A stretch of DNA of 64,000 nt from Geomonas agri (lineage in GTDB: Bacteria; Desulfobacterota; Desulfuromonadia; Geobacterales; Geobacteraceae): contig NZ_JAINZO010000001.1 of assembly GCF_020179605.1 (NCBI RefSeq), positions 1,710,799 through 1,774,798 of the forward strand, read 5' to 3'. The notes beneath the pieces are model-generated. The model worked only from the letters and a program-made list of their open reading frames with translations, searched no databases and was not told the origin of the DNA. A program made the translations under genes and the position numbers. Shown one piece after another: positions 1 through 64,000 of the stretch (within the stretch, counting starts at the first letter, position 1; each line of letters begins with the position of its first letter).

Positions 1-661
1 AAGCCGTGCGCTCGTGCACGCCGGATTTCCGGTAGGCCTCCAGGAACTCGGTCAGACAGGCCCACTCGGCGAAGTATCCGGTGTACAGGAGGCGCAGTTT
101 CCCCGGCGGCGGCGCAGGCGGAAGCGGCTGATAACGGCTGGAAACCGGAAGGTACTCGAAAAGGAGTTCAGTGCACAAGTACTTGTTGAGATCGTCACCC
201 CGTTCCCTGCTTTGCACGACGCGCACGGCACACCGGGTCAGCAATTCGGTGACGTGAGCCTTGTCGTACCGGAACATGTAGTCGCTGCTCTCCAGCGAAA
301 GAAAGACGACGCGGGAGAGATCCGCTCCCACCTCGTACAGCATCTGCACGGCCTGAAAATCGACGGCGAAGAACCTCCGGTAGCGTCCGATGTTTTTCTC
401 CAGCACGCGTAGGTACTGCCTTCTCCGGTCCATGCGCAGCACCGGCCCCCCAAAGTACCTGTAAAGCGGATCGGCCCCGCTGTCGATTACCCGCACACCG
501 GCCCACTGGCAGGGCTCAGCCTCCCGGCAGTAGGTGCTCTCCACATAGAGATCGACAGCGGTTCCCTCTGCGTCATGAAGGTAGGAACAGATGTTCTTCA
601 GCGTCGGTGAGATCTTGAAGGCGTACTGGTAGCAGATCATCGCAGTGGCGGGACCGGTCAC
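1..661 (-). CDS. Glycosyltransferase, GT-B type (partial, C-terminus outside window)
   Basis: A frame open for 220 codons runs leftward off the window edge, so the C-terminal part is missing. The GTG start at 661 shares bases with the TGA of the upstream methyltransferase (GTGA), the coupling style used throughout this cluster; an ATG seven codons in (640) is the alternative. Residues 1-175 look like a globular domain. A Pro-rich linker follows (PLPPAPPPG, about 179-187), then KLRLLYTGYF (188-197), which resembles the first strand of the second Rossmann domain of GT-B enzymes. Context (aminotransferase, cupin, methyltransferase, ABC exporter) supports transfer of a sugar in surface polysaccharide synthesis. 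Donor and acceptor cannot be told. The open frame is seen; the family call is inference. Confidence 0.6.
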   Translation of the reverse strand, partial: MTGPATAMICYQYAFKISPTLKNICSYLHDAEGTAVDLYVESTYCREAEPCQWAGVRVIDSGADPLYRYFGGPVLRMDRRRQYLRVLEKNIGRYRRFFAVDFQAVQMLYEVGADLSRVVFLSLESSDYMFRYDKAHVTELLTRCAVRVVQSRERGDDLNKYLCTELLFEYLPVSSRYQPLPPAPPPGKLRLLYTGYFAEWACLTEFLEAYRKSGVHERTA

Positions 662-1425
662 AGAACCCCTCCAAAGCAAACGCCCCAGGTGTCACCACCG
701 GGCTCTTTGCCGGTCATCCACTCACAGGAGAAAGCAAGCCGCATCCCGGCTCTTTTGAATAGAGTTTCGATTTCAGGAAGGAAAAGGTAGCGCATCATGT
801 GCGATTCGTTGAGCGTTTCTATCCGGTTGGAAGACCTCTCGCGTATCAGGACCTGATAGCGGACATCGACGCAGTTGCGATTCAGATGCAGGACCGGCTC
901 GGCGATCCGGGTCGCCTCGATCTCTTCGTCCTCCAGCCGTTTCACCCTCGTCTCCGGTAACTCCAGTAGCACAGCGGGGCCGTACCAGCAGTCGAAGATG
1001 AAGACCCCCCCCTCCCGCAGGTGCGCCTTCGCTGTGGCAAAGGCGGCGCAAAGATCGTGGTCGGTCGTTTGATAACTCATAACGTGGAACAGCGCGAGAA
1101 CCGCGTCGAATTTTTCGCCGCACCTGAAGGTGCGCAGGTCGCCAGGGGAAAAGTGAAGACGCGACAAGGCCGCAGCTGGAAGACCGTTCTTTCTAATCTG
1201 GGCCTGTTCAAGCATCTCGACGCTGCGGTCCACGCCGTGCACATTGAAGCCTTCACCTGCCAGCAGAGCCGCATGTATGCCGGTGCCGCAGCCAAGCTCG
1301 AGAATCGACTCCGTTCCAGGACGGTGCCGACCCAAGAGGGTGCGTATGAACTCTGTTTCTCCGCGATAATCTTTGTCGCGGTACAGAAGGTCGTAGTAGC
1401 GGGAGTAGGCACCGAAGGGATTCAC
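658..1425 (-). CDS. Class I SAM-dependent methyltransferase
   Basis: A 255-residue enzyme with the SAM-binding glycine loop ILELGCGTGI at residues 41-50, followed by the acidic end of strand 2 (VHGVDRS) and a motif near FDAVLALFHVMSY, all typical of the Methyltransf_11/25 fold. The frame stays open 161 codons further upstream, but that part lies inside the aminotransferase gene. I place the start at the GTG at 1425, which overlaps the aminotransferase TGA (GTGA) and precedes the natural N-terminus NPFGAYSRYYDLLY. It probably methylates a sugar or sugar-nucleotide made by this polysaccharide cluster; the substrate is unknown. Confidence 0.85.
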   Translation of the reverse strand: MNPFGAYSRYYDLLYRDKDYRGETEFIRTLLGRHRPGTESILELGCGTGIHAALLAGEGFNVHGVDRSVEMLEQAQIRKNGLPAAALSRLHFSPGDLRTFRCGEKFDAVLALFHVMSYQTTDHDLCAAFATAKAHLREGGVFIFDCWYGPAVLLELPETRVKRLEDEEIEATRIAEPVLHLNRNCVDVRYQVLIRERSSNRIETLNESHMMRYLFLPEIETLFKRAGMRLAFSCEWMTGKEPGGDTWGVCFGGVL

Positions 1426-2546
1426 GACAGTACCTCGTGCACGGCTCGGGACACTCGTTCCATCTGTTCCAGGGTCAGCGCAAGCCCGCTGGGGAGATAG
1501 AAACCACTGCGAGCAATGGTTTCGGCTACAGGACAACAAGCGTCCTCGAACAGCCCCATCCGGCGCAAGACCGGCTGCTCGTGCATGGGATAGAAGAAGG
1601 GCCGTGTCTGGACCTGCCGTTCGGCCAGGCGCGTCATGACCTGTGCCGCGTCCTCCCTGGTCACATCCCGCAGCACCACCCCGTAGACCCAGTAGGCGTT
1701 GGAGGCGTAATGAGTATTCTCCGGCGGCAGCTGCAGGCCGGGGAGGTCGGCCAGCAGGTCTTGGTAACGCCGCCCCATCTCCCGCTTCCTGGCGACGAAC
1801 TCGTCCAAGCGCTCCAGTTGGGCCAGTCCCACAGCGGCCTGCATGTTGGTCATCCGGAAGTTGTAGCCCAGTTCCTCGTGAACGAAACGCTGTCGCGGCT
1901 GAAAGCAAAGGTTACGCAGCGACCGGCAGCGCTCGGCCAACGCGGCATCGTCCGTGAGCACCATCCCCCCTTCGCCGGTGGTCACCAGCTTGTTCGGATA
2001 GAAGCTGAAAGTGCTCAGGTCACCGAAACTGCCGCAGGGGCGTCCGTCGCAGACTAGGCCGTGCGCCTGCGCCGCGTCCTCGATGACGCGCAGCGAATAT
2101 CTCCTGGCCAGCTCCAAAAGCGGCTTCATGTCCACTGGCAGGCCATATATGTGCACGGCCATCACCGCGGATGTCCGCGGGGTGATCAGCTTCTCGATCG
2201 ACGTGACGTCCATGTTCCAGGTTACGGCATCGCAGTCGACCACGACGGGAACAAGGCCGGCGCGGACAACTGCAGATGCGCAGGAGATGATGGTAAAGGT
2301 GGGGATGATCACCTCGCTGCCGGCTGGAAGTTCGAGCGCGGCGACGGCAGCCTCCAAGGCGGTGGTCCCGTTGGTGACGGCGATGCCGTATCTCCTTCCG
2401 ACCTTGGCGGCGAAGCGTTCCTCGAAAGCGGCGACGAAGGGCCCCTCGGAAGAGATCCATCCGGAATCAATGCATTCGCAAAGGTACTTCTTCTCGTTGC
2501 CGTCCAACAGAGGCTCGTTCACAGGGATGAAGTCGTTGTTTTTCAT
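1422..2546 (-). CDS. DegT/DnrJ/EryC1/StrS sugar aminotransferase, perosamine-synthase-like
   Basis: A 374-residue PLP-dependent aminotransferase acting on nucleotide-linked keto sugars. The N-terminus IPVNEPLLDGNEKKYL with CIDSGWISSEG closely resembles GDP-perosamine synthases (Per/RfbE). Other landmarks are NGTTALEAA near 59-68 (PLP phosphate contacts), the Asp of VIEDAAQAHG (about 157) and the Schiff-base lysine K186 in FYPNKLVTTGEGG. Its ATG overlaps the cupin stop by four bases and its own stop overlaps the methyltransferase start, so the three genes are translationally coupled. The likely product is a 4-amino-4,6-dideoxy sugar for the O-antigen or exopolysaccharide. No GDP-mannose dehydratase lies in the window, so the exact sugar is inference. 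Confidence 0.9.
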   Translation of the reverse strand: MKNNDFIPVNEPLLDGNEKKYLCECIDSGWISSEGPFVAAFEERFAAKVGRRYGIAVTNGTTALEAAVAALELPAGSEVIIPTFTIISCASAVVRAGLVPVVVDCDAVTWNMDVTSIEKLITPRTSAVMAVHIYGLPVDMKPLLELARRYSLRVIEDAAQAHGLVCDGRPCGSFGDLSTFSFYPNKLVTTGEGGMVLTDDAALAERCRSLRNLCFQPRQRFVHEELGYNFRMTNMQAAVGLAQLERLDEFVARKREMGRRYQDLLADLPGLQLPPENTHYASNAYWVYGVVLRDVTREDAAQVMTRLAERQVQTRPFFYPMHEQPVLRRMGLFEDACCPVAETIARSGFYLPSGLALTLEQMERVSRAVHEVLS

Positions 2547-2983
2547 GAGTGCTCCACGACCAGGATATCGGCCGGATCAACCCCCCTAAACCGCGTCTTG
2601 TCGGACTCCCCGGCATAGGGCCCCTGCTTCACCTCTATCATCTCGATCTCCTCTAGAGCCTGGAAACCGTGCCCTCCCCCTGCCAGCAAGATCACGTCAC
2701 CCGCCTCGAGGATGCGGCTGTTCAGGTACCTCGCGGCTTGGTCGAAGAAATCCACCCTGAGCCTCCCCCGCTTCAGCACGAGAACCTCCTGGGTGAGGTG
2801 CACCTCGCGCTGCACGCGGTTGTGGACGTGCGGCTCGATGACCTTTCCGGCGGGGTGCCTCATGTAGGCGAGCTGTTGCGAGAAATCGTCCGGGGTGAAG
2901 AATTTAATGCCGGGGTAGGAGTAATCCCGTCTCAGCACTATAGCCAGGAGTTCACCTTCGTTTTCAATTCTTTCGATCATCAT
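2543..2983 (-). CDS. Cupin-domain protein, possible sugar isomerase or binding protein
   Basis: A 146-residue single-cupin protein. A metal-site-like pattern runs from about residue 52 (EPHVHNRVQREVH), and the second cupin motif is around GDVILLAGGGHGF. Small cupins of this kind (WxcM/FdtA-like, or capsule-cluster cupins) sit beside nucleotide-sugar aminotransferases and act as ketoisomerases or epimerases, but no diagnostic catalytic signature is seen. Two ATGs stand in tandem at 2983 and 2980; AAGGA lies 7-10 bases upstream. Its stop overlaps the aminotransferase ATG (ATGA). It is the first intact gene after a 277-base gap containing gene remnants. Confidence 0.75.
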   Translation of the reverse strand: MMIERIENEGELLAIVLRRDYSYPGIKFFTPDDFSQQLAYMRHPAGKVIEPHVHNRVQREVHLTQEVLVLKRGRLRVDFFDQAARYLNSRILEAGDVILLAGGGHGFQALEEIEMIEVKQGPYAGESDKTRFRGVDPADILVVEHS

Positions 2984-3260
2984 GAGGTAGTCCTTTGGAT
3001 GGATTCACTGTACGATTTCCATGATGAAGTGAGTACACACCTTCACCAAGCTCCGCCTTGTTCCTCAAGGCAAGCAACCGGTAGCTCATCCCAGCGACCG
3101 CAAGGCATCGGACGAGGGGAGGTGCCCGGTTACCTCGAAGCCTAGCGCCGCAAGTTCGTATTCGTTACGCTCCAGTTCGGTACCTTTTCGGGGCGGACCT
3201 GAGCCAGCAGGAACATTCACCTATACGGCGCCTGATTCTATCGCCGATGTTCAACACGCG
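2984..3260 (-). other. Intergenic gap with possible gene remnants
   Basis: This 277-base gap interrupts an otherwise tightly packed cluster. On the minus strand a short frame from a GTG near 3217 ends in GFEVTGHLPSSDALRSLG followed by TGA, and looks like the C-terminal end of a protein. An ATG overlapping that stop (ATGA) opens a second 41-codon frame starting MSYRLLALRNKAELGEGVY that runs into the cupin start. The ATGA junction mimics the coupling seen elsewhere in the cluster, so these may be leftovers of two deleted genes. Both are too short to identify and could be chance frames. No terminator or repeat was seen. Confidence 0.3.
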
Positions 3261-4250
3261 TCATAAGTAGTCGGTTTTCAAAACCCATTCTCGGATCTTC
3301 TCGTCCTTTGTGAAAAGCGCTTGGTGGAAGCCATAGCCTTTCCGATAAGCTGCCGCTGTCTCTTTTTCAACCCTTGCCCTGTCGGACAGCCCCCCCCCCA
3401 CCCCCAGGGCTTTCCTGACGGCTTCCCACAAACGCGGTATCTCCCCCGGCTTAGGGGAAGATCCTGCCGCAGCAAGAACGCCGCGGCTAATCCTCAAGTC
3501 TCTGAAGGAGTCGGAGATCCCTTGGCTGTAGGCCCTTTTCTTGAAGTACGCCAGCGTCATCCGCTCTTTCGGGACTCGGTGTCGCACGCTCGCCTCGGGA
3601 TGGTAGAAGGCACGGTACCCCTTCTCGGACATGTAGTTGCTGACGTGCGTTTCACCGTCTCCCCGCAGGTGGATCAGCTCCCAAGGCATCCCGTCGGGAT
3701 GGAACCCCCCGGCTTCCTGAAGCAGAGTTCTACTCACGGCGAAATTACAGCCCCAAACGAGTGAGGCGTCGATGTCTCGCCCGAGTTCACCGAGGTCCAG
3801 GATGCTCAGTTCTCCAAGGATCCGATCCCCTTTTTGGCGGCTCCACATCCTCTCCAGCCAGCGGGGGGGAGGCGTTTCCCACAAGGGAAGGTTCTTCCCA
3901 CCGACGAGTCGAACGTCCGGCTTCGCGAATGCCTCGCATATCGCCTCGAGCCAGGTATCGAAAGGGATGATGTCGTCGTCTGCAAACACGAGCAGGTCGC
4001 ATTCCGCTGCCCTCATCCCTGCATGACGAGCGTTGTGGAGTCCGGGAACCGGCTCGTGCAGATAGCTGAACCTGAAGGGCGTGCACCCCTTAAGCGCTGC
4101 AGCTGCCCGACGGCATTCTCCATCAGAGCCGTTGTCGACCACGACGACCTGGAACCGGGTGGGGTTCAAGGTCTGGTTCTCAAGCGCAGCCAGCAGTTCC
4201 AAGAGATAAGCGGTGCGGTTATGTGTCGGTATTATTACTGCGACGTCCAT
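3261..4250 (-). CDS. Glycosyltransferase family 2
   Basis: A 329-residue GT-A fold enzyme. The N-terminal strand AVIIPTHNRTAYLLELL (about 4-20), VVVDNGSDG (36-44) and the metal-binding DxD-type motif FADDD (89-93) are the standard GT2 landmarks. A later GDGET/HVSNYM segment and an amphipathic C-terminus follow. It transfers a nucleotide-activated sugar to a growing glycan at the cytoplasmic face of the membrane; donor and linkage cannot be read from sequence. The ATG at 4250 is the natural start because family similarity begins at once. It stands alone between gaps of 70 and about 280 bases but is co-oriented with the cluster. Confidence 0.88.
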   Translation of the reverse strand: MDVAVIIPTHNRTAYLLELLAALENQTLNPTRFQVVVVDNGSDGECRRAAAALKGCTPFRFSYLHEPVPGLHNARHAGMRAAECDLLVFADDDIIPFDTWLEAICEAFAKPDVRLVGGKNLPLWETPPPRWLERMWSRQKGDRILGELSILDLGELGRDIDASLVWGCNFAVSRTLLQEAGGFHPDGMPWELIHLRGDGETHVSNYMSEKGYRAFYHPEASVRHRVPKERMTLAYFKKRAYSQGISDSFRDLRISRGVLAAAGSSPKPGEIPRLWEAVRKALGVGGGLSDRARVEKETAAAYRKGYGFHQALFTKDEKIREWVLKTDYL

Positions 4251-4320
4251 ATATAACCCCAGAAAAATGGTCGCAGGTGTATAAGCCTGAGCGGCCTCTC
4301 CGGCTGCGGACCAACAACGC

Positions 4321-5091
4321 CTACTTCGCTACAGCCCTCACGAAAATCCGCTGGCACTCCTCTTCACCGGTGCAGTGGAAAAGCACACTTTTGTACCAGC
4401 GGTACAGCGCGGAAAGAAGACCGGGGTGGTTCAGAATGAAAAACCGGTTGGACAGTGTCCATAAGAGCAGGTCGCGGAGCGGGCTCATCCTCTCGAAAGG
4501 TACCGTTTCCACCACCTCGAAGTGCGGCTCAAGGTGCCGGCAAAGCGACTCGACGCAGAAGTGCTGGAAGTGTTTCTCCTCAAGCGGCTTGTTCAGGTGC
4601 GGTACCGTAAGGTACAGGACGCCTGACCGCTTCAGCAGCCCCCTCACCGAGGCTATGAATGCCGCAACGGCGTCTTGCGGTATGTGCTCCAGCACCTCCA
4701 TCAGCACGGCCGCATCGAAGGGCTTCAGCCCATGCTCGCCGGTGATCTCCTCGCACAGGAACTCGAGGTTCGCGGCGTCTGCATTCATGGCCGCAGCGAG
4801 GGCCACGGCCCGGCTGGAGTAATCGATACCGACGACGCGGGACCCGGGAAGGGCCAGTGAAAGCTCACGGCTGAAACGACCGTCCCCGCAGCCGATATCG
4901 ACTATCCGACCCGCCCGCCCCCCCTCACCGATCTTAGCGATCAGGTACTCAATAGTGGAGCAGTAGTTGACCGCCCAGGTATCGAGGAGAAAATGCCGGA
5001 ACGTGCCGTCCCGGTACTGCCCGATGTAATGGTACGGGAACAGGTATTCCTCTTCCTGTATGCGTTGCTGAATCTTCAGGTCCGCCATCAT
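4321..5091 (-). CDS. Class I SAM-dependent methyltransferase
   Basis: A 256-residue methyltransferase with the SAM loop IVDIGCGDGR (63-72), strand-2 acidic region VVGIDYSSRAV and motif AAVLMEVLEHIP, typical of Methyltransf_11/23 proteins such as UbiG-like enzymes. Two tandem ATGs lie at 5091 and 5088, four bases after the stop of the preceding gene. It belongs to the polysaccharide cluster and probably methylates a terminal sugar, perhaps as a chain-length cap for the neighbouring ABC (Wzm/Wzt) exporter, which in several O-antigen systems recognises a methyl cap. That capping role is inference. Confidence 0.85.
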   Translation of the reverse strand: MMADLKIQQRIQEEEYLFPYHYIGQYRDGTFRHFLLDTWAVNYCSTIEYLIAKIGEGGRAGRIVDIGCGDGRFSRELSLALPGSRVVGIDYSSRAVALAAAMNADAANLEFLCEEITGEHGLKPFDAAVLMEVLEHIPQDAVAAFIASVRGLLKRSGVLYLTVPHLNKPLEEKHFQHFCVESLCRHLEPHFEVVETVPFERMSPLRDLLLWTLSNRFFILNHPGLLSALYRWYKSVLFHCTGEEECQRIFVRAVAK

Positions 5092-5095
5092 ACTG

Positions 5096-6364
5096 TCAGT
5101 TCTCCAGCCCGGGAGCCGGGGTGATATGGAACCCCCCGCATGAGAAGTGCCGAGCCAAATAGGCCAGGGATAGGGTTCTGAACCAAGTGGGAAACATGGC
5201 GCCTTGGTTCACGCCGCTCGACATTTCCTGATGACCATAGGTCATCGTTTCGCAAAGCCTGAAGACGAAACCGTCGTCCTCGACTTGGTTGCAGATTACC
5301 CACTTCAGGGCGCGGCCCAGCGCCTCGTCAATCTCCGCCCTCCTCTCGGGAAGCACCGGGGCCAGGCGGCAAAGGATGTAAATCGAATCAATATCCTCAC
5401 AGGCGCTGGAGTTGGCCGGCACACCGAAACCGCCCAGCGGGCTCTGCGTCTTGAGGACTTGGTCCACGATGGCGCCAGGATGCTCCACGCTCTGGCTGTC
5501 GTAGAAAAACAGCGGGTACAGGTGATAGGCGAATTGGACCATCCGGGAGCGCTGCACGGGATCGTCGGTCTCCCACCTACCCCACATGCCGGTCTCCGGG
5601 TTGACCCGTTCCTTAAGGTAGTGTTGCAGATAGCGAACAGCCTCCTCAGCACGGCCATCGCCCCAGGTGTCGCGCTGGTACTGCAGCAGAGAGCCGATGT
5701 TCATGATCTTGTTGTCGACGTCGTCTTCATGGGCAAAGGACGCATCCCAGTCCGACCGGTCCAGCCACGCCCTCAGCCGTTTCAGGTCACAGTAGGGCTC
5801 GAGGAAACTGAAAGGGTACCGGGGCTTAGCGCCCAGGTCCGTGTAGGCGCTGATCATGTGCAGAGCAAGATGCCGCGCCCCCCACCAGTCGGTATCGCCG
5901 TACAACCCGTTGTGCACCACGGGGTCGTAAAACAGCCCGTCCTCGGCCGACTGGAAGGAGTCGAAGTAGGCGGCCCAGCGTTTCCTGTCCACTGTGGGCT
6001 CTTCGAGCTTTGAAATCAGGGACAGGGTGAGGCAGGCGTACACCGAGGAGTAGAGTGTGGGCCGCGTGGTGCTGAGGGCGTAGAGATAGCTAAATTCACC
6101 GACCTGGTGTCGTTTCACGAACGCCACGACCCTGTCTCGGGCTGTCTGAAGTGCCCGGTCCGCTTCGGCAACTGGAAAATGAACTGCATGGACCCTGGCG
6201 GCAACTTCTTTGTCGATGCGCCTCACCGCCAGTCGACGGTCGAGCTGCGCCCGGCTGAGTCCGACGCGGTCCAGAAGGGGCAAAAGCATACCCTTGAGCA
6301 GCCGGCGCAAGGGGAGCCCCCCCCCGGCCTGACCGACGCCGCCCGAAGAGGGGGAGGACATCAT
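5096..6364 (-). CDS. Hypothetical protein, probable alpha/alpha-toroid fold
   Basis: I do not recognise a named family for this 422-residue protein. It is rich in Trp, Tyr and His, with repeated helical segments and motifs such as DGLFYDPVVHNGLYGDTDWWG and GMWGRWETDDPVQ. The spacing resembles alpha/alpha toroids (squalene-cyclase/prenyltransferase-like or glycan-active lyases and hydrolases). There is no signal peptide; the N-terminus is a basic, Leu-rich stretch. The ATG at 6364 overlaps the stop of the ABC ATPase (ATGA), so it is co-translated with the exporter. A role in modifying the polysaccharide or its lipid carrier is plausible but unproven. Confidence 0.7.
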   Translation of the reverse strand: MMSSPSSGGVGQAGGGLPLRRLLKGMLLPLLDRVGLSRAQLDRRLAVRRIDKEVAARVHAVHFPVAEADRALQTARDRVVAFVKRHQVGEFSYLYALSTTRPTLYSSVYACLTLSLISKLEEPTVDRKRWAAYFDSFQSAEDGLFYDPVVHNGLYGDTDWWGARHLALHMISAYTDLGAKPRYPFSFLEPYCDLKRLRAWLDRSDWDASFAHEDDVDNKIMNIGSLLQYQRDTWGDGRAEEAVRYLQHYLKERVNPETGMWGRWETDDPVQRSRMVQFAYHLYPLFFYDSQSVEHPGAIVDQVLKTQSPLGGFGVPANSSACEDIDSIYILCRLAPVLPERRAEIDEALGRALKWVICNQVEDDGFVFRLCETMTYGHQEMSSGVNQGAMFPTWFRTLSLAYLARHFSCGGFHITPAPGLEN

Positions 6365-7653
6365 ACGGCCGCTCCTCTCGACGCGCCCGTCTCCTCCAGG
6401 TCAGCCTGGAAGACAAGAGAGGCCACCCCGTCCTCCTTGGTCAGCAGATAGCCGGTCCCGTAAATGTCGGCCTGGCTGATCTTGAACCCCAAGCAATGCT
6501 CCACCTTGTCCTCCAAGGCTCCCTGGTGGGAACCGAGCGACACGGTGAGGGTGTAGGAGCCGGGGGTGAACTGCCGGGCTAGCAGCGAAAAAGCGACGGC
6601 ACCGCGTCCGGGGATCCTGTGCGGGGGCTGGAACGCCATGTAGGTATTTCCAGATGCCACCCGGATCCCATCCTGGGTGTGTATGATAAAACCGGCCCCA
6701 GCCAGCGCCACGTCCCCGGCATCATAGCAGATCCGGAACCTGATGGTGTCATTCTGGCTGAACTCGTTGGTCGGCAAGCCGCAGCCGTCGCAAAGCGAGA
6801 TCTGCCGCATGACCGGTCTCATTCCGGAAAGACGGTTGGGATGCCGGGAAAGATCGACTTGGCTGGAGTGCGCGTCGAGCCCCATGGCGAGGTAATTCTG
6901 CACGGCATCTGCCGTAGTCCCGAAACAAGCGATCTTACCCTTCTCGATGAAGAGCCCCTTGTTGCAGAGCTGTTGGACCAGCCCCATGTTGTGGCTGACG
7001 AACAGGATAGTCCGCCCGTCACGCCCCACAGCCTCCATCTTGCCGAGGCACTTCTTCTGGAACTGAGCGTCACCGACAGCGAGTACCTCATCCACCACTA
7101 GGATCTCCGGCTCCAGGTGGGCGGCCACTGCGAAGGCTAACCGCACGTACATTCCCGAGGAGTAACGCTTGACCGGAGTGTCAAGGAAACGTTCGATCTC
7201 GGCGAAGTCGACGATCTCGTCGAACTTGCGCTTAATCTCTGCGCTCCGCATCCCAAGAATGGCCCCGTTCAGGAAGATGTTCTCGCGACCGCTCAATTCG
7301 GGGTGGAAGCCGGTGCCGACTTCCAGAAGGCTCGCCACCCTGCCCCTGATGCGGATCGCCCCCATGGTAGGCTGCGTGATGCGGCTTAGCACCTTGAGCA
7401 GGGTCGATTTCCCAGCTCCGTTGCGGCCGATTATGCCGATGCGCTCGCCCGGCTCCACCTTGAACGAGACATCCCTGAGAGCCCAGAACTCCTCTTGGCA
7501 AGGCGCCGCACCAGGAAAATTGCCAAGGCGCCTGAACACGGAGGCAAAGCCGCCGGCAATCACGTCGCGCAGGGCTAGGTACTGCTCCCTCTGACCATGC
7601 GAGACAAGGTACTTCTTGCCTAGATTTTCCACGGTGATCACGGGAGCCGTCAT
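6361..7653 (-). CDS. wzt: ABC transporter ATPase of polysaccharide export (Wzt-like)
   Basis: A 430-residue protein with an ATPase domain and a C-terminal carbohydrate-binding type domain. Walker A is GRNGAGKST (76-84), the signature is RYSSGMYVRL near 163-172 and Walker B is ILVVDE (184-189). The first 30 residues before the ATPase core and the SSGM signature are typical of the O-antigen/teichoic acid exporter class (Wzt/TagH). Residues 270-430 form a beta-rich Wzt C-domain, which in characterised systems reads the capped end of the glycan. The frame extends upstream, but the ATG at 7653 overlaps the permease stop (ATGA) and begins the conserved N-terminus TAPVITVENLGKKY. Confidence 0.93.
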   Translation of the reverse strand: MTAPVITVENLGKKYLVSHGQREQYLALRDVIAGGFASVFRRLGNFPGAAPCQEEFWALRDVSFKVEPGERIGIIGRNGAGKSTLLKVLSRITQPTMGAIRIRGRVASLLEVGTGFHPELSGRENIFLNGAILGMRSAEIKRKFDEIVDFAEIERFLDTPVKRYSSGMYVRLAFAVAAHLEPEILVVDEVLAVGDAQFQKKCLGKMEAVGRDGRTILFVSHNMGLVQQLCNKGLFIEKGKIACFGTTADAVQNYLAMGLDAHSSQVDLSRHPNRLSGMRPVMRQISLCDGCGLPTNEFSQNDTIRFRICYDAGDVALAGAGFIIHTQDGIRVASGNTYMAFQPPHRIPGRGAVAFSLLARQFTPGSYTLTVSLGSHQGALEDKVEHCLGFKISQADIYGTGYLLTKEDGVASLVFQADLEETGASRGAAV

Positions 7654-8492
7654 ATCACGTCCGCCAGAATGCGCTCGGTCCTGCGGAAGAACCACACCCC
7701 GCTGACGAGAAGGAGCAGGGAGAGAAGCGTGGAGAGCGCAACCCCGGGCCAAAAGACCTCGCCCCGCCCTCCAAGGAGCGCCCACCGGAAGCCATCGATG
7801 ACGCCGACCATGGGGTTGAGCGAATACAGAAGGCGCCAGGATTCGGGCACCACGGCGCTGGAAAATCCAACAGGCGAGACGTAGAGTCCGAACTGGAGCA
7901 GGAAGGGAACTAGGTAGCGGAAGTCGCGGTACTTTACGTTGAGCGCGGCGAACCAAAGTCCCGCCCCGCAAAGGAACAGGGAGCAAAGAAGCAGGAACAA
8001 CGGTAGCGCGGCGAGGCGCCAGCCGGGCAGGAAGCCATACCAGAGCATCAGTCCTCCCATGAGAGCTAGCGAGACGACGAGGTCGACGACACTAGCCAGG
8101 ATGCTCCCCAAGGGCACGATCAGGCGCGGGAAATAGACCTTGGTGAGCAGGTTGGCGTTACCCACCAGGGAACCGGAACTCTCGGAGAGGGCATTGGCGA
8201 AGAAGGTCCACGGGAGCAGCCCGGCGAACACCAGCAACGGATAAGGGACGTCCCCTGAAGGCATCTTGGCGAGGACGCCGAAGACAACGGTGAAGGCAGC
8301 CATGGCCAGCAGGGGACGCAGCACGGTCCAGATCACTCCGATGGCGGTCTGCTTGTAGCGGACCATCACGTCGCGCCAGACCAGGAACCAGAGCAGTTCC
8401 CGGTACCTCCAGAGGTCACGCCAGTAATGCAGCGCCGGTGCGTCAGGCTCGATGAGTAATAGGTCAGGTTGTGAGGTTTCTTCTATGGCCAT
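7650..8492 (-). CDS. wzm: ABC transporter permease of polysaccharide export (Wzm-like)
   Basis: A 280-residue ABC-2 family membrane protein with about six transmembrane helices and a cytoplasmic N-terminus containing ELLWFLVWRDVMVRYKQTAIG, the conserved region of O-antigen and teichoic acid permeases. The loop LNPMVGVIDGFRWALLG near the C-terminus is also characteristic. It pairs with the ATPase encoded immediately downstream (four-base overlap) to move a lipid-linked polysaccharide across the inner membrane. It lies 15 bases after a glycosyltransferase gene, so the exporter is embedded in the biosynthetic operon. Confidence 0.93.
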   Translation of the reverse strand: MAIEETSQPDLLLIEPDAPALHYWRDLWRYRELLWFLVWRDVMVRYKQTAIGVIWTVLRPLLAMAAFTVVFGVLAKMPSGDVPYPLLVFAGLLPWTFFANALSESSGSLVGNANLLTKVYFPRLIVPLGSILASVVDLVVSLALMGGLMLWYGFLPGWRLAALPLFLLLCSLFLCGAGLWFAALNVKYRDFRYLVPFLLQFGLYVSPVGFSSAVVPESWRLLYSLNPMVGVIDGFRWALLGGRGEVFWPGVALSTLLSLLLLVSGVWFFRRTERILADVI

Positions 8493-8507
8493 GGCCTCTT
8501 TGTGGTG

Positions 8508-9233
8508 TTAAACGCCGCGTATGGGACGCAGCTTCTTCATTAGCGGCAAAATCCTCGTGGCATAATAACCTGAAATGGCCAGTGCCGCCCAGCAAAAACC
8601 GAAATTTGCCCTCACAATCCGCAAAGTTTCGGTGAAACGTGGGCGATCGCTCACCCCGCCCGGGCTGGCATAGCCGATCAACTGTGGACAGAAGACAAAA
8701 TTGACCCCGTCTTTTTTCATTCTCTGATTGAAATCGAAGTCGGCGTACACCGGGTAACGGCAGTCAAATGGTGGCTCGGGGTGCAGCCGCTTGGGCACGA
8801 GGAGCGCCTGGTGGTGCAGGGTGTTGTAGAGCCTCAAGTGCCAGTCGGCTCTCGGGTGAAAGACCCGCCCCGGCCCCATCTGCACCGCACCGTAGAGAAC
8901 ATCGCCGGGGGCGTAGGCATCAAGACGCTCCGGCAGGGAGATCACCCGGTCCCCCGCGCCGAGAAAGAGGATGGAGCTCTCGGGGTCTGCAGCACGCCAC
9001 CCCTTGTTCATGGCGTCGTACGTGCCGCGATCCGGTTCGCTCACCCAGTAATGCAACCGGTCTGCGTACCTCTTGATGACCTGCAGCGTACCGTCGGTGG
9101 AGCCACCATCGATAATGAGGTAGTCTATGGCTCTGGTGCGCTTTTGCTCCAGCACGCTGAGGATGGTATCTTCGAGCTCGCTCGCGGCGTTACGCACCAC
9201 GGTCACGATGGAGATGCGCGGCTCCTTGCTCAT
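8508..9233 (-). CDS. Glycosyltransferase family 2 (WcaA-like)
   Basis: A 241-residue GT2 enzyme: ISIVTVVRNAASELEDTI (7-24), YLIIDGGSTDGT (38-49) and FLGAGDRV, where the usual DxD region reads GAGD as in several WcaA/colanic-acid-type transferases. The frame is open 249 codons further upstream, but that overlaps the next glycosyltransferase. The ATG at 9233 shares bases with the neighbour's TGA and starts the conserved fold, so I chose it. It is expected to add a sugar to the glycan exported by the downstream Wzm/Wzt pair. Confidence 0.88.
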   Translation of the reverse strand: MSKEPRISIVTVVRNAASELEDTILSVLEQKRTRAIDYLIIDGGSTDGTLQVIKRYADRLHYWVSEPDRGTYDAMNKGWRAADPESSILFLGAGDRVISLPERLDAYAPGDVLYGAVQMGPGRVFHPRADWHLRLYNTLHHQALLVPKRLHPEPPFDCRYPVYADFDFNQRMKKDGVNFVFCPQLIGYASPGGVSDRPRFTETLRIVRANFGFCWAALAISGYYATRILPLMKKLRPIRGV

Positions 9234-10186
9234 CGCTTCGCCCTGCCCAGGATGAGCCGCAGCACCATGGCAGCGTGATCGAAGCGTCCCAGCAGTATGC
9301 GCAGCAGCAGTCCCCCGACCAGCACCAGGTAGACGGTCGGCAGCGCGTAGGGATAGTAGCGCCGGGTGAACAGGATGCGGTTGCGCACGTTGTAGAAGTC
9401 GCAGGTGTAGCTCTTGCGGCGCGGGTTGCTGCTGGTGCCAATGCTGCGGCCCACCTTGTGATAGACAAGGCTCCGCGGCGCAAAGCCGAGCTCGAAGCGT
9501 CCCTTCGCCCGCTCCGCCCAGTCCGCCTCCTCGAAGTAGAGGAAGTAGTCCTCGGACATGAGCCCCACCTCCTTGAGAAAGCGTCGGGAGACCATGAGGG
9601 ACGCACCTTCCACGTAGTTCATCCACCGCTCCGCTCTGCCCCGCTCGGTGCGCCCTCCCCAGAATCGGCCGTAGTGCCAGGGAAGGCCGACGAAGCGGCA
9701 GTAATGCCCCCCACCCAGTGCCTGCACCTTGTCCCGGTCCTCGTAGTAGCGGATGGTCGAGCCGCACATGCCGATGGAGGGCTGTTCCTCCATGCGCCGC
9801 ACCAGGTGTGCAAGCGCATCGGGATCGACAACCGTGTCGTTGTTGAGCAGCCAGGCGTAGGAGAAATCGTCCCGGGAGAGGGCGTAGCGCAACGCAACAT
9901 TGTTGCCGCCGGCGAAGCCCAAATTCGCTCCGTTTCGCACCAACACAAGCCAGGGGTCCAGCCCCGCAATGCCGCCGCACTCCGCCTCGGCGGCACTGTA
10001 CTCTGCGCAGTCGATGTCGTGGTCATCAACCCAGTCACGAAGGCGATGCAGCGAATCGTCCGTCGAGCCGTTGTCACAGACTATGACGCTCAAGGGGGAG
10101 TAGCTGAGTGCGCGCAGGCTTTCCAGGCACTCCAGGGTGTCCCGCCAGCCGTTCCAGTTGACAACAACGACGTAGACCCGGTTCAC
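9230..10186 (-). CDS. Glycosyltransferase family 2, rhamnosyltransferase-like
   Basis: A GT2 enzyme of 318 residues from the chosen GTG. Landmarks are VYVVVVNWNGWRDTLECL at the N-terminus, VIVCDNGSTDDS, WLLNNDTVVDP (metal site) and EGASLMVSRRFLKEVG, a pattern shared with dTDP-rhamnosyl and galactofuranosyl transferases of the GT2 'NWNG' group. The GTG at 10186 overlaps the UbiA stop (GTGA) and has GGAG nine bases upstream; another GTG five codons earlier at 10201 would extend it slightly. The donor sugar is not decided by sequence. Confidence 0.87.
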   Translation of the reverse strand: MNRVYVVVVNWNGWRDTLECLESLRALSYSPLSVIVCDNGSTDDSLHRLRDWVDDHDIDCAEYSAAEAECGGIAGLDPWLVLVRNGANLGFAGGNNVALRYALSRDDFSYAWLLNNDTVVDPDALAHLVRRMEEQPSIGMCGSTIRYYEDRDKVQALGGGHYCRFVGLPWHYGRFWGGRTERGRAERWMNYVEGASLMVSRRFLKEVGLMSEDYFLYFEEADWAERAKGRFELGFAPRSLVYHKVGRSIGTSSNPRRKSYTCDFYNVRNRILFTRRYYPYALPTVYLVLVGGLLLRILLGRFDHAAMVLRLILGRAKR

Positions 10187-11025
10187 CAGTAGATGCTCCA
10201 CGCAACCAGGGCAACCCAGACGATGCCAACGGCGAAGAGCGTCGGATCCTTCAAAAGCGATTCGGTGGGGTCACCATTTTGCCCCGACTGCACCCGGAAC
10301 ATGTAGCGCAAGAGGCCAAAGCAGCACAGGGGAACGCTGTATATCAGGGTGTGCCTGTTGATGGTGTACATGGCATAGGTGACGAGCACTGCTCCGCCGG
10401 TCATATACATCATCCCTTCCAGGAAACCCGCCGGATAGTGGGCCAGGTTCTCCCGATGGCCGCAGGCGCCGTCACCCAGCAACCGGTGTTCACAAAGCCG
10501 CTTCCCCGTGCTGAGAAAGATCGACAGCAAAAACACACTCATAAAGAGCCAGGGGGAAATGACGATATGGAAGACTTCGCCGCCGGCCTGAAGACGTAGC
10601 AGGAAACCGGCCGAGATGCAAAAGAGATCAACCAGTGCGAAGGACTTGAGGATCATGGAATAGGACAAGGTGACCATGACATAAGCGGACAGCAGCGCGA
10701 TGAAAGCCAGGTTGACCCGGCTCCCTAACGCAAGGCCGCCGATAAAAAATGCCAGCGCAAGCAAAGCGGCGCGACTGACACTCACCTCACCGGTTGCCAG
10801 AGGTCGCTTGTTCTTGGTGGGGTGGCACGCGTCACGTGCCCGGTCCCGTATGTCGTTGACGAGGTATCCAGCGCTGGAAACGAGGCAAAATGCGGAAAAA
10901 GCAGTGATCCCCGTGGCTGTCTGTGCTGGTGACAAAATTTGACCGCCCAGAAAAGGAGGGAAGAAAAGCATCAGGTTTTTCAACCACTGAGCGGGACGCA
11001 GCAAGGTGAGATAAGCCCTCATCAC
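10183..11025 (-). CDS. UbiA-family polyprenyl-phosphate phosphoribosyltransferase (DPPR-synthase-like)
   Basis: A 280-residue integral membrane prenyltransferase with about nine helices. The first Asp-rich motif is NDIRDRARDACHPTKNKRP (about 57-75), and a later GKRLCEHR stands where UbiA proteins have the second motif. The HPTK..RP.A.G pattern and GKR are those of the mycobacterial decaprenyl-phosphate phosphoribosyltransferase subgroup (Rv3806c) rather than of quinone prenyltransferases. It would attach phosphoribose from PRPP to a polyprenyl phosphate, giving a lipid-linked pentose donor. Its stop and start overlap the neighbouring glycosyltransferase and TPR genes, tying it to the glycan pathway. 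No DprE1/E2-type epimerase is present here, so the final sugar is unclear. Confidence 0.85.
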   Translation of the reverse strand: MMRAYLTLLRPAQWLKNLMLFFPPFLGGQILSPAQTATGITAFSAFCLVSSAGYLVNDIRDRARDACHPTKNKRPLATGEVSVSRAALLALAFFIGGLALGSRVNLAFIALLSAYVMVTLSYSMILKSFALVDLFCISAGFLLRLQAGGEVFHIVISPWLFMSVFLLSIFLSTGKRLCEHRLLGDGACGHRENLAHYPAGFLEGMMYMTGGAVLVTYAMYTINRHTLIYSVPLCCFGLLRYMFRVQSGQNGDPTESLLKDPTLFAVGIVWVALVAWSIYW

Positions 11026-12731
11026 TGTCCGACCTCCAGCTTTTGCAGCATTTTCGCCGCTGCCGCACGGTAGTGCGTATCGGCAGAGGCTTCCCGCACC
11101 GCCTGGCGGAAGTAGGACATGGCCCCGGCAACATCGCCGCGCTTTTGCGCCACCTTACCGCTCTGGTAGAGGTTGAAGGGATCATGCGTCTTCAGGTACA
11201 TCAACCGGTAGGTATCGATCAGGTCGCGGTAAATTGCGTCCCTGACCGCGGCGTCGGCGGCCTGCCGGGCAAGGCTGTCATCGGCCTTGGCCAGCAGCTG
11301 CAGGAATTCCGGGCCGGCCTGCTCCTTGAGGGAAAAATTGCGGTAAAAATAGTCCCGTGCGCCCTGATAATCTCCCACATCAAGCCGCACCGACATCAGG
11401 TCTTTCTTGATGAGGTCAGCGATCGATGCCCGATGGTTCAGCCGTTCGGCCGTCTCGATTTCGCTGCGCCCCTGCTGCAGTTCTCCCTTTAATAAAAGAG
11501 CGACGCCGAGCTCGAGGTGTGCTCCTGCAAAGCCAGGGGACTTACGCACCGTGTCCCGGAAAAGAGTAAGGTTGTCCTGCCATACCAAGGTGCGCTGCAC
11601 CGTCAAAGTGCCCGCGACGACAGCGATGGCAACGACCGTGGGCAGCAACCACTGCTGCCGATTGGCCTTCTCCAGAAAAACCGAGGCCTGGCCGGCAACC
11701 CCCAGGCACATGAACGCCGAGGGAAGATAAAGGTAGCGCTCGGCAAACGGAGTCCATGCGACATGGCCCAGCGAGACCGCAAGGGCGGGGAGCAAAAAGA
11801 TGACGCAAGCTGCGGCAAGCACGGCGGCCATGCTACGCGTCTTCAGCCAGAACGGCAACAGCAGTAATGAGAGGATGGCGGGTACCAGATAGAGCACTGA
11901 GACGGTATCGATAGCAAAATTGAGGGGAAGCGGCATCAGCAGTTTTTTCAGATAGAAGCCCAGTGCCGAGGTGACGGTTTGCAAAGCCGTGAGCGCTCCA
12001 CCGCCCTGGTTGCTCAGCAAGTTGCTGGCGCTGAGAGTCGGGCTAAGCGCGGCGAAGGTAACCAGCAGTAACATGCAGCAGGCGGCAACTCCAGCCAAAA
12101 CGACAATAGCGGTCCGCCTGTACCGGGCAGGGGACGGCCAGTAGAAGGTCAGCAGCATCGCGGCCGGCAAGAAACAAATCGCGATCTCCTTGGCCAGCAC
12201 CCCCAAAACGAACAGCAGCAAGGCCGCGTAAAGAAAGGGAAGCCGGTCCGTGCTGAGGCACCGCAACAGACACCAGAGCGCGGCGAGGACAAAAACCGCA
12301 GCCAAGGGGTCGGTACGGCCGGCGATCCATGTTACAGGTTCTGCGTTGACGGGATGAACGGCGAAAAGAATGGCAGCAGCCAGCGGAAAACACGGTGCTT
12401 TGATGGACCAGGCACCTGCCAGTTGCCTACCGATCAGGAACAACAGCACGGTGCTCAGTGCATGGAACAGGATGTTTTCCAGATGCATGAATCGGGGATG
12501 CATGCTCCAGAGAAGGTTGTCCAGGTAATAGGACAGTTCTACCAGGGGCCTGTAGTAGTAACTTCCGCCGGGACGGAACAAACCTGTTAATGTCTTGCCC
12601 GCGCCGGGGTCGTAGGCTGCGATGATGCGCGGGTCGTCGACTGAACATGTACCAGCAGAGAGTGCCGGGTAATAGACACAAAGGACGACAGCCGCCAGAA
12701 GAAGTATCTGATAGCAGGGTTTGAGTTTCAT
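11022..12731 (-). CDS. TMTC-like membrane protein: GT-C (DUF1736) with C-terminal TPRs
   Basis: A 569-residue protein with about 10-12 transmembrane helices followed by a TPR region from about residue 420. The luminal-loop motif HPVNAEPVTWIAGRTDPLAA is the hallmark of bacterial and eukaryotic TMTC proteins, which belong to the GT-C superfamily and use polyprenyl-phosphate sugars. The C-terminus has repeats (AGAHLELGVALLLKGELQQG and others) that could bind an acceptor protein. The ATG at 12731 overlaps the ABC ATPase stop (ATGA); the frame runs 28 codons further upstream without support. Next to a phosphoribosyl-polyprenyl synthase, it is a candidate user of that lipid donor (inference). Confidence 0.82.
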   Translation of the reverse strand: MKLKPCYQILLLAAVVLCVYYPALSAGTCSVDDPRIIAAYDPGAGKTLTGLFRPGGSYYYRPLVELSYYLDNLLWSMHPRFMHLENILFHALSTVLLFLIGRQLAGAWSIKAPCFPLAAAILFAVHPVNAEPVTWIAGRTDPLAAVFVLAALWCLLRCLSTDRLPFLYAALLLFVLGVLAKEIAICFLPAAMLLTFYWPSPARYRRTAIVVLAGVAACCMLLLVTFAALSPTLSASNLLSNQGGGALTALQTVTSALGFYLKKLLMPLPLNFAIDTVSVLYLVPAILSLLLLPFWLKTRSMAAVLAAACVIFLLPALAVSLGHVAWTPFAERYLYLPSAFMCLGVAGQASVFLEKANRQQWLLPTVVAIAVVAGTLTVQRTLVWQDNLTLFRDTVRKSPGFAGAHLELGVALLLKGELQQGRSEIETAERLNHRASIADLIKKDLMSVRLDVGDYQGARDYFYRNFSLKEQAGPEFLQLLAKADDSLARQAADAAVRDAIYRDLIDTYRLMYLKTHDPFNLYQSGKVAQKRGDVAGAMSYFRQAVREASADTHYRAAAAKMLQKLEVGQ

Positions 12732-13606
12732 CCCGAGGTCTGCTTTGATGACACCATTTCCAGAAAAAATGCTTCCATGTCCTTCCTTTTGGGCTCCACC
12801 CGTTCGATGGAGCACCGCTGCTCTATCGACCTCTCGATGAAATCCTGCAGATCGGCTTTGGCCACAACTCGCTCCTCGGTTGTGCCGTCAGGATTGAGGA
12901 GTCGCACGGTGTACCCCTCGACTCCACGCTCGAGGATGCCGGACACAGTATCGACGGCGAGAAGGACGCCTTTGTTGATGACGCCGACCCGGTCGCACAC
13001 GGCTTCCACGTCAGCAGTGATATGTGTGCTGAAAAAGACGGTCTTGCCGCGCTCTTTGAGCTCGCGGATGATATCCTTCACCAGCGCCCGACCGATCGGG
13101 TCCAGGCCGCTCATCGGCTCGTCGAGAACATATACCGCTGGATCATGTATCAGCGTCTGGGCCAGACCCAGCCGCTGCACCATCCCCTTGCTGTAGCTAC
13201 GGATCGGGCGTTTGCGGGCCTCCAAAAGATCGAGACGCTCCAGGACTTCGCCACTTCTGGTGGAAATTTCGGCCGGGGACATTTTGAAGCTCTTGCCGAC
13301 AAAGCGCAAGTACTCTTCGCCGGTGAGAAAATCATAAAAAGAGGGATTCTCGGGGAGAAAGCCCACCTCGGAACGGGAAGATTTCTCGGTGACGTCGACC
13401 CCCATGATCCGAGCGGAGCCGGAGGTGCTGCGGATAAGGCCCAGCAAAATCTTGATCGAAGTGCTTTTGCCAGCACCGTTGGGACCGAGAAAGCCGAACA
13501 CCTCGCCCTGGTCAACCTGCAGTGACAGGGATTTCAATGCGTTGACGGTGACCTTCTTTTTCCCCTGGAATACCTTGTTTAATTCGTTGAATTCTATCGC
13601 GTGCAT
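12728..13606 (-). CDS. xapD: ABC transporter ATPase, XapD-like
   Basis: A 292-residue ATPase of the GldA/NosF/CcmA class: Walker A GPNGAGKST (41-49), signature YSKGMVQRLGLAQ, Walker B VYVLDEP and the H-loop STHI. It forms an exporter with the ABC-2 permease two genes upstream. Its place, downstream of pilA-N/pilA-C and inside a polysaccharide cluster, matches G. sulfurreducens xapD (GSU1501), whose disruption was reported to reduce extracellular polysaccharide and cytochrome anchoring. The symbol rests on this synteny from memory. The stop overlaps the TMTC-like gene by four bases. Confidence 0.75.
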   Translation of the reverse strand: MHAIEFNELNKVFQGKKKVTVNALKSLSLQVDQGEVFGFLGPNGAGKSTSIKILLGLIRSTSGSARIMGVDVTEKSSRSEVGFLPENPSFYDFLTGEEYLRFVGKSFKMSPAEISTRSGEVLERLDLLEARKRPIRSYSKGMVQRLGLAQTLIHDPAVYVLDEPMSGLDPIGRALVKDIIRELKERGKTVFFSTHITADVEAVCDRVGVINKGVLLAVDTVSGILERGVEGYTVRLLNPDGTTEERVVAKADLQDFIERSIEQRCSIERVEPKRKDMEAFFLEMVSSKQTSG

Positions 13607-13625
13607 TTCCGCCTCGGACCTCGAC

Positions 13626-14492
13626 TCATTTTTTCACACCGGAGAAAGAGAAACCGCTCGTAGAGCTGATGCTGCCATCACTTTGCAGGATGAATTTCCC
13701 GCCATACGGATCCCTGGGAAGCGCACGCAAAAAGCCCTCACGCACCAAGATCTCCAGTGATGCGGGCAGTACACCGCGCTGCTTTACAAAAGCATCGCGC
13801 GCCTTTTCCAGCTCCAGCACCCTGATGAAGGCTGACTGGCGGATAAGGAGCGACTTTTTCACGCCCTGGTCACGCGAGTTTCTCGCCATGTTGCCGAGGT
13901 AGACAATGGCCATTTCGGTACTGCCGGAACGCTGCATGTAACGACCAGCCAAATTGATAAACATGTTATTGCCGCTCAGGTCCGCCGCACGGCGGTAGTA
14001 TTTGGCGGCACGTCCATAGTCCTTCAGGAAATAGGCATAGTTGAATCCGACAAAGTAGGGAAGCTGCCAGTCCCAGTCACGATATTCCATGCCGCGCTCC
14101 AAGAACATGTTGGCAAGAGCGACCTGCCCTACGTTCCAGGTGAGAATGGCCTGGGCGAAATAGTAGCCATCCATGTTGTAGGGGTCCAGCTTCAGGCTCG
14201 CATCGATGGTGCGCGACATGGCGGGGTAATCAACCGGCATCTCCAGTTCGTTGTTTGCCTTCTCCACCAGCCCGCCGTAATACATCAGGACCTTCAGCAT
14301 CAATAAGGCCCCGACTGTTTCCCGGTGATCGGCCGACATGACCTTCATGGTGTTGACGCTCGGTACATACCCGAGTTTTTCCACGAATGGCTTGCTTCTC
14401 ATGTAATCGGCAAGAGCGAAGACGACAACCAAATAGCCCGCCAGGAGCATGGGGACAACAAGAAAAAGTTTCCGCACCGTTTTGGGCATCAT
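13626..14492 (-). CDS. Membrane-anchored TPR-like protein of the exporter operon
   Basis: A 288-residue protein with an N-terminal transmembrane anchor (about residues 8-28, LFLVVPMLLAGYLVVVFAL) and a helical, TPR-like body (YPAMSRTIDASLKLDPYNMDGY, KDYGRAAKYYRRAADLSG). The C-terminal tail LPRDPYGGKFILQSDGSI resembles the DPWG-type beta strand motif at the end of some major pseudopilins. It lies between the ABC-2 permease (ATGA overlap at 14489-14492) and the ABC ATPase (19 bases away), so it is probably an accessory part of that exporter facing the periplasm. No enzymatic motif is seen. Confidence 0.7.
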   Translation of the reverse strand: MMPKTVRKLFLVVPMLLAGYLVVVFALADYMRSKPFVEKLGYVPSVNTMKVMSADHRETVGALLMLKVLMYYGGLVEKANNELEMPVDYPAMSRTIDASLKLDPYNMDGYYFAQAILTWNVGQVALANMFLERGMEYRDWDWQLPYFVGFNYAYFLKDYGRAAKYYRRAADLSGNNMFINLAGRYMQRSGSTEMAIVYLGNMARNSRDQGVKKSLLIRQSAFIRVLELEKARDAFVKQRGVLPASLEILVREGFLRALPRDPYGGKFILQSDGSISSTSGFSFSGVKK

Positions 14493-15280
14493 TTCATCTC
14501 GCGTCGGGTGAAAATAACCGTTGCCAAGATCACCAGCAGGGTCGTGTAGATGCAGAAGTACATGACAGGAAGGGCCACGGCTTTCATCGACAGGGGAATC
14601 CCGTAAATGGCGTTGATCCTGAGGTTGAAGGCGCTGAAATTGGGCAGCAGGTAGTAGAGAAACGAGGCCGCCTGTTTAACCACTGGAGACAACGTCTTGG
14701 CCAGTGGAGAATGGACATAGTCGTAGGCCTGCTGAGAGGCGTTTCCGGCAAGAAACACGGAAATGGTGCCAAAAATGGGGAGAAAAAACGAGGTACTGAC
14801 CGTGGAAAACAAAAAGGCGTAGGCGACCAGCATGACGTATTTCAACAGATCGGCCCCAATACACAAAACCAGATTAATCCAGACGATAGGTCGATCAGCA
14901 GGATAAATTCCCGAGGCGAGCCAGATCATGCAGCACGCGACCGTGCCAAGCACGAGCGTCGCCAGGAGCAAAAACAGGGCAACCGCTACGAATTTACCCA
15001 CGAGGTAGGCACTGCGACTGAGCGGAAGACTGAGTACGCTGTAGGTATAACGCCGCTCGATATCCTTCCACAGCGAGGTAGCGCCCAGGGAGACTGACAG
15101 CAGGAGAAGAATTACAGAAAGCAGAGAAAGCGACAAGGTAATCGAGAGCTCAGTCACTTGCCGCATGGAAAGTGAGCTGACCGAAGGGATTAGCACGAAC
15201 AACAGGGCAACGACTACAATGCCGTGAAAAACCCTGTCCCGAAAGATCGCACGCAGGTTAACAGCAACTGTGTTGAGCAT
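14489..15280 (-). CDS. ABC-2 type transporter permease
   Basis: A 263-residue membrane protein with about six helices and the large loop after the first helix that is usual for ABC-2/NosY-type permeases (SLWKDIERRYTYSVLSLPLSRSAYLVGKF). It pairs with the XapD-like ATPase two genes downstream through the coupled TPR-like gene. It is first of the block after the pilA terminator at 15358-15381, in the same position as the exporter genes of the xap locus of G. sulfurreducens. The substrate is not known; polysaccharide export or assembly is the working inference. Confidence 0.82.
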   Translation of the reverse strand: MLNTVAVNLRAIFRDRVFHGIVVVALLFVLIPSVSSLSMRQVTELSITLSLSLLSVILLLLSVSLGATSLWKDIERRYTYSVLSLPLSRSAYLVGKFVAVALFLLLATLVLGTVACCMIWLASGIYPADRPIVWINLVLCIGADLLKYVMLVAYAFLFSTVSTSFFLPIFGTISVFLAGNASQQAYDYVHSPLAKTLSPVVKQAASFLYYLLPNFSAFNLRINAIYGIPLSMKAVALPVMYFCIYTTLLVILATVIFTRREMK

Positions 15281-15357
15281 ACCGCTTATCAGCGCTCCTC
15301 ATTTTAAAAAGGGATAGTGAGCCACAGGCGGACAAAAAAATCCGGTCTACGATAGAA

Positions 15358-15381
15358 AACGGGATGCCGAAGCATCCCGTT
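15358..15381 (-). terminator. Rho-independent terminator of the pilA operon
   Basis: A perfect 10-base-pair stem (AACGGGATGC / GCATCCCGTT) closes a four-base loop that reads TTCG on the minus strand, a very stable tetraloop. A short T run (TTTTCT on the minus strand) follows. It lies 31 bases after the pilA-C stop and separates the pilin genes from the ABC exporter operon. Confidence 0.85.
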
Positions 15382-15411
15382 CTCCGTGAATCCAATCGGT
15401 ACCAGTTCGGC

Positions 15412-15831
15412 TTAGTAGGCAGTCCAACCGGTGGTGATGAAGTTGGAGTTGTTCAAGAGAGTGCCGAAAACAGCCGGATCAAGGATGGTCCCGCTGGCAT
15501 TTTGCTTGAAGTAGATGGTGGTCGAATCGTTCGCGGTGCCGAATACCTTCGAGCCGTCTACATGCTTGGTGCCGATCGCGTAGCTGGAGCTCTGACCGGT
15601 ACCCTGGTTGGTGGTGTCATAGTTGACGATAGCGCTTACTTTGGAAGACAGCTTGATCAGCGGGCTTTTAGCGTCGGTAGCATTCTGCTGGGTGTTGCCG
15701 CCATAGATAGAAACGGCGGGACCGGTTACGGCATGGCTGCCGAGAACGGTGCCGGCAGTACCCTGGCCGGCGAAAGCGTATGACGAAGCGAACGAAAGCG
15801 AGAGCAGCGTTAAGGCGAGAACCTTTTTCAT
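15412..15831 (-). CDS. spc: PilA-C / Spc-like geopilin subunit
   Basis: A 139-residue secreted protein with a signal peptide (MKKVLALTLLSLSFASSYAFA, cleavage near residue 21) and a Gly/Ser/Thr/Asn-rich beta-type body ending FITTGWTAY. It follows pilA-N by 34 bases and has a strong GGAGGA site before its ATG. In G. sulfurreducens the corresponding gene (GSU1497) stabilises PilA-N, and cryo-EM showed the two proteins as heterodimers in the pilus filament. The split pilin therefore represents the N-terminal helix and the globular head of a conventional type IVa pilin made as separate polypeptides. Family assignment is by position, size and signal peptide. Confidence 0.9.
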   Translation of the reverse strand: MKKVLALTLLSLSFASSYAFAGQGTAGTVLGSHAVTGPAVSIYGGNTQQNATDAKSPLIKLSSKVSAIVNYDTTNQGTGQSSSYAIGTKHVDGSKVFGTANDSTTIYFKQNASGTILDPAVFGTLLNNSNFITTGWTAY

Positions 15832-15865
15832 TTTATCCTCCGATTAGCAGATCTGGTTATTGGTA

Positions 15866-16090
15866 TTAGTTGTATTCGTAGTATGCCGGGTAGGTCTGCA
15901 CGTCAGCATAGTACGCTTCCTGTCCGGTTTTCCAGTTCTTCAGGTCGGAGTTGGAAGCAGCGTTGAAGGCCTTCTCGCGGTAAGCGGAGAACTGCGGAAT
16001 CGCGATGGCGGCCAGGATGCCGATGATCGCGACGACGATCAAGAGCTCGATCAGGGTGAAGCCTTTGTTGCTTCTGATTTTGTTTAACAT
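15866..16090 (-). CDS. pilA: Type IV major prepilin, short geopilin PilA-N
   Basis: A 74-residue prepilin: leader MLNKIRSNKG, then mature F1 with FTLIELLIVVAIIGILAAIA, the canonical prepilin peptidase site (G-1, F+1, E+5). The mature chain is 64 residues with no globular domain. Its aromatic residues are F1, F24, Y27, F32, W43, Y50, Y51, Y57, Y60, Y61 and Y63 (11 of 64), more than the six I recall for G. sulfurreducens PilA. GGAG precedes the ATG, and a -24/-12 sigma-54 site lies at 16169-16184. It is transcribed with pilA-C. The protein forms, with PilA-C, pili involved in secretion, attachment and (debated) electron transfer. Confidence 0.96.
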   Translation of the reverse strand: MLNKIRSNKGFTLIELLIVVAIIGILAAIAIPQFSAYREKAFNAASNSDLKNWKTGQEAYYADVQTYPAYYEYN

Positions 16091-16168
16091 TTGTTTCTCC
16101 TTTTCGTTGATGGATTGCCGATTGATAGATCTGGGTAGATCATCGGTACCGCAAGACGTGCTCTAGAG

Positions 16169-16184
16169 AGCAACATGTAGGCCA
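16169..16184 (-). promoter_or_regulatory. Sigma-54 (-24/-12) promoter of pilA
   Basis: On the minus strand TGGCCT-N5-TTGCT matches the consensus TGGCAC-N5-TTGCW, with the invariant GG and GC at the correct spacing. The predicted transcript would begin near 16157, leaving a leader of about 65 bases before pilA-N. The sigma-54 activator PilR is encoded just upstream, and in G. sulfurreducens pilA is known to depend on PilR and RpoN. A TGCTCT-AG-AGAGCA palindrome (16159-16172) overlaps the -12 element. Confidence 0.75.
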
Positions 16185-16257
16185 AAACCAAGAAAAAGAG
16201 ATAAACAGAGTAAATAGAAAGACTTTGCATCAACAGCCGGATCGGATACAAAAGCCC

Positions 16258-16303
16258 AAAAACGTCACAGCGACAATTTTGGCAACCAGATGGTGACGTT
16301 TTT
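16258..16303 (-). terminator. 11-bp inverted repeat between pilR and pilA: pilR terminator or operator
   Basis: AAAAACGTCAC (16258-16268) and GTGACGTTTTT (16293-16303) form a perfect 11-base inverted repeat with a 24-base loop, seven bases past the pilR stop. Read on the minus strand the right arm ends in five T, which would suit a terminator for the pilB-to-pilR operon. The long loop and the position about 75-120 bases upstream of the sigma-54 site would equally suit an activator-binding region. Confidence 0.5.
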
Positions 16304-16309
16304 TGTCAG

Positions 16310-17683
16310 TCACTCTTCATCCATGCCGAACTTTGCCAGGCGGTAGCGGAAGGAACGGAAGGTCATGCCGAGCAAGGCTGCCGCACGCTTCTTCACTCCT
16401 CCACACTTATCCAGTGCCTGCACCAAGAGCTTCTGTTCCAGGTTGTCCAAATAAGCCTGCAGGTCCATCCCCTCCTCCGGGATGCCTATCCCGTCCGGTG
16501 CTGGGGAGGAGATCCTGTGCTCGCGCACGGCGGGCGGGAGGCAGTCGAGGGCGATCACCCTGCTGCCGAGCACGACGCAGCGCTCCACCAGGTTCTCGAG
16601 CTCGCGCACGTTGCCAGGGAAGGGGTAGTTGAAGAGAACGCGCATGGCATCAGGGGTGATGATGTCGCCGGTGCCCGACCAGATGGAGTACTTCTTGTAA
16701 AAATGCTCGACCAGCGCCGGGATGTCCTCGCTTCTCTCCTTGAGGGAGGGCATACGAATCTGGACCACGTTGAGGCGGTAGAAGAGGTCTTCACGAAAGC
16801 TCCCCTCGCGGACCTGCTCCTCGAGGTTACGGTTCGATGCCGCGACGATGCGCACGTCGGCTTTGAGCGAAGCGGCGCCCCCGACTCTACGGAATTCCCG
16901 TTCCTGCAGTACACGCAAAAGCTTCGCCTGCAACAGCAAAGGGACCTCACCTATCTCGTCCAGAAACAGGGTGCCCCCCTCTGCCTGTTCGAAAAGACCG
17001 GGGCGATCCGCGATGGCGCCGGTGAAGGCCCCCTTGGTGTGGCCAAACAGCTCGCTCTCGATGAGGGTTTCGGGAATCGCGCCGCAGTTCACCGCCACAA
17101 AGGAGGCTGATTTGCGCGGGGAATTGTAATGGATGGCCCTCGCCGCCAGTTCCTTGCCGGTGCCGCTCTCTCCGGCGATAAGGACGTTGGCCGTGCTGTC
17201 GGCGACCTTGGCGATGAGATCGTAGACGTCGCGCATCTGCTTGCTCTTGCCGATGAGCCCAGAGAAGCTGAAGCGTTCCTGCACTTCAGCCTTCAGTCGG
17301 ATGTTCTCCTGCACAAGCCTTTGCTTTTCCAGGGCCTTCCGCACCAGAACCTTCACCTCTTCGACTTTGAAGGGTTTGCCGATGTAGTCGTAGGCCCCAA
17401 GCTTCATCGCCTCCACCGCCTGTTCAGCGGTGGTGAAGGCGGTGATCAGCAGCACCGCCGTGTCCGGGGACTCGGCTTTGACCCGCGTAAGCAGCTCAAT
17501 GCCGTTCAGTCCCGGCATGCTGACGTCGGAGATCACCATGTCATAACGCTGATCGGCCATGCAGGAAAGCGCGTGCTCCGCACTTTCAGCCTGGTCCACC
17601 AGGTACCCCTCTCCATCCAGCAGGATGGAGAGGAACTCCCGCATGCTCAGCTCATCATCGACAACCAAAATTCTGGCACGCAC
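16310..17683 (-). CDS. pilR: Sigma-54 dependent response regulator PilR
   Basis: A 457-residue NtrC-family activator. The receiver domain is residues 1-120, with acidic pocket VVDDE (7-11), phospho-acceptor D53 (ISDVSMPG) and conserved K near 104. The AAA+ domain has Walker [15 protein letters not shown] (sigma-54 contact) and the DEIG Walker B. The C-terminal Fis-type helix-turn-helix ends [18 protein letters not shown]. The GTG start at 17683 has GAGG eight bases upstream. It is the last gene of the pilB-T-C-S-R series, and its likely target is the -24/-12 promoter before pilA-N. The intact GAFTGA predicts a functional activator. Confidence 0.95.
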
Positions 17684-17769
17684 GTAAAAAACCTCGCTCA
17701 GTAATCTCTGTGAAAAAGTGGAGCCAGCGGCCCCGGCCAGTACCCCGGCCCCAGTCCCTGCCCCGCTTT

Positions 17770-19392
17770 TTAAGCCGGCAGATGCAGGGTCACCGTAGTT
17801 CCCTTGCCCAAGGTGCTGTTGATGGACATCCTGCCGCCATTTGTTTCCACGATGCGGTACACCGTGGCAAGCCCGAGCCCGGTGCCCCCCCTCTTGGTGG
17901 TGAAGAAGGGCTCGAAAACCTGCTTAACTGCGTCCTGACTCATCCCGGAGCCGTTGTCTCTGACCCGAATGTGCACCTCGTTGTGCCCTTTGCAGTTGAC
18001 TCGGGCGCCATCAATCGAGATCACTCCTTCTCCCTCGATGGCTTCCGCGGAGTTGACCAGGAGGTTCCAGAAAACCTGGGAGCATTGGTCCTTATCGAAC
18101 TGCACCGCCAAGTCAGCGGGAAGCTGGTTCTGTATGGCGACCTGCTCCAGGCGCGGATCCGTATCCAGCAGCGCACAGAGGTCCGTGATCACCTTGTGCA
18201 GGTTAAGCTGCACCTTGGTGGGGGTAGCAGGTTTGGCGTAGACCAGGAAATCACGCAGCAAGCCGTCCAGGCGATCGGTTTCCCGAACGATAATCGAGAA
18301 CAACCGTTCATCCTTCTCATCCACCCAGGGCCGCAAGGCGACCAGTTGCACAGATCCGCTGATGGCTGCCAGCGGGTTGCGTATCTCGTGCGCCATGCGC
18401 GCGGAAAGCTCGCCCAGCGCCGCCAAACGGTCGGCACGTTTCAACTCGGTGGCCATCCGCTTGATGTCGGTCAGGTCATGGAGGTCGAAAATCGCCCCCA
18501 CCGTAGCGCCATCCTTGTCCAGCAGTGGAACCGACTTGTACGACAGCAGTAGCTCTTTACCGTCCACACCGACATGTTGGAACTCGCCTTGCCCGGATTC
18601 AAAGAAGGTGGCTTCGAACCCAGCGCAACCGGGAAGCACCTCGGTAACCAAGCGGTCATAGGCGTCCTGCTGGGAGATCCCGGTGAGCATCTCAGCGTAA
18701 CGGTTGAAAACGCGGATCCTGCCCGCAGCGTTAATGGTCAAAAGACCGCTGTCGATGGTGGAAACGATGCAGCTATTCAGGCGCTCCAGTTCCTCGTAAT
18801 CGATCACCTTTTCCTGCAGTGCGCTCTCGGAGATCCGGGCACGCTCGGCGAGGTGGCCGGCGAGGAACGCGGTCAGGAAGAAGGCGGAACAGTGGAGGAA
18901 GATCAGGTAGAACAGGTACTCGGCGCCCCACTGCTGGGCGGGGTGAGAGGAAAGCCCGAGGGGAACCAGCTTGCCGTAATACTGGAAATCGAGGATGGTG
19001 CCGTAGAGAATGACACACAACGACGCGGTGTAGTAGGCCTGGGAACGGGCCAACAGCACACTGGCGCTGATTATCGACAGAAAGTAGAGAAACGCGTAAT
19101 GGGAGGTGACCCCGCCCGAAACCAGGATCAAAACGGTGACCAGGATCAGATCCCAGACGATCTGGAGGTGGGTCAGGGTACGGGTGGTCTTGGAGGACGC
19201 CTGGCGCAGCGCCACTAGCGACAAAAGCGAAAAGAGGTAAGTGGCGCCGATCAGCCGGATAAGGACTTTGCTGGCGACCTCGCCACTTACGTCATAGGTG
19301 TGTATGTCGAGGTAAACGGTGGTAACCAGGAAGACCGATACCACCAACAGCCTTAGCAGTATGAACCAAAAGACTTTTTTCTTTTCGATCAT
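17770..19392 (-). CDS. pilS: Sensor histidine kinase PilS
   Basis: A 540-residue membrane kinase: about six N-terminal transmembrane helices (to about residue 190), a PAS domain (about 200-310), HisKA with H-box [13 protein letters not shown] (about 330) and a HATPase domain with N-box [22 protein letters not shown] and [14 protein letters not shown]. The six-helix plus PAS plan is that of PilS proteins, which in Pseudomonas sense pilin levels in the inner membrane. It lies five bases from pilC and 86 bases before pilR, its cognate regulator. Confidence 0.94.
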
Positions 19393-19397
19393 CCAGC

Positions 19398-20621
19398 TTA
19401 ACCGCCAACCGCACCGGCCAATTTGAAGATCGGAAGATACATGGCTATGACCAGTCCGCCGACCGTAGTGCCGAGAAACACCATGAGCAGCGGCTCCATC
19501 ATGGCGGTGAGGGCGCCAACGGCGTCATCGACCTCGTCATCGTAGAAATCAGCGATTTTGTTGAGCATGGCATCCATGGCGCCGGTCGCCTCGCCAACGG
19601 AGATCATCTGCACCACCATGGGAGGAAAGACGCCGCTTTCCGCCAGCGGTTCCGCGATGGTCTTGCCCTCGGAAATGGACTGGCGCACGTTGTAGATCGC
19701 CGCCTCGACGACCTTGTTCCCGGCGGTCTTGGCGACGATGTCCAGGCCATCCATAATGGGAACGCCGGAGCTGATCATGGTCCCCAGAGTGCGGGTGAAC
19801 TTCGCAACCGAGACCTTGCGGATCAGCGGCCCGGCAATGGGCGCCTTGAGCGCAAAGGCGTCGAGAACCTTCCTGCCGTTTTCCGTGTTGTAGTACTTGC
19901 CGATGCCGTATTTTATACCGAACATGGCTGCAATGATCACGACGATGTACTTGACCAGGAAGTTGGAAAGCGCGATGACGAATTTGGTCGGTGCCGGCAA
20001 CTCGCCGCCGAAATCGGCAAACATCTTCGCGAAAGTCGGAATGACGAAGACCAGGATGACGCCTACGACGATCACGGCGATGGACATGATGGTTATCGGG
20101 TAGACCATGGCGCCCTTGACCTGCTTCTTAAGCTTCATCGCCTTCTCGATATAAGCAGCGAGCCTGGCCAGGATGGTATCGAGGATACCGCCCACCTCGC
20201 CTGCGGCGACCAGGTTGACGTAGAGCTGGTCGAAGGCGGTGGGGTGCTTGGCGAGGGCGTCGGCGAAGGTGGAGCCGCTTTCCACGCTTTCCTTGACCTT
20301 TACCAGGATATCCTTGAAGGTCTTGTTTTCCTGCTGGCTGGAGAGGATGTCCAGACACTGCACCAACGGCAGGCCCGAGTCGATCATGGTGGCGAACTGG
20401 CGCGTGAAGACGACCAGGTCCTTGGTCTCTATCTTCTTCGGGCCGCCGAAACCAGGGATCTTCAGCTCCATGGAGAGGCCTTTGCCCTGCTCCTTGATGG
20501 TGATGCCGGAAAAACCGTATCTCTTAAGCTGCGTCTCGACCATGGAGGCGCTGGCGGCTTCCATGACGCCCTTTTGGACGCTGCCCGCCTTGCTTCTTGC
20601 TTCCCAATCAAACTTTGCCAT
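19398..20621 (-). CDS. pilC: Type IV pilus inner-membrane platform protein PilC
   Basis: A 407-residue GspF/PilC protein with two repeated cytoplasmic helical domains (about 70-195 and 270-395) and three or four transmembrane helices. Family features are LVVFTRQFATMIDSGLPLVQCL in the first repeat and FTRTLGTMISSGVPIMDGL in the second. It anchors the PilB and PilT motors to the pilus base. It is closely spaced with pilT and pilS. Confidence 0.95.
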   Translation of the reverse strand: MAKFDWEARSKAGSVQKGVMEAASASMVETQLKRYGFSGITIKEQGKGLSMELKIPGFGGPKKIETKDLVVFTRQFATMIDSGLPLVQCLDILSSQQENKTFKDILVKVKESVESGSTFADALAKHPTAFDQLYVNLVAAGEVGGILDTILARLAAYIEKAMKLKKQVKGAMVYPITIMSIAVIVVGVILVFVIPTFAKMFADFGGELPAPTKFVIALSNFLVKYIVVIIAAMFGIKYGIGKYYNTENGRKVLDAFALKAPIAGPLIRKVSVAKFTRTLGTMISSGVPIMDGLDIVAKTAGNKVVEAAIYNVRQSISEGKTIAEPLAESGVFPPMVVQMISVGEATGAMDAMLNKIADFYDDEVDDAVGALTAMMEPLLMVFLGTTVGGLVIAMYLPIFKLAGAVGG

Positions 20622-20664
20622 GTCTTATTACTCCTTTCCCGGCACCGGCCGGGACTGGCTGCTG

Positions 20665-21765
20665 CTATCGCTGCGGTGGCCGCCTCATCTGTGAAGCCGC
20701 GCTACCCGGGGCGAGCATTTGCTTCAGCTCGTCGGGTTCGGACGAGCGGCCCAGGGCGTCATCCACGGTAATGACTCGGCGCGACAAAAGGTTCATCAGG
20801 CACTGGTTCATGGTCTGCATGCCGAACTTCTCCTGCCCGACCTGCATCTGCGAGTAGATCTGGTGCACCTTGTCCTCGCGGATCAGGTTCCTGATGGCGG
20901 GGTTGGGGACCATAACCTCGAGCGCCAGCGCGCGCCCCGACCCGGTAGCCTTCGGGATCAGTGTCTGAGACATGACCCCTTCCAGCACGAAGGAGAGCTG
21001 GGTCCTCACCTGGGTCTGCTGGTAGGGAGGGAACACGTCGATGATCCTGTTCATGGTCTGTGCGCAAGAGTTGGTGTGCAGGGTGGCGAAGCAGAGGTGG
21101 CCGGTCTCGGCCAGGGTCAGTGCCGCCTCAATGGTCTCCAGGTCGCGCAACTCGCCGATCAGGACCACGTCCGGGTCCTGGCGCAGCACGTACTTCAGGG
21201 CGTGCTTGAAGCTCTTGGTATCGGCTCCCACCTCGCGCTGGTTCACGATGCACCCCTTGTGCGGGTGCAGGTACTCGATCGGGTCCTCGACGGTCACGAT
21301 GTGGTCGTGACGGTTCACGTTGATGTGATCAATCATGGAGGCGAGCGTGGTCGACTTGCCGGAACCGGTAGGACCGGTGACCAGGATCAGGCCGCGCGGC
21401 TTGTCGCACAAGGCCCTGACCACGGGGGGAAGTCCCAGTTCCTCGAAGGTGAGAATCTTGTACGGGATGACCCTGAAGACGCCGGCGACGGCGCCCCGCT
21501 GCACGAAGATGTTCCCCCTGAAGCGCGACAGCCCCTTCACGCCGAAGGAAAGGTCCAGCTCGTTTTCCTCCTCGAAGCGGTGCTTTTGAGCATCGGTGAG
21601 TATGCTGTAGCAAAGCTGCTTGGTCTCGATCGCGGTGAGCGGTGGGACGTCCATTGGGGTGAGTCTACCGTCGATGCGGATCTGCGGGGAGGTATTGGTG
21701 GTGATATGGAGGTCGGATCCGCCCCTCTCCACCAGTTCCTTGAGCATTTGATGAAAGTTGATCAT
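20665..21765 (-). CDS. pilT: Type IV pilus retraction ATPase PilT
   Basis: A 366-residue hexameric ATPase. Walker A GPTGSGKST lies near 130, the Asp box and Walker B VVLIGELRD near 195, the His box follows (GHLCFATLHTNS), and AIRNLIRE near 288 is the motif required for PilT-driven retraction. It powers pilus depolymerisation opposite PilB. Geobacter carries several pilT paralogues; this one, encoded between pilB and pilC, corresponds by position to the one called pilT4 in G. sulfurreducens. Confidence 0.95.
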   Translation of the reverse strand: MINFHQMLKELVERGGSDLHITTNTSPQIRIDGRLTPMDVPPLTAIETKQLCYSILTDAQKHRFEEENELDLSFGVKGLSRFRGNIFVQRGAVAGVFRVIPYKILTFEELGLPPVVRALCDKPRGLILVTGPTGSGKSTTLASMIDHINVNRHDHIVTVEDPIEYLHPHKGCIVNQREVGADTKSFKHALKYVLRQDPDVVLIGELRDLETIEAALTLAETGHLCFATLHTNSCAQTMNRIIDVFPPYQQTQVRTQLSFVLEGVMSQTLIPKATGSGRALALEVMVPNPAIRNLIREDKVHQIYSQMQVGQEKFGMQTMNQCLMNLLSRRVITVDDALGRSSEPDELKQMLAPGSAASQMRRPPQR

Positions 21766-21797
21766 GAATACCTCGTCTCCGTTACCCTTTGGTGGCG

Positions 21798-23504
<1,707 letters not shown>

Positions 23505-23534
23505 AGCTACCTCAGGGGGTTAAATAACCTGTGA

Positions 23535-23563
23535 ATGGTATTTTGTATTTGCCTTAATGTCAA
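23535..23563 (-). promoter_or_regulatory. Sigma-70 type promoter of pilB
   Basis: On the minus strand a perfect -35 TTGACA (23558-23563), a 17-base spacer and TACCAT (four of six, 23535-23540) point to a start near 23528, about 24 bases before the pilB ATG. A GGTTA-AA-TAACC palindrome (23518-23529) sits at the predicted start and could be an operator. This would let pilB-T-C-S-R be transcribed apart from aroE. Confidence 0.6.
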
Positions 23564-23577
23564 GGAATAGCTCTCAG

Positions 23578-24435
23578 CTACAGCAGCGCCGCCAGAGCCC
23601 CCTCCATGCACCCCTTGGGCGGAGTGGCCCCGGTCCAGATCCGGAACGCCGCCTCCCCCTGTGCCACCAGCATGGCGAAGCCATTGGCGCAGGGGATTCC
23701 TAGCGCCCCGGCCTGGGCCAGCAGCGGCGTGACCGGGGGGGCGTAAACCATGTCGTAAAGGCATGCCCCAGACTGCAAGGACGAGAGCGCGAGCCCTGGG
23801 AAAGAGTCACCTGCCATCCCCACCGAGGTGGTGTTGACTACGAGGTCGAATACGCCCATGAAGCCTGCATCGGATAGGCAATCGAGACCGCGAGTAACCA
23901 ACCGGCTCTGCGTCAGGCGCGCCGCGACCAGGTGCGCCAGTGCCGCAGCCGAGTCGGGCGAGCGGTTGGCGATGGTGATCCCGGTTGCCCCGGCCAAGGC
24001 CAGCGACACCACGGCGCTGCGGGCAGCGCCCCCTGCCCCGAGCACCAGTACGTTCTTTCCGTTCGGGTCGAAGGAAAGCTTCTCGCGCAGCGCGGTGATG
24101 AGGCCGATACCGTCGGTGTTGTACCCGACTAGCTTTCCTTCCCGCGCCACCACGGTGTTGACCGCACCGATCAGCTCCGCCTCCGGGGTCACCTGGTCCA
24201 GCAGCGGGATAATGGCGACCTTGTGCGGAATGGTGACGCTGAAGCCGGCCACACCGACCGACTTGAGCCCGGCGATCCCTTCGGCGAGCCGCTCGGGCGC
24301 CACCGGGAACGGGACGTAGATCCAGTCCAGGCCCAGTGCCTGGAAGGCGCCGTTGTGCAGCACCGGCGAAAGCGAATGGGATACCGGCCAGCCGATGATC
24401 CCTGTTACCGTGGTCTTTCCCGTGATCGCCATCAC
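23578..24435 (-). CDS. aroE: Shikimate dehydrogenase
   Basis: A 285-residue enzyme reducing 3-dehydroshikimate to shikimate with NADPH. Substrate-site motifs are GWPVSHSLSPVLHN (N-terminal) and GFSVTIPHK with its catalytic Lys, then NTDGIG. The NADP-binding loop VLVLGAGGAARSAV and the NRS segment that follows are canonical. Its start overlaps the DUF2723 gene stop by four bases (ATGA), linking it to a membrane glycan-type operon rather than to other aro genes. Length is normal for AroE. Confidence 0.96.
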   Translation of the reverse strand: MMAITGKTTVTGIIGWPVSHSLSPVLHNGAFQALGLDWIYVPFPVAPERLAEGIAGLKSVGVAGFSVTIPHKVAIIPLLDQVTPEAELIGAVNTVVAREGKLVGYNTDGIGLITALREKLSFDPNGKNVLVLGAGGAARSAVVSLALAGATGITIANRSPDSAAALAHLVAARLTQSRLVTRGLDCLSDAGFMGVFDLVVNTTSVGMAGDSFPGLALSSLQSGACLYDMVYAPPVTPLLAQAGALGIPCANGFAMLVAQGEAAFRIWTGATPPKGCMEGALAALL

Positions 24436-26288
24436 TGCACCCCGTTCGCCCTCAGAATCTCGTCGATCTGGGGCTTGGTCTCAGGAGAGATGGCCGCTGC
24501 CATCTGGAGGTCACGCACACCCATCTCCTTCTGCCCCATGCGCAGCCGCATCTGCCCGGACTCCATCAGGGAGGTGGCGTAGATCAGGATCGCCTTGCCG
24601 GTATCGAGATCGCGGAAGAACATGTCATGGTCGCCAAGCACGCCGCGCAGGGAGTAGATGGGCCAGGCATCCAGATCGGGCGGTGACTGCGGCACGCTGG
24701 GGCTATCCAGCCGGAAGATGATGCCGCGCTGGTGCAGCACGAAGTTGGGTAAATCGAGCGAGTACTTGGTTGAGAAGTCGACAAAGACCGGGCGACGGCT
24801 GCCCTGCTCCATGACCGAGGTGAGCAGTGTGTTCTCTGGGGAACGGGAATCCTTCGGCAGGTTGTACAACTGGCTCCCCTTGAACATGCGGGGCATGCTG
24901 TCCAGGTACCAGTCGAACACCAGGTGCGGCGTGTGGGGCAGGTCGAGGTCCTCGCGCATCCGCTCCACTCCCTGCAGGTACCACAGCGGAAAGGCGCCGG
25001 AGTCCCCCCAGGTGTACATCACCGCGTTCTGCGGCAGCGAGCGGAGCGTGTTGCTGGCATAGTCGAAGGCGATGTAGTTCTCGTGCTGGTCGTTCTCCAC
25101 GAAGTTGCGGGCGAAAATGGTGAGCGGGAGCATGAACAACAGCGCCAGGAGCCCCACACGCAGCGGAACCGAATCGGATAGACGCTGGTTGGCCTCCTTG
25201 AAGATGGTGAAGAGCCCCACGCCGATGAAGACGGCAGAGAGGCAGTAGAGCGGGGTGAAAAACTCCTCGGTCAGGAAGATAAACTCGCCCGGGGTGTTGA
25301 AGTAGCCGACGATCACCGCCAGGAACGTGCCGAGAGCGATCAGGTAGCCAAGCACCAGCTCGCGCTTCTTCACGCAGAGGTAAGCAAGACCGATGATCAG
25401 GAGCGCCATGCCCACCACGGTGAACTCGTAGGGGACGTTGAAAGCGTTCAGCTGTGCCCAGAGCAAGCCCAGGTCGCGGTTGGGCTTCTCGGTCGGATAC
25501 CCCTTGCGCAGCATGTTCCAGAGGAACTGTTCCAGGTTCTTGGAGTCGCCCCAGTTAAGCACCGGGTGCTGGAAGGCGCGCACTATCAGGTGCAGGTGGA
25601 TGCTGAAACCGAGCACGCCAAAGGCGAAAGCGATGAAAAACTCCTTGAAACGCAGCACGACACGGTGGTCGGCGGACCAGAGCAGAAAGGCGTAGGTCGG
25701 GATCATCAGCACCATGATCTGATGGGCGCCGGCACCGAGACCGCAGAGAAAGGCCCCGAGATAGACGTACGCAGGACGCTCCTCGCCGGCGAGATAACTC
25801 TCGCGCCAAAGAAGCATCAAGTAGAAGACCATCGCACAGATGAAGGCCAAGAGCGGGTAGGGCTTGTCATGGTTGGACTGCAGCCACAGCCTCGCGGTAC
25901 AGGCGAAGGTGACGGCAGCGGCCAGGGCGGAGAACTTTACCGGCAGCTGCCGGAAGCGCCCCTGCCACGCCGTCTCTTCCCCTTCCAGGAATTTCACCGT
26001 CAACAGGTAGACGCCATAGCAGGCAAGGCCCGCCGAAACCGCGGTGGCAAAGTTGCACCTGAAGGCGATGCTGCCAATGGGGAGAAAGGTAAAGGGCTTG
26101 GCGTAGTTGATGAACAGCGGGTACCCGGGCGAGTGAGCGGTCCCCAGCGACGCGATAGCGGTCAAGAACTCGCCGCTGTCGAAAAAGGTGACCGTGGGGG
26201 CCAGTGTCAAAAGGTAGATGAACAAGGGGATGCTGAAAGCCAGGATAGCGAAACCGTCCAGCCTGCCCAGGATTCCGTTATTGTTCAC
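24432..26288 (-). CDS. DUF2723 membrane protein, GT-C/protein O-mannosyltransferase-like
   Basis: A protein of about 618 residues with 10-12 transmembrane helices. The N-terminal TLAPTVTFFDSGEFLTAIASLGTAHSPGYPLF region is the DUF2723 hallmark, where the Asp-Ser-Gly-Glu loop stands in the place of the GT-C catalytic acid. Human TMEM260, of this family, is reported to be a protein O-mannosyltransferase. The GTG at 26288 has AGGAG seven bases upstream and overlaps the end of the flippase-like gene; a GTG nine codons earlier (26315) is the alternative. Located between a flippase-like gene and aroE, just upstream of pilB, it may glycosylate surface proteins (inference). Confidence 0.82.
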   Translation of the reverse strand: MNNNGILGRLDGFAILAFSIPLFIYLLTLAPTVTFFDSGEFLTAIASLGTAHSPGYPLFINYAKPFTFLPIGSIAFRCNFATAVSAGLACYGVYLLTVKFLEGEETAWQGRFRQLPVKFSALAAAVTFACTARLWLQSNHDKPYPLLAFICAMVFYLMLLWRESYLAGEERPAYVYLGAFLCGLGAGAHQIMVLMIPTYAFLLWSADHRVVLRFKEFFIAFAFGVLGFSIHLHLIVRAFQHPVLNWGDSKNLEQFLWNMLRKGYPTEKPNRDLGLLWAQLNAFNVPYEFTVVGMALLIIGLAYLCVKKRELVLGYLIALGTFLAVIVGYFNTPGEFIFLTEEFFTPLYCLSAVFIGVGLFTIFKEANQRLSDSVPLRVGLLALLFMLPLTIFARNFVENDQHENYIAFDYASNTLRSLPQNAVMYTWGDSGAFPLWYLQGVERMREDLDLPHTPHLVFDWYLDSMPRMFKGSQLYNLPKDSRSPENTLLTSVMEQGSRRPVFVDFSTKYSLDLPNFVLHQRGIIFRLDSPSVPQSPPDLDAWPIYSLRGVLGDHDMFFRDLDTGKAILIYATSLMESGQMRLRMGQKEMGVRDLQMAAAISPETKPQIDEILRANGVQ

Positions 26289-27306
26289 GCAGCTGCTCCT
26301 GGGAGGTATTTTCACTGATGTTCCGGATGGAAAGCTTGTCGCGCCACAGGCAGCACAGCCCGACGACGGTGACCGGGAAAAAGCCCATGGCGTGGATCAC
26401 TATGGCGATGCTGAGGGCGCGTTCGCTCCCGATCTGGAAGGCGGACAGGGCGGTGACACAGGCGAGGTGATAGGTCCCGATGAATCCAGGCGAGGCCGGC
26501 ACCATGACTGCGAAGACCAGGAAGACCATGATGAACATGGCTGCCGTGGGAGGGAGCATGACGCCGAAGGCGCGCAGCATCAGGTCCAGGGGCCAAATGG
26601 CGCAGGCCCAGATCAAGAGCGAGCTGACCAGGGTTCCGATGATGCTGCCTGCGGTGCTGGGGAAGCGGATGCCCGAGATGAAAGAGCGAAGCATGGTGTC
26701 GATCTTCGCTCCCAGGTGGGGGGCCACCGGGCGCACCAGGCGCGCCACCACCCCAAGGGTGAACTCGGTGTGCCGCCTGAGCAGGAACAAAAAGACCAAT
26801 ACACCGATGTAGAGCGCGAAGGTAATGTAGCCGCCGGTGACCAGTGCGTGCTGGACACCCGCCATCCCGGCCGGGAGCCTGATGGTGAAGAAGGTGATCA
26901 GGAGCACCAACAAAATGGTGAAGCCGTCGCACAACCGGTCCAGCACCAGCGAGGCGAATACGGCGCTGGTGCCGATCCCCTCCTTGTTCCCAAGCGAGTA
27001 AGCGCGCACAAACTCGCCCAACCGCGCCGGCAGCAGGTTGTTGGCCATGTAGCCAATCAGTGTGGAAGGGAACAGGTTGCCCAGGCTGGTATTTTTGATG
27101 GGGAGCAGCAGGAACTTCCAGCGCACGGCGCGCAGGTAGTAACTGATGAAGGTAAGCACGAGCGCCGGCACCAGGTAGCGGTAATCCAGCTCGGCGAATG
27201 CCTCTGCCATCTTGTGGAAGTCAATCTTGCGGAACAGCAGAAGGAGACATACGGCGCTGATGACAAGGCCGAACAAAAGCTTTTTATCGAGTTTTCGTGT
27301 TGACAT
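26278..27306 (-). CDS. UPF0104 / lysylphosphatidylglycerol-synthase-TM-like flippase domain protein
   Basis: A 342-residue membrane protein with about eight helices and the family motif SYYLRAVRWKFLLLP, then GYMANNLLPARLGEFVRAY and a C-terminal VPASPGFIGTYHLA. This is the membrane part of MprF (AglD/UPF0104 group) without the synthetase domain; such proteins are proposed lipid or lipid-sugar flippases. The frame extends 50 codons upstream, but the ATG at 27306 has AGGAG five bases before it and starts the conserved region. It overlaps the DUF2723 gene and may flip its lipid-linked sugar donor (inference). Confidence 0.85.
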   Translation of the reverse strand: MSTRKLDKKLLFGLVISAVCLLLLFRKIDFHKMAEAFAELDYRYLVPALVLTFISYYLRAVRWKFLLLPIKNTSLGNLFPSTLIGYMANNLLPARLGEFVRAYSLGNKEGIGTSAVFASLVLDRLCDGFTILLVLLITFFTIRLPAGMAGVQHALVTGGYITFALYIGVLVFLFLLRRHTEFTLGVVARLVRPVAPHLGAKIDTMLRSFISGIRFPSTAGSIIGTLVSSLLIWACAIWPLDLMLRAFGVMLPPTAAMFIMVFLVFAVMVPASPGFIGTYHLACVTALSAFQIGSERALSIAIVIHAMGFFPVTVVGLCCLWRDKLSIRNISENTSQEQLREQ

Positions 27307-27334
27307 TCCAGCTCCTGTCTTCGGTCTTACTGAG

Positions 27335-28330
27335 TTAGTGTTTGGCGCCCGCACTGGGCCGGGCGACACAGTCCCAGTCACCGCCGCTCTCCGAGGCAAC
27401 CGGCCGGGCCTCCCGGAGCATCTCGCGGCAGCGCTCCACGTCGGCCGCGATAGCAATCTTCAATTCGTCGAGGTTGGCGAACCGTTTCTCGCCGCGCAGC
27501 CGCTCGATGAAGAAGAGCGTGATCTCGCGGTCATAAAGATTCTCCTCGAAATCAAGCAGGAAGACCTCGATGGAGAGACGCTCGTTGCCGAAGGTCGGAT
27601 TCGGGCCGATGTTGCAAGCGCCGTCCAGAAGCCGGTCACCCAGGCAGACCTTGACCGCATAGACGCCGATGGACGGGATCAGGTCCTTGTCGGTATCGAT
27701 GTTGGCGGTGGGAAAGCCCAACCCCCGCCCCCGCTCGTGGCCGTGCACCACCGTGCCGGTGATGGAGAAGTGCCGTCCCAGCAGCTTGGAGGCCGCGGCG
27801 ACATCGCCGGCGCTGACCAACCGGCGGACCGCAGTGGAGCTGTAGACCGTGGCGCCGTCGGAAATGGGCTGCAGTTCTTCGACGCTGTAGCCAAAGCGCG
27901 CCCCCAGTTCCCTCAGGAGCTTCACGTCCCCTTCCCGGCCGCGTCCGAAAGCGTAGTCGTAACCGATCACCAGCCGCTCCAGGCCGATGGCGTCGACCAG
28001 CACCCGCTGCACGAAGTCCGCGGCAGGCATGGCGGCAAAGGTCCTGTCGAAGGGAATCTCCAGCAGGTAGTCGATGCCGGACCCCTCGATGAGGGCCTCT
28101 TTTTCACGACAGGTGGTGATGAGCCGCACCTCCTGGTGTGCCGCAACCACCTTCAGGGGATGCGGCGCGAAGGTGATCACCACAGAGACGCCGCCGATCT
28201 CGCGGGCTAAATCCCGCACCCTGCGGAATATTTCGCGGTGACCGAGATGCACGCCGTCGAAGTTGCCGATGGTGACCACCGGCCGACGCAGTTTTTCCCT
28301 GATTTCGGAAACGCTTTTAAAGATGACCAT
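27335..28330 (-). CDS. ribF: Bifunctional riboflavin kinase / FAD synthetase
   Basis: A 331-residue RibF. The N-terminal nucleotidyl-transferase domain has GNFDGVHLGHREI (about 22-34) and a DYAFGRGREGDV region. The C-terminal riboflavin kinase domain starts near 180, with GRGLGFPTANI and the metal/phosphate-binding TAN motif. It converts riboflavin to FMN and FAD in the cytoplasm. It lies 28 bases from the flippase-like gene and 15 bases after tatC, so it is transcribed in the same leftward series. Confidence 0.95.
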   Translation of the reverse strand: MVIFKSVSEIREKLRRPVVTIGNFDGVHLGHREIFRRVRDLAREIGGVSVVITFAPHPLKVVAAHQEVRLITTCREKEALIEGSGIDYLLEIPFDRTFAAMPAADFVQRVLVDAIGLERLVIGYDYAFGRGREGDVKLLRELGARFGYSVEELQPISDGATVYSSTAVRRLVSAGDVAAASKLLGRHFSITGTVVHGHERGRGLGFPTANIDTDKDLIPSIGVYAVKVCLGDRLLDGACNIGPNPTFGNERLSIEVFLLDFEENLYDREITLFFIERLRGEKRFANLDELKIAIAADVERCREMLREARPVASESGGDWDCVARPSAGAKH

Positions 28331-28345
28331 GAAGGGAAGGGATCC

Positions 28346-29194
28346 TCACGCCTCGGCCGGTTCGACGTCCGCCTGGGGAACTTTCTTCTTCCCGAAGAGG
28401 AGCGCGACCCAGATGCTGATCTCGTACATGAGATAGAGCGGGATCATGATGACGAACATGGTAACGAGGTCCGCATGGAAGGCGGCGACGATGGCGCTGG
28501 CCAGGAGCGCGTACTTCCTGCGGGTGGCCAACATGCGGTAGTTGACGATGCCGAAGCGGGCCAATAGCAGGGCCAGGATCGGCAGTTCGAAGATGAGCCC
28601 GAACATCAGGATCAGCCGCAGGCAGAAGTTGATGTAGGAGGAGATGTTGTACCAGCTTTGCAAGCCGCTCGCTTCGTAGGAGAGGGAGAAGTTGATGATC
28701 ACCGGCCAGATGATGACCAGGAAAAACATCGCCCCGGCGCAAAAGGCGAGGGAGGCCGTGGTGACGAACGGAACCACCAGCCGGCGCTCCTTGCGTGTCA
28801 GTCCCGGTGCCACGAAGAGCCAAAACTGGTGGAACAGGACCGGAAGCACGATGACCAGACCAGCCAGCATCGAGATCTTGCACTGCACGAAGAACGGCTC
28901 CAGCGGCGCGCTGTAGTTCAACATGCGCGGCTTTTCCGCGACCGCGTGCTCGTCGCCCAGCTTCATGCGCTGGTACGCCTCCGGGTAGCTCTGCTTCACC
29001 TTCTCGTAGAGGGATTTCTTTATCTCGGACAGGTAGGTCTTGCCGGTCAGCGGTTGCTCCACGAACTTCAAGAGGTCGGTGGAAAAGTTCCAGGCGACCC
29101 CCATGCCGATGATGATGGCGAAAACGCAGACGATGAGCCGCTTCCGGAGTTCAACCAGGTGCTCCATGAACGGCAGTACCTTTTCTTCAGCCAT
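28346..29194 (-). CDS. tatC: Twin-arginine translocase subunit TatC
   Basis: A 282-residue, six-helix membrane protein. MEHLVELRKRLIVC at the N-terminus is the conserved Tat-signal recognition segment, followed by PLEPFFVQCKISMLAGLVIVLPVLFHQFWLFVAPGLTRKERR, split here only by family convention into helix and loop. Between helix 1 and helix 2 there is a long insertion (about residues 37-85). TatC recognises folded precursors with RR signals. No tatA/tatB gene adjoins it, so the partners must be elsewhere. The start at 29194 gives the normal N-terminus. Confidence 0.94.
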   Translation of the reverse strand: MAEEKVLPFMEHLVELRKRLIVCVFAIIIGMGVAWNFSTDLLKFVEQPLTGKTYLSEIKKSLYEKVKQSYPEAYQRMKLGDEHAVAEKPRMLNYSAPLEPFFVQCKISMLAGLVIVLPVLFHQFWLFVAPGLTRKERRLVVPFVTTASLAFCAGAMFFLVIIWPVIINFSLSYEASGLQSWYNISSYINFCLRLILMFGLIFELPILALLLARFGIVNYRMLATRRKYALLASAIVAAFHADLVTMFVIMIPLYLMYEISIWVALLFGKKKVPQADVEPAEA

Positions 29195-29275
29195 AAAACG
29201 TGTATCTCCTAATTAATGCCGCGCATAGCTCAAACTAATTCTATACCACAGCGCGGAAAGCCAGCGCAATAGCTT

Positions 29276-31489
29276 TCAACGGCGTTTGGGCTTGGGTCGC
29301 TTCCCCTTGATGGGGATGCGCTGGTAGGCGTTGCGCACGTCGGCGATCGGCTCGATGGGACGCTTCTCCAGGGTGCCCACCAGGGCGAACTCGACCTGCT
29401 TGCGCGGCTCGTTCACCGCAGCCACCTTTACCCGGATCTTGTCGGCGATACGGTACATGGCGCGGCTTCTCTCCCCCACCAGGGCGTGGCTCTTCTCCAG
29501 GTGCACGTAGTAGTCCTGGGGGAGCGTCGCCACCGGCACCATCCCCTCCACGAAGAGGTCGACCAGTTCCACGAAGAGGCCGAAGGGGGCCACGCCGGTG
29601 ATGTAGCCGTCGTACTCCTCGCCGATCTTGTCGCGCATGAACTGCATCTTCTTCAGGTCGACCATCTCGCGCTCGGCCTCCATGGCGACCCGCTCGCGCT
29701 TGCTGGTGTGCAGCCCGGTCTCCGGGAGCCGCGCCTCCAGCCGGTCCTTGTCAGCCTGCTTCATCTTCCCGGCCAGGACCCTCTTCAGGATGCGGTGCAC
29801 CACGAGGTCCGGGTAGCGCCGGATGGGCGAGGTGAAGTGGGTGTAGGAGGAGGCGGCGAGGCCGAAGTGCCCGAGGTTCTCTGCGCTGTAGCGCGCCTGT
29901 TTCATGCAGCGCAGGAGCACCTCGTTGATGAGCCGCTCCTCCGGTTTTCCCGCCACCTCGACGAGGAGCTTCTGCAGCGCCACCGGGTTAACCTTCTCGT
30001 CCTCTACCTTGAGGATGTAGCCGAAGCCGAACACGAACTCGGAGAGGTCCTGCAGCTTGACCGGGTCCGGGTTCTCGTGGATGCGGTACAGGGACGGCAC
30101 CGGGGTCGACTCCAGGAAATGGGCCACCGCCTCGTTGGCCGCCAGCATGAACTCCTCGATGATGCGGTGGGCGAGGTTTCTCTCGGCCCGGACGATTGCG
30201 GTGGTCTCACCCTGCAGGTCCAGGATGATCTGCGGCTCGGGAAGGTCAAAGTCGATGCTCCCCCTCCCCTTGCGCACCGCGTTCAGCCTGAGGGATAGCT
30301 CCTCCATCACCTTCAGGTCCGCAACCAGGTGCCGGTTCGCCTCGATCGCCTCAGCGTCCTGGTCCACCAGGATCTTTTTGACCGTAGTATAGGTGAGCCG
30401 GGCCGCGCTCTTGATGACGCTGGTATAGAACTTCTGGTCCACCCGCGCCCCATCCGAGTCAAAGAGCATCTCGGCAGTCATGGTCAGGCGGTCCACCTGC
30501 GGGTTCAACGAGCAGATGCCGTTGGAGAGCTGCTCGGGGAGCATCGGGATGCAGCGGTCCGGGAAGTAGACCGAGGTGCCGCGCAGGTAGGCCTCGGTGT
30601 CCAGGCGCGACCCCTCGATAACATAGTGCGAGACGTCGGCGATGGATACCCAGAGCCGGATCTTGTCCCCTTCACGGGCGACCGAAACGGCGTCGTCGAA
30701 GTCACGGGCGGTCTCACCGTCGATGGTGACGGTGAGTCTCTGGCGCAGATCCACCCGTCCCTGGATGGCCTCCTCGGTCACCTGCTGGGGCTGCTGTTCC
30801 GCCTCGGCCATGACCTTCTCGTCGAAGACGTGAGGCAGCTCGTACTTCTTGATAACTGTCAGCGCCTCGACTTCCGGGTCGTTCGCCTCACCCAGCACCT
30901 CGATGATACGTCCCTCCAGGGGACGTGCGCCTGCGGGGTACGAGGTAATCGCCGCCAGCACGATTTGGCCGTCCTTGGCCTTGGAGGCACCACCTGCGGG
31001 GCCGGGCGTTACGAACAGGTCACGACCAAGCTTGGGGTCGTCCGGGATGACCCGCCCCCCCTTCCCTACCGCCTCAAAGCGCCCCACGATCTCGGTAACG
31101 CCGCGCTGCACCAGCGCCGTTACGCGTCCCTCCCTTTTGCCGTCGCGCCGGGTCGACACCACCTGCGCCTCGACGGTATCGCCGTTCATATATTCCGAAA
31201 GATAGCGCGCCGGGACGAACAGGTCCTCGCTGCCGTCCTCGGGCATCACGAAGCCGTAGCCGTCCCGGTGCGTGGAGAGCTTGCCACGCACGGTACCCCC
31301 CGCTCCGGCCATCGTGTAGATCCGTCCCGGCAGCTTGGCTATCTCCCCGGTCTCCACCAGGTAATCGAGCATGTCGTCAAGGCGCCCGCGCTCGTGCCGG
31401 GATACGTTGAGAGCCTTCAGCATCTGCCGGTATGGAACCGGTTCCCCCTTACCGAGCAGCCTCATGATGGAGTCTTTACCTTTACGCAT
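29276..31489 (-). CDS. rnr: Ribonuclease R
   Basis: A 737-residue 3'-5' exoribonuclease: N-terminal winged helix (about 1-60), two cold-shock/OB domains, the RNB catalytic domain (about 250-590, with IDGETARDFDDAVSV carrying the metal-binding Asp cluster, and HFTSPIRRYPDL), an S1 domain (about 640-720) and a basic tail GKRPKPKRR. It degrades structured RNA and helps in stable-RNA and tmRNA quality control. It has its own promoter (31531-31559) and is divergent from the lytic transglycosylase gene. Confidence 0.96.
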   Translation of the reverse strand: MRKGKDSIMRLLGKGEPVPYRQMLKALNVSRHERGRLDDMLDYLVETGEIAKLPGRIYTMAGAGGTVRGKLSTHRDGYGFVMPEDGSEDLFVPARYLSEYMNGDTVEAQVVSTRRDGKREGRVTALVQRGVTEIVGRFEAVGKGGRVIPDDPKLGRDLFVTPGPAGGASKAKDGQIVLAAITSYPAGARPLEGRIIEVLGEANDPEVEALTVIKKYELPHVFDEKVMAEAEQQPQQVTEEAIQGRVDLRQRLTVTIDGETARDFDDAVSVAREGDKIRLWVSIADVSHYVIEGSRLDTEAYLRGTSVYFPDRCIPMLPEQLSNGICSLNPQVDRLTMTAEMLFDSDGARVDQKFYTSVIKSAARLTYTTVKKILVDQDAEAIEANRHLVADLKVMEELSLRLNAVRKGRGSIDFDLPEPQIILDLQGETTAIVRAERNLAHRIIEEFMLAANEAVAHFLESTPVPSLYRIHENPDPVKLQDLSEFVFGFGYILKVEDEKVNPVALQKLLVEVAGKPEERLINEVLLRCMKQARYSAENLGHFGLAASSYTHFTSPIRRYPDLVVHRILKRVLAGKMKQADKDRLEARLPETGLHTSKRERVAMEAEREMVDLKKMQFMRDKIGEEYDGYITGVAPFGLFVELVDLFVEGMVPVATLPQDYYVHLEKSHALVGERSRAMYRIADKIRVKVAAVNEPRKQVEFALVGTLEKRPIEPIADVRNAYQRIPIKGKRPKPKRR

Positions 31490-31530
31490 TACAGAACCCC
31501 TTCGGAAATCGTTGAAATCAGTACCGTTGG

Positions 31531-31559
31531 ATAATGCAGAAGGGACATCCGAAAGTCAA
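31531..31559 (-). promoter_or_regulatory. Sigma-70 type promoter of rnr
   Basis: Minus-strand TTGACT (31554-31559), a 17-base spacer and CATTAT (31531-31536) match five and four of six consensus positions. The start would fall near 31524, about 35 bases before the rnr ATG. It probably serves the leftward rnr transcript and perhaps tatC and ribF. Confidence 0.55.
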
Positions 31560-31602
31560 GAAAGAGGCGGATAAGCACGAGACAATGATTCTTCCGGCAG
31601 CT

Positions 31603-31621
31603 CCTCTCCCGACGGGAGAGG
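31603..31621. repeat. Short palindromic repeat copy (CCTCTCCC-GAC-GGGAGAGG)
   Basis: An eight-base-pair perfect stem with a three-base loop in the divergent rnr/slt spacer. It is a short form of the CCCTCTCCC/GGGAGAGGG family found in four other intergenic places in this window. Confidence 0.7.
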
Positions 31622-31675
31622 GAACGTGGAAACCTGCGTGGCAGCCGCATGCATAAAGTCACCATTGCTTTTGAA

Positions 31676-31704
31676 TTGCCTTTTCCGCTGCGGTTAGGTA
31701 CAAA
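31676..31704 (+). promoter_or_regulatory. Possible sigma-70 promoter of the lytic transglycosylase gene
   Basis: TTGCCT (31676-31681), a 17-base spacer and TACAAA (31699-31704) stand 35 bases before the chosen ATG. The matches are partial (four of six each), so this is tentative; no better candidate was seen in the spacer. Confidence 0.35.
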
Positions 31705-31738
31705 TACGGGTTAGCTTTTGTACCGACAGGGAGTAGCC

Positions 31739-33862
31739 ATGTTTTGCCGTACCATTGCAGCAGCAGCGATCGTGTTGTACGCCACCCTTCCCGCCTCAGC
31801 CGTCAACCTCAGCAAACCCGACACATCGCTCAGCACAGCAGCCCAGCGTATGCAGGTCAAGGATTTCCGTGGCGCCCGCGTGGCGGCCGCGGCCATCAAC
31901 GACCCGGCCCTGCGCGCATTCATGACGGGCATCGCCGCCGCCAAGATGGAGCAGTGGGACGAGGCCGCCGCGCAGCTTCCTATCGCTGCCGAAGGGTACC
32001 CGCTCCTGGCCGACTACGCCCTCTACTACCAGGGCCTCGCCCTGTCCAAACTGCAGCGCCACGACCAGGCTCTACCTCCCCTGTACAAGCTGCTCAAGGA
32101 CCACGCCGACAGCCGCCTGGCGCGCCAGACCCTGATCCTCTACGCCGACACCCTGGCCGCGGCGGGCTATCCCAAGGAGGCACAGCAAAGCTACGCCACC
32201 TTCGTGGAGCGCTACCCTTCCGGCAATGACTCCATCTCCGCCATCTTCGGCTCCGCCCTGTGCAAGATCAAGCTGGGCGACCAGGCTGCCGCAGCAGCTG
32301 CCCTGCGCAACATCTACCTGGTCTACCCGGCCTCCCCCTTTGCCGACAAGGCGGCAGTTGAAGTGCAAACACTCGTCACCCAAGGCATCAAGGTGGATCC
32401 CTACACGAGCGCCGAACTGTACAAGCGCGCCGGCACCCTGTCCGACCTCGGCCGTCACCTGAAAGCGGCGGAGGCCTACGCCGAGATCCCGCTCGCCGGG
32501 GAGAACGAGGAGTTCGCCCGTAAGGTGAAGTTCAAGAAGGGGCAGGCCCTGTACCGCTCCAAGCGCTACCAGCAGGCGCAAAGCACCTTCAGCTCGCTGC
32601 CGGGCAATACAGAGGCCGATCTCTGGCTGGCGCGCACCCTTGACAAGGCTGGCAAGGGTGACGAAGCCTTCCAGCTCTTCCTCAAACTCGGACAGGACGC
32701 CAAGGGCGGCACCGTGGCCCAGGAGGCGATGCTGGAGGCAGCCTACCTGAAGCGTTTCCAAAGGCAGTGGAGCCAGGCGGTGCCGCTGTTCAAGAAGTAT
32801 CTCGCCATGGCCCCCAGCCAGAAAAACGGCAACGCGCTCTGGGAAGCAGCCTGGTGCAGCTATCAGGCCCATGACTACCAGGAGGCCGCCACCCAGTTCA
32901 GGAAGCTCGCTGAACGCGAAGACCTGCGCGACAAGGCGCTCTACTGGCTGGCCCGGGCGCTCACCCTGACCGGCGACGACAAGGGCGCCCAATCGGTGCT
33001 GGCCACCCTTGCCGCCGAGTTCCCGCTTGGCTACTATGCGCTGATCAGCAACCAGTTCCTGGGCGGAGAGGCGCTGCCGCAGCCCCCGAAGAACCTGGCG
33101 GAAGTGCTCCCCATGCCGGCCGGCTTCGAGCGCGAGAAGGCGCTGATCACTCTTGGGCTCTTCGAAGAGGCCGCGCGGGAACTGTCTCTTTCCAAGAAGG
33201 GAAAGAACCCGGCGGGGATCGCCAGGCTGTACCTGGAGATGGGGAACTACAACGGCGCCTTCCACACCATGGCCAACGACAAGCCCCGGCGCGGCGACAA
33301 GGACAACGCCACCGTACTCGGGGTAACCTACCCCCTCGCCTTCCGCGACGACGTAGCGAAGAGTGCCGCAGCCCACGCCGTTCCGGAGAGCCTGGTGTAC
33401 GCAGTGATGCGCACCGAGAGCAACTACTTCCCTGCGGCCCTCTCGCCGGTGGGTGCGGTCGGCCTGATGCAGATCATGCCCTCCACCGCGGAGGCCATGT
33501 CCAAGGGTGATTCCAAACGCCTCACCAGTCCCGACCTCAACATCAAGCTGGGCACCCGGCACCTGAAGGACCTGCTGGAGCTGTACGACCGCAACCTTAC
33601 CCTCACCGTCGCCGCCTACAATGCCGGTTCCGGCAACGTCAAGCGCTGGCAGAAGGCCTACGGCGATCTACCCCAGGATGAGTTCGTGGAAAGCATTCCG
33701 TTCAGGGAAACGCGCGAATACGTGAAGAAAGTGGTGAGCAGCATGCAGATGTACCAGAGACTGTACCGCCTCCCCCCTTTCAAACAGCCGGAACAGCAGA
33801 AGGAAAAGGGGACGCCCAAGGAAAACCAGCCTCCTGTACAGGAAAAAGTAGCTCAGCGTTAG
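31739..33862 (+). CDS. slt: Soluble lytic murein transglycosylase (Slt70-like)
   Basis: A 707-residue periplasmic enzyme. The ATG at 31739 has GGGAG five bases upstream and opens a signal peptide (MFCRTIAAAAIVLYATLPASA); an in-frame TTG seven codons earlier lacks such support. Residues 22-530 form the alpha-superhelical TPR-like ring. The SLT catalytic domain (about 545-680) has the acid Glu in MRTESNYFP (about 558) and GLMQIMPSTA, followed by AYNAGSGNV. It cleaves the MurNAc-GlcNAc bond to give 1,6-anhydro ends. A strong terminator follows. Confidence 0.95.
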   Translation: MFCRTIAAAAIVLYATLPASAVNLSKPDTSLSTAAQRMQVKDFRGARVAAAAINDPALRAFMTGIAAAKMEQWDEAAAQLPIAAEGYPLLADYALYYQGLALSKLQRHDQALPPLYKLLKDHADSRLARQTLILYADTLAAAGYPKEAQQSYATFVERYPSGNDSISAIFGSALCKIKLGDQAAAAAALRNIYLVYPASPFADKAAVEVQTLVTQGIKVDPYTSAELYKRAGTLSDLGRHLKAAEAYAEIPLAGENEEFARKVKFKKGQALYRSKRYQQAQSTFSSLPGNTEADLWLARTLDKAGKGDEAFQLFLKLGQDAKGGTVAQEAMLEAAYLKRFQRQWSQAVPLFKKYLAMAPSQKNGNALWEAAWCSYQAHDYQEAATQFRKLAEREDLRDKALYWLARALTLTGDDKGAQSVLATLAAEFPLGYYALISNQFLGGEALPQPPKNLAEVLPMPAGFEREKALITLGLFEEAARELSLSKKGKNPAGIARLYLEMGNYNGAFHTMANDKPRRGDKDNATVLGVTYPLAFRDDVAKSAAAHAVPESLVYAVMRTESNYFPAALSPVGAVGLMQIMPSTAEAMSKGDSKRLTSPDLNIKLGTRHLKDLLELYDRNLTLTVAAYNAGSGNVKRWQKAYGDLPQDEFVESIPFRETREYVKKVVSSMQMYQRLYRLPPFKQPEQQKEKGTPKENQPPVQEKVAQR

Positions 33863-33886
33863 TGCACACCTCCCCCTAGCATTCCA

Positions 33887-33919
33887 GGCGCCGGACAGAA
33901 GTCCGGCGCCGTTTTTGTT
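33887..33919 (+). terminator. Rho-independent terminator of slt
   Basis: A perfect 10-base-pair GC-rich stem (GGCGCCGGAC / GTCCGGCGCC) with an AGAA loop, followed by GTTTTTGTTT, 25 bases after the slt stop. Confidence 0.92.
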
Positions 33920-33971
33920 TGTCCTGCCGCACTGTCATTGACGTCTCATTGTGACAGAGCCATCATCTTGA

Positions 33972-33999
33972 TTGACAGCATACTGATTATGTGCATACT
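33972..33999 (+). promoter_or_regulatory. Promoter of the marR-efflux operon with repeated GCATACTG
   Basis: A perfect -35 TTGACA (33972-33977), a 16-base spacer and CATACT (33994-33999, four of six) lie about 39 bases before marR. The octamer GCATACTG occurs twice (33978-33985 and 33993-34000), once in the spacer and once over the -10. This is where an autoregulating MarR dimer would be expected to bind and block RNA polymerase. Confidence 0.55.
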
Positions 34000-34037
34000 G
34001 CTAAACCAATTCAGAGTGTTACGCGCCGGAGCCCCCC

Positions 34038-34472
34038 ATGGAAAAACCTGAAAACACACCTATCGACGTCGAAAACAACGTCGGTTTTTTGCTTGCCAAG
34101 GCCTACCAACGTGCTTGCCTCATCTTCAAGGAACACTTCGACCAGTACGACCTGACTCCGCAGCAGTTTGGTCTGCTCTGCTTTTTGTGGCGCGAAGACG
34201 GCATCAGCCAGGCCGTGCTCTCGGCCAAGAGCCAGATCGACAGAACCACCATGGGCGGCCTCATTGACCGGCTGCAAAAGGAAGGACTGGTGGAGCGTCG
34301 TCCCGACCCGGCCGACCGTCGCGCTTACCGTGTGTGCCTCACCGAAAAAGGAAAGGCGCTCGGTCCGGAACTGGCGCCGATTGCACTACGGGCCCAGGGT
34401 GAGTTCATCGCCAAACTGGAACAGCACGAAGTGGAAACCTTGAAATCGTTGCTCAACAAAATCAGGAACTGA
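34038..34472 (+). CDS. MarR family transcriptional regulator
   Basis: A 144-residue winged-helix repressor. QQFGLLCFLWREDGISQAVLSAKSQIDRTTMGGLIDRL carries the DNA-binding helices, here given as one motif region (about 45-82), and the wing DPADRRAYRVCLTEKG follows with the usual D-x-R-D/R pattern. It heads a TolC-EmrA-EmrB operon and lies 13 bases from the next gene, so it probably senses a drug or aromatic compound and derepresses the pump. The repeat-bearing promoter upstream suggests autorepression. Confidence 0.93.
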   Translation: MEKPENTPIDVENNVGFLLAKAYQRACLIFKEHFDQYDLTPQQFGLLCFLWREDGISQAVLSAKSQIDRTTMGGLIDRLQKEGLVERRPDPADRRAYRVCLTEKGKALGPELAPIALRAQGEFIAKLEQHEVETLKSLLNKIRN

Positions 34473-34485
34473 TTCAGGAGTTTTC

Positions 34486-35751
34486 ATGCGTAACCTTCTA
34501 GTGCCACTGGCACTGTTATTCCTGGCGCTGACCGGCGTCGCACAGGCGGAAACGCTTACCCTCAGGGAAGCCCTGGACCACGCCACAACCACCAGCCGCG
34601 GACTCAAATCGGCCTCGCGCGAGGTGGAGATCGCCCGTGAGCAGGTCAACGTGGCGCGCTCCACGAGACTCCCACGCATCGACCTGCAAGGAGGGTACGT
34701 CGCCCAGGCCAAGGCCCAGGCCTTCAAGTTCGGCAACCAGTCACAGGAGACCCAGGACCCGCGCTACCCCTTCTTCAACTTCAGCGTCTACCAGACCCTG
34801 TACGACTTCGGCCGCACCAGTGACAACGAGGGGATGGCCAGGTTGCGGGGGGAGGCTGCCCAGTATTCCTATTCCGGGAACCAGCAGGACCTTTTCCTGC
34901 AGGTCGTGCAGGCGTACTACGGCATTCTGACTGCCCAGAAACTGGTGCAGGCCGCGGCGGACGAGGTAGTTCAGATGGAATCGCACCGGACAACCGTGCA
35001 GGCCCTCTTTGACGAGGGGGTGGTCACCAGGAACGACCTGTTGCAGGCGGAGGTGCGGGTCGCTTCCAGCCGCCAGAACGTCCTGAGCGCGCAGAACGAG
35101 GTGGAGAACGGCTGGCTGCTGTTGAACTACCTGACCGGCGCCCGCCCCGAGTTCCGCGCCGAATTGAAGGACGAGACGCAGCGCCCGCAACTGCAGGGCC
35201 AGGATGGCGCCCCCGATCTCTCCCAACGGGGCGAAATCTCGGCACTCAAGGCCATCGTCGGCGCCGACGAATTCGCCATCAAAGAGGCAAAGATCAGCCA
35301 CTACCCCGAATTCTTCGCCAAGTTCGGCGTGGACTACCTCTCCAACAGCAAGGTGCGCGAGCAGTCCATCACCGCGCTGACCGTCGGCTTCAAGGTAAAC
35401 CTCTTCGACGGCCCCGCCTCCGCCGCCAGGGTGAGGCAGGCGGTGCAGACCCGCTCCCGGGACGAGGAGAGGCTGAGAGACCTCGAGGAACGCACCCGGC
35501 TGGAATACAGCATGGCCATGAACGATCTCAAGGTTGCCGACGCCCGCATACGTGTCGCGGAGAAGGCGATCACCCAAGGGGTCGAGAACCTGCGCATCAC
35601 CAAGGACCGCTACCAGGAGCACGTCGGTACCGCGACAGAGGTCGTGGATGCCCAGACGCTTTTGACCAAGACCAGGACCGACTACTATCGCAGCATGTTC
35701 GATCTCCAGGTCGCCGCCGCGAGGGTCAAGAGGGCCACCGGCGAACTGTAA
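34486..35751 (+). CDS. TolC-family outer membrane efflux protein
   Basis: A 421-residue outer-membrane channel: signal peptide (about 1-20, VPLALLFLALTGVAQA), then two OEP repeats of long coiled-coil helices. Typical parts are TLREALDHATTTSRGLKSA, QTLYDFGRTSD and the second-repeat YQEHVGTATEVVDAQTLL. It forms the outer-membrane duct for the EmrAB-like pump encoded downstream. It begins 13 bases after marR, with AGGAG before the ATG. Confidence 0.93.
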   Translation: MRNLLVPLALLFLALTGVAQAETLTLREALDHATTTSRGLKSASREVEIAREQVNVARSTRLPRIDLQGGYVAQAKAQAFKFGNQSQETQDPRYPFFNFSVYQTLYDFGRTSDNEGMARLRGEAAQYSYSGNQQDLFLQVVQAYYGILTAQKLVQAAADEVVQMESHRTTVQALFDEGVVTRNDLLQAEVRVASSRQNVLSAQNEVENGWLLLNYLTGARPEFRAELKDETQRPQLQGQDGAPDLSQRGEISALKAIVGADEFAIKEAKISHYPEFFAKFGVDYLSNSKVREQSITALTVGFKVNLFDGPASAARVRQAVQTRSRDEERLRDLEERTRLEYSMAMNDLKVADARIRVAEKAITQGVENLRITKDRYQEHVGTATEVVDAQTLLTKTRTDYYRSMFDLQVAAARVKRATGEL

Positions 35752-35824
35752 CAGTCTGACACCACCAACCAACTACGGGACAGCGCCCGGTCGCCCGGCC
35801 GCACCCGATACCGGAGCTACGCAC

Positions 35825-36907
35825 ATGGCAGATGAAACCACGACTACCGAACCCACCACGGCGCCCGCAAAGGGCGGACTGAGCAAGAAACAGCGCGGCG
35901 CTATCGTCCTCGTGATCCTTATCCTGGTCGGCACCCTGTTCGGCCTGCGCCAGTGGGTGCGCAGCAAGACCCACATCGAGACCGACAACGCCTTCGTCGA
36001 GGCCCATGTCCACTCCGTGGCCAGCCGCATCCCTGCCCTGGTGCAGCGTGTTGCCGTGGTGGACAACCAGTTCGTGCACAAGGGCGACCTGCTGGTGGAG
36101 CTGGACCCGGCTGACTACCAGGCGCGACTGAAAAGCGCTGCCGCATCGCTGGAGATGGCCAAGAACGAAACATCCGGCGACTACGCCGAGGTCGAGAGCG
36201 CACGTGCCAACGTCGTCCTGGCCGCAGCCCGGCTGGACCAGGCCAACCTCGACCTGAAGCGGGCCGAGGCGCTCTTCGCCAAGGAAGTCATCCCCAGGGA
36301 GCAACTGGATCGCGCCCGGACCGCGCAAAAGGTGGCCCTGGCCCAGGTGCGGGAAGCGCAGGAAGCGGAAAACCGCGCCAAGGCAATGATCGGCATGTCC
36401 GGCAGCGGTTCCAAGGATGCCAGGGTTGCCCAGAAACAGGGAGACCTGGAAGCGGCGAAGCTGAACCTCTCCTACACCCGCATCGTCGCCCCCAGCGACG
36501 GTTTTGTGACCCGGAAAGGGGTCGAGGTGGGCAACTACGTGCAGCCCGGGCAGGCCATCATGGCCATCGTCCCCCTTGAGGACGCGTGGGTCACCGCGAA
36601 CTACAAGGAAAGCCAGCTGACCAACGTGCGCCCGGGACAGGAGGTCGATTTCACCGTCGACGGTTACCCCGGCCGCCACTTCACCGGCAAGGTCGAGAGC
36701 ATCATGGCCGGCACCGGCGCCGCCTTCTCGCTGCTTCCCCCCGAAAACGCCACCGGCAACTACGTCAAGGTGACGCAAAGAATCCCGGTACGCATCGCCA
36801 TCGACAAACGGAGCGATCCTGACCATCTGCTGCGCGTCGGCATGAGCGTGGTGCCCACCATCCTCACCGGGCAGACCTTCGGGCAGGTGATCGGGTTCGG
36901 ACACTAG
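35825..36907 (+). CDS. emrA: HlyD/EmrA-type membrane fusion protein
   Basis: A 360-residue periplasmic adaptor with a Thr-rich cytoplasmic N-terminus, one transmembrane helix (about 26-44) and biotinyl-lipoyl-like halves (HIETDNAFVEAHVHSVASRI and LSYTRIVAPSDGFVTRKGVEVG) flanking a coiled-coil hairpin (about 95-200). A beta-barrel domain follows. It bridges the inner-membrane EmrB transporter and the TolC-like channel. A 74-base gap separates it from tolC and a repeat-rich gap of 195 bases separates it from emrB. Confidence 0.93.
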   Translation: MADETTTTEPTTAPAKGGLSKKQRGAIVLVILILVGTLFGLRQWVRSKTHIETDNAFVEAHVHSVASRIPALVQRVAVVDNQFVHKGDLLVELDPADYQARLKSAAASLEMAKNETSGDYAEVESARANVVLAAARLDQANLDLKRAEALFAKEVIPREQLDRARTAQKVALAQVREAQEAENRAKAMIGMSGSGSKDARVAQKQGDLEAAKLNLSYTRIVAPSDGFVTRKGVEVGNYVQPGQAIMAIVPLEDAWVTANYKESQLTNVRPGQEVDFTVDGYPGRHFTGKVESIMAGTGAAFSLLPPENATGNYVKVTQRIPVRIAIDKRSDPDHLLRVGMSVVPTILTGQTFGQVIGFGH

Positions 36908-36911
36908 CAAC

Positions 36912-37068
36912 GCCCCTTCCCCTGGAGGGGGGATGGGCGCAAACTCTCCCTCTCCCCCCGGGAGAGGGCCGGGGGGAGGGCGCCTCTTCCCTCTGTAGAT
37001 GTTGCATTCCTGGCGACAGCATCCCCCTCCCCCGACCTGCGGCCACCCTCTCCCGTAGGGCGAGGGAT
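36912..37068. repeat. Cluster of GC-rich palindromic repeats between emrA and emrB
   Basis: Three imperfect copies of the CCCTCTCCC/GGGAGAGGG family: near 36912-36935, at 36944-36981 (CTCTCCCTCTCCCC and GGGAGAGGGCCGGGG arms) and at 37024-37068 (ACCCTCTCCC with AGGGCGAGGG). Their position inside an operon suggests they may fold in the mRNA and adjust relative expression of emrA and emrB. Confidence 0.65.
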
Positions 37069-37102
37069 GTGCGGCGACAATGGCAACTTAACTGGCGGTT
37101 TG

Positions 37103-38662
37103 ATGAAAAAGAGCGCTGAAGAAAAAAACGTCAACAAGTGGCTGATCACCGTCACGGTGATGCTCCCCGCCATCATGGAGATCGTCGACACCTCCGTCGC
37201 CAACGTGGCGCTCCCGCACATGCAGGGGAGCCTCAACGCCGGCACCGACGAGATCACCTGGGTGCTCACCTCCTACCTGGTGAGTAACGCCGTGGTGCTC
37301 CCCATGACCGGGTGGCTGGCGCGCATGTTCGGCCGCAAGCGCTTCCTGATCACCTGCATCACCCTCTTCACCCTCGCGTCCCTCATGTGCGGTGCCGCCC
37401 CGTCCCTGGGCCTGCTCATCTTCTTCAGGGTGCTGCAGGGGGCGGCAGGCGGCGCACTGATCCCGATGAGCCAAGCCATCATGATGGAGACCTTCCCACC
37501 CTACCAACAGGGCATGGCGATGGCGATCTTCGGCGTCGGCGCCATGTTCGGCCCCATCATCGGCCCGGCGCTCGGGGGGTGGATCACCGACAACATGAGC
37601 TGGCGCTGGATCTTCTACATCAACATCCCGATCGGCATCATTGCCGTGGCCATGGCCACCTTCTTCATCTACGACCCGAGCTACCTGAAACGGGCCAAGG
37701 CCAGCATCGACTACTGGGGCCTGGCGCTGCTGACCGTGGGGCTGGGCGCGCTGCAGATCGTGCTCGACAAGGGGCAGCAGGATGACTGGTTCAATTCCGG
37801 CTTCATCGTCGCCTGCTCGGTCCTCACCGCCGTCTCGCTGTCGGCGCTGGTCTACGTGGAACTCACCCACCCGCACCCGATCGTCAACCTGCGCCTGTTC
37901 AAGAACGTCTCCTTCTCGGCTGGCAACCTGGTCATGTTCGCCGTCGGCTTCTGCCTGTATAGCTCCATCATGCTGATCCCGCTCTTCCTGCAAACCCTCA
38001 TGGGGTACAACGCCACCATGGCCGGCATGGTGCTCGCCCCCGGTGGCCTCGCCACTCTGATCTGCATGCCCTTCGTCGGCGCCGTCATCCAGCGCTACGA
38101 CGGCAGGAAAGTGGTCTTCGTCGGGCTTCTCATCGCCGCCTACTCGATGCACATCATGCAGGGCTTCACCCTGGAGGCCGCCTACCGCGATTTCGTCTGG
38201 CCGCGCGTGGTGCTCGGCATCGGGCTCGCCATGATCTTCGTGCCGCTCACCACGGTGACACTCGCCACCATTTCCAAGGAGGAGATGGGCAACGCCACCG
38301 GGATCTTCAGCCTGTTGAGGAACATCGGCGGTAGTGTCGGCATCGCCATCTCGGCCACCCTGCTGGCGCGCTACTCGCAGTTCTACCAAACCAACCTGGT
38401 CACCCACATCAACCCCTACAACCCGATGGCGCAGTCCCAGGTCGCCATGCTCAAGGGGGCCATGCTCAACCGGGGACTGGGGCCAGTTGCCGCCGAACAG
38501 GGCGCTTTCACCATCATCTACGGCAAGGTTATCAGGCAGGCCTACATGCTCTCCTACAACCGGATCTTCTTCATCGTCGGCATCGCCTTCCTTGTGATCA
38601 TCCCGCTCCTGTTGCTGCTCAAGAAGCCTCAGAAGCACCTCCCCCCGGGCGCGGCGCACTAG
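37103..38662 (+). CDS. emrB: DHA2-family MFS drug transporter (EmrB-like)
   Basis: A 519-residue, 14-helix proton antiporter. The DHA2 motif VDTSVANVALPHMQGSL near the N-terminus, the loop GWLARMFGRKRFLI (motif A) and FRVLQGAAGGALIPMSQA (motif C-like) are all present. The ATG at 37103 begins the natural N-terminus MKKSAEEKNVNKW; an in-frame ATG 12 codons earlier lies in repeat-rich sequence and is unlikely. It pumps hydrophobic compounds out together with EmrA and the TolC-like protein. Confidence 0.94.
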   Translation: MKKSAEEKNVNKWLITVTVMLPAIMEIVDTSVANVALPHMQGSLNAGTDEITWVLTSYLVSNAVVLPMTGWLARMFGRKRFLITCITLFTLASLMCGAAPSLGLLIFFRVLQGAAGGALIPMSQAIMMETFPPYQQGMAMAIFGVGAMFGPIIGPALGGWITDNMSWRWIFYINIPIGIIAVAMATFFIYDPSYLKRAKASIDYWGLALLTVGLGALQIVLDKGQQDDWFNSGFIVACSVLTAVSLSALVYVELTHPHPIVNLRLFKNVSFSAGNLVMFAVGFCLYSSIMLIPLFLQTLMGYNATMAGMVLAPGGLATLICMPFVGAVIQRYDGRKVVFVGLLIAAYSMHIMQGFTLEAAYRDFVWPRVVLGIGLAMIFVPLTTVTLATISKEEMGNATGIFSLLRNIGGSVGIAISATLLARYSQFYQTNLVTHINPYNPMAQSQVAMLKGAMLNRGLGPVAAEQGAFTIIYGKVIRQAYMLSYNRIFFIVGIAFLVIIPLLLLLKKPQKHLPPGAAH

Positions 38663-38682
38663 TTGGTATAGATACTCATTTG

Positions 38683-38783
38683 CCCTCACCCCGCCCCTCT
38701 CCTAGAGGGAGAGGGAAGTGGACGGTTATCTGTCCCATACCCCTCTCCCTCCGGGAGAGGGTGCCCGAAGGGCCGGTGAGGGC
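38683..38783. repeat. Two copies of the CCCTCTCCC...GGTGAGGG palindromic repeat
   Basis: The first copy (38683-38715) is CCCTCACCCCGCC followed by a CTCTCCT-AG-AGGGAGAGGG hairpin. The second (38750-38783) reads CCCTCTCCCTCCGGGAGAGG then GTGCCCGAAGGGCCGGTGAGGG. The copies face each other, so the whole block can fold as a long imperfect cruciform between emrB and a convergent gene. Confidence 0.75.
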
Positions 38784-38826
38784 GCTGTTGCACCGAACTT
38801 GCACAAGGTACGCAAAGATCAACAAA

Positions 38827-38854
38827 AAAGGCGGGGGATTTCTCCCCCGCCTTT
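38827..38854 (-). terminator. Bidirectional Rho-independent terminator
   Basis: A perfect 12-base-pair stem (AAAGGCGGGGGA / TCCCCCGCCTTT) with a four-base loop. On the minus strand it is followed by further T residues (TTTTTTGTT counted with the stem end), so it ends the leftward small-membrane-protein transcript and could also stop emrB transcription arriving from the left. Confidence 0.88.
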
Positions 38855-38880
38855 GCTATTTCTACTTTGCATCCAGACTA

Positions 38881-39150
38881 CTATTTCTTCTTTTCCGCAT
38901 CTTCAGCCAACCGCTTTTCGTGGGCATCGCGGACCTGCTCCATCTCTTTCCAGTGGGCGTCCCAGTCCTTCTTGCGGATGAAGTGCAACCCGACCGTGCC
39001 CAGCACGATGCAGACCCCGAAGAAGAACTGCATCACCTTGAACCCCTCAGCGACGCCGTAGATCATGCACCCCACCCCGACCAGGCCGAGCAGGAACGGT
39101 GCGCTGAAGATGAGGCTGAACACGGATTGCTTCTCGTTGTTATCTGCCAT
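38881..39150 (-). CDS. Small conserved membrane protein of unknown function
   Basis: An 89-residue protein with two transmembrane helices (about 11-30, LIFSAPFLLGLVGVGCMIYG, and 38-56, VMQFFFGVCIVLGTVGL) and a charged, coiled C-terminal tail (WKEMEQVRDAHEKRLAEDAEKKK in part). The family is not recognised. It lies downstream of a parvulin gene with an 87-base gap containing a GC-rich repeat, and a terminator follows closely, so it is the last gene of its transcript. Confidence 0.75.
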   Translation of the reverse strand: MADNNEKQSVFSLIFSAPFLLGLVGVGCMIYGVAEGFKVMQFFFGVCIVLGTVGLHFIRKKDWDAHWKEMEQVRDAHEKRLAEDAEKKK

Positions 39151-39198
39151 TGAGTAACCTCGAAGTTGACCAACAGGATGCCCCGCCGCAGTAGGGAA

Positions 39199-39232
39199 CC
39201 CGCCCCCGGAGGGGGAGGGCCAGGGAGGGGGA
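39199..39232. repeat. GC-rich palindromic repeat copy
   Basis: ACCCGCCCCCGGAGGGGGAGGG followed by CCAGGGAGGGGG: a degenerate member of the same repeat family, in the spacer between the parvulin and the small membrane protein genes. Confidence 0.5.
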
Positions 39233-39237
39233 AATCT

Positions 39238-39519
39238 TTACGCAGTGCGGCTCGTGATCAGGATCAAGTGGTAGCCGAACTGGGTCTTCACGGGACCGAG
39301 CACCTTGCCCACTTCACCGCTGAAGACGACTTCGTCGAACTCACGGACCATCTGCCCCGGGCCGAACTCGCCCAGGCGCCCGCCCTGGTTGCTGGAAGGG
39401 CAAAGGGAATTGGCGCGCGCCACCTCGCTGAAATCAGCACCTGCCTCGATCTGGTTCTTCAGTGCGACGCATTCCGCCTCGGTTGCCACCAATATATGAC
39501 TTGCTGCAGCTCTTGCCAT
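39238..39519 (-). CDS. ppiC: Parvulin-type peptidyl-prolyl cis-trans isomerase (PpiC)
   Basis: A 93-residue single-domain parvulin without a signal peptide. The family core is clear: ASHILVATEAEC, FSEVARANSLCPSSNQGGRLGEFGPGQMV and GKVLGPVKTQFGYHLILI with the active-site His. It accelerates proline isomerisation of cytoplasmic proteins. The length equals E. coli PpiC (93 residues). Confidence 0.93.
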   Translation of the reverse strand: MARAAASHILVATEAECVALKNQIEAGADFSEVARANSLCPSSNQGGRLGEFGPGQMVREFDEVVFSGEVGKVLGPVKTQFGYHLILITSRTA

Positions 39520-39540
39520 TGCTATCTCCTTTGAGGTTGA

Positions 39541-39574
39541 GGGGACTGACTCCGCAAGGTGCCTGTCCCCTTTT
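39541..39574. repeat. REP-like hairpin GGGGAC...GTCCCC-TTTT
   Basis: GGGGAC (39541-39546) and GTCCCC (39565-39570) bracket CTCCGCAAGGTGCCT and are followed by TTTT. Its reverse reads GGGGACAGGCACCTTGCGGAG, a form I recall as common in Geobacter genomes near REP-associated tyrosine transposases. No transposase is present here. Confidence 0.5.
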
Positions 39575-39662
39575 CGTGTGATGTGTTGGGGGTTGGCTCT
39601 TAACGTCTGACCCCTTTTGCTGTTTGAGCGACCGGCTCCGAACCAGGTCGTCCCCGCTTCTT

Positions 39663-40382
39663 CTATGCGTACCGCACCAACTCCGACATGTCTCGCACGG
39701 CGCGGTCCAGGCCGACCAGGATGGCGCGCGACATGATGGAGTGGCCGATGTTGAACTCCTCGATGCCGCCGATGGCCGCCACTTTCTTCACGTTGGTGTA
39801 GTTCAGGCCGTGCCCTGCGTTGACTCCGATTTCGAGTTTCCGGGCCAGTTTCACGGCGTTCTCGATCTTGATCAGCTCCAGGTTCTCTTCCCTCCAGGTG
39901 GGGGCGTCGGCAAAGGAACCGGTATGGATCTCGATGTAGTCGGTGCCGATCTTGTTGGCCGCCTTGATCTGGTCCGGGTCCGGATCGATGAACAGGCTGA
40001 CGATGATGCCGCCTGCCTGCAGCTTCTCGATGGCGACCTTGAGCGCCTCCTGGTGGATCCTGACGTCGAGCCCCCCTTCGGTGGTGAGCTCAGCCCTCTT
40101 CTCGGGGACCAGGGTGCAGCACTCCGGTTTGATCTTGAGCGCGATGGCGACCATCTCGTCGGTCGCGGCCATCTCGAGGTTAAGCCTGGTCTTCACGGTC
40201 TCGCGTAGGATCTTCAGGTCGCGGTCCTTGATATGCCTTCTGTCCTCGCGCAGGTGGATGGTGATCTGGTCGGCGCCAGCCAGCTCGGCGATGGCGGCAG
40301 CCGCCACCGGATCCGGCTCGGCCCCACCGCGCGCGTTGCGCAGGGTCGCCACATGGTCGATGTTGACTCCCAGTCTAGCCAT
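39663..40382 (-). CDS. pdxJ: Pyridoxine 5'-phosphate synthase
   Basis: A 239-residue TIM-barrel enzyme condensing 1-deoxyxylulose 5-phosphate with 3-amino-2-oxopropyl phosphate to give PNP. Conserved parts are [17 protein letters not shown] at the N-terminus, [14 protein letters not shown] and the C-terminal GHGLNYTNV and [12 protein letters not shown]. The ATG at 40382 has GGGAGG upstream and overlaps the glmM stop, so it was preferred to a start three codons earlier. It ends the glmM operon. Confidence 0.96.
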
Positions 40383-41739
40383 TGTTCTCACCTCCCAGGG
40401 CGGCGGATGCGGTCTGCGCGATCTCGTCGGCCCAATTGCGGATGGTCGTCTCGTCGTTGCCTTCCAGCATGATGCGCAGGAGCGGTTCGGTGCCGGACCA
40501 GCGGATCAGCACCCTCCCCTCCCCTTTGAGTTTTTCTTCGACGTCGTTGATCACCTTGGCGATTTCCGGAACCTGCATCACGTCGGTCTTCTGCGGCAGG
40601 CGCACGTTCACCAGCACCTGCGGCAGGGAGTGCATCACCAGGGCCAGTTCGGAGAGACGCTTCTGGCGCCGCTGCATGATGGCCAACACCTGCAGCGCGG
40701 AAAGGATGCCATCGCCGGTGGTGTTGTGGTCGAGGAAGATCATGTGGCCGGACTGCTCGCCGCCCAGGTTGTAGCCCCCCTTGAGCATCTCCTCGACAAC
40801 GTAGCGATCGCCCACGGCGGTCTTGATCACTTCGCCGCCGGCCCGCTTCATGGCGATATCCAGGCCCATGTTGCTCATCACGGTGGCGACCAGGGTGTTA
40901 TGCTTCAGGGTCCCTGCTTTCAGCATGTCGGTGGCGCAGATGGCCATGATCTTGTCCCCATCGACCACGTTGCCGTACTCGTCGACGAAGATGACACGGT
41001 CAGCGTCACCGTCGAGGGCAATGCCCAGGTCGGCGCCATGCTGCTTCACCGCCTCGCTCATCACATCCGGGTGCAGCGACCCGCAATCGGCGTTGATGTT
41101 GGTGCCGTTGGGCTTGACGCCGATGGTGATCACCTCGGCACCCAGTTCCTCGAACACAGCCGGGGCCACCTTGTAGGCGGCGCCGTTGGCGCAGTCGAGC
41201 ACGATCTTCAACCCCGAGAGGTCAAGATCCTTCGGGAAGGTGCTCTTCAAGAAGACGACGAAGCGCCCCTGGGCGTCGTCGATGCGGTAGGCCTTGCCCA
41301 CTTCCTTCGCGGTCGGGCGCAGCGAGTCGATGCGCTTGGAGAAGATCAGTTCCTCAATCATCAGCTCGGTCTCGTCAGGCAGCTTAAAGCCGTCACGCGA
41401 AAAGAACTTGATGCCGTTATCCTCAAAGGGGTTATGCGAAGCCGAGATGACCACGCCGGCATCGGCGCGCATCGAGGAGGTGATGTTGGCGATGCCCGGG
41501 GTCGGCAGCGGGCCGACCAGGAGCACGTCCACGCCCATGGAGCAGATGCCGGCCATGAGAGCGCTTTCCAGCATGTAGCCGGAGAGACGGGTATCCTTGC
41601 CGATCACGATGCGATGGCGCTTTTTGCCGTTTTTGAATATGTAGGCGGCAGCGCGGCCGATCTGCATGGCCATCTCCGCCGTCATCGGGTAGACGTTGGC
41701 CACACCGCGGACACCGTCGGTACCGAAAAGCTTCTTCAT
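40375..41739 (-). CDS. glmM: Phosphoglucosamine mutase
   Basis: A 454-residue enzyme converting glucosamine 6-phosphate to glucosamine 1-phosphate for UDP-GlcNAc synthesis. The start [14 protein letters not shown], the phosphoserine loop [16 protein letters not shown], the metal loop [11 protein letters not shown], the sugar loop [10 protein letters not shown] and the C-terminal [12 protein letters not shown] are all in place. The ATG at 41739 is preceded by AGAGGTGA. It lies downstream of cdaA and ybbR, the arrangement in which CdaA and GlmM are known to interact in Firmicutes. Confidence 0.97.
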
Positions 41740-41768
41740 CTGGTTCACCTCTGATTGATGTATTTAGA

Positions 41769-42152
41769 CTATTTATCGGCCAGCACGAAGCTCGCCGTGG
41801 CCGGCGCCACGTGCATGACCTTGATCTCCGGGTCAAGATTGAACTCGGCGTCCCTCATCGATATCTGCTGCTGCCCTGGTTGGGCACCGGCGAGATCTAT
41901 GTCGCAGCGAGTCTGGCGGAGAGGAAGCAGGAACAGCACGATGCGCGGCCCCGACACCACCACCTCGACCTCGGCTGGCGCCGCACCGTCCAGCTTGAGC
42001 CCTGCCGGCATCCGGTGCAGGTGAACCGGCAACACGAGCAGCATCTCCCCCGGCCGTTCCAGGATCACGCTGAGCCAGATCAGCACGGCCAGTAGTACCG
42101 AAAGGAGCTTCACCCCCTTGAGCCATTCGTGTCCCTTGACGTGCGTCGTCAT
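41769..42152 (-). CDS. YbbR/CdaR-like single-domain membrane protein
   Basis: A 127-residue protein with one N-terminal transmembrane helix (about 14-31, VKLLSVLLAVLIWLSVIL) and one YbbR-type beta domain (LPVHLHRMPAGLKLDGAAPAEVEVVVSGP). CdaR regulators of Firmicutes carry three or four such domains, so this is a minimal form. The start overlaps the cdaA stop by four bases (ATGA), and glmM follows 29 bases later. It probably modulates the diadenylate cyclase from the periplasmic side; that is inference from the conserved gene trio. Confidence 0.82.
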   Translation of the reverse strand: MTTHVKGHEWLKGVKLLSVLLAVLIWLSVILERPGEMLLVLPVHLHRMPAGLKLDGAAPAEVEVVVSGPRIVLFLLPLRQTRCDIDLAGAQPGQQQISMRDAEFNLDPEIKVMHVAPATASFVLADK

Positions 42153-42907
42153 TTAAGCCACCTCGGCTCCACCAGCCTTCTCAGGGTCTTGCCCAGGGAA
42201 GGCATGTCGATGACATCGGCCTTTTTGCCCCCCACGATTACCGAGGCGGTGCCGGTTTCCTCGGAAACGACCACGACCACGGCATCGACCAGTTCGGTGA
42301 GTCCGATGGCCGCGCGGTGCCGGGTTCCCAGGCTCTTGCTCACCTCGAGGTTCTGCGTGAGCGGCAGGAAGCACCCTGCCTTGGTCAGCTTGCCGTGCTG
42401 GATGATGACCGCGCCGTCGTGGATGGGCGAGTACGGCAGAAAGATCGACGAGATCAGTTCGCTGGTCACCTTGGCGTCGATGTCGGTCCCGACCGCGAGG
42501 TAGCTGTCCACCGAGATGGCCCGCTCGATGACGATCAGGGCGCCGATTTTCTTCTGGGCCAGCCCCGCCACGGCAAACACCAGCTCGTCGATCACGTCGG
42601 ACATCTCGACGTCCTTCTCGGTGCGGCTCCTGGCCAGCGTCGCGAACGCCCTGCGAATGTCGGTCTGGAAGATGACCGCGAGCCCGACCACGGACGACGC
42701 GAGGATGAGGTCGACGATGATCCGGACGGTCTGCAAGGAGAAGAAGCGCGCCAGGAGGTGCAGGCCCACCAGGCCCGACAGGATGGCGAGGATGCGCAGC
42801 GCGAGCACGCCCTTGAGCAGTCGCGCCAGCCTGGAGACGATCAGTATCGCGAGCGACAGGTCCAGGAGGTCCCGCAGAATGCCTATGTTTTGCAGGAAAG
42901 AGTTCAT
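42149..42907 (-). CDS. cdaA: Diadenylate cyclase CdaA
   Basis: A membrane enzyme of about 252 residues making cyclic di-AMP from two ATP. There are three transmembrane helices in the first 85 residues and a DAC domain after about 105. The catalytic motifs are intact: HDGAVI (about 163-168) and GTRHRAA (about 194-200). The ATG at 42907 is preferred to a GTG two codons earlier; neither has a strong ribosome-binding site. The gene order folP-cdaA-ybbR-glmM parallels the cdaA-cdaR-glmM operon of Gram-positive bacteria, tying the messenger to cell-wall precursor supply. Confidence 0.93.
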   Translation of the reverse strand: MNSFLQNIGILRDLLDLSLAILIVSRLARLLKGVLALRILAILSGLVGLHLLARFFSLQTVRIIVDLILASSVVGLAVIFQTDIRRAFATLARSRTEKDVEMSDVIDELVFAVAGLAQKKIGALIVIERAISVDSYLAVGTDIDAKVTSELISSIFLPYSPIHDGAVIIQHGKLTKAGCFLPLTQNLEVSKSLGTRHRAAIGLTELVDAVVVVVSEETGTASVIVGGKKADVIDMPSLGKTLRRLVEPRWLK

Positions 42908-42951
42908 CCGCACCGGTCGGGAAGCTGGGCTTCCGGTTGTGGTTCCGCGGC

Positions 42952-43787
42952 CTACATGAGCGCCCGCGTCATCAAGGCGACGTCCCTCATGGCTGCCACG
43001 TCGTGCACCCGCACTATGGTGGCCCCGTGCACGATCGACAGTGCGACCGCGGCGGCGGTGCCGAATATTCTATCTCCCCCGTCCCGGCCAGTGATGGCGC
43101 CGATGAAGGACTTCCGGGAAGGTCCTACCAGTATGGGTCGTCCCAGCGGCATGAAGTCCTCCAGCCGCTTGATCAGTTCCAGGTTCCCCTGCACGCTCTT
43201 GCCGAAGCCGATGCCGGGGTCGATCGCTATGCGCTCTTCGGGGAGCCCCGCCTTCCTCGCCAGCGCAATGGAGGCGACCAGGTACTCCTTGACGTCGGCG
43301 ATCAGGTCGTCGTAGCCGGTGTCCTTCTGCATCGTGTCGGGCATGCCACGCGTATGCATCACCACAAGGCCGGCATCTGCCTCGGCCACCACGGCAGCCA
43401 TCTCCGGGTCGAACATCAGCCCGGTGACGTCGTTGACGATCTCCGCACCGGCGGCGCAGGCGGCGCGCGCCACCCCGGCCTTGTAGGTATCGATGGAGAT
43501 AGGAGCAGAGATCTGCCCCTTGAGCGCCTCTATAACGGGAAGCACCCGGTCCAGTTCCTCCTGCAGGGTGACAGCGGGAGCGTTGGGCCGGGTGCTTTCG
43601 CCTCCGATATCAATGATGTCAGCACCTTCCTGCTCCATCTCACGGGCCCGCTCCACTGCGGCCTCGACCGAGAAGAAGCGCCCCCCGTCCGAGAAAGAGT
43701 CCGGAGTCACGTTCAAAATGCCCATGATCTGCGGACGCTCCAGGGACAGGGAGCGGCGGGAAAGGTCCCACGTCTGTGCCTTGATCA

Positions 43788-43788
<1 letters not shown>
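42952..43788 (-). CDS. folP: Dihydropteroate synthase
   Basis: A 278-residue TIM-barrel enzyme joining p-aminobenzoate to dihydropterin pyrophosphate. Signature 1 is IMGILNVTPDSFSDGG, and IIDIGGESTRP follows as signature 2. The pterin-site lysine region RPILVGPSRKSFIG is also present. The ATG at 43788 shares its A with the ftsH stop (TGATG); a TTG one codon earlier is possible. It is coupled to ftsH, as often seen in bacteria (ftsH-folP). Confidence 0.96.
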
Positions 43789-45626
<1,838 letters not shown>

Positions 45627-45771
45627 GTTTCCTCCCGATCAATCGGTAAGCTGCAAACACTCAATCTGCAATGATTTTGTCATGACACAGAAAACGTGCT
45701 GCTTGGTTGAACGGCCGCCCTAACAGGCTTCCTTATGAGAATGAAGAAAAAAGCGTTCAAATGAGTAAAAA

Positions 45772-45800
45772 GGATTACCATAAAGGGTGCAGGTTGACAA
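45772..45800 (-). promoter_or_regulatory. Sigma-70 type promoter of ftsH
   Basis: Minus-strand TTGTCA (45795-45800), a 17-base spacer and TAATCC (45772-45777) predict a start near 45765 and a leader of about 140 bases. It overlaps the region just past the tilS stop, so ftsH could be expressed independently of the upstream genes. Confidence 0.45.
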
Positions 45801-45805
45801 GAGCT

Positions 45806-47182
45806 TTAAGGTGTAATATCAAGAATTTCCACCCGTAAAACCGCGCCAGTCGCGGAAGTTACCCGTCCCTTCTCCCCTATTCTCACACCTGCCACCCAGA
45901 CGATGTCACCCTCGCTGAAAACGAGCGGCACCAGGCTGCGCTCATGAAGTGGCAGTTTTTCGTTGATGAACAGCTCCTTCACCTTCTGAGATCCGGTCAT
46001 ACCAAGCGGCGTGAAACGGTCGCCGTGGGCGAAGGGGCGTACCAGCCACGGGAAGGGTGCCGCCTCGGCGGAAAGGTACGCGACCGTTTTGGAGCCGGTA
46101 GCGAGATCTTTCGGTGGTGCTACCCGCTGCACCGTGAGCGTCATTCCGTTTCCCAGGGTGTAATCCCCCTCCCCGGGCACCACCTGTTCCCAGCATTGTG
46201 CGGCTTGCGGCGCGACGACGGTAAAGCTGAGCAGGTCGTAGCAGCGCTCCACGCGGAGCGCACCGGGAAGCTTCAGGCTCGCATTGGGGCGATTGGAACA
46301 GGCGAGGCGGTCGATCGCCTCCAGGTGAGCGAGAGCGATGCGCATGAGGTCGCCCTGCAGTTCGTGCAGGCCGTGGCGGTAAAGCCGCAGGCGCAGTCCC
46401 CGGTGCTCCTTGAGCAGGGCGCCGACACCGAACGTTACGGTCTCCTCTTCCAGCGCCGCAAGCCGGTCGAAGGCGGATGAGGTCAGGTGTTCCAGCAGTT
46501 CCTCGTCCGCGGCGAGGATCTCCGCGGTGGCGGCGAGCCGTTCGCTGATCCTGGGATTGTACTTCCGGAGGGTGGGAATGAGTTCGTGGCGGATGCTGTT
46601 GCGCAGGATGGTGGTGTCGGAGTTAGTCGAGTCGGTGCGCCATGTTAGGCCGCGTCCATTCAAGTAATCCTCAAGATCCGCACGGCTCACCTGCAGCAGC
46701 GGTCGTTTGACCAAGCTGTCGCCGCTGGCGGCCATGGCGCTCAGGCCGGTGCCGCCGGAACCGCGCAGCAGACGGATCAGGACGGTTTCCGCCTGGTCGT
46801 CGAGGTGGTGGGCCACCGCGATGCTGGTAGCACCGCGCCGTCTGGCCACCTCGTGGAAAAAGGCGTAGCGTGCCTGTCGCCCGGCGTCCTCCAGGGAGAG
46901 TCCTTCCGCGGCTGCGAAAGAGGCGACGTCGACCCGGATGGCGACGAAAGGGAGGTGGCGGCGGGTGGCGAGATCCGAGACGAACTTCTCGTCGTCGTCG
47001 GATTCGGTGCCGCGCAGGCAGTGGTTCAGGTGGGCGACCACGAGGTTCAGTCGTTCGTCCTCGAGCCGGGTCAGTATGTCGAGGAGAGCCACCGAATCGG
47101 CGCCCCCGGAGACCGCGACCACCACGGTCTCCCCCGGAGCAAAGAGGTGTTGGTTGCGGACGATGGCGACAAGGTCTTTCAA
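45806..47182 (-). CDS. tilS: tRNA(Ile)-lysidine synthetase
   Basis: A 458-residue enzyme that changes C34 of the CAU-anticodon tRNA-Ile to lysidine, using ATP and lysine. The PP-loop VAVSGGADSVALLD is near residue 22; HLNHCLRGTESDDDE, AVAHHLDDQAETVL and the C-terminal TilS domain (RFTPLGMTGSQKVKELFINEKLP) follow. Length and domain plan are those of the E. coli enzyme (about 430). It is encoded just before ftsH, a common pairing. Confidence 0.95.
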   Translation of the reverse strand: MKDLVAIVRNQHLFAPGETVVVAVSGGADSVALLDILTRLEDERLNLVVAHLNHCLRGTESDDDEKFVSDLATRRHLPFVAIRVDVASFAAAEGLSLEDAGRQARYAFFHEVARRRGATSIAVAHHLDDQAETVLIRLLRGSGGTGLSAMAASGDSLVKRPLLQVSRADLEDYLNGRGLTWRTDSTNSDTTILRNSIRHELIPTLRKYNPRISERLAATAEILAADEELLEHLTSSAFDRLAALEEETVTFGVGALLKEHRGLRLRLYRHGLHELQGDLMRIALAHLEAIDRLACSNRPNASLKLPGALRVERCYDLLSFTVVAPQAAQCWEQVVPGEGDYTLGNGMTLTVQRVAPPKDLATGSKTVAYLSAEAAPFPWLVRPFAHGDRFTPLGMTGSQKVKELFINEKLPLHERSLVPLVFSEGDIVWVAGVRIGEKGRVTSATGAVLRVEILDITP

Positions 47183-47323
47183 AGGTGCGTGCTCCTGGAG
47201 TCAAAGTAGCGGAGTGCAAAAGTGCAGTGGCAGTAGTGAAGTACTACGTGCAGAAGTACGGAGAGTTGGGCGCAGGACAAGCAGTTTCCATAGTTCCCAC
47301 CAGTTTCACCGGGATGCCGACTA

Positions 47324-47836
47324 CTAGTCCTTAAGCGTGCACTCCTTCTCCCAGGTGTTGTACCCGTCCCCCACGATATCCCAGAACGACTCGATGCGCC
47401 CCGCGTAGTAATCCAGTTCCGAGCACTCCGCCTCGATAGCCTGGAGGAACTTGAGCGAGATGAGCTGGTGGCCGTAGAGGAACCGGTAGAACTCGCGGAT
47501 CCCCGCCAGGTAGCCGTCAATCTCCGACGCAAGCGGCTCCATGGTATTGACGATGTACCAGTTACCGGCGAACTGGCGCACGATGCCTGGACGCTCGTCG
47601 AAGATGCTGCGTCCCTTGATGGAGACCACGAAATCCCGGGTGAAGTAGTCCGCCGCTCCAGCGAGGGCCGTCGCCTGTTCCGGCGGCATCCCGGTCAGTT
47701 GTATCTCTTCGTAGAAGCGGTGCAGCAGGTCGCTGACCAGCTTGTCGACACGCACCTCGTCCTCGAGGGTTGTCGGAACGTAATCCCTTTTATCCACCTT
47801 CAATACGTCGAATGCCTCATCGCAAAGTTCAGCCAT
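47324..47836 (-). CDS. Conserved hypothetical protein
   Basis: A 170-residue soluble, mostly helical and acidic protein with no signal peptide or membrane helix. Notable stretches are DEVRVDKLVSDLLHRFYEEI, AADYFTRDFVVSIKGRSIFD and a C-terminal aromatic end (SFWDIVGDGYNTWEKEC). I do not recognise a family. It lies between the dipeptide permease gene and tilS, same strand, with gaps of 49 and 141 bases. Confidence 0.7.
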   Translation of the reverse strand: MAELCDEAFDVLKVDKRDYVPTTLEDEVRVDKLVSDLLHRFYEEIQLTGMPPEQATALAGAADYFTRDFVVSIKGRSIFDERPGIVRQFAGNWYIVNTMEPLASEIDGYLAGIREFYRFLYGHQLISLKFLQAIEAECSELDYYAGRIESFWDIVGDGYNTWEKECTLKD

Positions 47837-47885
47837 GAAATCCTCTTATAAACGTTCAGTTCAGTGTGTCTGCGTTGACTACCGT

Positions 47886-48740
47886 TTATCCTTGCCGCCT
47901 CGGGTCCAGCGCGTCCCGGATCCCCTCCCCTACCAGGTTGTAGGAGAGCACCGTGACCAGGATGGCCACGCCCGGGAACAGCGACAGCCACCAGGCGAAC
48001 TCGATGTAGTCCTTGCCGGAGGTGAGGATGTTGCCCCAGCTCGGCGTCGGCGGTTGCACCCCGATCCCCAGGAACGAGAGCGCCGACTCGGTCAGGATGG
48101 CGCCCGCGACACCCAGCGTCGCCGAAACCAGCACCGGCGACAGTGCGTTGGGCAAAATGTGTCGGAAGATGATGCGCAGGTCCGACGCCCCCAGCACCCG
48201 GGCCGCCAGGATGAAATCGCGGCTCTTGAGCGAGAGCACCTCGGCGCGCACCAGTCGCGCCACCCCCATCCAGCCGGTGAGCCCGATGATTACCATGATG
48301 TACCAGATGGACGGCTCCAGCATGGCGATCACGGCGAGGATCAGGAAGAAGGTCGGGAAGCAGAGCATGATGTCGACCAGCCTCATCAGCAACGAATCGA
48401 TCCAGCCGCCGTAGAAGCCGGCAAAGAGCCCGATGACAGTCCCGATGACCACGGCGATGCCGACGGCCACGAAGCCGACCTTGAGCGAGACGCGGGCGCC
48501 GTACACGACGCGGGTGAAGACGTCGCGCCCCAGTTCATCCGTCCCGAACCAGTGGCTGGCGGACGGGGGCAGCAGCACGTGCCATGCGTCGATGGTGTCG
48601 GGGCTGTACGGGGTAACCAGCGCCGCTGCCATGGACAGCACGAACAGGACCACGATCACCACCAAACCCGCCGTCGCGAAACGGTTACTGGTGAAGCGTT
48701 CCCAGAACTCCCGGTACGGGCTGCTCACCTGGTCACGCAT
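47886..48740 (-). CDS. Oligopeptide/dipeptide ABC transporter permease (DppC/OppC type)
   Basis: A 284-residue permease with about six helices. The N-terminal extension EFWERFTSNRFATAGLVVI and the periplasmic loop HWFGTDELGRDVFTRVVYGAR are the DppC/OppC signature, and the EAA loop region (GASDLRIIFRHILPNALSPVLV) is present for contact with an ATPase. It follows the DppB-type permease by 45 bases. No ATPase genes of the DppD/F type lie nearby, so the transporter must borrow them. Confidence 0.93.
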   Translation of the reverse strand: MRDQVSSPYREFWERFTSNRFATAGLVVIVVLFVLSMAAALVTPYSPDTIDAWHVLLPPSASHWFGTDELGRDVFTRVVYGARVSLKVGFVAVGIAVVIGTVIGLFAGFYGGWIDSLLMRLVDIMLCFPTFFLILAVIAMLEPSIWYIMVIIGLTGWMGVARLVRAEVLSLKSRDFILAARVLGASDLRIIFRHILPNALSPVLVSATLGVAGAILTESALSFLGIGVQPPTPSWGNILTSGKDYIEFAWWLSLFPGVAILVTVLSYNLVGEGIRDALDPRRQG

Positions 48741-48785
48741 GGCGCCCTCCCCCCGCTCTCAACCTTAACCTCAACCGGCCTCTCA

Positions 48786-49766
48786 TCATCCCCTCCCATG
48801 CCTGATGCGGGGATCCGCGACGGCGTAGCAGAGGTCAGCCAACAGGTTGCCGATCAGTGTCAGGCAGGCGCCGATGACCAGGATGCCCATCACCAGCGGG
48901 TAGTCGCGCGCCATCACCCCCTGGTAGAAAAGCTGCCCCATCCCGGGGATCGAGAAAATGGTCTCAAAGATGACGCTGCCGCCGATCAGGGCCGGAAGCG
49001 AGAAGCCGAGCAGCGTGATCACGGGAAGGAGCGCGTTTTTCAGGGCGTGCCGATAGATGATCACCCGCTCGCGCACCCCCTTGGCCCGGGCCGTGGTGAT
49101 GTAGTCCTGCGACAGCACCTCGATCATGGTCGAGCGCATGTAGCGGGACAGTCCGGCCAGGCTGCCGAAGGTGGCGATGGCTATCGGGAGCACCAGGTGC
49201 CGCGCCAGGTCCGCACTGCGCCAGAAGAAGGACCACTGGTCGCTTCCCAGCGAATGGATACCGGAGATGGGGAGCCAGGAGAGCTTTACGCCGAAGAGGT
49301 ACATGCACAAAAGCGCCAGCCAGAAGGTCGGCACCGCGAATCCGACGAAGACGAACACCGAGATGGCCCGGTCCAGCAGGGTGTCCCGGTGCACCGCCGC
49401 CATGATGCCGATGGGGAGCGCCAGGCCGAACTCGAGGATCAGGGCGATCACGTTGAGCGAGATGGTGATGGGGATTCGCTCCTTGATCTTGTCCAGTACC
49501 GGGCGGTTGTCCGGAGCGAAGGAACGGCCGAAGTCCAGTCGCGAGAGGTTGGAGAGCCACATGCCGTACTGCACGTGCAGCGGCTTGTCCAGCCCGTAGA
49601 ACTCGCGCAGCCGTGCCCGCGACGCGGCCGAAGCCTTGGGACTCATGGCCGACTGCATCTCCACCGGTTCCCCCGGCGCGAGATGGATCACCGTGAAGGT
49701 GATCAGCGTGATCCCCAAAAGCAGCGGGACCAGCATGAGTATCCTTTTGATCAAGTAGTTGGCCAT
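48786..49766 (-). CDS. Oligopeptide/dipeptide ABC transporter permease (DppB/OppB type)
   Basis: A 326-residue permease: MANYLIKRILMLVPLLLGITLITF at the N-terminus is the standard DppB opening, LIRF-like; FYGLDKPLHVQYGMWLSNL and the EAA loop YRHALKNALLPVITLLGFSLP follow. Six helices are expected. It forms a heterodimer with the DppC-type protein and is 108 bases downstream of the binding-protein gene, that gap holding a palindromic repeat. Confidence 0.93.
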   Translation of the reverse strand: MANYLIKRILMLVPLLLGITLITFTVIHLAPGEPVEMQSAMSPKASAASRARLREFYGLDKPLHVQYGMWLSNLSRLDFGRSFAPDNRPVLDKIKERIPITISLNVIALILEFGLALPIGIMAAVHRDTLLDRAISVFVFVGFAVPTFWLALLCMYLFGVKLSWLPISGIHSLGSDQWSFFWRSADLARHLVLPIAIATFGSLAGLSRYMRSTMIEVLSQDYITTARAKGVRERVIIYRHALKNALLPVITLLGFSLPALIGGSVIFETIFSIPGMGQLFYQGVMARDYPLVMGILVIGACLTLIGNLLADLCYAVADPRIRHGRG

Positions 49767-49798
49767 AGATCTCTAAAGTACTAGCTGCAGTAGTTATA

Positions 49799-49840
49799 CC
49801 CTCTCCCTCCGGGAGAGGATGCCCGCAGGGCGGGTGAGGG
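49799..49840. repeat. CCCTCTCCC-GGGAGAGG...GGTGAGGG palindromic repeat
   Basis: CCCTCTCCCTCCGGGAGAGG, then ATGCCCGCAGGGCGGGTGAGGG, a nearly complete copy of the repeat family, between the binding-protein gene and the DppB-type permease gene. It could fold in the operon mRNA. Confidence 0.75.
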
Positions 49841-49874
49841 CTGAGCCATCACATCATCGACGTTCCATTGCCGT

Positions 49875-51455
49875 TCAGTCCACATACCACTTGATGAAGT
49901 TATGCATGATCCCCGCGGGCGCCGGCTCGATCCCCTTGATCCTGGAGGTAACCGCCGGCAGCGCGTCGGGCACGTACAGGAAGGTGTAGGGCTGGTCCTT
50001 GGCCAGGATCTCCTGGACCTGGTAGTAGCAGTCGCGCCGCTTGGCCAGGTCGAAGGTGCCCCGCCCCTTCACGATGAGCCGGTCCAGTTCCGGGTTCAGG
50101 TAGTGGATGAAGTTCAGCTCCTTGGGCCCGGTCTTCGAGGAATGCCAGACGTCGTACAGGTCGGGGTCCTGGGAGATGGTCCACCCCAGCAGCACCGCCT
50201 CGAACTTACCCTTGTCGATGAAGTTGGTCAAAAAGGAGGCCCACTCCATCACCCGGATTTTCACGTCGATGCCCACCTTTTTCAGGCGCATTTGGATGAT
50301 CTGGGCGCATTTCAGGCGCTGATCGTTGCCCTGGTTGGTCATGATGGTGAAGCTGAGCGGCTTGCCGTCCTTCTCGAGGATCCCCCCCGCCCCCATCCGG
50401 TAGCCGGCCTCCTGCAACAGCGCCTTGGCTCGCGCCGGGTCGTAGGCGGGGTCGTTATCCACCTTGGCCTTGTAGGCCCAGGTCCCCGGCTTGTAGGGTC
50501 CGTGGGCGATCTGGCCCATGCCCAAAAGCACGCCCTGGATGATCTCTTCCTTGTTGATGGCGCAGGTGATGGCCCGGCGCACCTGGACGTCCTGGAACAT
50601 GGGCAGGCGCAGGTTGTAGCCCAGGTAGGTGTAGGCCGACGCGGGGTAGCGGTACTTGTTGAAGCGCGCCAGGAACTCCTTGCTGGTGGTCTGGCGCTGG
50701 TACTGCACCGGGGACAGCCCCATCATGTCCACCCCGCCCGCCTTCAGCTCCATGTACATGGTCGAGTTGTCCGGGATGATCCGGTAGACGTAGCGTGCCA
50801 GGTGCGGCGCCCCCTCCCAGTACTTCGGGTTCGCTTCCAGCACGAGCCTCTGCCCCGGGACCCACTCCTTGAAGATGTAGGGACCGGTGCCCACCGGGTT
50901 ACGCGAGAGGGGGCTTTTAGTGATGTCCTTGCCCTCCAATAGGTGCGCCGGCAGGATCGGCATGCCCCACGAGGCAAGCGCCGGGGCGAAGGGTTTGGCA
51001 TAGGTGACCCGGAAGGTGTAGGTGTCGGGCGCCTGGGCGCTCTGCACCTGCTTGAAATCCTCAGCATATGCGGTCGGGGTCTTGGGATCGACGGTGACGC
51101 GGTAGGTGTAGAGCACGTCGCGCGAGGTGAAGTCGTGGCCGTCGTGCCATTTCACCCCGCGCCGCAGGTGGAAGGTGATCTGCAGCCCGTCGGGGGAAAC
51201 CTCCCACGACTCGGCCAGGTCCCCTTTCAGCTTCAGGTTCTTGTCGTAGCGCACCAGCCCGTTGTACACCAGCCCGGAGATGTCGCTGGAGGAACTATCC
51301 GAGGCGAGGATCGGGATCAGGTTGGAAGGTTCACCGATGCTCCCGGTGACAAACTGCGATCCACCATGGCCCTGCGCCTTATTCCACGGCGCATCCTTCC
51401 CGCAGGCGGCCAGGAAGAGGAAGAGCAGGAGGCAGACAGCGCGGGCCAGGATCAT
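49875..51455 (-). CDS. Peptide ABC transporter substrate-binding lipoprotein (SBP family 5)
   Basis: A 526-residue periplasmic binding protein with a lipoprotein signal (lipobox LAAC, Cys near 18). Family 5 landmarks are GEPSNLIPILASDSSSSDISGLVYNGL split over the first lobe, FHLRRGVKWHDGHDFTSRDV (the SBP_bac_5 signature) and RNPVGTGPYIFKEWVPGQ. It captures peptides or a related ligand (nickel and glycan-peptides are other known ligands of the family) for the two permeases downstream. The ATG overlaps the TPR lipoprotein stop (ATGA). Confidence 0.93.
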   Translation of the reverse strand: MILARAVCLLLFLFLAACGKDAPWNKAQGHGGSQFVTGSIGEPSNLIPILASDSSSSDISGLVYNGLVRYDKNLKLKGDLAESWEVSPDGLQITFHLRRGVKWHDGHDFTSRDVLYTYRVTVDPKTPTAYAEDFKQVQSAQAPDTYTFRVTYAKPFAPALASWGMPILPAHLLEGKDITKSPLSRNPVGTGPYIFKEWVPGQRLVLEANPKYWEGAPHLARYVYRIIPDNSTMYMELKAGGVDMMGLSPVQYQRQTTSKEFLARFNKYRYPASAYTYLGYNLRLPMFQDVQVRRAITCAINKEEIIQGVLLGMGQIAHGPYKPGTWAYKAKVDNDPAYDPARAKALLQEAGYRMGAGGILEKDGKPLSFTIMTNQGNDQRLKCAQIIQMRLKKVGIDVKIRVMEWASFLTNFIDKGKFEAVLLGWTISQDPDLYDVWHSSKTGPKELNFIHYLNPELDRLIVKGRGTFDLAKRRDCYYQVQEILAKDQPYTFLYVPDALPAVTSRIKGIEPAPAGIMHNFIKWYVD

Positions 51456-53170
51456 TTTTCACCGGCTTCCTGGCGGCAGTGTTTGATCTTCTCGGCAAGT
51501 TCGGCGCCCTGCTCCGGCTCCATCTTCTGCAACTTCTTGTAGAGCGGCAGCGCCTTTTTGTAATTGTGGGCGGCGCAGTAGACGTCGGCCAGGTGCATGA
51601 GCACGGTCGCGTCGCCGCTGGAGAGCTCGGCAGCCCGCTCCAGTTGCGTGATGGCCTCGTTGTAGCGCTTGAGCTTGAAGTAGGTCCACCCCAGGCTGTC
51701 CAGGATGAAGCCGTCGTCCGGCCTCAGGCTCACCGCTTTTTTCAGGTAGGTCAGCGCTTCCTCGAGGTTCTCACCCATCTCGGCGTAGGTGTAGCCAAGG
51801 TAGTTGAGCGCCTGTGGATCGTCCGGAGTCACCTCCAGCACCTTCTTCATCATGCTGACCGAGAGTTCCTTCTGCCCCATCTTGTCGTAGAGGATGCCCA
51901 GCCGGAACAGCACGCGCGGGTCCGACTGCAGCTTCGGGTCCATGGATTTCAGCGTGTCTATGCCGCGCTGGTACTGCTCCATTGACTCGTAGAAGCCGGC
52001 CAGGTGCAGGTAGGGCTCGATGCGGGAAGGTTGCTCCCCGATCTCCTGCTGGAGCAGGGCGATCCCCTTCTCCGGCTGTCCCTTCTCCTTGTACAGGTAA
52101 GCCAGGTGCCCCAAGGCATCGAGGAAGTAGGGCGATTCGCGGGAGATCTGCTTGAACTCGGCAATCGCCTGGTCCACGTCCTCCTTCTCCTCGAACGCGG
52201 AGGCGAGGTAAAAACGGACCTGCTGCGCGCCCGGCTCGACGGCGAGTATGTCCTGGAAGGTTTTGATGGCCTCGTCGTAGCGCTCGAGTTCGAGCAGCAG
52301 CAAGCCGATCTTCCTGGAAGTCTCCAGCGACTTACCCCCCTTCTGCTGCAGCAGGGCCAGCGCCTCGTCAAGGCGCTTCTGCTGGATGAAAAGCTGCGCC
52401 AGGTGCTGGATGACGTTGGCGTTATTGGGATTGATCTCCAGGAGGTCCTTATAGCTGTCGATGGCGTCCGGGATCAGCCCCTGGGTCTCCTGGGAGATCC
52501 CCATCTCGATCAGGGCTTGTTCGAAATCGGGCTTCAGCTCGACCGCCTTCTTGTAATAGGCGAGCGCCTCCTTGGTGAGCCGCATCTGCTCGTAGGTCTT
52601 GGCCAGGTAGTAGTAGCCCAGTGCGGATTCCGGGGAAGCCTTCACCAGCGCCTTTAAGGTGTCCACCGCCTGCTCATATTCGAAGCTTTTCAGGTAGTAG
52701 ATGGCGATGTGCAGGTAGACCTCTTCCTTGGTGGGGTCCAGCTCGATCACCTTCTTGTAATGGGGGACCGCCTCCTTCTCGCGTTGCAGGCTCATCAGGA
52801 TGTTGCCGCACAACTGCTGGGCCTGCAGCGAGGCGGGATCGATGGCGATGGCAGCCTGGCACTCGGTGAGGGCATCCTCGGGGCGGTTCTGCTGCAGGTA
52901 AATCTGCGCAGCTGCGTTGTGCAGGAAGGCCGAGGCGGGATCAGCGGCGATGGCCTCGCGCAACAGGCTCAACGCCCCCTCCTGATCTCCTTCGGAGGCG
53001 CGCAGCCTGGCCATGGCGAACAGGGAGAGGTTCTTCGCTTCCCCCGGGGGAGGGGTCGGCGCAATGACGGCACCCAACTCGTTAAGCGGTGACGAGACCG
53101 AAGCTTGCTCGGTGGCGCAGGCGTTGATCAACAGGGGCAGGAAAAGGAGCGCTAGACACTTCTTGGTCAT
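51452..53170 (-). CDS. TPR-repeat lipoprotein
   Basis: A 572-residue protein with a lipoprotein signal (INAC, Cys near 18) followed by a short linker and about 14 tandem TPRs from residue 50 to 560 (for example DPASAFLHNAAAQIYLQQN, ALNYLGYTYAEMGENLEEAL and GWTYFKLKRYNEAI). The array is typical of periplasmic or outer-membrane scaffolds. It is coupled by ATGA to the peptide-binding protein gene, so the two are probably produced together. Function is unknown; a scaffold for secretion or envelope assembly is possible. Confidence 0.85.
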   Translation of the reverse strand: MTKKCLALLFLPLLINACATEQASVSSPLNELGAVIAPTPPPGEAKNLSLFAMARLRASEGDQEGALSLLREAIAADPASAFLHNAAAQIYLQQNRPEDALTECQAAIAIDPASLQAQQLCGNILMSLQREKEAVPHYKKVIELDPTKEEVYLHIAIYYLKSFEYEQAVDTLKALVKASPESALGYYYLAKTYEQMRLTKEALAYYKKAVELKPDFEQALIEMGISQETQGLIPDAIDSYKDLLEINPNNANVIQHLAQLFIQQKRLDEALALLQQKGGKSLETSRKIGLLLLELERYDEAIKTFQDILAVEPGAQQVRFYLASAFEEKEDVDQAIAEFKQISRESPYFLDALGHLAYLYKEKGQPEKGIALLQQEIGEQPSRIEPYLHLAGFYESMEQYQRGIDTLKSMDPKLQSDPRVLFRLGILYDKMGQKELSVSMMKKVLEVTPDDPQALNYLGYTYAEMGENLEEALTYLKKAVSLRPDDGFILDSLGWTYFKLKRYNEAITQLERAAELSSGDATVLMHLADVYCAAHNYKKALPLYKKLQKMEPEQGAELAEKIKHCRQEAGEK

Positions 53171-53321
53171 GGGTTACCTGTGGCTTCGGGAGATTTCGGG
53201 CCAAATCTAAAAAACGCGGCACCCCGGTGGGATACTGTATCCGGGGTGGCGCGGTTAACTACATGAAAGCTAGCATAAATAGGTAGCAGCGTCAAACAAC
53301 ATTTAGATGCATTTTAGGCTG

Positions 53322-53349
53322 TTGCACCCTAAATGCGGTATGATACTAT
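53322..53349 (+). promoter_or_regulatory. Sigma-70 type promoter of the kinase-like gene
   Basis: TTGCAC (53322-53327), a 16-base spacer and TACTAT (53344-53349) stand about 35 bases before the chosen ATG. An in-frame ATG at 53333 lies within this element, which supports the downstream start. A CACCCCGG/CCGGGGTG inverted repeat lies about 75 bases upstream (53220-53248). Confidence 0.5.
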
Positions 53350-53383
53350 TCTCAAGTTAAATCATTGGGTTACCGACAAAACG

Positions 53384-54946
53384 ATGGATCAAAAGCTTAT
53401 AAAATCGCTACTTGAAGCACCAGCCTACCCAGAGCCGACGGCAGAGGTGCGCCTGGTCGAGACCCACGTCTCCTTCATCTTCATCACCGACCGCTTTGTA
53501 TACAAGGTAAAAAAGGCCGTCGACTACGGCTTTCTGGACTTCACTTCGCTCGACCGGCGCCGCTTTTATTGCGGCGAAGAGGTACGTCTGAACCGGCGCC
53601 TGTGCCCCGAGGTCTACCTGGGAGTGGTGGAACTGCGCGAGGCCCCGCATGGCGCGGCTTTCCACGGTTCCGGCAAGGTCATCGACTATGCCGTCAAGAT
53701 GAAGCGCCTGCCCCAGGAGCGCATGCTGGACCAGTTGCTCAAGGATGGCTCCGCCTGCGACGCCGACATGACCCGTATCGCTGCCGCCGTGGCCTCCTTC
53801 CATGCGGCAGCGGAGCGCGGCCCACACATCGCCGCCTGCGGCTCACCCGCCATAGTCGGCCAGAACTGGGAAGAGAATTTCCGCCAGAGCGCCCCCTTCG
53901 TTGGCACCACGCTGCAGGCAGGTGAACTGGCGGAAATCCGCCAATGGGTGACCGCCTTCTTGACCTCCAGCGAGGCGCTGTTCCAGGCCCGCATCGCTGA
54001 CGGCTTTATCAGGGACTGCGACGGGGACCTCCACTCCGGCAACATCTGCCTTACCGACCCGGTCTGCATCTTCGACTGCATCGAGTTCAACGAGCGCTTC
54101 CGCTACATCGACACCGCCGCCGACCTCGCCTTCCTACTCATGGATCTCGAGTACGCCGGCCGCCCGGAGCTCTCCCGCGCGCTGCTCACCGCCTACTGCG
54201 CGGCAAGCCGCGACGAGGCGATGACACCCTTGCTCGATTTTTACAAGGCGCAGCGGGCTTTCGTGCGGGGCAAGGTGACCAGCCTGCGCCTGGGCCAGCC
54301 GGGCATCAGCCCGGATGAGTCTGCCGCGGTGATGGTCGCGGCGCGGCGTTACTTCCGCCTGGCGCGCGGCTACGCGCTCAGACACCGGCTTGCGCCGACG
54401 CTCGTCCTCACCTGTGGCCTGAGCGGCAGTGGCAAGAGCAGCCTGGCCGCCGAGATCAGCCGGGAGCTGGGACTCGACCTGACCCGCTCCGATCTGGTAC
54501 GCAAGGCGCTGGCCGGCGTGCCGGCTGCAGGAGGGGAGCGCGACGCCGCTTACCGCGCCGGCATCTACACTGAGGCCATGGACCGCGCCACCTACGACGC
54601 ACTGCTGTCCGGTGCCGAGCAATCGCTGGCTGCCGGTCGCGGGGTCGTGGTGGACGCCACCTTCCAACGGCGCACCGACCGGGAGCGCTTCGCCGAGCTG
54701 GCCGCCCGTTTGGGGGTGCCGTTGTTGGTCGTTGAGACCCGCTGCCCGGAACAGGTAGCCCGTGAGCGACTGGAGCGGCGCCGCCACGATCCGACCGAGG
54801 TCTCCGATGCCCGCTGGGAGCACTACCAGCTGCAGCAGGCGGAATTCGAGCACCCGGAACCGGGGCAAAGCGTGCTTATTGACAGCACCCTCCCGGTCTG
54901 GGACGAGGCCGAGCTGGTGCTCGCCGCCATGGGGTTAACCGTATGA
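53384..54946 (+). CDS. Bifunctional aminoglycoside-phosphotransferase-like / P-loop kinase protein
   Basis: A protein of about 520 residues from the ATG at 53384. The N-terminal half is APH-like: FVYKVKKAVDYGFLDF (nucleotide-binding Lys), the catalytic loop IRDCDGDLHSGNICL and the metal site IFDCIEFNERFRYIDTAADLAFLLMDL. The C-terminal half has a Walker A loop CGLSGSGKSSLAAEI and a zeta-toxin/gluconate-kinase-like AAA_33 fold. Such fusions are widespread in bacteria without a known substrate. The start was chosen because the 17 codons before it overlap the promoter. The ATP-using halves suggest a small-molecule kinase, not necessarily resistance. Confidence 0.85.
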   Translation: MDQKLIKSLLEAPAYPEPTAEVRLVETHVSFIFITDRFVYKVKKAVDYGFLDFTSLDRRRFYCGEEVRLNRRLCPEVYLGVVELREAPHGAAFHGSGKVIDYAVKMKRLPQERMLDQLLKDGSACDADMTRIAAAVASFHAAAERGPHIAACGSPAIVGQNWEENFRQSAPFVGTTLQAGELAEIRQWVTAFLTSSEALFQARIADGFIRDCDGDLHSGNICLTDPVCIFDCIEFNERFRYIDTAADLAFLLMDLEYAGRPELSRALLTAYCAASRDEAMTPLLDFYKAQRAFVRGKVTSLRLGQPGISPDESAAVMVAARRYFRLARGYALRHRLAPTLVLTCGLSGSGKSSLAAEISRELGLDLTRSDLVRKALAGVPAAGGERDAAYRAGIYTEAMDRATYDALLSGAEQSLAAGRGVVVDATFQRRTDRERFAELAARLGVPLLVVETRCPEQVARERLERRRHDPTEVSDARWEHYQLQQAEFEHPEPGQSVLIDSTLPVWDEAELVLAAMGLTV

Positions 54947-55191
54947 AGACCACCTTGAAGCAAATGGTGCTGCACCGGCTCAAGCTGAAGGACACCTGGG
55001 TGATCGCCTTCGTGCTCGGCCTGGTTATGATGAACTACCCCTTCATCAGTATCTTCAACAAGCCGACTCTCCCCTTCGGCATCCCGCTCCTTTACCTCTA
55101 CCTGCTGACCGGCTGGGTCTTCTCCATCTTCATCGTCTACCTGTTCAGCCGGGCGGCACGAAAAGACAGCGACACCAAGGGACATACGTAA
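54943..55191 (+). CDS. Small membrane protein, candidate SLC5 small subunit (CbrX-like by position)
   Basis: An 82-residue protein with two transmembrane helices (about 19-37 and 47-70, with YLYLLTGWVFSIFIVYLFSR) and charged ends. The arrangement resembles the short partner proteins found before SSS-family transporters (DUF485/DUF4212 type) and, in position, CbrX before the sensor CbrA in Pseudomonas. Its start overlaps the kinase gene by four bases (ATGA) and its TAA shares one base with the next ATG, so the three genes are tightly coupled. The relation to DUF485/DUF4212 is a resemblance, not a proven match. Confidence 0.72.
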   Translation: MKTTLKQMVLHRLKLKDTWVIAFVLGLVMMNYPFISIFNKPTLPFGIPLLYLYLLTGWVFSIFIVYLFSRAARKDSDTKGHT

Positions 55192-58100
55192 TGCTGGATG
55201 TGAACTGGGTCTGGGGCACCGCCCTGCTCTACATAGCCTTTCTGTTTTTGGTCGCCTACTACGCCGACCAGCGCCAGAAGGCCGGCCGCAGCATCACCGC
55301 CAACGCCTGGGTCTACGCCCTCTCCATAGCCGTCTATGCCACGTCCTGGACCTTCTACGGTTCGGTGGGCAAAGCAGCAACCACCGGCATCGACTTCCTC
55401 CCGGTCTACCTTGGCCCCACCCTCACCGCCTTCAGCTGGTGGTTCCTGCTCAAGAAGATGGTCAGGATCTCCAAGGAAAACAACATCACCTCCATCGCCG
55501 ACTTCATCAGCTCCCGCTACGGCTCCTCGCAGTGGCTGGGCGGCATCATCACCGTGATCACCCTGATGGGGGTGATGCCCTACATCGCCCTGCAGTTGAA
55601 GGCGATCTCCACCTCCTTCACCATCATCACCGGCTACCACGACTTCCACGTCGGCTTCATGGAGCGGTTCTACATCCCCTCCCCTCACCCGGGGCTCTTC
55701 ACCGCGCTCTTCCTGGCAGTGTTCAGCGTCCTGTTCGGGGCGAGGCACCTCATCTCCACCGAGCGCCACGACGGCCTGGTGGCTGCGGTCGCGCTGGAAT
55801 CCGTGGTGAAGCTGGTCGCCATGCTCACCGTCGGGCTGTGCATCACCTACTTCACCTTTGACGGTATGTCCGACATCTTTCAGCGCATGCAGGCCAGGGA
55901 CCCGCAGCTGCTGGCGCGGCTCACCACACTGGACGACCGCGGCGACAACTCCTATGCCTCCATGTTCAGCATCCTCACCCTCTCCATGGGGGCCGTGATG
56001 CTCCTGCCGCGCCAGTTCCAGATAATGGTGCTGGAAAACTCCCACGAGGCGCACCTCAATACCGCCTCCTGGCGCTTCCCGGCCTATATGTTCCTGATGA
56101 ACCTGTTCGTGATGCCCATCGCCCTGGCCGGTGTGCTCCTGAGCGGCACCAACGCCGGGGCGGACTACTTCGTGCTCACCCTCCCCATGCAGCTTGGCTA
56201 CCCGTGGCTCGCTCTGGTCGCCTTCCTGGGAGGCTTTTCCGCCTCGGCCGGGATGGTCATGGTGGAATCGATCGCCGTATCGACCATGCTGTTGAACCAC
56301 GTGCTGTTGCCGGTGGTGATCAAGTTGAAGCCGCGCGCCTGGTTCCCGCTGCTGCTCATCAACCTCAAGCGGTTCGGTATCGTGCTGGTCATCCTCCTGG
56401 GCTACCTGTACCAGAGCGTGGTCGGGGAAAGTTACATGCTGGCCAACATGGGGCTCATCTCCTTCTCCGCGGCCATCCAGTTTGCGCCGGCCCTGGTCGG
56501 CGGTCTCTACTGGCCCCGCGGCAACAAGGCGGGCGCCATTGCGGGACTTCTGGCAGGTTTCGGGGTCTGGTTTTACACGTTGCTGATGCCCTCGCTGCTG
56601 AAGGCCGGCGGCTGGCAGGGCGACTTCCTGCTCAAAGGCCCCTTCGGTATTGCGCTGTTGCGCCCGCAGGAACTGTTCGGGCTGACCGGGCTCGACCCGT
56701 ACACGCACACCCTGTTCTGGAGCATGTTCATCAACATCGCCGGCTACCTATCGCTGTCCATCCTCCTGGGCCAGGGGGAGAAGGAGCGCGAGCAGGTGAA
56801 CCGCTTTGTCCGGGTCTTCACCCCTGAGAGCGCCGCGCCGCAGTGGGAGACCAAGCGCCTGTCCAAGCCGGTCACCATCGTGCAGTTCGTCAATCTGATG
56901 AGCAAGTTCATCGGCGAGCAGCAGGCCAACGCCGCCATCACCGACTACCTCGGGGACCGCGAGATCGACAGCAAGGGGGGCGTCTCAGAGTTCGAGCTCC
57001 CCAACCTGAAGCGCTTCGTGGAGAAGACGCTGGCCGGCTCCCTGGGCGGCGCCGCGGCGGGGGCTGTGGTCGAGAGTTTCCTCTCCGACATCGGCTCGCG
57101 CATGGAACCGGTCTACGACATCTTTTCCACCGTGCGCACCTCGCGCGACCAGAGCCGCGAGGCCCTCTTCGTCAGGCTGCGCGCCTCCGAGATCATGAAC
57201 CGGTCGCTGGAGCTTGACATCATCATGGGCGACCTTTTGGAGCTGTTGCTGCGCGAGTTCAAGCTTGACCTCGCCGTGATCCGCCTCCTAAACGACGAGT
57301 CGGTGCTGCAGGTGCGCTGCTACCGCGGCGTCGGCGGCGAGCGGCTCACCGCGGAGGACCGCATCCTCGAGATCGACACCCACGTCGGCGAGGCGTTCCT
57401 GGGGCGGCGCACCGAGTTCTTGAACGACACCGCCTTCATCACCAAGCCCATCGCCAAGGAGATCTTCCGCCGCGAGGGGATCAAGTCCTTCGCCCATATC
57501 CCCATCGTAAGCGAGGGGGCCCAGCCGGTCGGCATCCTCTCGGTCTTCTCCCGCTCCATCGTCGGCCTCTTCACCGAACAGTTCGTCGAGCTCCTGGAGA
57601 GCCTGGCCGGGCAGCTGGCCCAAGCCGTGCGCATCGTCGAGGAACGCGAGGCCAAGGAGCGGGAGCGGCGCCAGAAGGAGGCGGCCCTTCTGGAGAACGC
57701 CCGGGTCACCCGCGATCTCGAGCTCGCCAAGCAGATCCAGCTGTCGCTGCTTCCGGAACACCCCCCCACCCTGCCCGGGGTGCGTATCGCCAGCCGCTGC
57801 GTCCCCGCAGCCCACGTCGGCGGGGACTACTACGACTTCTTCCAGCGCGGCGACCAGGTGGTCGACCTGGTAATGGCCGACGTCTCCGGCCACAGCGTTG
57901 GCGCCGCCCTGATCATGGTGGAGACTCGCAGCGTGCTCCGGGCCCAGATCCAGGAACCGCGCTCGTCGAGCGACCTCTTGAAGCTCTTGAACGAACTGCT
58001 CCACGACGACCTGACCGTCGCCGAGCTGTTCATCACCATGTTCTGCGCCAGGTACGACAGCGCGACCCGGACCCTCAGGTACGCCAACGCAGGCCACACC

Positions 58101-58427
58101 CGGCCGCTGCTGTTCCGCGCCGGGACGCAGATGGAGCTCGATGCCGAGGGTCTCATCCTGGGCGTGGAGCGCAGCGTCGCCTTCGAAGAACAACAGGTGA
58201 CGCTGCAGGCGGGGGACCTCCTCTTCATCTACACCGACGGCATCATCGAAGCAGAGAACGGCGCCGGAGAACTGTTCGGCATCCCGAGGCTGTGCGAGCT
58301 GATCGAGACCATGCTGGACCAGGAGCCCGATGTGGTGATCGAAAGGGTGCTCTCAGAGGTCTCTTCCTACGCCTGGCCCGATCCTTTACAGGACGACATA
58401 TCCATGGTAGTCATGAAAGTTGCCTGA
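55191..58427 (+). CDS. SLC5 transporter-like sensor fused to STAC, GAF and SpoIIE/PP2C phosphatase
   Basis: A 1078-residue multidomain protein. Residues 1-540 form a 12-13 helix sodium:solute symporter (PutP/SLC5) domain, with AYYADQRQKAGRSI, YATSWTFYGSVG and FSASAGMVMVESIAVSTML. Residues about 550-640 look like a STAC domain (LMSKFIGEQQANAAI, FVEKTLAGSLGGAAAGAVVES), the linker known from SLC5-linked kinases such as CbrA. A GAF domain (about 665-820) and a coiled coil follow. The PP2C domain (about 845-1078) keeps the metal-binding GGDYYDFF, MADVSGHSVGAAL and IYTDGIIEAENG. It probably senses a solute or ion gradient and dephosphorylates the STAS protein encoded next. Confidence 0.93.
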   Translation: MLDVNWVWGTALLYIAFLFLVAYYADQRQKAGRSITANAWVYALSIAVYATSWTFYGSVGKAATTGIDFLPVYLGPTLTAFSWWFLLKKMVRISKENNITSIADFISSRYGSSQWLGGIITVITLMGVMPYIALQLKAISTSFTIITGYHDFHVGFMERFYIPSPHPGLFTALFLAVFSVLFGARHLISTERHDGLVAAVALESVVKLVAMLTVGLCITYFTFDGMSDIFQRMQARDPQLLARLTTLDDRGDNSYASMFSILTLSMGAVMLLPRQFQIMVLENSHEAHLNTASWRFPAYMFLMNLFVMPIALAGVLLSGTNAGADYFVLTLPMQLGYPWLALVAFLGGFSASAGMVMVESIAVSTMLLNHVLLPVVIKLKPRAWFPLLLINLKRFGIVLVILLGYLYQSVVGESYMLANMGLISFSAAIQFAPALVGGLYWPRGNKAGAIAGLLAGFGVWFYTLLMPSLLKAGGWQGDFLLKGPFGIALLRPQELFGLTGLDPYTHTLFWSMFINIAGYLSLSILLGQGEKEREQVNRFVRVFTPESAAPQWETKRLSKPVTIVQFVNLMSKFIGEQQANAAITDYLGDREIDSKGGVSEFELPNLKRFVEKTLAGSLGGAAAGAVVESFLSDIGSRMEPVYDIFSTVRTSRDQSREALFVRLRASEIMNRSLELDIIMGDLLELLLREFKLDLAVIRLLNDESVLQVRCYRGVGGERLTAEDRILEIDTHVGEAFLGRRTEFLNDTAFITKPIAKEIFRREGIKSFAHIPIVSEGAQPVGILSVFSRSIVGLFTEQFVELLESLAGQLAQAVRIVEEREAKERERRQKEAALLENARVTRDLELAKQIQLSLLPEHPPTLPGVRIASRCVPAAHVGGDYYDFFQRGDQVVDLVMADVSGHSVGAALIMVETRSVLRAQIQEPRSSSDLLKLLNELLHDDLTVAELFITMFCARYDSATRTLRYANAGHTRPLLFRAGTQMELDAEGLILGVERSVAFEEQQVTLQAGDLLFIYTDGIIEAENGAGELFGIPRLCELIETMLDQEPDVVIERVLSEVSSYAWPDPLQDDISMVVMKVA

Positions 58428-58461
58428 ACCGGAGGCGGCGCCACTTGCTAAATGTCGACAC

Positions 58462-58490
58462 TTATTGCACAATAAATCTGGCGGTATACC
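58462..58490 (+). promoter_or_regulatory. Palindromes in the spacer before the STAS gene
   Basis: TTATTG-CA-CAATAA (58462-58475) and GGTATACC (58483-58490) are two perfect palindromes in the 91-base spacer between the phosphatase and STAS genes. TTATTG, 17 bases, TATACC also reads as a weak promoter. Either an internal promoter or an operator could sit here; the spacing alone does not decide. Confidence 0.35.
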
Positions 58491-58518
58491 GTACGGACCT
58501 CACTACAAGGAGATGGAC

Positions 58519-58860
58519 ATGAACCTGGCAACCGAGACGAGGAACGACGTTGTAATCATATACGTCAAGGAGGAAAGGCTGGACGCGCACAACTCCACTG
58601 ATCTTAAGAGCGCGGTACAGAAGCTTTTTGAGGACGGCAAGAAGAACGTTCTGGTGGATTTAAAGGATGTACGTTTTATCGACAGTTCCGGGTTGGGCGC
58701 GCTGGTTTCCGGGTTCAAGAATGCCATCTCGCACCAGGGCAACCTGAAACTTTCCTCGCTGCAGTCCCAGGTCAAGTCGATGTTCGAGCTGACCCGCCTG
58801 CACCGGGTGTTCGAAATCTTCCCTTCCACCGTGGAGGCAGTGGAGAACTTTCAGTCCTAG
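58519..58860 (+). CDS. STAS-domain anti-sigma factor antagonist
   Basis: A 113-residue SpoIIAA/RsbV-like protein. The phosphorylation site lies in FIDSSGLGALVSG (Ser56 or Ser57), and the preceding strand NVLVDLKDVR is standard. The ATG at 58519 was chosen because AAGGAG lies six bases upstream; an ATG at 58513 touches that site. It would be phosphorylated by the HATPase protein downstream and dephosphorylated by the PP2C domain upstream, completing a partner switch. No sigma factor gene is nearby, so the output may be another regulator. Confidence 0.93.
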   Translation: MNLATETRNDVVIIYVKEERLDAHNSTDLKSAVQKLFEDGKKNVLVDLKDVRFIDSSGLGALVSGFKNAISHQGNLKLSSLQSQVKSMFELTRLHRVFEIFPSTVEAVENFQS

Positions 58861-58891
58861 CGGGTCGGGCGGCGGCAAAGCGAGGCATCAG

Positions 58892-59314
58892 ATGGGAAAC
58901 ACGATCGAGGTCGACATAAAGGTTCCCAACAAGACCAGGTACCTGAGTCTCATCGGGAAGATCGGGGAGGACATCGCCCGCGAGCTGGAACGCTACAGCG
59001 GCGACAAGGAGGTCTTGGCCTACCATCTGAACCTGGTCCTCACCGAGGCGATGGTGAACGCCATCAAGCATGCCGGCCCCAAGGAACCGGAAAAGCTGGT
59101 GCGCATCGTGATTACCCTGCACCACGACGACCTGACCATCCGGGTCTACGACGACGGCCAGGGGTTCGACATCAACACCATCCCGGCCCCCAACTTCGAA
59201 GAGTTGGAGGACCGGGGTCGGGGTATCTTCCTAATTCGAACCTTGATGGACTCGGTGGCCTACCGCAAAAACTGCAAGGAAAACATGCTGGAGATGAAGA
59301 AGAAACTCGGTTGA
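58892..59314 (+). CDS. HATPase anti-sigma-factor type serine kinase (RsbW-like)
   Basis: A 140-residue GHKL protein with N-box LVLTEAMVNAIKHAG, G1 VYDDGQGFD and the G2-type RGRGIFLIRTLMD. These match the HATPase_c_2 group of SpoIIAB/RsbW kinases. It should bind or phosphorylate the STAS partner and release another target when the STAS protein is dephosphorylated. It is the last gene of the operon and converges on lgt with no gap (59314/59315), so no clear terminator lies between them. Confidence 0.93.
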   Translation: MGNTIEVDIKVPNKTRYLSLIGKIGEDIARELERYSGDKEVLAYHLNLVLTEAMVNAIKHAGPKEPEKLVRIVITLHHDDLTIRVYDDGQGFDINTIPAPNFEELEDRGRGIFLIRTLMDSVAYRKNCKENMLEMKKKLG

Positions 59315-60088
59315 TTACCCTCGCCTGCAGCGATAAACCACCATCGCCACACCCAGCAGGAACATCGGCAAACTCAGCATCTGCCCCATCGAGAATCCCC
59401 CCACGACGAACCCGAGCTGCTCGTCGGGCTGCCGGACGAATTCCACCAGGAACCGGAACAGGCCGTAGAGCGCGATGAAGGACCACACCACCGCGCCGTC
59501 ACAGCGCACCCTCTTGGAGACCTGGTACAGGATCAGGAACATGAGCGGCCCCTCCAGGAACGCCTCGTACAGCTGCGAGGGGTGGCGCGGCAGCGGTCCG
59601 CCGCCCGGGAACACGATCCCCCAGGGGAGGTCGGTGACCCGGCCGTAGAGTTCGCCGTTGATGAAGTTGCCGATCCGGCCGAAACCAAGCCCGACCGGTG
59701 CCGCCAGAAAGCCCAGGTCGGCCAGCGAGTAGAAGCCGAGCTTGAACTTGCGGACATAGTAGATGCTGGCCAAAAGCGCCCCGATCAGGCCACCGTGGAA
59801 GGACATCCCACCCTCCCAGACCGCGAACAGCTTGAGCGGGTGGGCGAGGTAGAAGGCGAAGTTGTAGAACAGGATGTAGCCCAGGCGCCCGCCCAGGATC
59901 ACCCCCACCGCGACGGTGAAGATGAGATCGGCGACCTGGTCCCGGTTCAGCGGGAGCCCCTTTCGCTTCACCCCGGACAGGATGATGAAGTAGGCGGCAA
60001 CGAAGCCGCAGATGTACATGAGACCGTACCAGCGGAATTCCAGCGGCCCCAGGCGCAGGAAGACCGGGTCGATGTTGGGGAAGATCAT
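59315..60088 (-). CDS. lgt: Prolipoprotein diacylglyceryl transferase
   Basis: A 257-residue membrane enzyme attaching diacylglycerol from phosphatidylglycerol to the lipobox cysteine of prolipoproteins. Seven helices are expected. FRWYGLMYICGF at the N-terminus, GGMSFHGGLIGAL (essential His) and the signature GRIGNFINGELYGR are all intact. It is needed for the several lipoproteins predicted in this window. Confidence 0.97.
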   Translation of the reverse strand: MIFPNIDPVFLRLGPLEFRWYGLMYICGFVAAYFIILSGVKRKGLPLNRDQVADLIFTVAVGVILGGRLGYILFYNFAFYLAHPLKLFAVWEGGMSFHGGLIGALLASIYYVRKFKLGFYSLADLGFLAAPVGLGFGRIGNFINGELYGRVTDLPWGIVFPGGGPLPRHPSQLYEAFLEGPLMFLILYQVSKRVRCDGAVVWSFIALYGLFRFLVEFVRQPDEQLGFVVGGFSMGQMLSLPMFLLGVAMVVYRCRRG

Positions 60089-60170
60089 GCTGCATTCTCC
60101 AAGGTGATGATTAGTGAGTCCGACTCGGGACCCGCGGCAGACGCTCGGGGTCCCGGACGGAGGATAGGAG

Positions 60171-60668
60171 CTACTGCCTGAATTCGGGGGGGACGCCGAG
60201 CCGGTCTGCCGTATCCCGCAACTGGTCCAGTCTCTTTTGCTGTGCCTGGACCCGGTCCTCGGCGTACTTGATACTGTTCTGGATGGTGAGGTAGTCGGAA
60301 CGCGTCATGCGCGAGGTATCGGACAGCCGCCCCTTGAGGGTGGCCAGGTCCGACTCCGCATTCTTCAGGTTGAAGTCGGCCTGCAGGAACTCCCTGCGCC
60401 AGACAGCCTCGTCCTTGCCGCCGTAAACCTTCTTCGACCCCTGGGCATCTTCGCCCTTGGCCTTGGCGGGCTCCGCCGTGCCCCCTTCGATGATCCTGGG
60501 AGCGGCATCCTCCTGCCCCAGCCTTCTCGCCTTCTTGCGGTACTTCTTGGGGACTTGGCCCAGGTCGTCGGCAAAGTTCACCGTCCCCCGTTCGTCGGTC
60601 CACTGGTAGGTTTCCGCGAGAGCGGTCAGTGGATAGAGCAGAAGCAACAACACGAGCAACTTCTTCAT
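60171..60668 (-). CDS. DUF4124-domain periplasmic protein
   Basis: A 165-residue exported protein: signal peptide (about 1-18, LLVLLLLLYPLTALA), then the DUF4124 motif ETYQWTDERGTVNFADD (about 19-35) and a long, charged helical C-terminus with coiled-coil character (NLKNAESDLATLKGRL, YLTIQNSIKYAEDRVQAQQKRL). DUF4124 proteins are common in the envelope of Proteobacteria and have no assigned activity. It lies between hinT and lgt. Confidence 0.82.
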   Translation of the reverse strand: MKKLLVLLLLLYPLTALAETYQWTDERGTVNFADDLGQVPKKYRKKARRLGQEDAAPRIIEGGTAEPAKAKGEDAQGSKKVYGGKDEAVWRREFLQADFNLKNAESDLATLKGRLSDTSRMTRSDYLTIQNSIKYAEDRVQAQQKRLDQLRDTADRLGVPPEFRQ

Positions 60669-60733
60669 TTGGACCTCCTTTAGCCGTGCCTTGCGGTATC
60701 GGCGCCTCGCAATCGGTCAACCCAACAGCCCGG

Positions 60734-61078
60734 CTACCCCGGAGGCCACCCCAGCTTGCGCCCGGCCAGCAGGTGGAAGTGGATGTGCCACACCGACTGG
60801 CCGGCACCGGCGTTGTTGTTGTTCACCAGGCGGAACCCCTCCTGATCGAAGCCGCGCTCGCGGGAGAGTTCCGCTGCAACGCGGTGCACCGCGCCGATCA
60901 ACTGGTCGTCGGCCGGAGTCAGTTCCAGGGTGTTGACGACGTGTTTCTTCGGGATGATGAGGATGTGGACCGGTGCCACCGGGTTAATATCTTCGATGGC
61001 GAAGAGGAGGTCGTCCTCGTAGACCTTCTTCACCGGGATGGCACCCTCGGCCATCTTGCAGAACAGACAATCACTCAT
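60734..61078 (-). CDS. hinT: HIT family protein (HinT-like)
   Basis: A 114-residue histidine-triad nucleotide hydrolase. CLFCKMAEGAIP opens the fold with a CxxC pair, VAPVHILIIPKKHV is the substrate strand and VWHIHFHLLAGRKLG carries the His-x-His-x-His triad. HinT enzymes hydrolyse aminoacyl or phosphoramidate adenylates. It lies 37 bases after tlyA. Confidence 0.95.
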   Translation of the reverse strand: MSDCLFCKMAEGAIPVKKVYEDDLLFAIEDINPVAPVHILIIPKKHVVNTLELTPADDQLIGAVHRVAAELSRERGFDQEGFRLVNNNNAGAGQSVWHIHFHLLAGRKLGWPPG

Positions 61079-61115
61079 GATTTCCTCCAGTTGAAAGTGA
61101 GACCTAAAGCGCTGC

Positions 61116-61880
61116 TCAAGCCTCAGGCGCGGCCGGGGCGGGCTCGACCAAGCCGCGTTTTTGCAGGTGGATCAGGAATTCCTTGTTCCCTTTGGGGCCC
61201 AGGATGGGAGACTCGCACACCCCCAGCACCAGCAGTCCCAGTCCCTGCGCCAGTTCGGTCACGTTCTCCACGACCTCCTGGTGTTTCTTCTCGTCCCTGA
61301 CCACGCCCCCCTTCCCCACCTGGCCACGCCCCACCTCGAATTGCGGTTTGATCAGGGCCACGATGGTAGCGTTGTCCTTGATCAGGCGCAGTGTCGGCGG
61401 GAGCACCTTGTCCAGCGAGATGAAGGAGGCGTCGATGACGGCGAGATCTGGGCACTCCGGCAGCGACTCCAGGTGGCGGATGTTGGTCTTCTCGAGGTTC
61501 ACCACGCGCGGGTCCTCGCGCAGTTTCCAAGCGAGCTGACCGTAGCCGACGTCGACAGCGTAGACCCTTTGGGCGCCTCGCTGCAAGAGGCAATCGGTGA
61601 AGCCGCCCGTGGACGCCCCCACGTCGACGGCGACCAGTCCCTCGACGCAGATGGCGAAGCGGTCCAACCCCTGGGCGAGTTTCAAGCCGCCGCGGCTCAC
61701 GTAGGGAAGTGGCTCCCCCTTCAGGCGGATCTCTGCCTCCAGCGGCACCATGAGCCCCGCCTTGTCGGCCAGGTGGTCGTCCACCACCACCTGTCCCGCC
61801 ATGATGAGCGCCTTGGCCCTCTCCCGTGAGGGGGCGAGCCCCCGTTCCATGACCAGCTTGTCCAGCCTTTCCTTCGCCAC
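61116..61880 (-). CDS. tlyA: TlyA-family rRNA ribose methyltransferase
   Basis: A 254-residue enzyme with an N-terminal S4 RNA-binding domain (about 1-65, [26 protein letters not shown]) and an FtsJ/RrmJ-like methyltransferase domain with SAM loop [20 protein letters not shown]. TlyA methylates 2'-OH groups of 16S and 23S rRNA; some homologues were called haemolysins. The GTG at 61880 has GGAG five bases upstream, so it was preferred to an ATG at 61913 in the spacer. Confidence 0.92.
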
Positions 61881-61905
61881 CGTTACTCCAAATTCAAAAG
61901 CCAAG

Positions 61906-61992
61906 TCACGCAAAGCCGCAAAGGCGCCAAGCCCACCTTAAAGCTTTTGTTTCGTTGTTGTATTTCTTTGCGTCTTTGCGTCTTGGCGTGAG
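61906..61992. repeat. Inverted CGCAAAG-type repeat before tlyA
   Basis: GTCACGCAAAGCCGCAAAGGC (61908-61928) and CTTTGCGTCTTTGCGTCTTG (61967-61986), then GCGTGAG, form an imperfect inverted pair around an AT-rich centre. CGCAAAG/CTTTGCG tracts are common intergenic repeats in bacteria. It lies in the 123-base spacer between ubiD and tlyA. Confidence 0.55.
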
Positions 61993-62003
61993 TCAGCCTC
62001 TTT

Positions 62004-63845
62004 TCAGTACAACCCATGCAGCGGCCCGCCCGGCGCGGCCAACTCGTCCACCCGCCGCTCCACAGCCGGGTCCTCGATAAGCGGCGGAGCGTGGTGCGGC
62101 TTCACCCTGGCATCGATGACCAGCGGACCGGCGCAGCCCCACTGTTTGCAGACCGTGCTGGCGCCGACACCGTAGATGTCCGCGGCAGGGTCCGAGCGAG
62201 TGAAGGTGACCCAGAGGAAGTTGTTCAGCTCCGCCGCGGTGAAGCGACTGTCGTCGCAGACGACGATGAGCGGGAAGCCGTCGAGCCCCTCGACCCCCTC
62301 CAGCGCCTGGCACAGTGCCTCCATCTGCGCGTCCGCCTCCCCCTTGGGGGTGCTGCACGCCGGCCCCTGCACAGCAATGACGCCGGGGAGACACAGCGCG
62401 GGCGCCGAGAACCCGGGGGCAAGCCGCAAGGCGGCGGGTAGTTCCGTCCCCAGCGTGCGGCGCTTCTCGCCAATGGCCGCCATCACCACCTTGGAGCCGC
62501 TGTTCAGCCCGGACCCGGAATAGTCCAGGGTATCCATGGTGGTGGCGGTTTGGAAATGCAGGTCGCGGCGCAGGTCGATCCGCTCCAGGACGTGCGCCAG
62601 GAACGCGGGGATATCGTGGATGTCCAGCATCGGCGCATCCTCGTGCGCCGCGATCATAAGGTACTTGGCCAGGGAAAGCTGCCCCTGCCCGAGCACGGCG
62701 TTGGCGATGGTCAACAGCTCCTGCGGAGTACGGCGCTCCCCGTACGGCACGTAGCGCTCGCTCCCCATGGCGAACAAGAGCGGGTGCACCCCGGCCGCGT
62801 CCACGGCATGCACCGCCTTCACCCCCGGGATCACGGTCGGAATCAGCGGCCCGGTCAGCTCGTGAATGAAGGCGCCGAACGAGGTGTCCTCCTGGGGCGG
62901 GCGTCCTACCGTGGTGAAGGGCCAGATGGCACCGTCGCGGTGGAACACCTCCTCCACCTTGAGCACGGGGAAGTGATGGGCCAGGCTGTAGTAGCCGAAG
63001 TGGTCCCCGAAGGGACCTTCGGGAAGCGTCTTGGCAGGGTCGATGATGCCGGTGATGCAGAAGTCGGCCTCTGCGGGAATGGGGAGCCTCCCCTCGCGCC
63101 GCACCATCTCGATACGGTGCCCGGCCAACAGGCCGGCGAAGGAGAGTTCCGGCATCCCCTCGGGTAGCGGCATCACCGCGGCCACGGTCATTGACGGGGC
63201 GCCCCCGACGAAGATGTTGACCCGGAACGGCTCCCCCTTGGCGATCGCCTCCGCGTGGTGGAAGCCGATGCCGCGGTGGATCTGGTAGTGCAGGCCGATC
63301 TCTTCGTTAGTGCGGTACTCGCCGCCGGAGAGCTGGACCCGGTACATGCCTAGGTTGGAGTGGCGCAGACCAGGCTGCAGCGCACTTTCGGAGTAGACCT
63401 GGGGCAGGGTGATGAAGGCGCCGCCGTCGTCGGGCCATGACTTCAACTGGGGGAGTCGATCGATAGTGGTGCGGTTGGCCATGACGGGGCCGTCGCTCAC
63501 GTTCTTGGGGAGCAGGTGCCAGGCCGCGGGTACGGCACCCACAAGCGTCGCGGGTTCGCGCAACGCGCAGCGCGGGTCGACTTTGAGCTTAACCAGGCGC
63601 TCCACCGCCTTCAGGGTGTCCCTGAAGATGTACCTGGTGCGCTCCAGGGTGCCGAACAGGTTGCCCAGCATGGGGAAGGAGCACCCCTTGACCCTGGTGA
63701 AGAGCAGTGCCGGTCCGCCCGTCTGGTAGACCCGGCGCTGAATGGAACCGATCTCCAGTTCCGCAGATACTTCGCAGTCGATTCTGACCAGGGCGCCGGT
63801 GCGCTCCAGGTCAACCACGCAAGATGCAAGGTCTTTATATCCCAA
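62004..63845 (-). CDS. UbiD-family decarboxylase, menaquinone-biosynthesis type
   Basis: A 613-residue decarboxylase that would use prenylated FMN. It has the three-domain UbiD plan with PALLFTRVKGCSFPMLGNLFG near the N-terminus, GMYRVQLSGGEYRTNEEIGLHYQIHRG (metal/prFMN region) and DPAKTLPEGPFGDHFGYYSLAH. It is longer than E. coli UbiD (about 497) and fits the group annotated as menaquinone biosynthesis decarboxylase of the futalosine pathway. The TTG start at 63845 has GGAGG six bases upstream. No other mqn genes lie here, so the pathway role is inference. Confidence 0.9.
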   Translation of the reverse strand: MGYKDLASCVVDLERTGALVRIDCEVSAELEIGSIQRRVYQTGGPALLFTRVKGCSFPMLGNLFGTLERTRYIFRDTLKAVERLVKLKVDPRCALREPATLVGAVPAAWHLLPKNVSDGPVMANRTTIDRLPQLKSWPDDGGAFITLPQVYSESALQPGLRHSNLGMYRVQLSGGEYRTNEEIGLHYQIHRGIGFHHAEAIAKGEPFRVNIFVGGAPSMTVAAVMPLPEGMPELSFAGLLAGHRIEMVRREGRLPIPAEADFCITGIIDPAKTLPEGPFGDHFGYYSLAHHFPVLKVEEVFHRDGAIWPFTTVGRPPQEDTSFGAFIHELTGPLIPTVIPGVKAVHAVDAAGVHPLLFAMGSERYVPYGERRTPQELLTIANAVLGQGQLSLAKYLMIAAHEDAPMLDIHDIPAFLAHVLERIDLRRDLHFQTATTMDTLDYSGSGLNSGSKVVMAAIGEKRRTLGTELPAALRLAPGFSAPALCLPGVIAVQGPACSTPKGEADAQMEALCQALEGVEGLDGFPLIVVCDDSRFTAAELNNFLWVTFTRSDPAADIYGVGASTVCKQWGCAGPLVIDARVKPHHAPPLIEDPAVERRVDELAAPGGPLHGLY

Positions 63846-63882
63846 CCAATTCCTCCGCCGCTCCCAAGCCTTAGTACCGCAT

Positions 63883-63915
63883 TACTTTTAATGCACCCCC
63901 GCAACCAAGTCAACA
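63883..63915 (-). promoter_or_regulatory. Possible promoter of the ubiD gene
   Basis: On the minus strand TTGACT, about 17 bases and TAAAAG lie 40-70 bases before the TTG start. The -35 matches five of six positions; the -10 is weak. An AT-rich patch (CATTAAAAGTAATG, itself a palindrome CATTA..TAATG) surrounds the -10 and could be an operator. Confidence 0.35.
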
Positions 63916-64000
63916 CAAAAGACCCCCCGGGACCGGCCGCGCAAAGGAACACTGTTCCCCCCCGTCGTTTTGTGCTAACCTGCGAACCTGATTACTAAGC

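Follow-up and report, generated by a model that had tools for sequence, protein, structure and literature searches.

An SLC5-STAC-GAF-PP2C fusion in a conserved gene set of Geomonas agri and a proposed transceptor-type partner switch

In Geomonas agri, a transporter-like SLC5 domain, a STAC linker, a GAF domain and a SpoIIE-type PP2C phosphatase are joined in one 1078-residue chain, which lies between the gene for a small two-helix protein and the genes for an STAS protein and an RsbW-like kinase. The chain keeps the motifs of its catalytic family, belongs to a conserved gene set, shares its head with histidine kinases, and groups with its counterparts in a single clade of fusions. We consider it likely that the locus is a transceptor-type partner-switching operon, in which a receptor of the kind found on histidine kinases would instead govern the phosphorylation state of an STAS protein. 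The features, all within a window of 64,000 nucleotides (the whole stretch of DNA that was analysed), are as follows.

53333..54946, plus strand: APH-like kinase fused to an AAA_33 P-loop kinase, 537 aa (Pfam AAA_33 1.6e-28, APH 1.7e-6)
54943..55191, plus strand: small partner of 82 aa with two hydrophobic segments (hydrophobicity, profile matches, dN/dS)
55191..58427, plus strand: SLC5-STAC-GAF-PP2C fusion, 1078 aa (Pfam, sequence and fold searches)
55191..56780, plus strand: SLC5 (LeuT-fold) domain of the fusion, about residues 1-530
55809-55811, plus strand: Na2-site lysine K207 of the SLC5 domain
56844..57176, plus strand: STAC domain, residues 552-662 (hhalign 97.8% and four modelled helices at 563-633)
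57207..57629, plus strand: GAF domain, residues 673-813 (Pfam; 2qyb relative)
57630..57854, plus strand: helical linker (alignment A1; modelled helices 796-826 and 836-853)
57855..58421, plus strand: SpoIIE/RsbU-type PP2C phosphatase domain, residues 889-1077
58519..58860, plus strand: STAS protein, RsbV/SpoIIAA-like (Pfam 7e-21; TM1442, 1sbo, E 8e-12; SpoIIAA and RsbV matches)
58681-58698, plus strand: DSSGLG motif of the STAS protein
58892..59314, plus strand: RsbW/SpoIIAB-like serine kinase, HATPase_c_2 (Pfam 2e-24; RsbW 6m36, E 3e-7)

The APH/AAA_33 gene shares 4 bases with the small-protein gene 3' of it, which in turn has one base in common with the SLC5-PP2C gene. An earlier sequence-only reading of this DNA had described the one-base coupling of an 82-residue two-helix protein to the fusion, the STAS and RsbW-like genes that follow, and the succession of SLC5, STAC, GAF and SpoIIE-type domains in the long chain; the arrangement holds as described, and the domains are confirmed by Pfam together with sequence and fold comparison. 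Chance open reading frames are ruled out by conservation over 44 loci and by purifying selection. A promoter scan returned 0 sites (1.0 expected) and a terminator scan 3 (4.1 expected). Divergent from the operon and back to back with it lies a gene for a TPR protein (Pfam; 51452-53170, minus strand), beside which an ORF at 49875-51455, also on the minus strand, resembles a peptide-binding protein. By tblastn, the TPR protein is matched at 22 of the 44 related loci and at seven of eight further loci (L192 being the one without), so this divergent pair may be co-regulated.

The head of the fusion is an SLC5 (SSS) membrane domain of the LeuT fold, its SLC5 part resembling CbrA with an E value of 8e-66. 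Identification through Pfam was dropped, since the SSF model does not match the fusion, and the CbrA structure 10ed is absent from the fold-search matches listed for it. K207 aligns with K196 of CbrA, the lysine of the Na2 site, for which a role in coupling transport to protons has been proposed (PMC13022988). It is kept in all 36 rows of alignment A1, which were chosen from the fetched fusions, and in the set used for the tree a lysine occupies this position in 21/22 fusions and 31/33 other proteins. Five of the nine positions of the CbrA histidine pocket are identical in the fusion; these positions are kept in 28 to 33 of 33 relatives whatever their output, so the pocket residues do not identify the substrate, and histidine was set aside as a candidate for which pocket identity has no diagnostic value.

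The interval between the SLC5 and GAF domains matches STAC-position segments from ten kinase ORFs and one EAL protein, a chosen set that includes one CbrA rather than every relative, with an hhalign probability of 97.8% (E 1.2e-12). BLASTP, moreover, aligns the fusion with CbrA of Amphritea japonica through STAC to residue 633 (27%, E 2e-59). The neighbours of this Amphritea gene encode DksA, GluQRS, a 58-residue protein, a sigma-54 regulator and PcnB. We take the order DksA-GluQRS-small protein-CbrA-sigma-54 regulator-PcnB to be that of the Pseudomonas cbr locus, and named the protein CbrA on this basis. The model of the STAC region contains two helix pairs, 563-587 and 603-633, and STAC has been described as two helix pairs (PMC4834066). 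Although a STAC-only profile searched against PDB sequences gave a best E value of 0.046, for a flagellar M-ring/FliG chimera, and a Foldseek search using the modelled STAC domain (mean pLDDT 71.7) a best E value of 1.0, the STAC-like linker of the sequence-only reading is upheld by the hhalign and BLASTP results. That reading had staked its case on a STAC match and on small-subunit similarity, both of which are found among SLC5-STAC relatives.

The GAF domain has a solved relative from Geobacter sulfurreducens PCA (2qyb, E 6e-67 over residues 661-838) and is, judged by eye in alignment A1, the most variable domain of the fusion. Residues A846, I849, Q850, L854 and P855 of the linker that follows are invariant in the 36 rows of the same alignment. 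In SpoIIE, the PP2C domain is reported to be activated when its switch helices rotate within a dimer (PMC5468089), and the invariant linker residues would fit a switch-helix-like coupling to the PP2C domain. Pfam finds SpoIIE in the chain, and neither HisKA nor HATPase_c; the histidine kinase output that characterises CbrA, CrbS and RpuS is thus missing, and for this reason the fusion was not filed with the SLC5/STAC histidine kinases. Elsewhere in the genome (C1:1017049-1017624; L001 1492-3504), a protein with REC-PAS-PAS-PP2C architecture, its domains assigned by eye, has a PP2C domain 52% identical to that of the operon, and no STAS match was found near its gene. Given this identity, the operon STAS protein may answer to that protein too, and a single STAS protein may receive more than one input.

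The phosphatase, STAS and kinase families are those of the RsbU/RsbV/RsbW switch. Catalytic-motif residues are conserved in 36/36 fusions, and both the DSSG motif of the STAS protein and the box residues of the GHKL serine kinase are kept in 42/42. The nearest solved relatives are RsbW and SpoIIAB for the kinase and TM1442, SpoIIAA and RsbV for the STAS protein. The RsbV/RsbW-like pair that had been recognised beside the fusion is therefore present with its motifs intact, and motifs and relatives together point to a working phosphatase-STAS-kinase triad. It had also been remarked that no sigma factor lies nearby, which agrees with our searches: sigma-region-3 and SigBFG models have no match in the 64,000-nt window, and the nearest sigma-region-3 gene is about 40 kb away. 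Genome-wide, the sigma factors outside the ECF class comprise RpoD, RpoH and a protein like RpoS, together with a fourth match, next to a MinD-like ORF, that we take for FliA. All of them stay under the SigBFG cut-off, which only one of 14 control genomes passes. The genome holds four other STAS matches, three of them lacking DSSG (C1:2121435, C4:48779 and C1:625336), the fourth being C1:903140. Around the gene for a further RsbW-like HATPase_c_2 protein (C1:1590381; L100 6208-6786), neither STAS nor SpoIIE gives a match. Clustering of the flanking genes found no sixth gene common to all loci.

The small partner shows one trait of the CbrX family, namely two hydrophobic segments in a protein encoded just upstream with an overlap. 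In 39 of 40 loci (drawn from L004-L047), the small gene and the fusion gene share either 4 bases or 1. Nine comparisons of the small gene with those of near relatives gave dN/dS values of 0.04-0.25, so selection acts on the sequence of the protein. The 82-residue protein belongs to one family with the small proteins encoded 5' of the genes for SLC5-STAC kinases and for an Azoarcus SLC5-STAC-GGDEF-EAL protein (hhalign 98.5%, for profile A9 against A10, a group containing CbrX). Profile A9, built from PP2C-side partners only, finds a homologue directly upstream of 23/32 kinase or EAL relatives at E <= 1e-3, against 0/32 in each of three control regions; the 9/32 without a match at this threshold include Amphritea CbrX, L175 offered only 42 bases upstream to the search, and L146 stands outside the 32 loci. 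Of the partner profiles, only A9 gives an independent count, since A2 includes four rows taken from the neighbours of kinases. The earlier suggestion that the small protein is comparable to its kinase-side counterparts is borne out by this shared family. Amphritea CbrX itself scores E values of 6.5 and 0.34 against the partner profiles, and an 8-row alignment has three invariant positions. Similarity to DUF3311 (Pfam) was seen in 8/33 small-partner members; the score of the window protein is under the cut-off. The small-protein profile has no match among PDB sequences; in PHROGs, no family was found for the small protein and only weak matches for the HATPase protein.

All five genes occur in this order at 35 of the 44 related loci, the other nine being cut by contig ends; three of the 44 (L038, L041 and L046) end before the PP2C domain, and the partial locus L049 is uncounted. 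Five further loci (L187-L190 and L193) show no tblastn match to the APH/AAA gene beside the other four genes, so the core consists of the small protein, SLC5-PP2C, STAS and HATPase. Counted by eye, the full-length fusion is present in at least 86/117 genomes of the order and in 12/297 of the phylum, all 12 in the class holding Geobacter. Another 46 phylum genomes match partly, the aligned ends falling at residues 354-854, mostly from 527 up. Each of 20 ORFs fetched from these genomes, all from the phylum outside the class, carries HisKA and HATPase_c, with GAF in 13/20 (one below cut-off). As to fusions in other phyla, loci L049-L082, taken from the best 80 matches of a pattern scan, show no match before residue 600.

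In a tree of 55 rows chosen from the fetched relatives (L192 and L194 excluded), the 22 fusions sit on one branch, with support of 92/95, just under the tool's starred level, and recovery in 92% of bootstrap trees; L158, L150 and L191 are long branches. The 33 other rows comprise 31 kinases by Pfam or NCBIfam, the GGDEF-EAL protein L147, and L146, where the domain scan covered the ORF next to the tree ORF. The tree and the HisKA/HATPase_c relatives with the same head bear out the sequence-only view that PP2C stands in place of a kinase output. Most simply, the fusion would have arisen once, in the class of Geobacter, when an older SLC5-STAC-GAF sensor had its histidine kinase exchanged for a PP2C module. 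L142 (5608-8856) and L192 also have the SLC5-STAC-GAF-PP2C architecture; the genome of each contains a second copy, and the stretches fetched around L142 and L192 gave no small-partner, STAS or HATPase match.

Among the closest described systems is CbrX-CbrA of Pseudomonas, an SLC5-STAC-PAS-histidine kinase that shares with the fusion the SLC5 domain, the STAC-position linker, the Na2-site lysine and an overlapping upstream gene for a small two-helix protein. The outputs differ, PAS-DHp-CA with CbrB there and GAF-PP2C with STAS and HATPase genes here, and the small protein has no detectable profile homology to CbrX. Also close are SLC5-STAC-GAF histidine kinases of the same phylum (for example L137, L168 and L172), whose heads are 38%, 44% and 45% identical in the best segment and which have the same small partner (E 5e-10 or better), whereas their output is HisKA and HATPase_c. 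The Azoarcus sp. KH32C pAZKH protein (L147) likewise has the same partner (E 6e-14) and a 45% identical SLC5-STAC head, but a c-di-GMP-type GGDEF-EAL output in place of PP2C; the small-partner gene and the fusion gene together span 3763-7159, and the latter is annotated from an internal start as an EAL protein. On a Paracoccus denitrificans plasmid (L148, 2239-6667), the small-protein and SLC5-STAC kinase genes overlap by 4 bases, and the gene before them is annotated as a nucleotidyltransferase substrate binding domain protein; the gene 5' of the small partner thus differs between lineages.

Compared with the RsbU/SpoIIE-RsbV/SpoIIAA-RsbW/SpoIIAB switch, the PP2C, STAS and kinase families and their conserved motifs are the same, but here the phosphatase carries a transporter-type receptor and the window has no sigma match. 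A SMART survey reports Actinobacteria proteins with SSS, GAF, PP2C_SIG and HATPase_c in one chain (PMC7918813). Compared by description only, these share SSS, GAF and PP2C with the fusion, but include the kinase domain in the chain and were found via Pfam SSF, which misses the fusion; the part of that description available to us mentions no STAC, partner or operon. The joining of SSS to PP2C is therefore not wholly new. Within the literature surveyed, mostly titles and abstract openings, we found no STAC-bearing SLC5-PP2C accompanied by a small partner and by STAS and kinase as separate proteins, no report combining SLC5, STAC and SpoIIE, and none on a Geobacter sulfurreducens SpoIIE and symporter. 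What is new here is this STAC-bearing SLC5-PP2C with its STAS-kinase pair and small partner; SLC5-STAC kinases were known before.

In the account that we favor, the five genes would be co-transcribed and the small protein and SLC5-STAC would form a membrane receptor complex. SLC5-STAC, GAF or both would set the activity of the PP2C domain; in a dimer, the helical linker and the switch helices of PP2C would probably mediate this control. The RsbW-like kinase would phosphorylate the neighboring STAS protein and PP2C would remove the phosphate, upon which the dephosphorylated STAS protein would bind the kinase and release a client of it elsewhere in the cell. Several observations weigh against this account: the L142 and L192 copies have no STAS or HATPase match beside them, the second PP2C of the genome may also act on the STAS protein, PDB searches with STAC alone fail both by sequence and by fold, the support of the fusion clade lies just under the starred level in a tree with three long branches, and nine of 32 relatives, CbrX included, give no partner match. 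Moreover, the SLC5 part of CbrA has been reported as non-essential for sensing (PMC9100948), and CbrA without its transmembrane part still responds to carbon supply. Sensing by CbrA has been placed in the cytoplasm (PMC6591292, PMC9100948), which weakens the step from transport to signal proposed in the sequence-only reading. The same published work lends some credit to a reading that we hold to be rather doubtful, in which the GAF domain senses a cytoplasmic ligand or state that PP2C reports, SLC5-STAC being an anchor or an independent transporter; GAF also folds alone in 2qyb. The conservation of the SLC5 head with K207 (36/36) and of the small partner across the class speaks against it, as do the apparent variability of GAF and the kinase relatives L048, L180 and L181, which have no GAF match and yet keep head and partner. 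Still less probable, and in our judgement improbable, is that the small gene serves mainly as a translational leader for the large gene rather than encoding a subunit. Such a role has been reported for cbrX, of which only the translation mattered for CbrA production in an earlier paper, where a P. putida peptide of altered sequence and the same length restored it (PMC6591292), and the 4- or 1-base overlaps would suit it. Against it stand the low dN/dS, a small-protein family common to different outputs, and the cryo-EM observation of CbrX bound to CbrA in Pseudomonas; that CbrX is dispensable for growth on histidine in the same work (PMC13022988) counts in turn against our own account.

As for the output, the HATPase protein could act as an anti-sigma factor on one of the general sigma factors of the genome (RpoS-like, FliA-like or RpoH) and be relieved by the STAS protein, a plausible proposal that we nonetheless lean slightly against. 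It draws on the RsbW and SpoIIAB relationship, on the four sigma proteins of the genome and on a Shewanella sigma-S partner switch (cited in PMC8256260); the window has no sigma match, and none in the genome passes the SigBFG cut-off, although that cut-off is passed by so few control genomes and the search was of sigma factors outside the ECF class. Much the same standing, conceivable if a little short of expected, belongs to a non-sigma effector of the STAS protein or the kinase, as in flagellar and biofilm STAS systems. The empty SigBFG result and the lack of a sixth common gene in the flanks are consistent with it, and the Pseudomonas STAS protein PA3347 acts on FlgM (PMC8256260), but no candidate effector emerged from an unsystematic annotation of the flank clusters. 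A bolder version of our preferred account, which we regard as unlikely, would make the two-helix subunit and SLC5-STAC a general bacterial receptor cassette with at least three outputs (histidine kinase, GGDEF-EAL and PP2C); in the Geobacter class, solute capture would directly set the partner switch and the order-level APH/AAA kinase would phosphorylate the imported solute, so that uptake, trapping and signalling form one operon.

How SLC5 domains communicate with their fused enzymes is still open even for CbrA (PMC13022988). The natural enzyme swap described here, in which head, linker and partner are retained, shows which receptor parts are independent of the output, and STAS dephosphorylation offers an easily assayed output for an SLC5-STAC receptor. 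It thus looks as if a known nutrient-sensor module has been coupled to another type of switch, where it may provide an input for partner switching in Geobacter-like bacteria.
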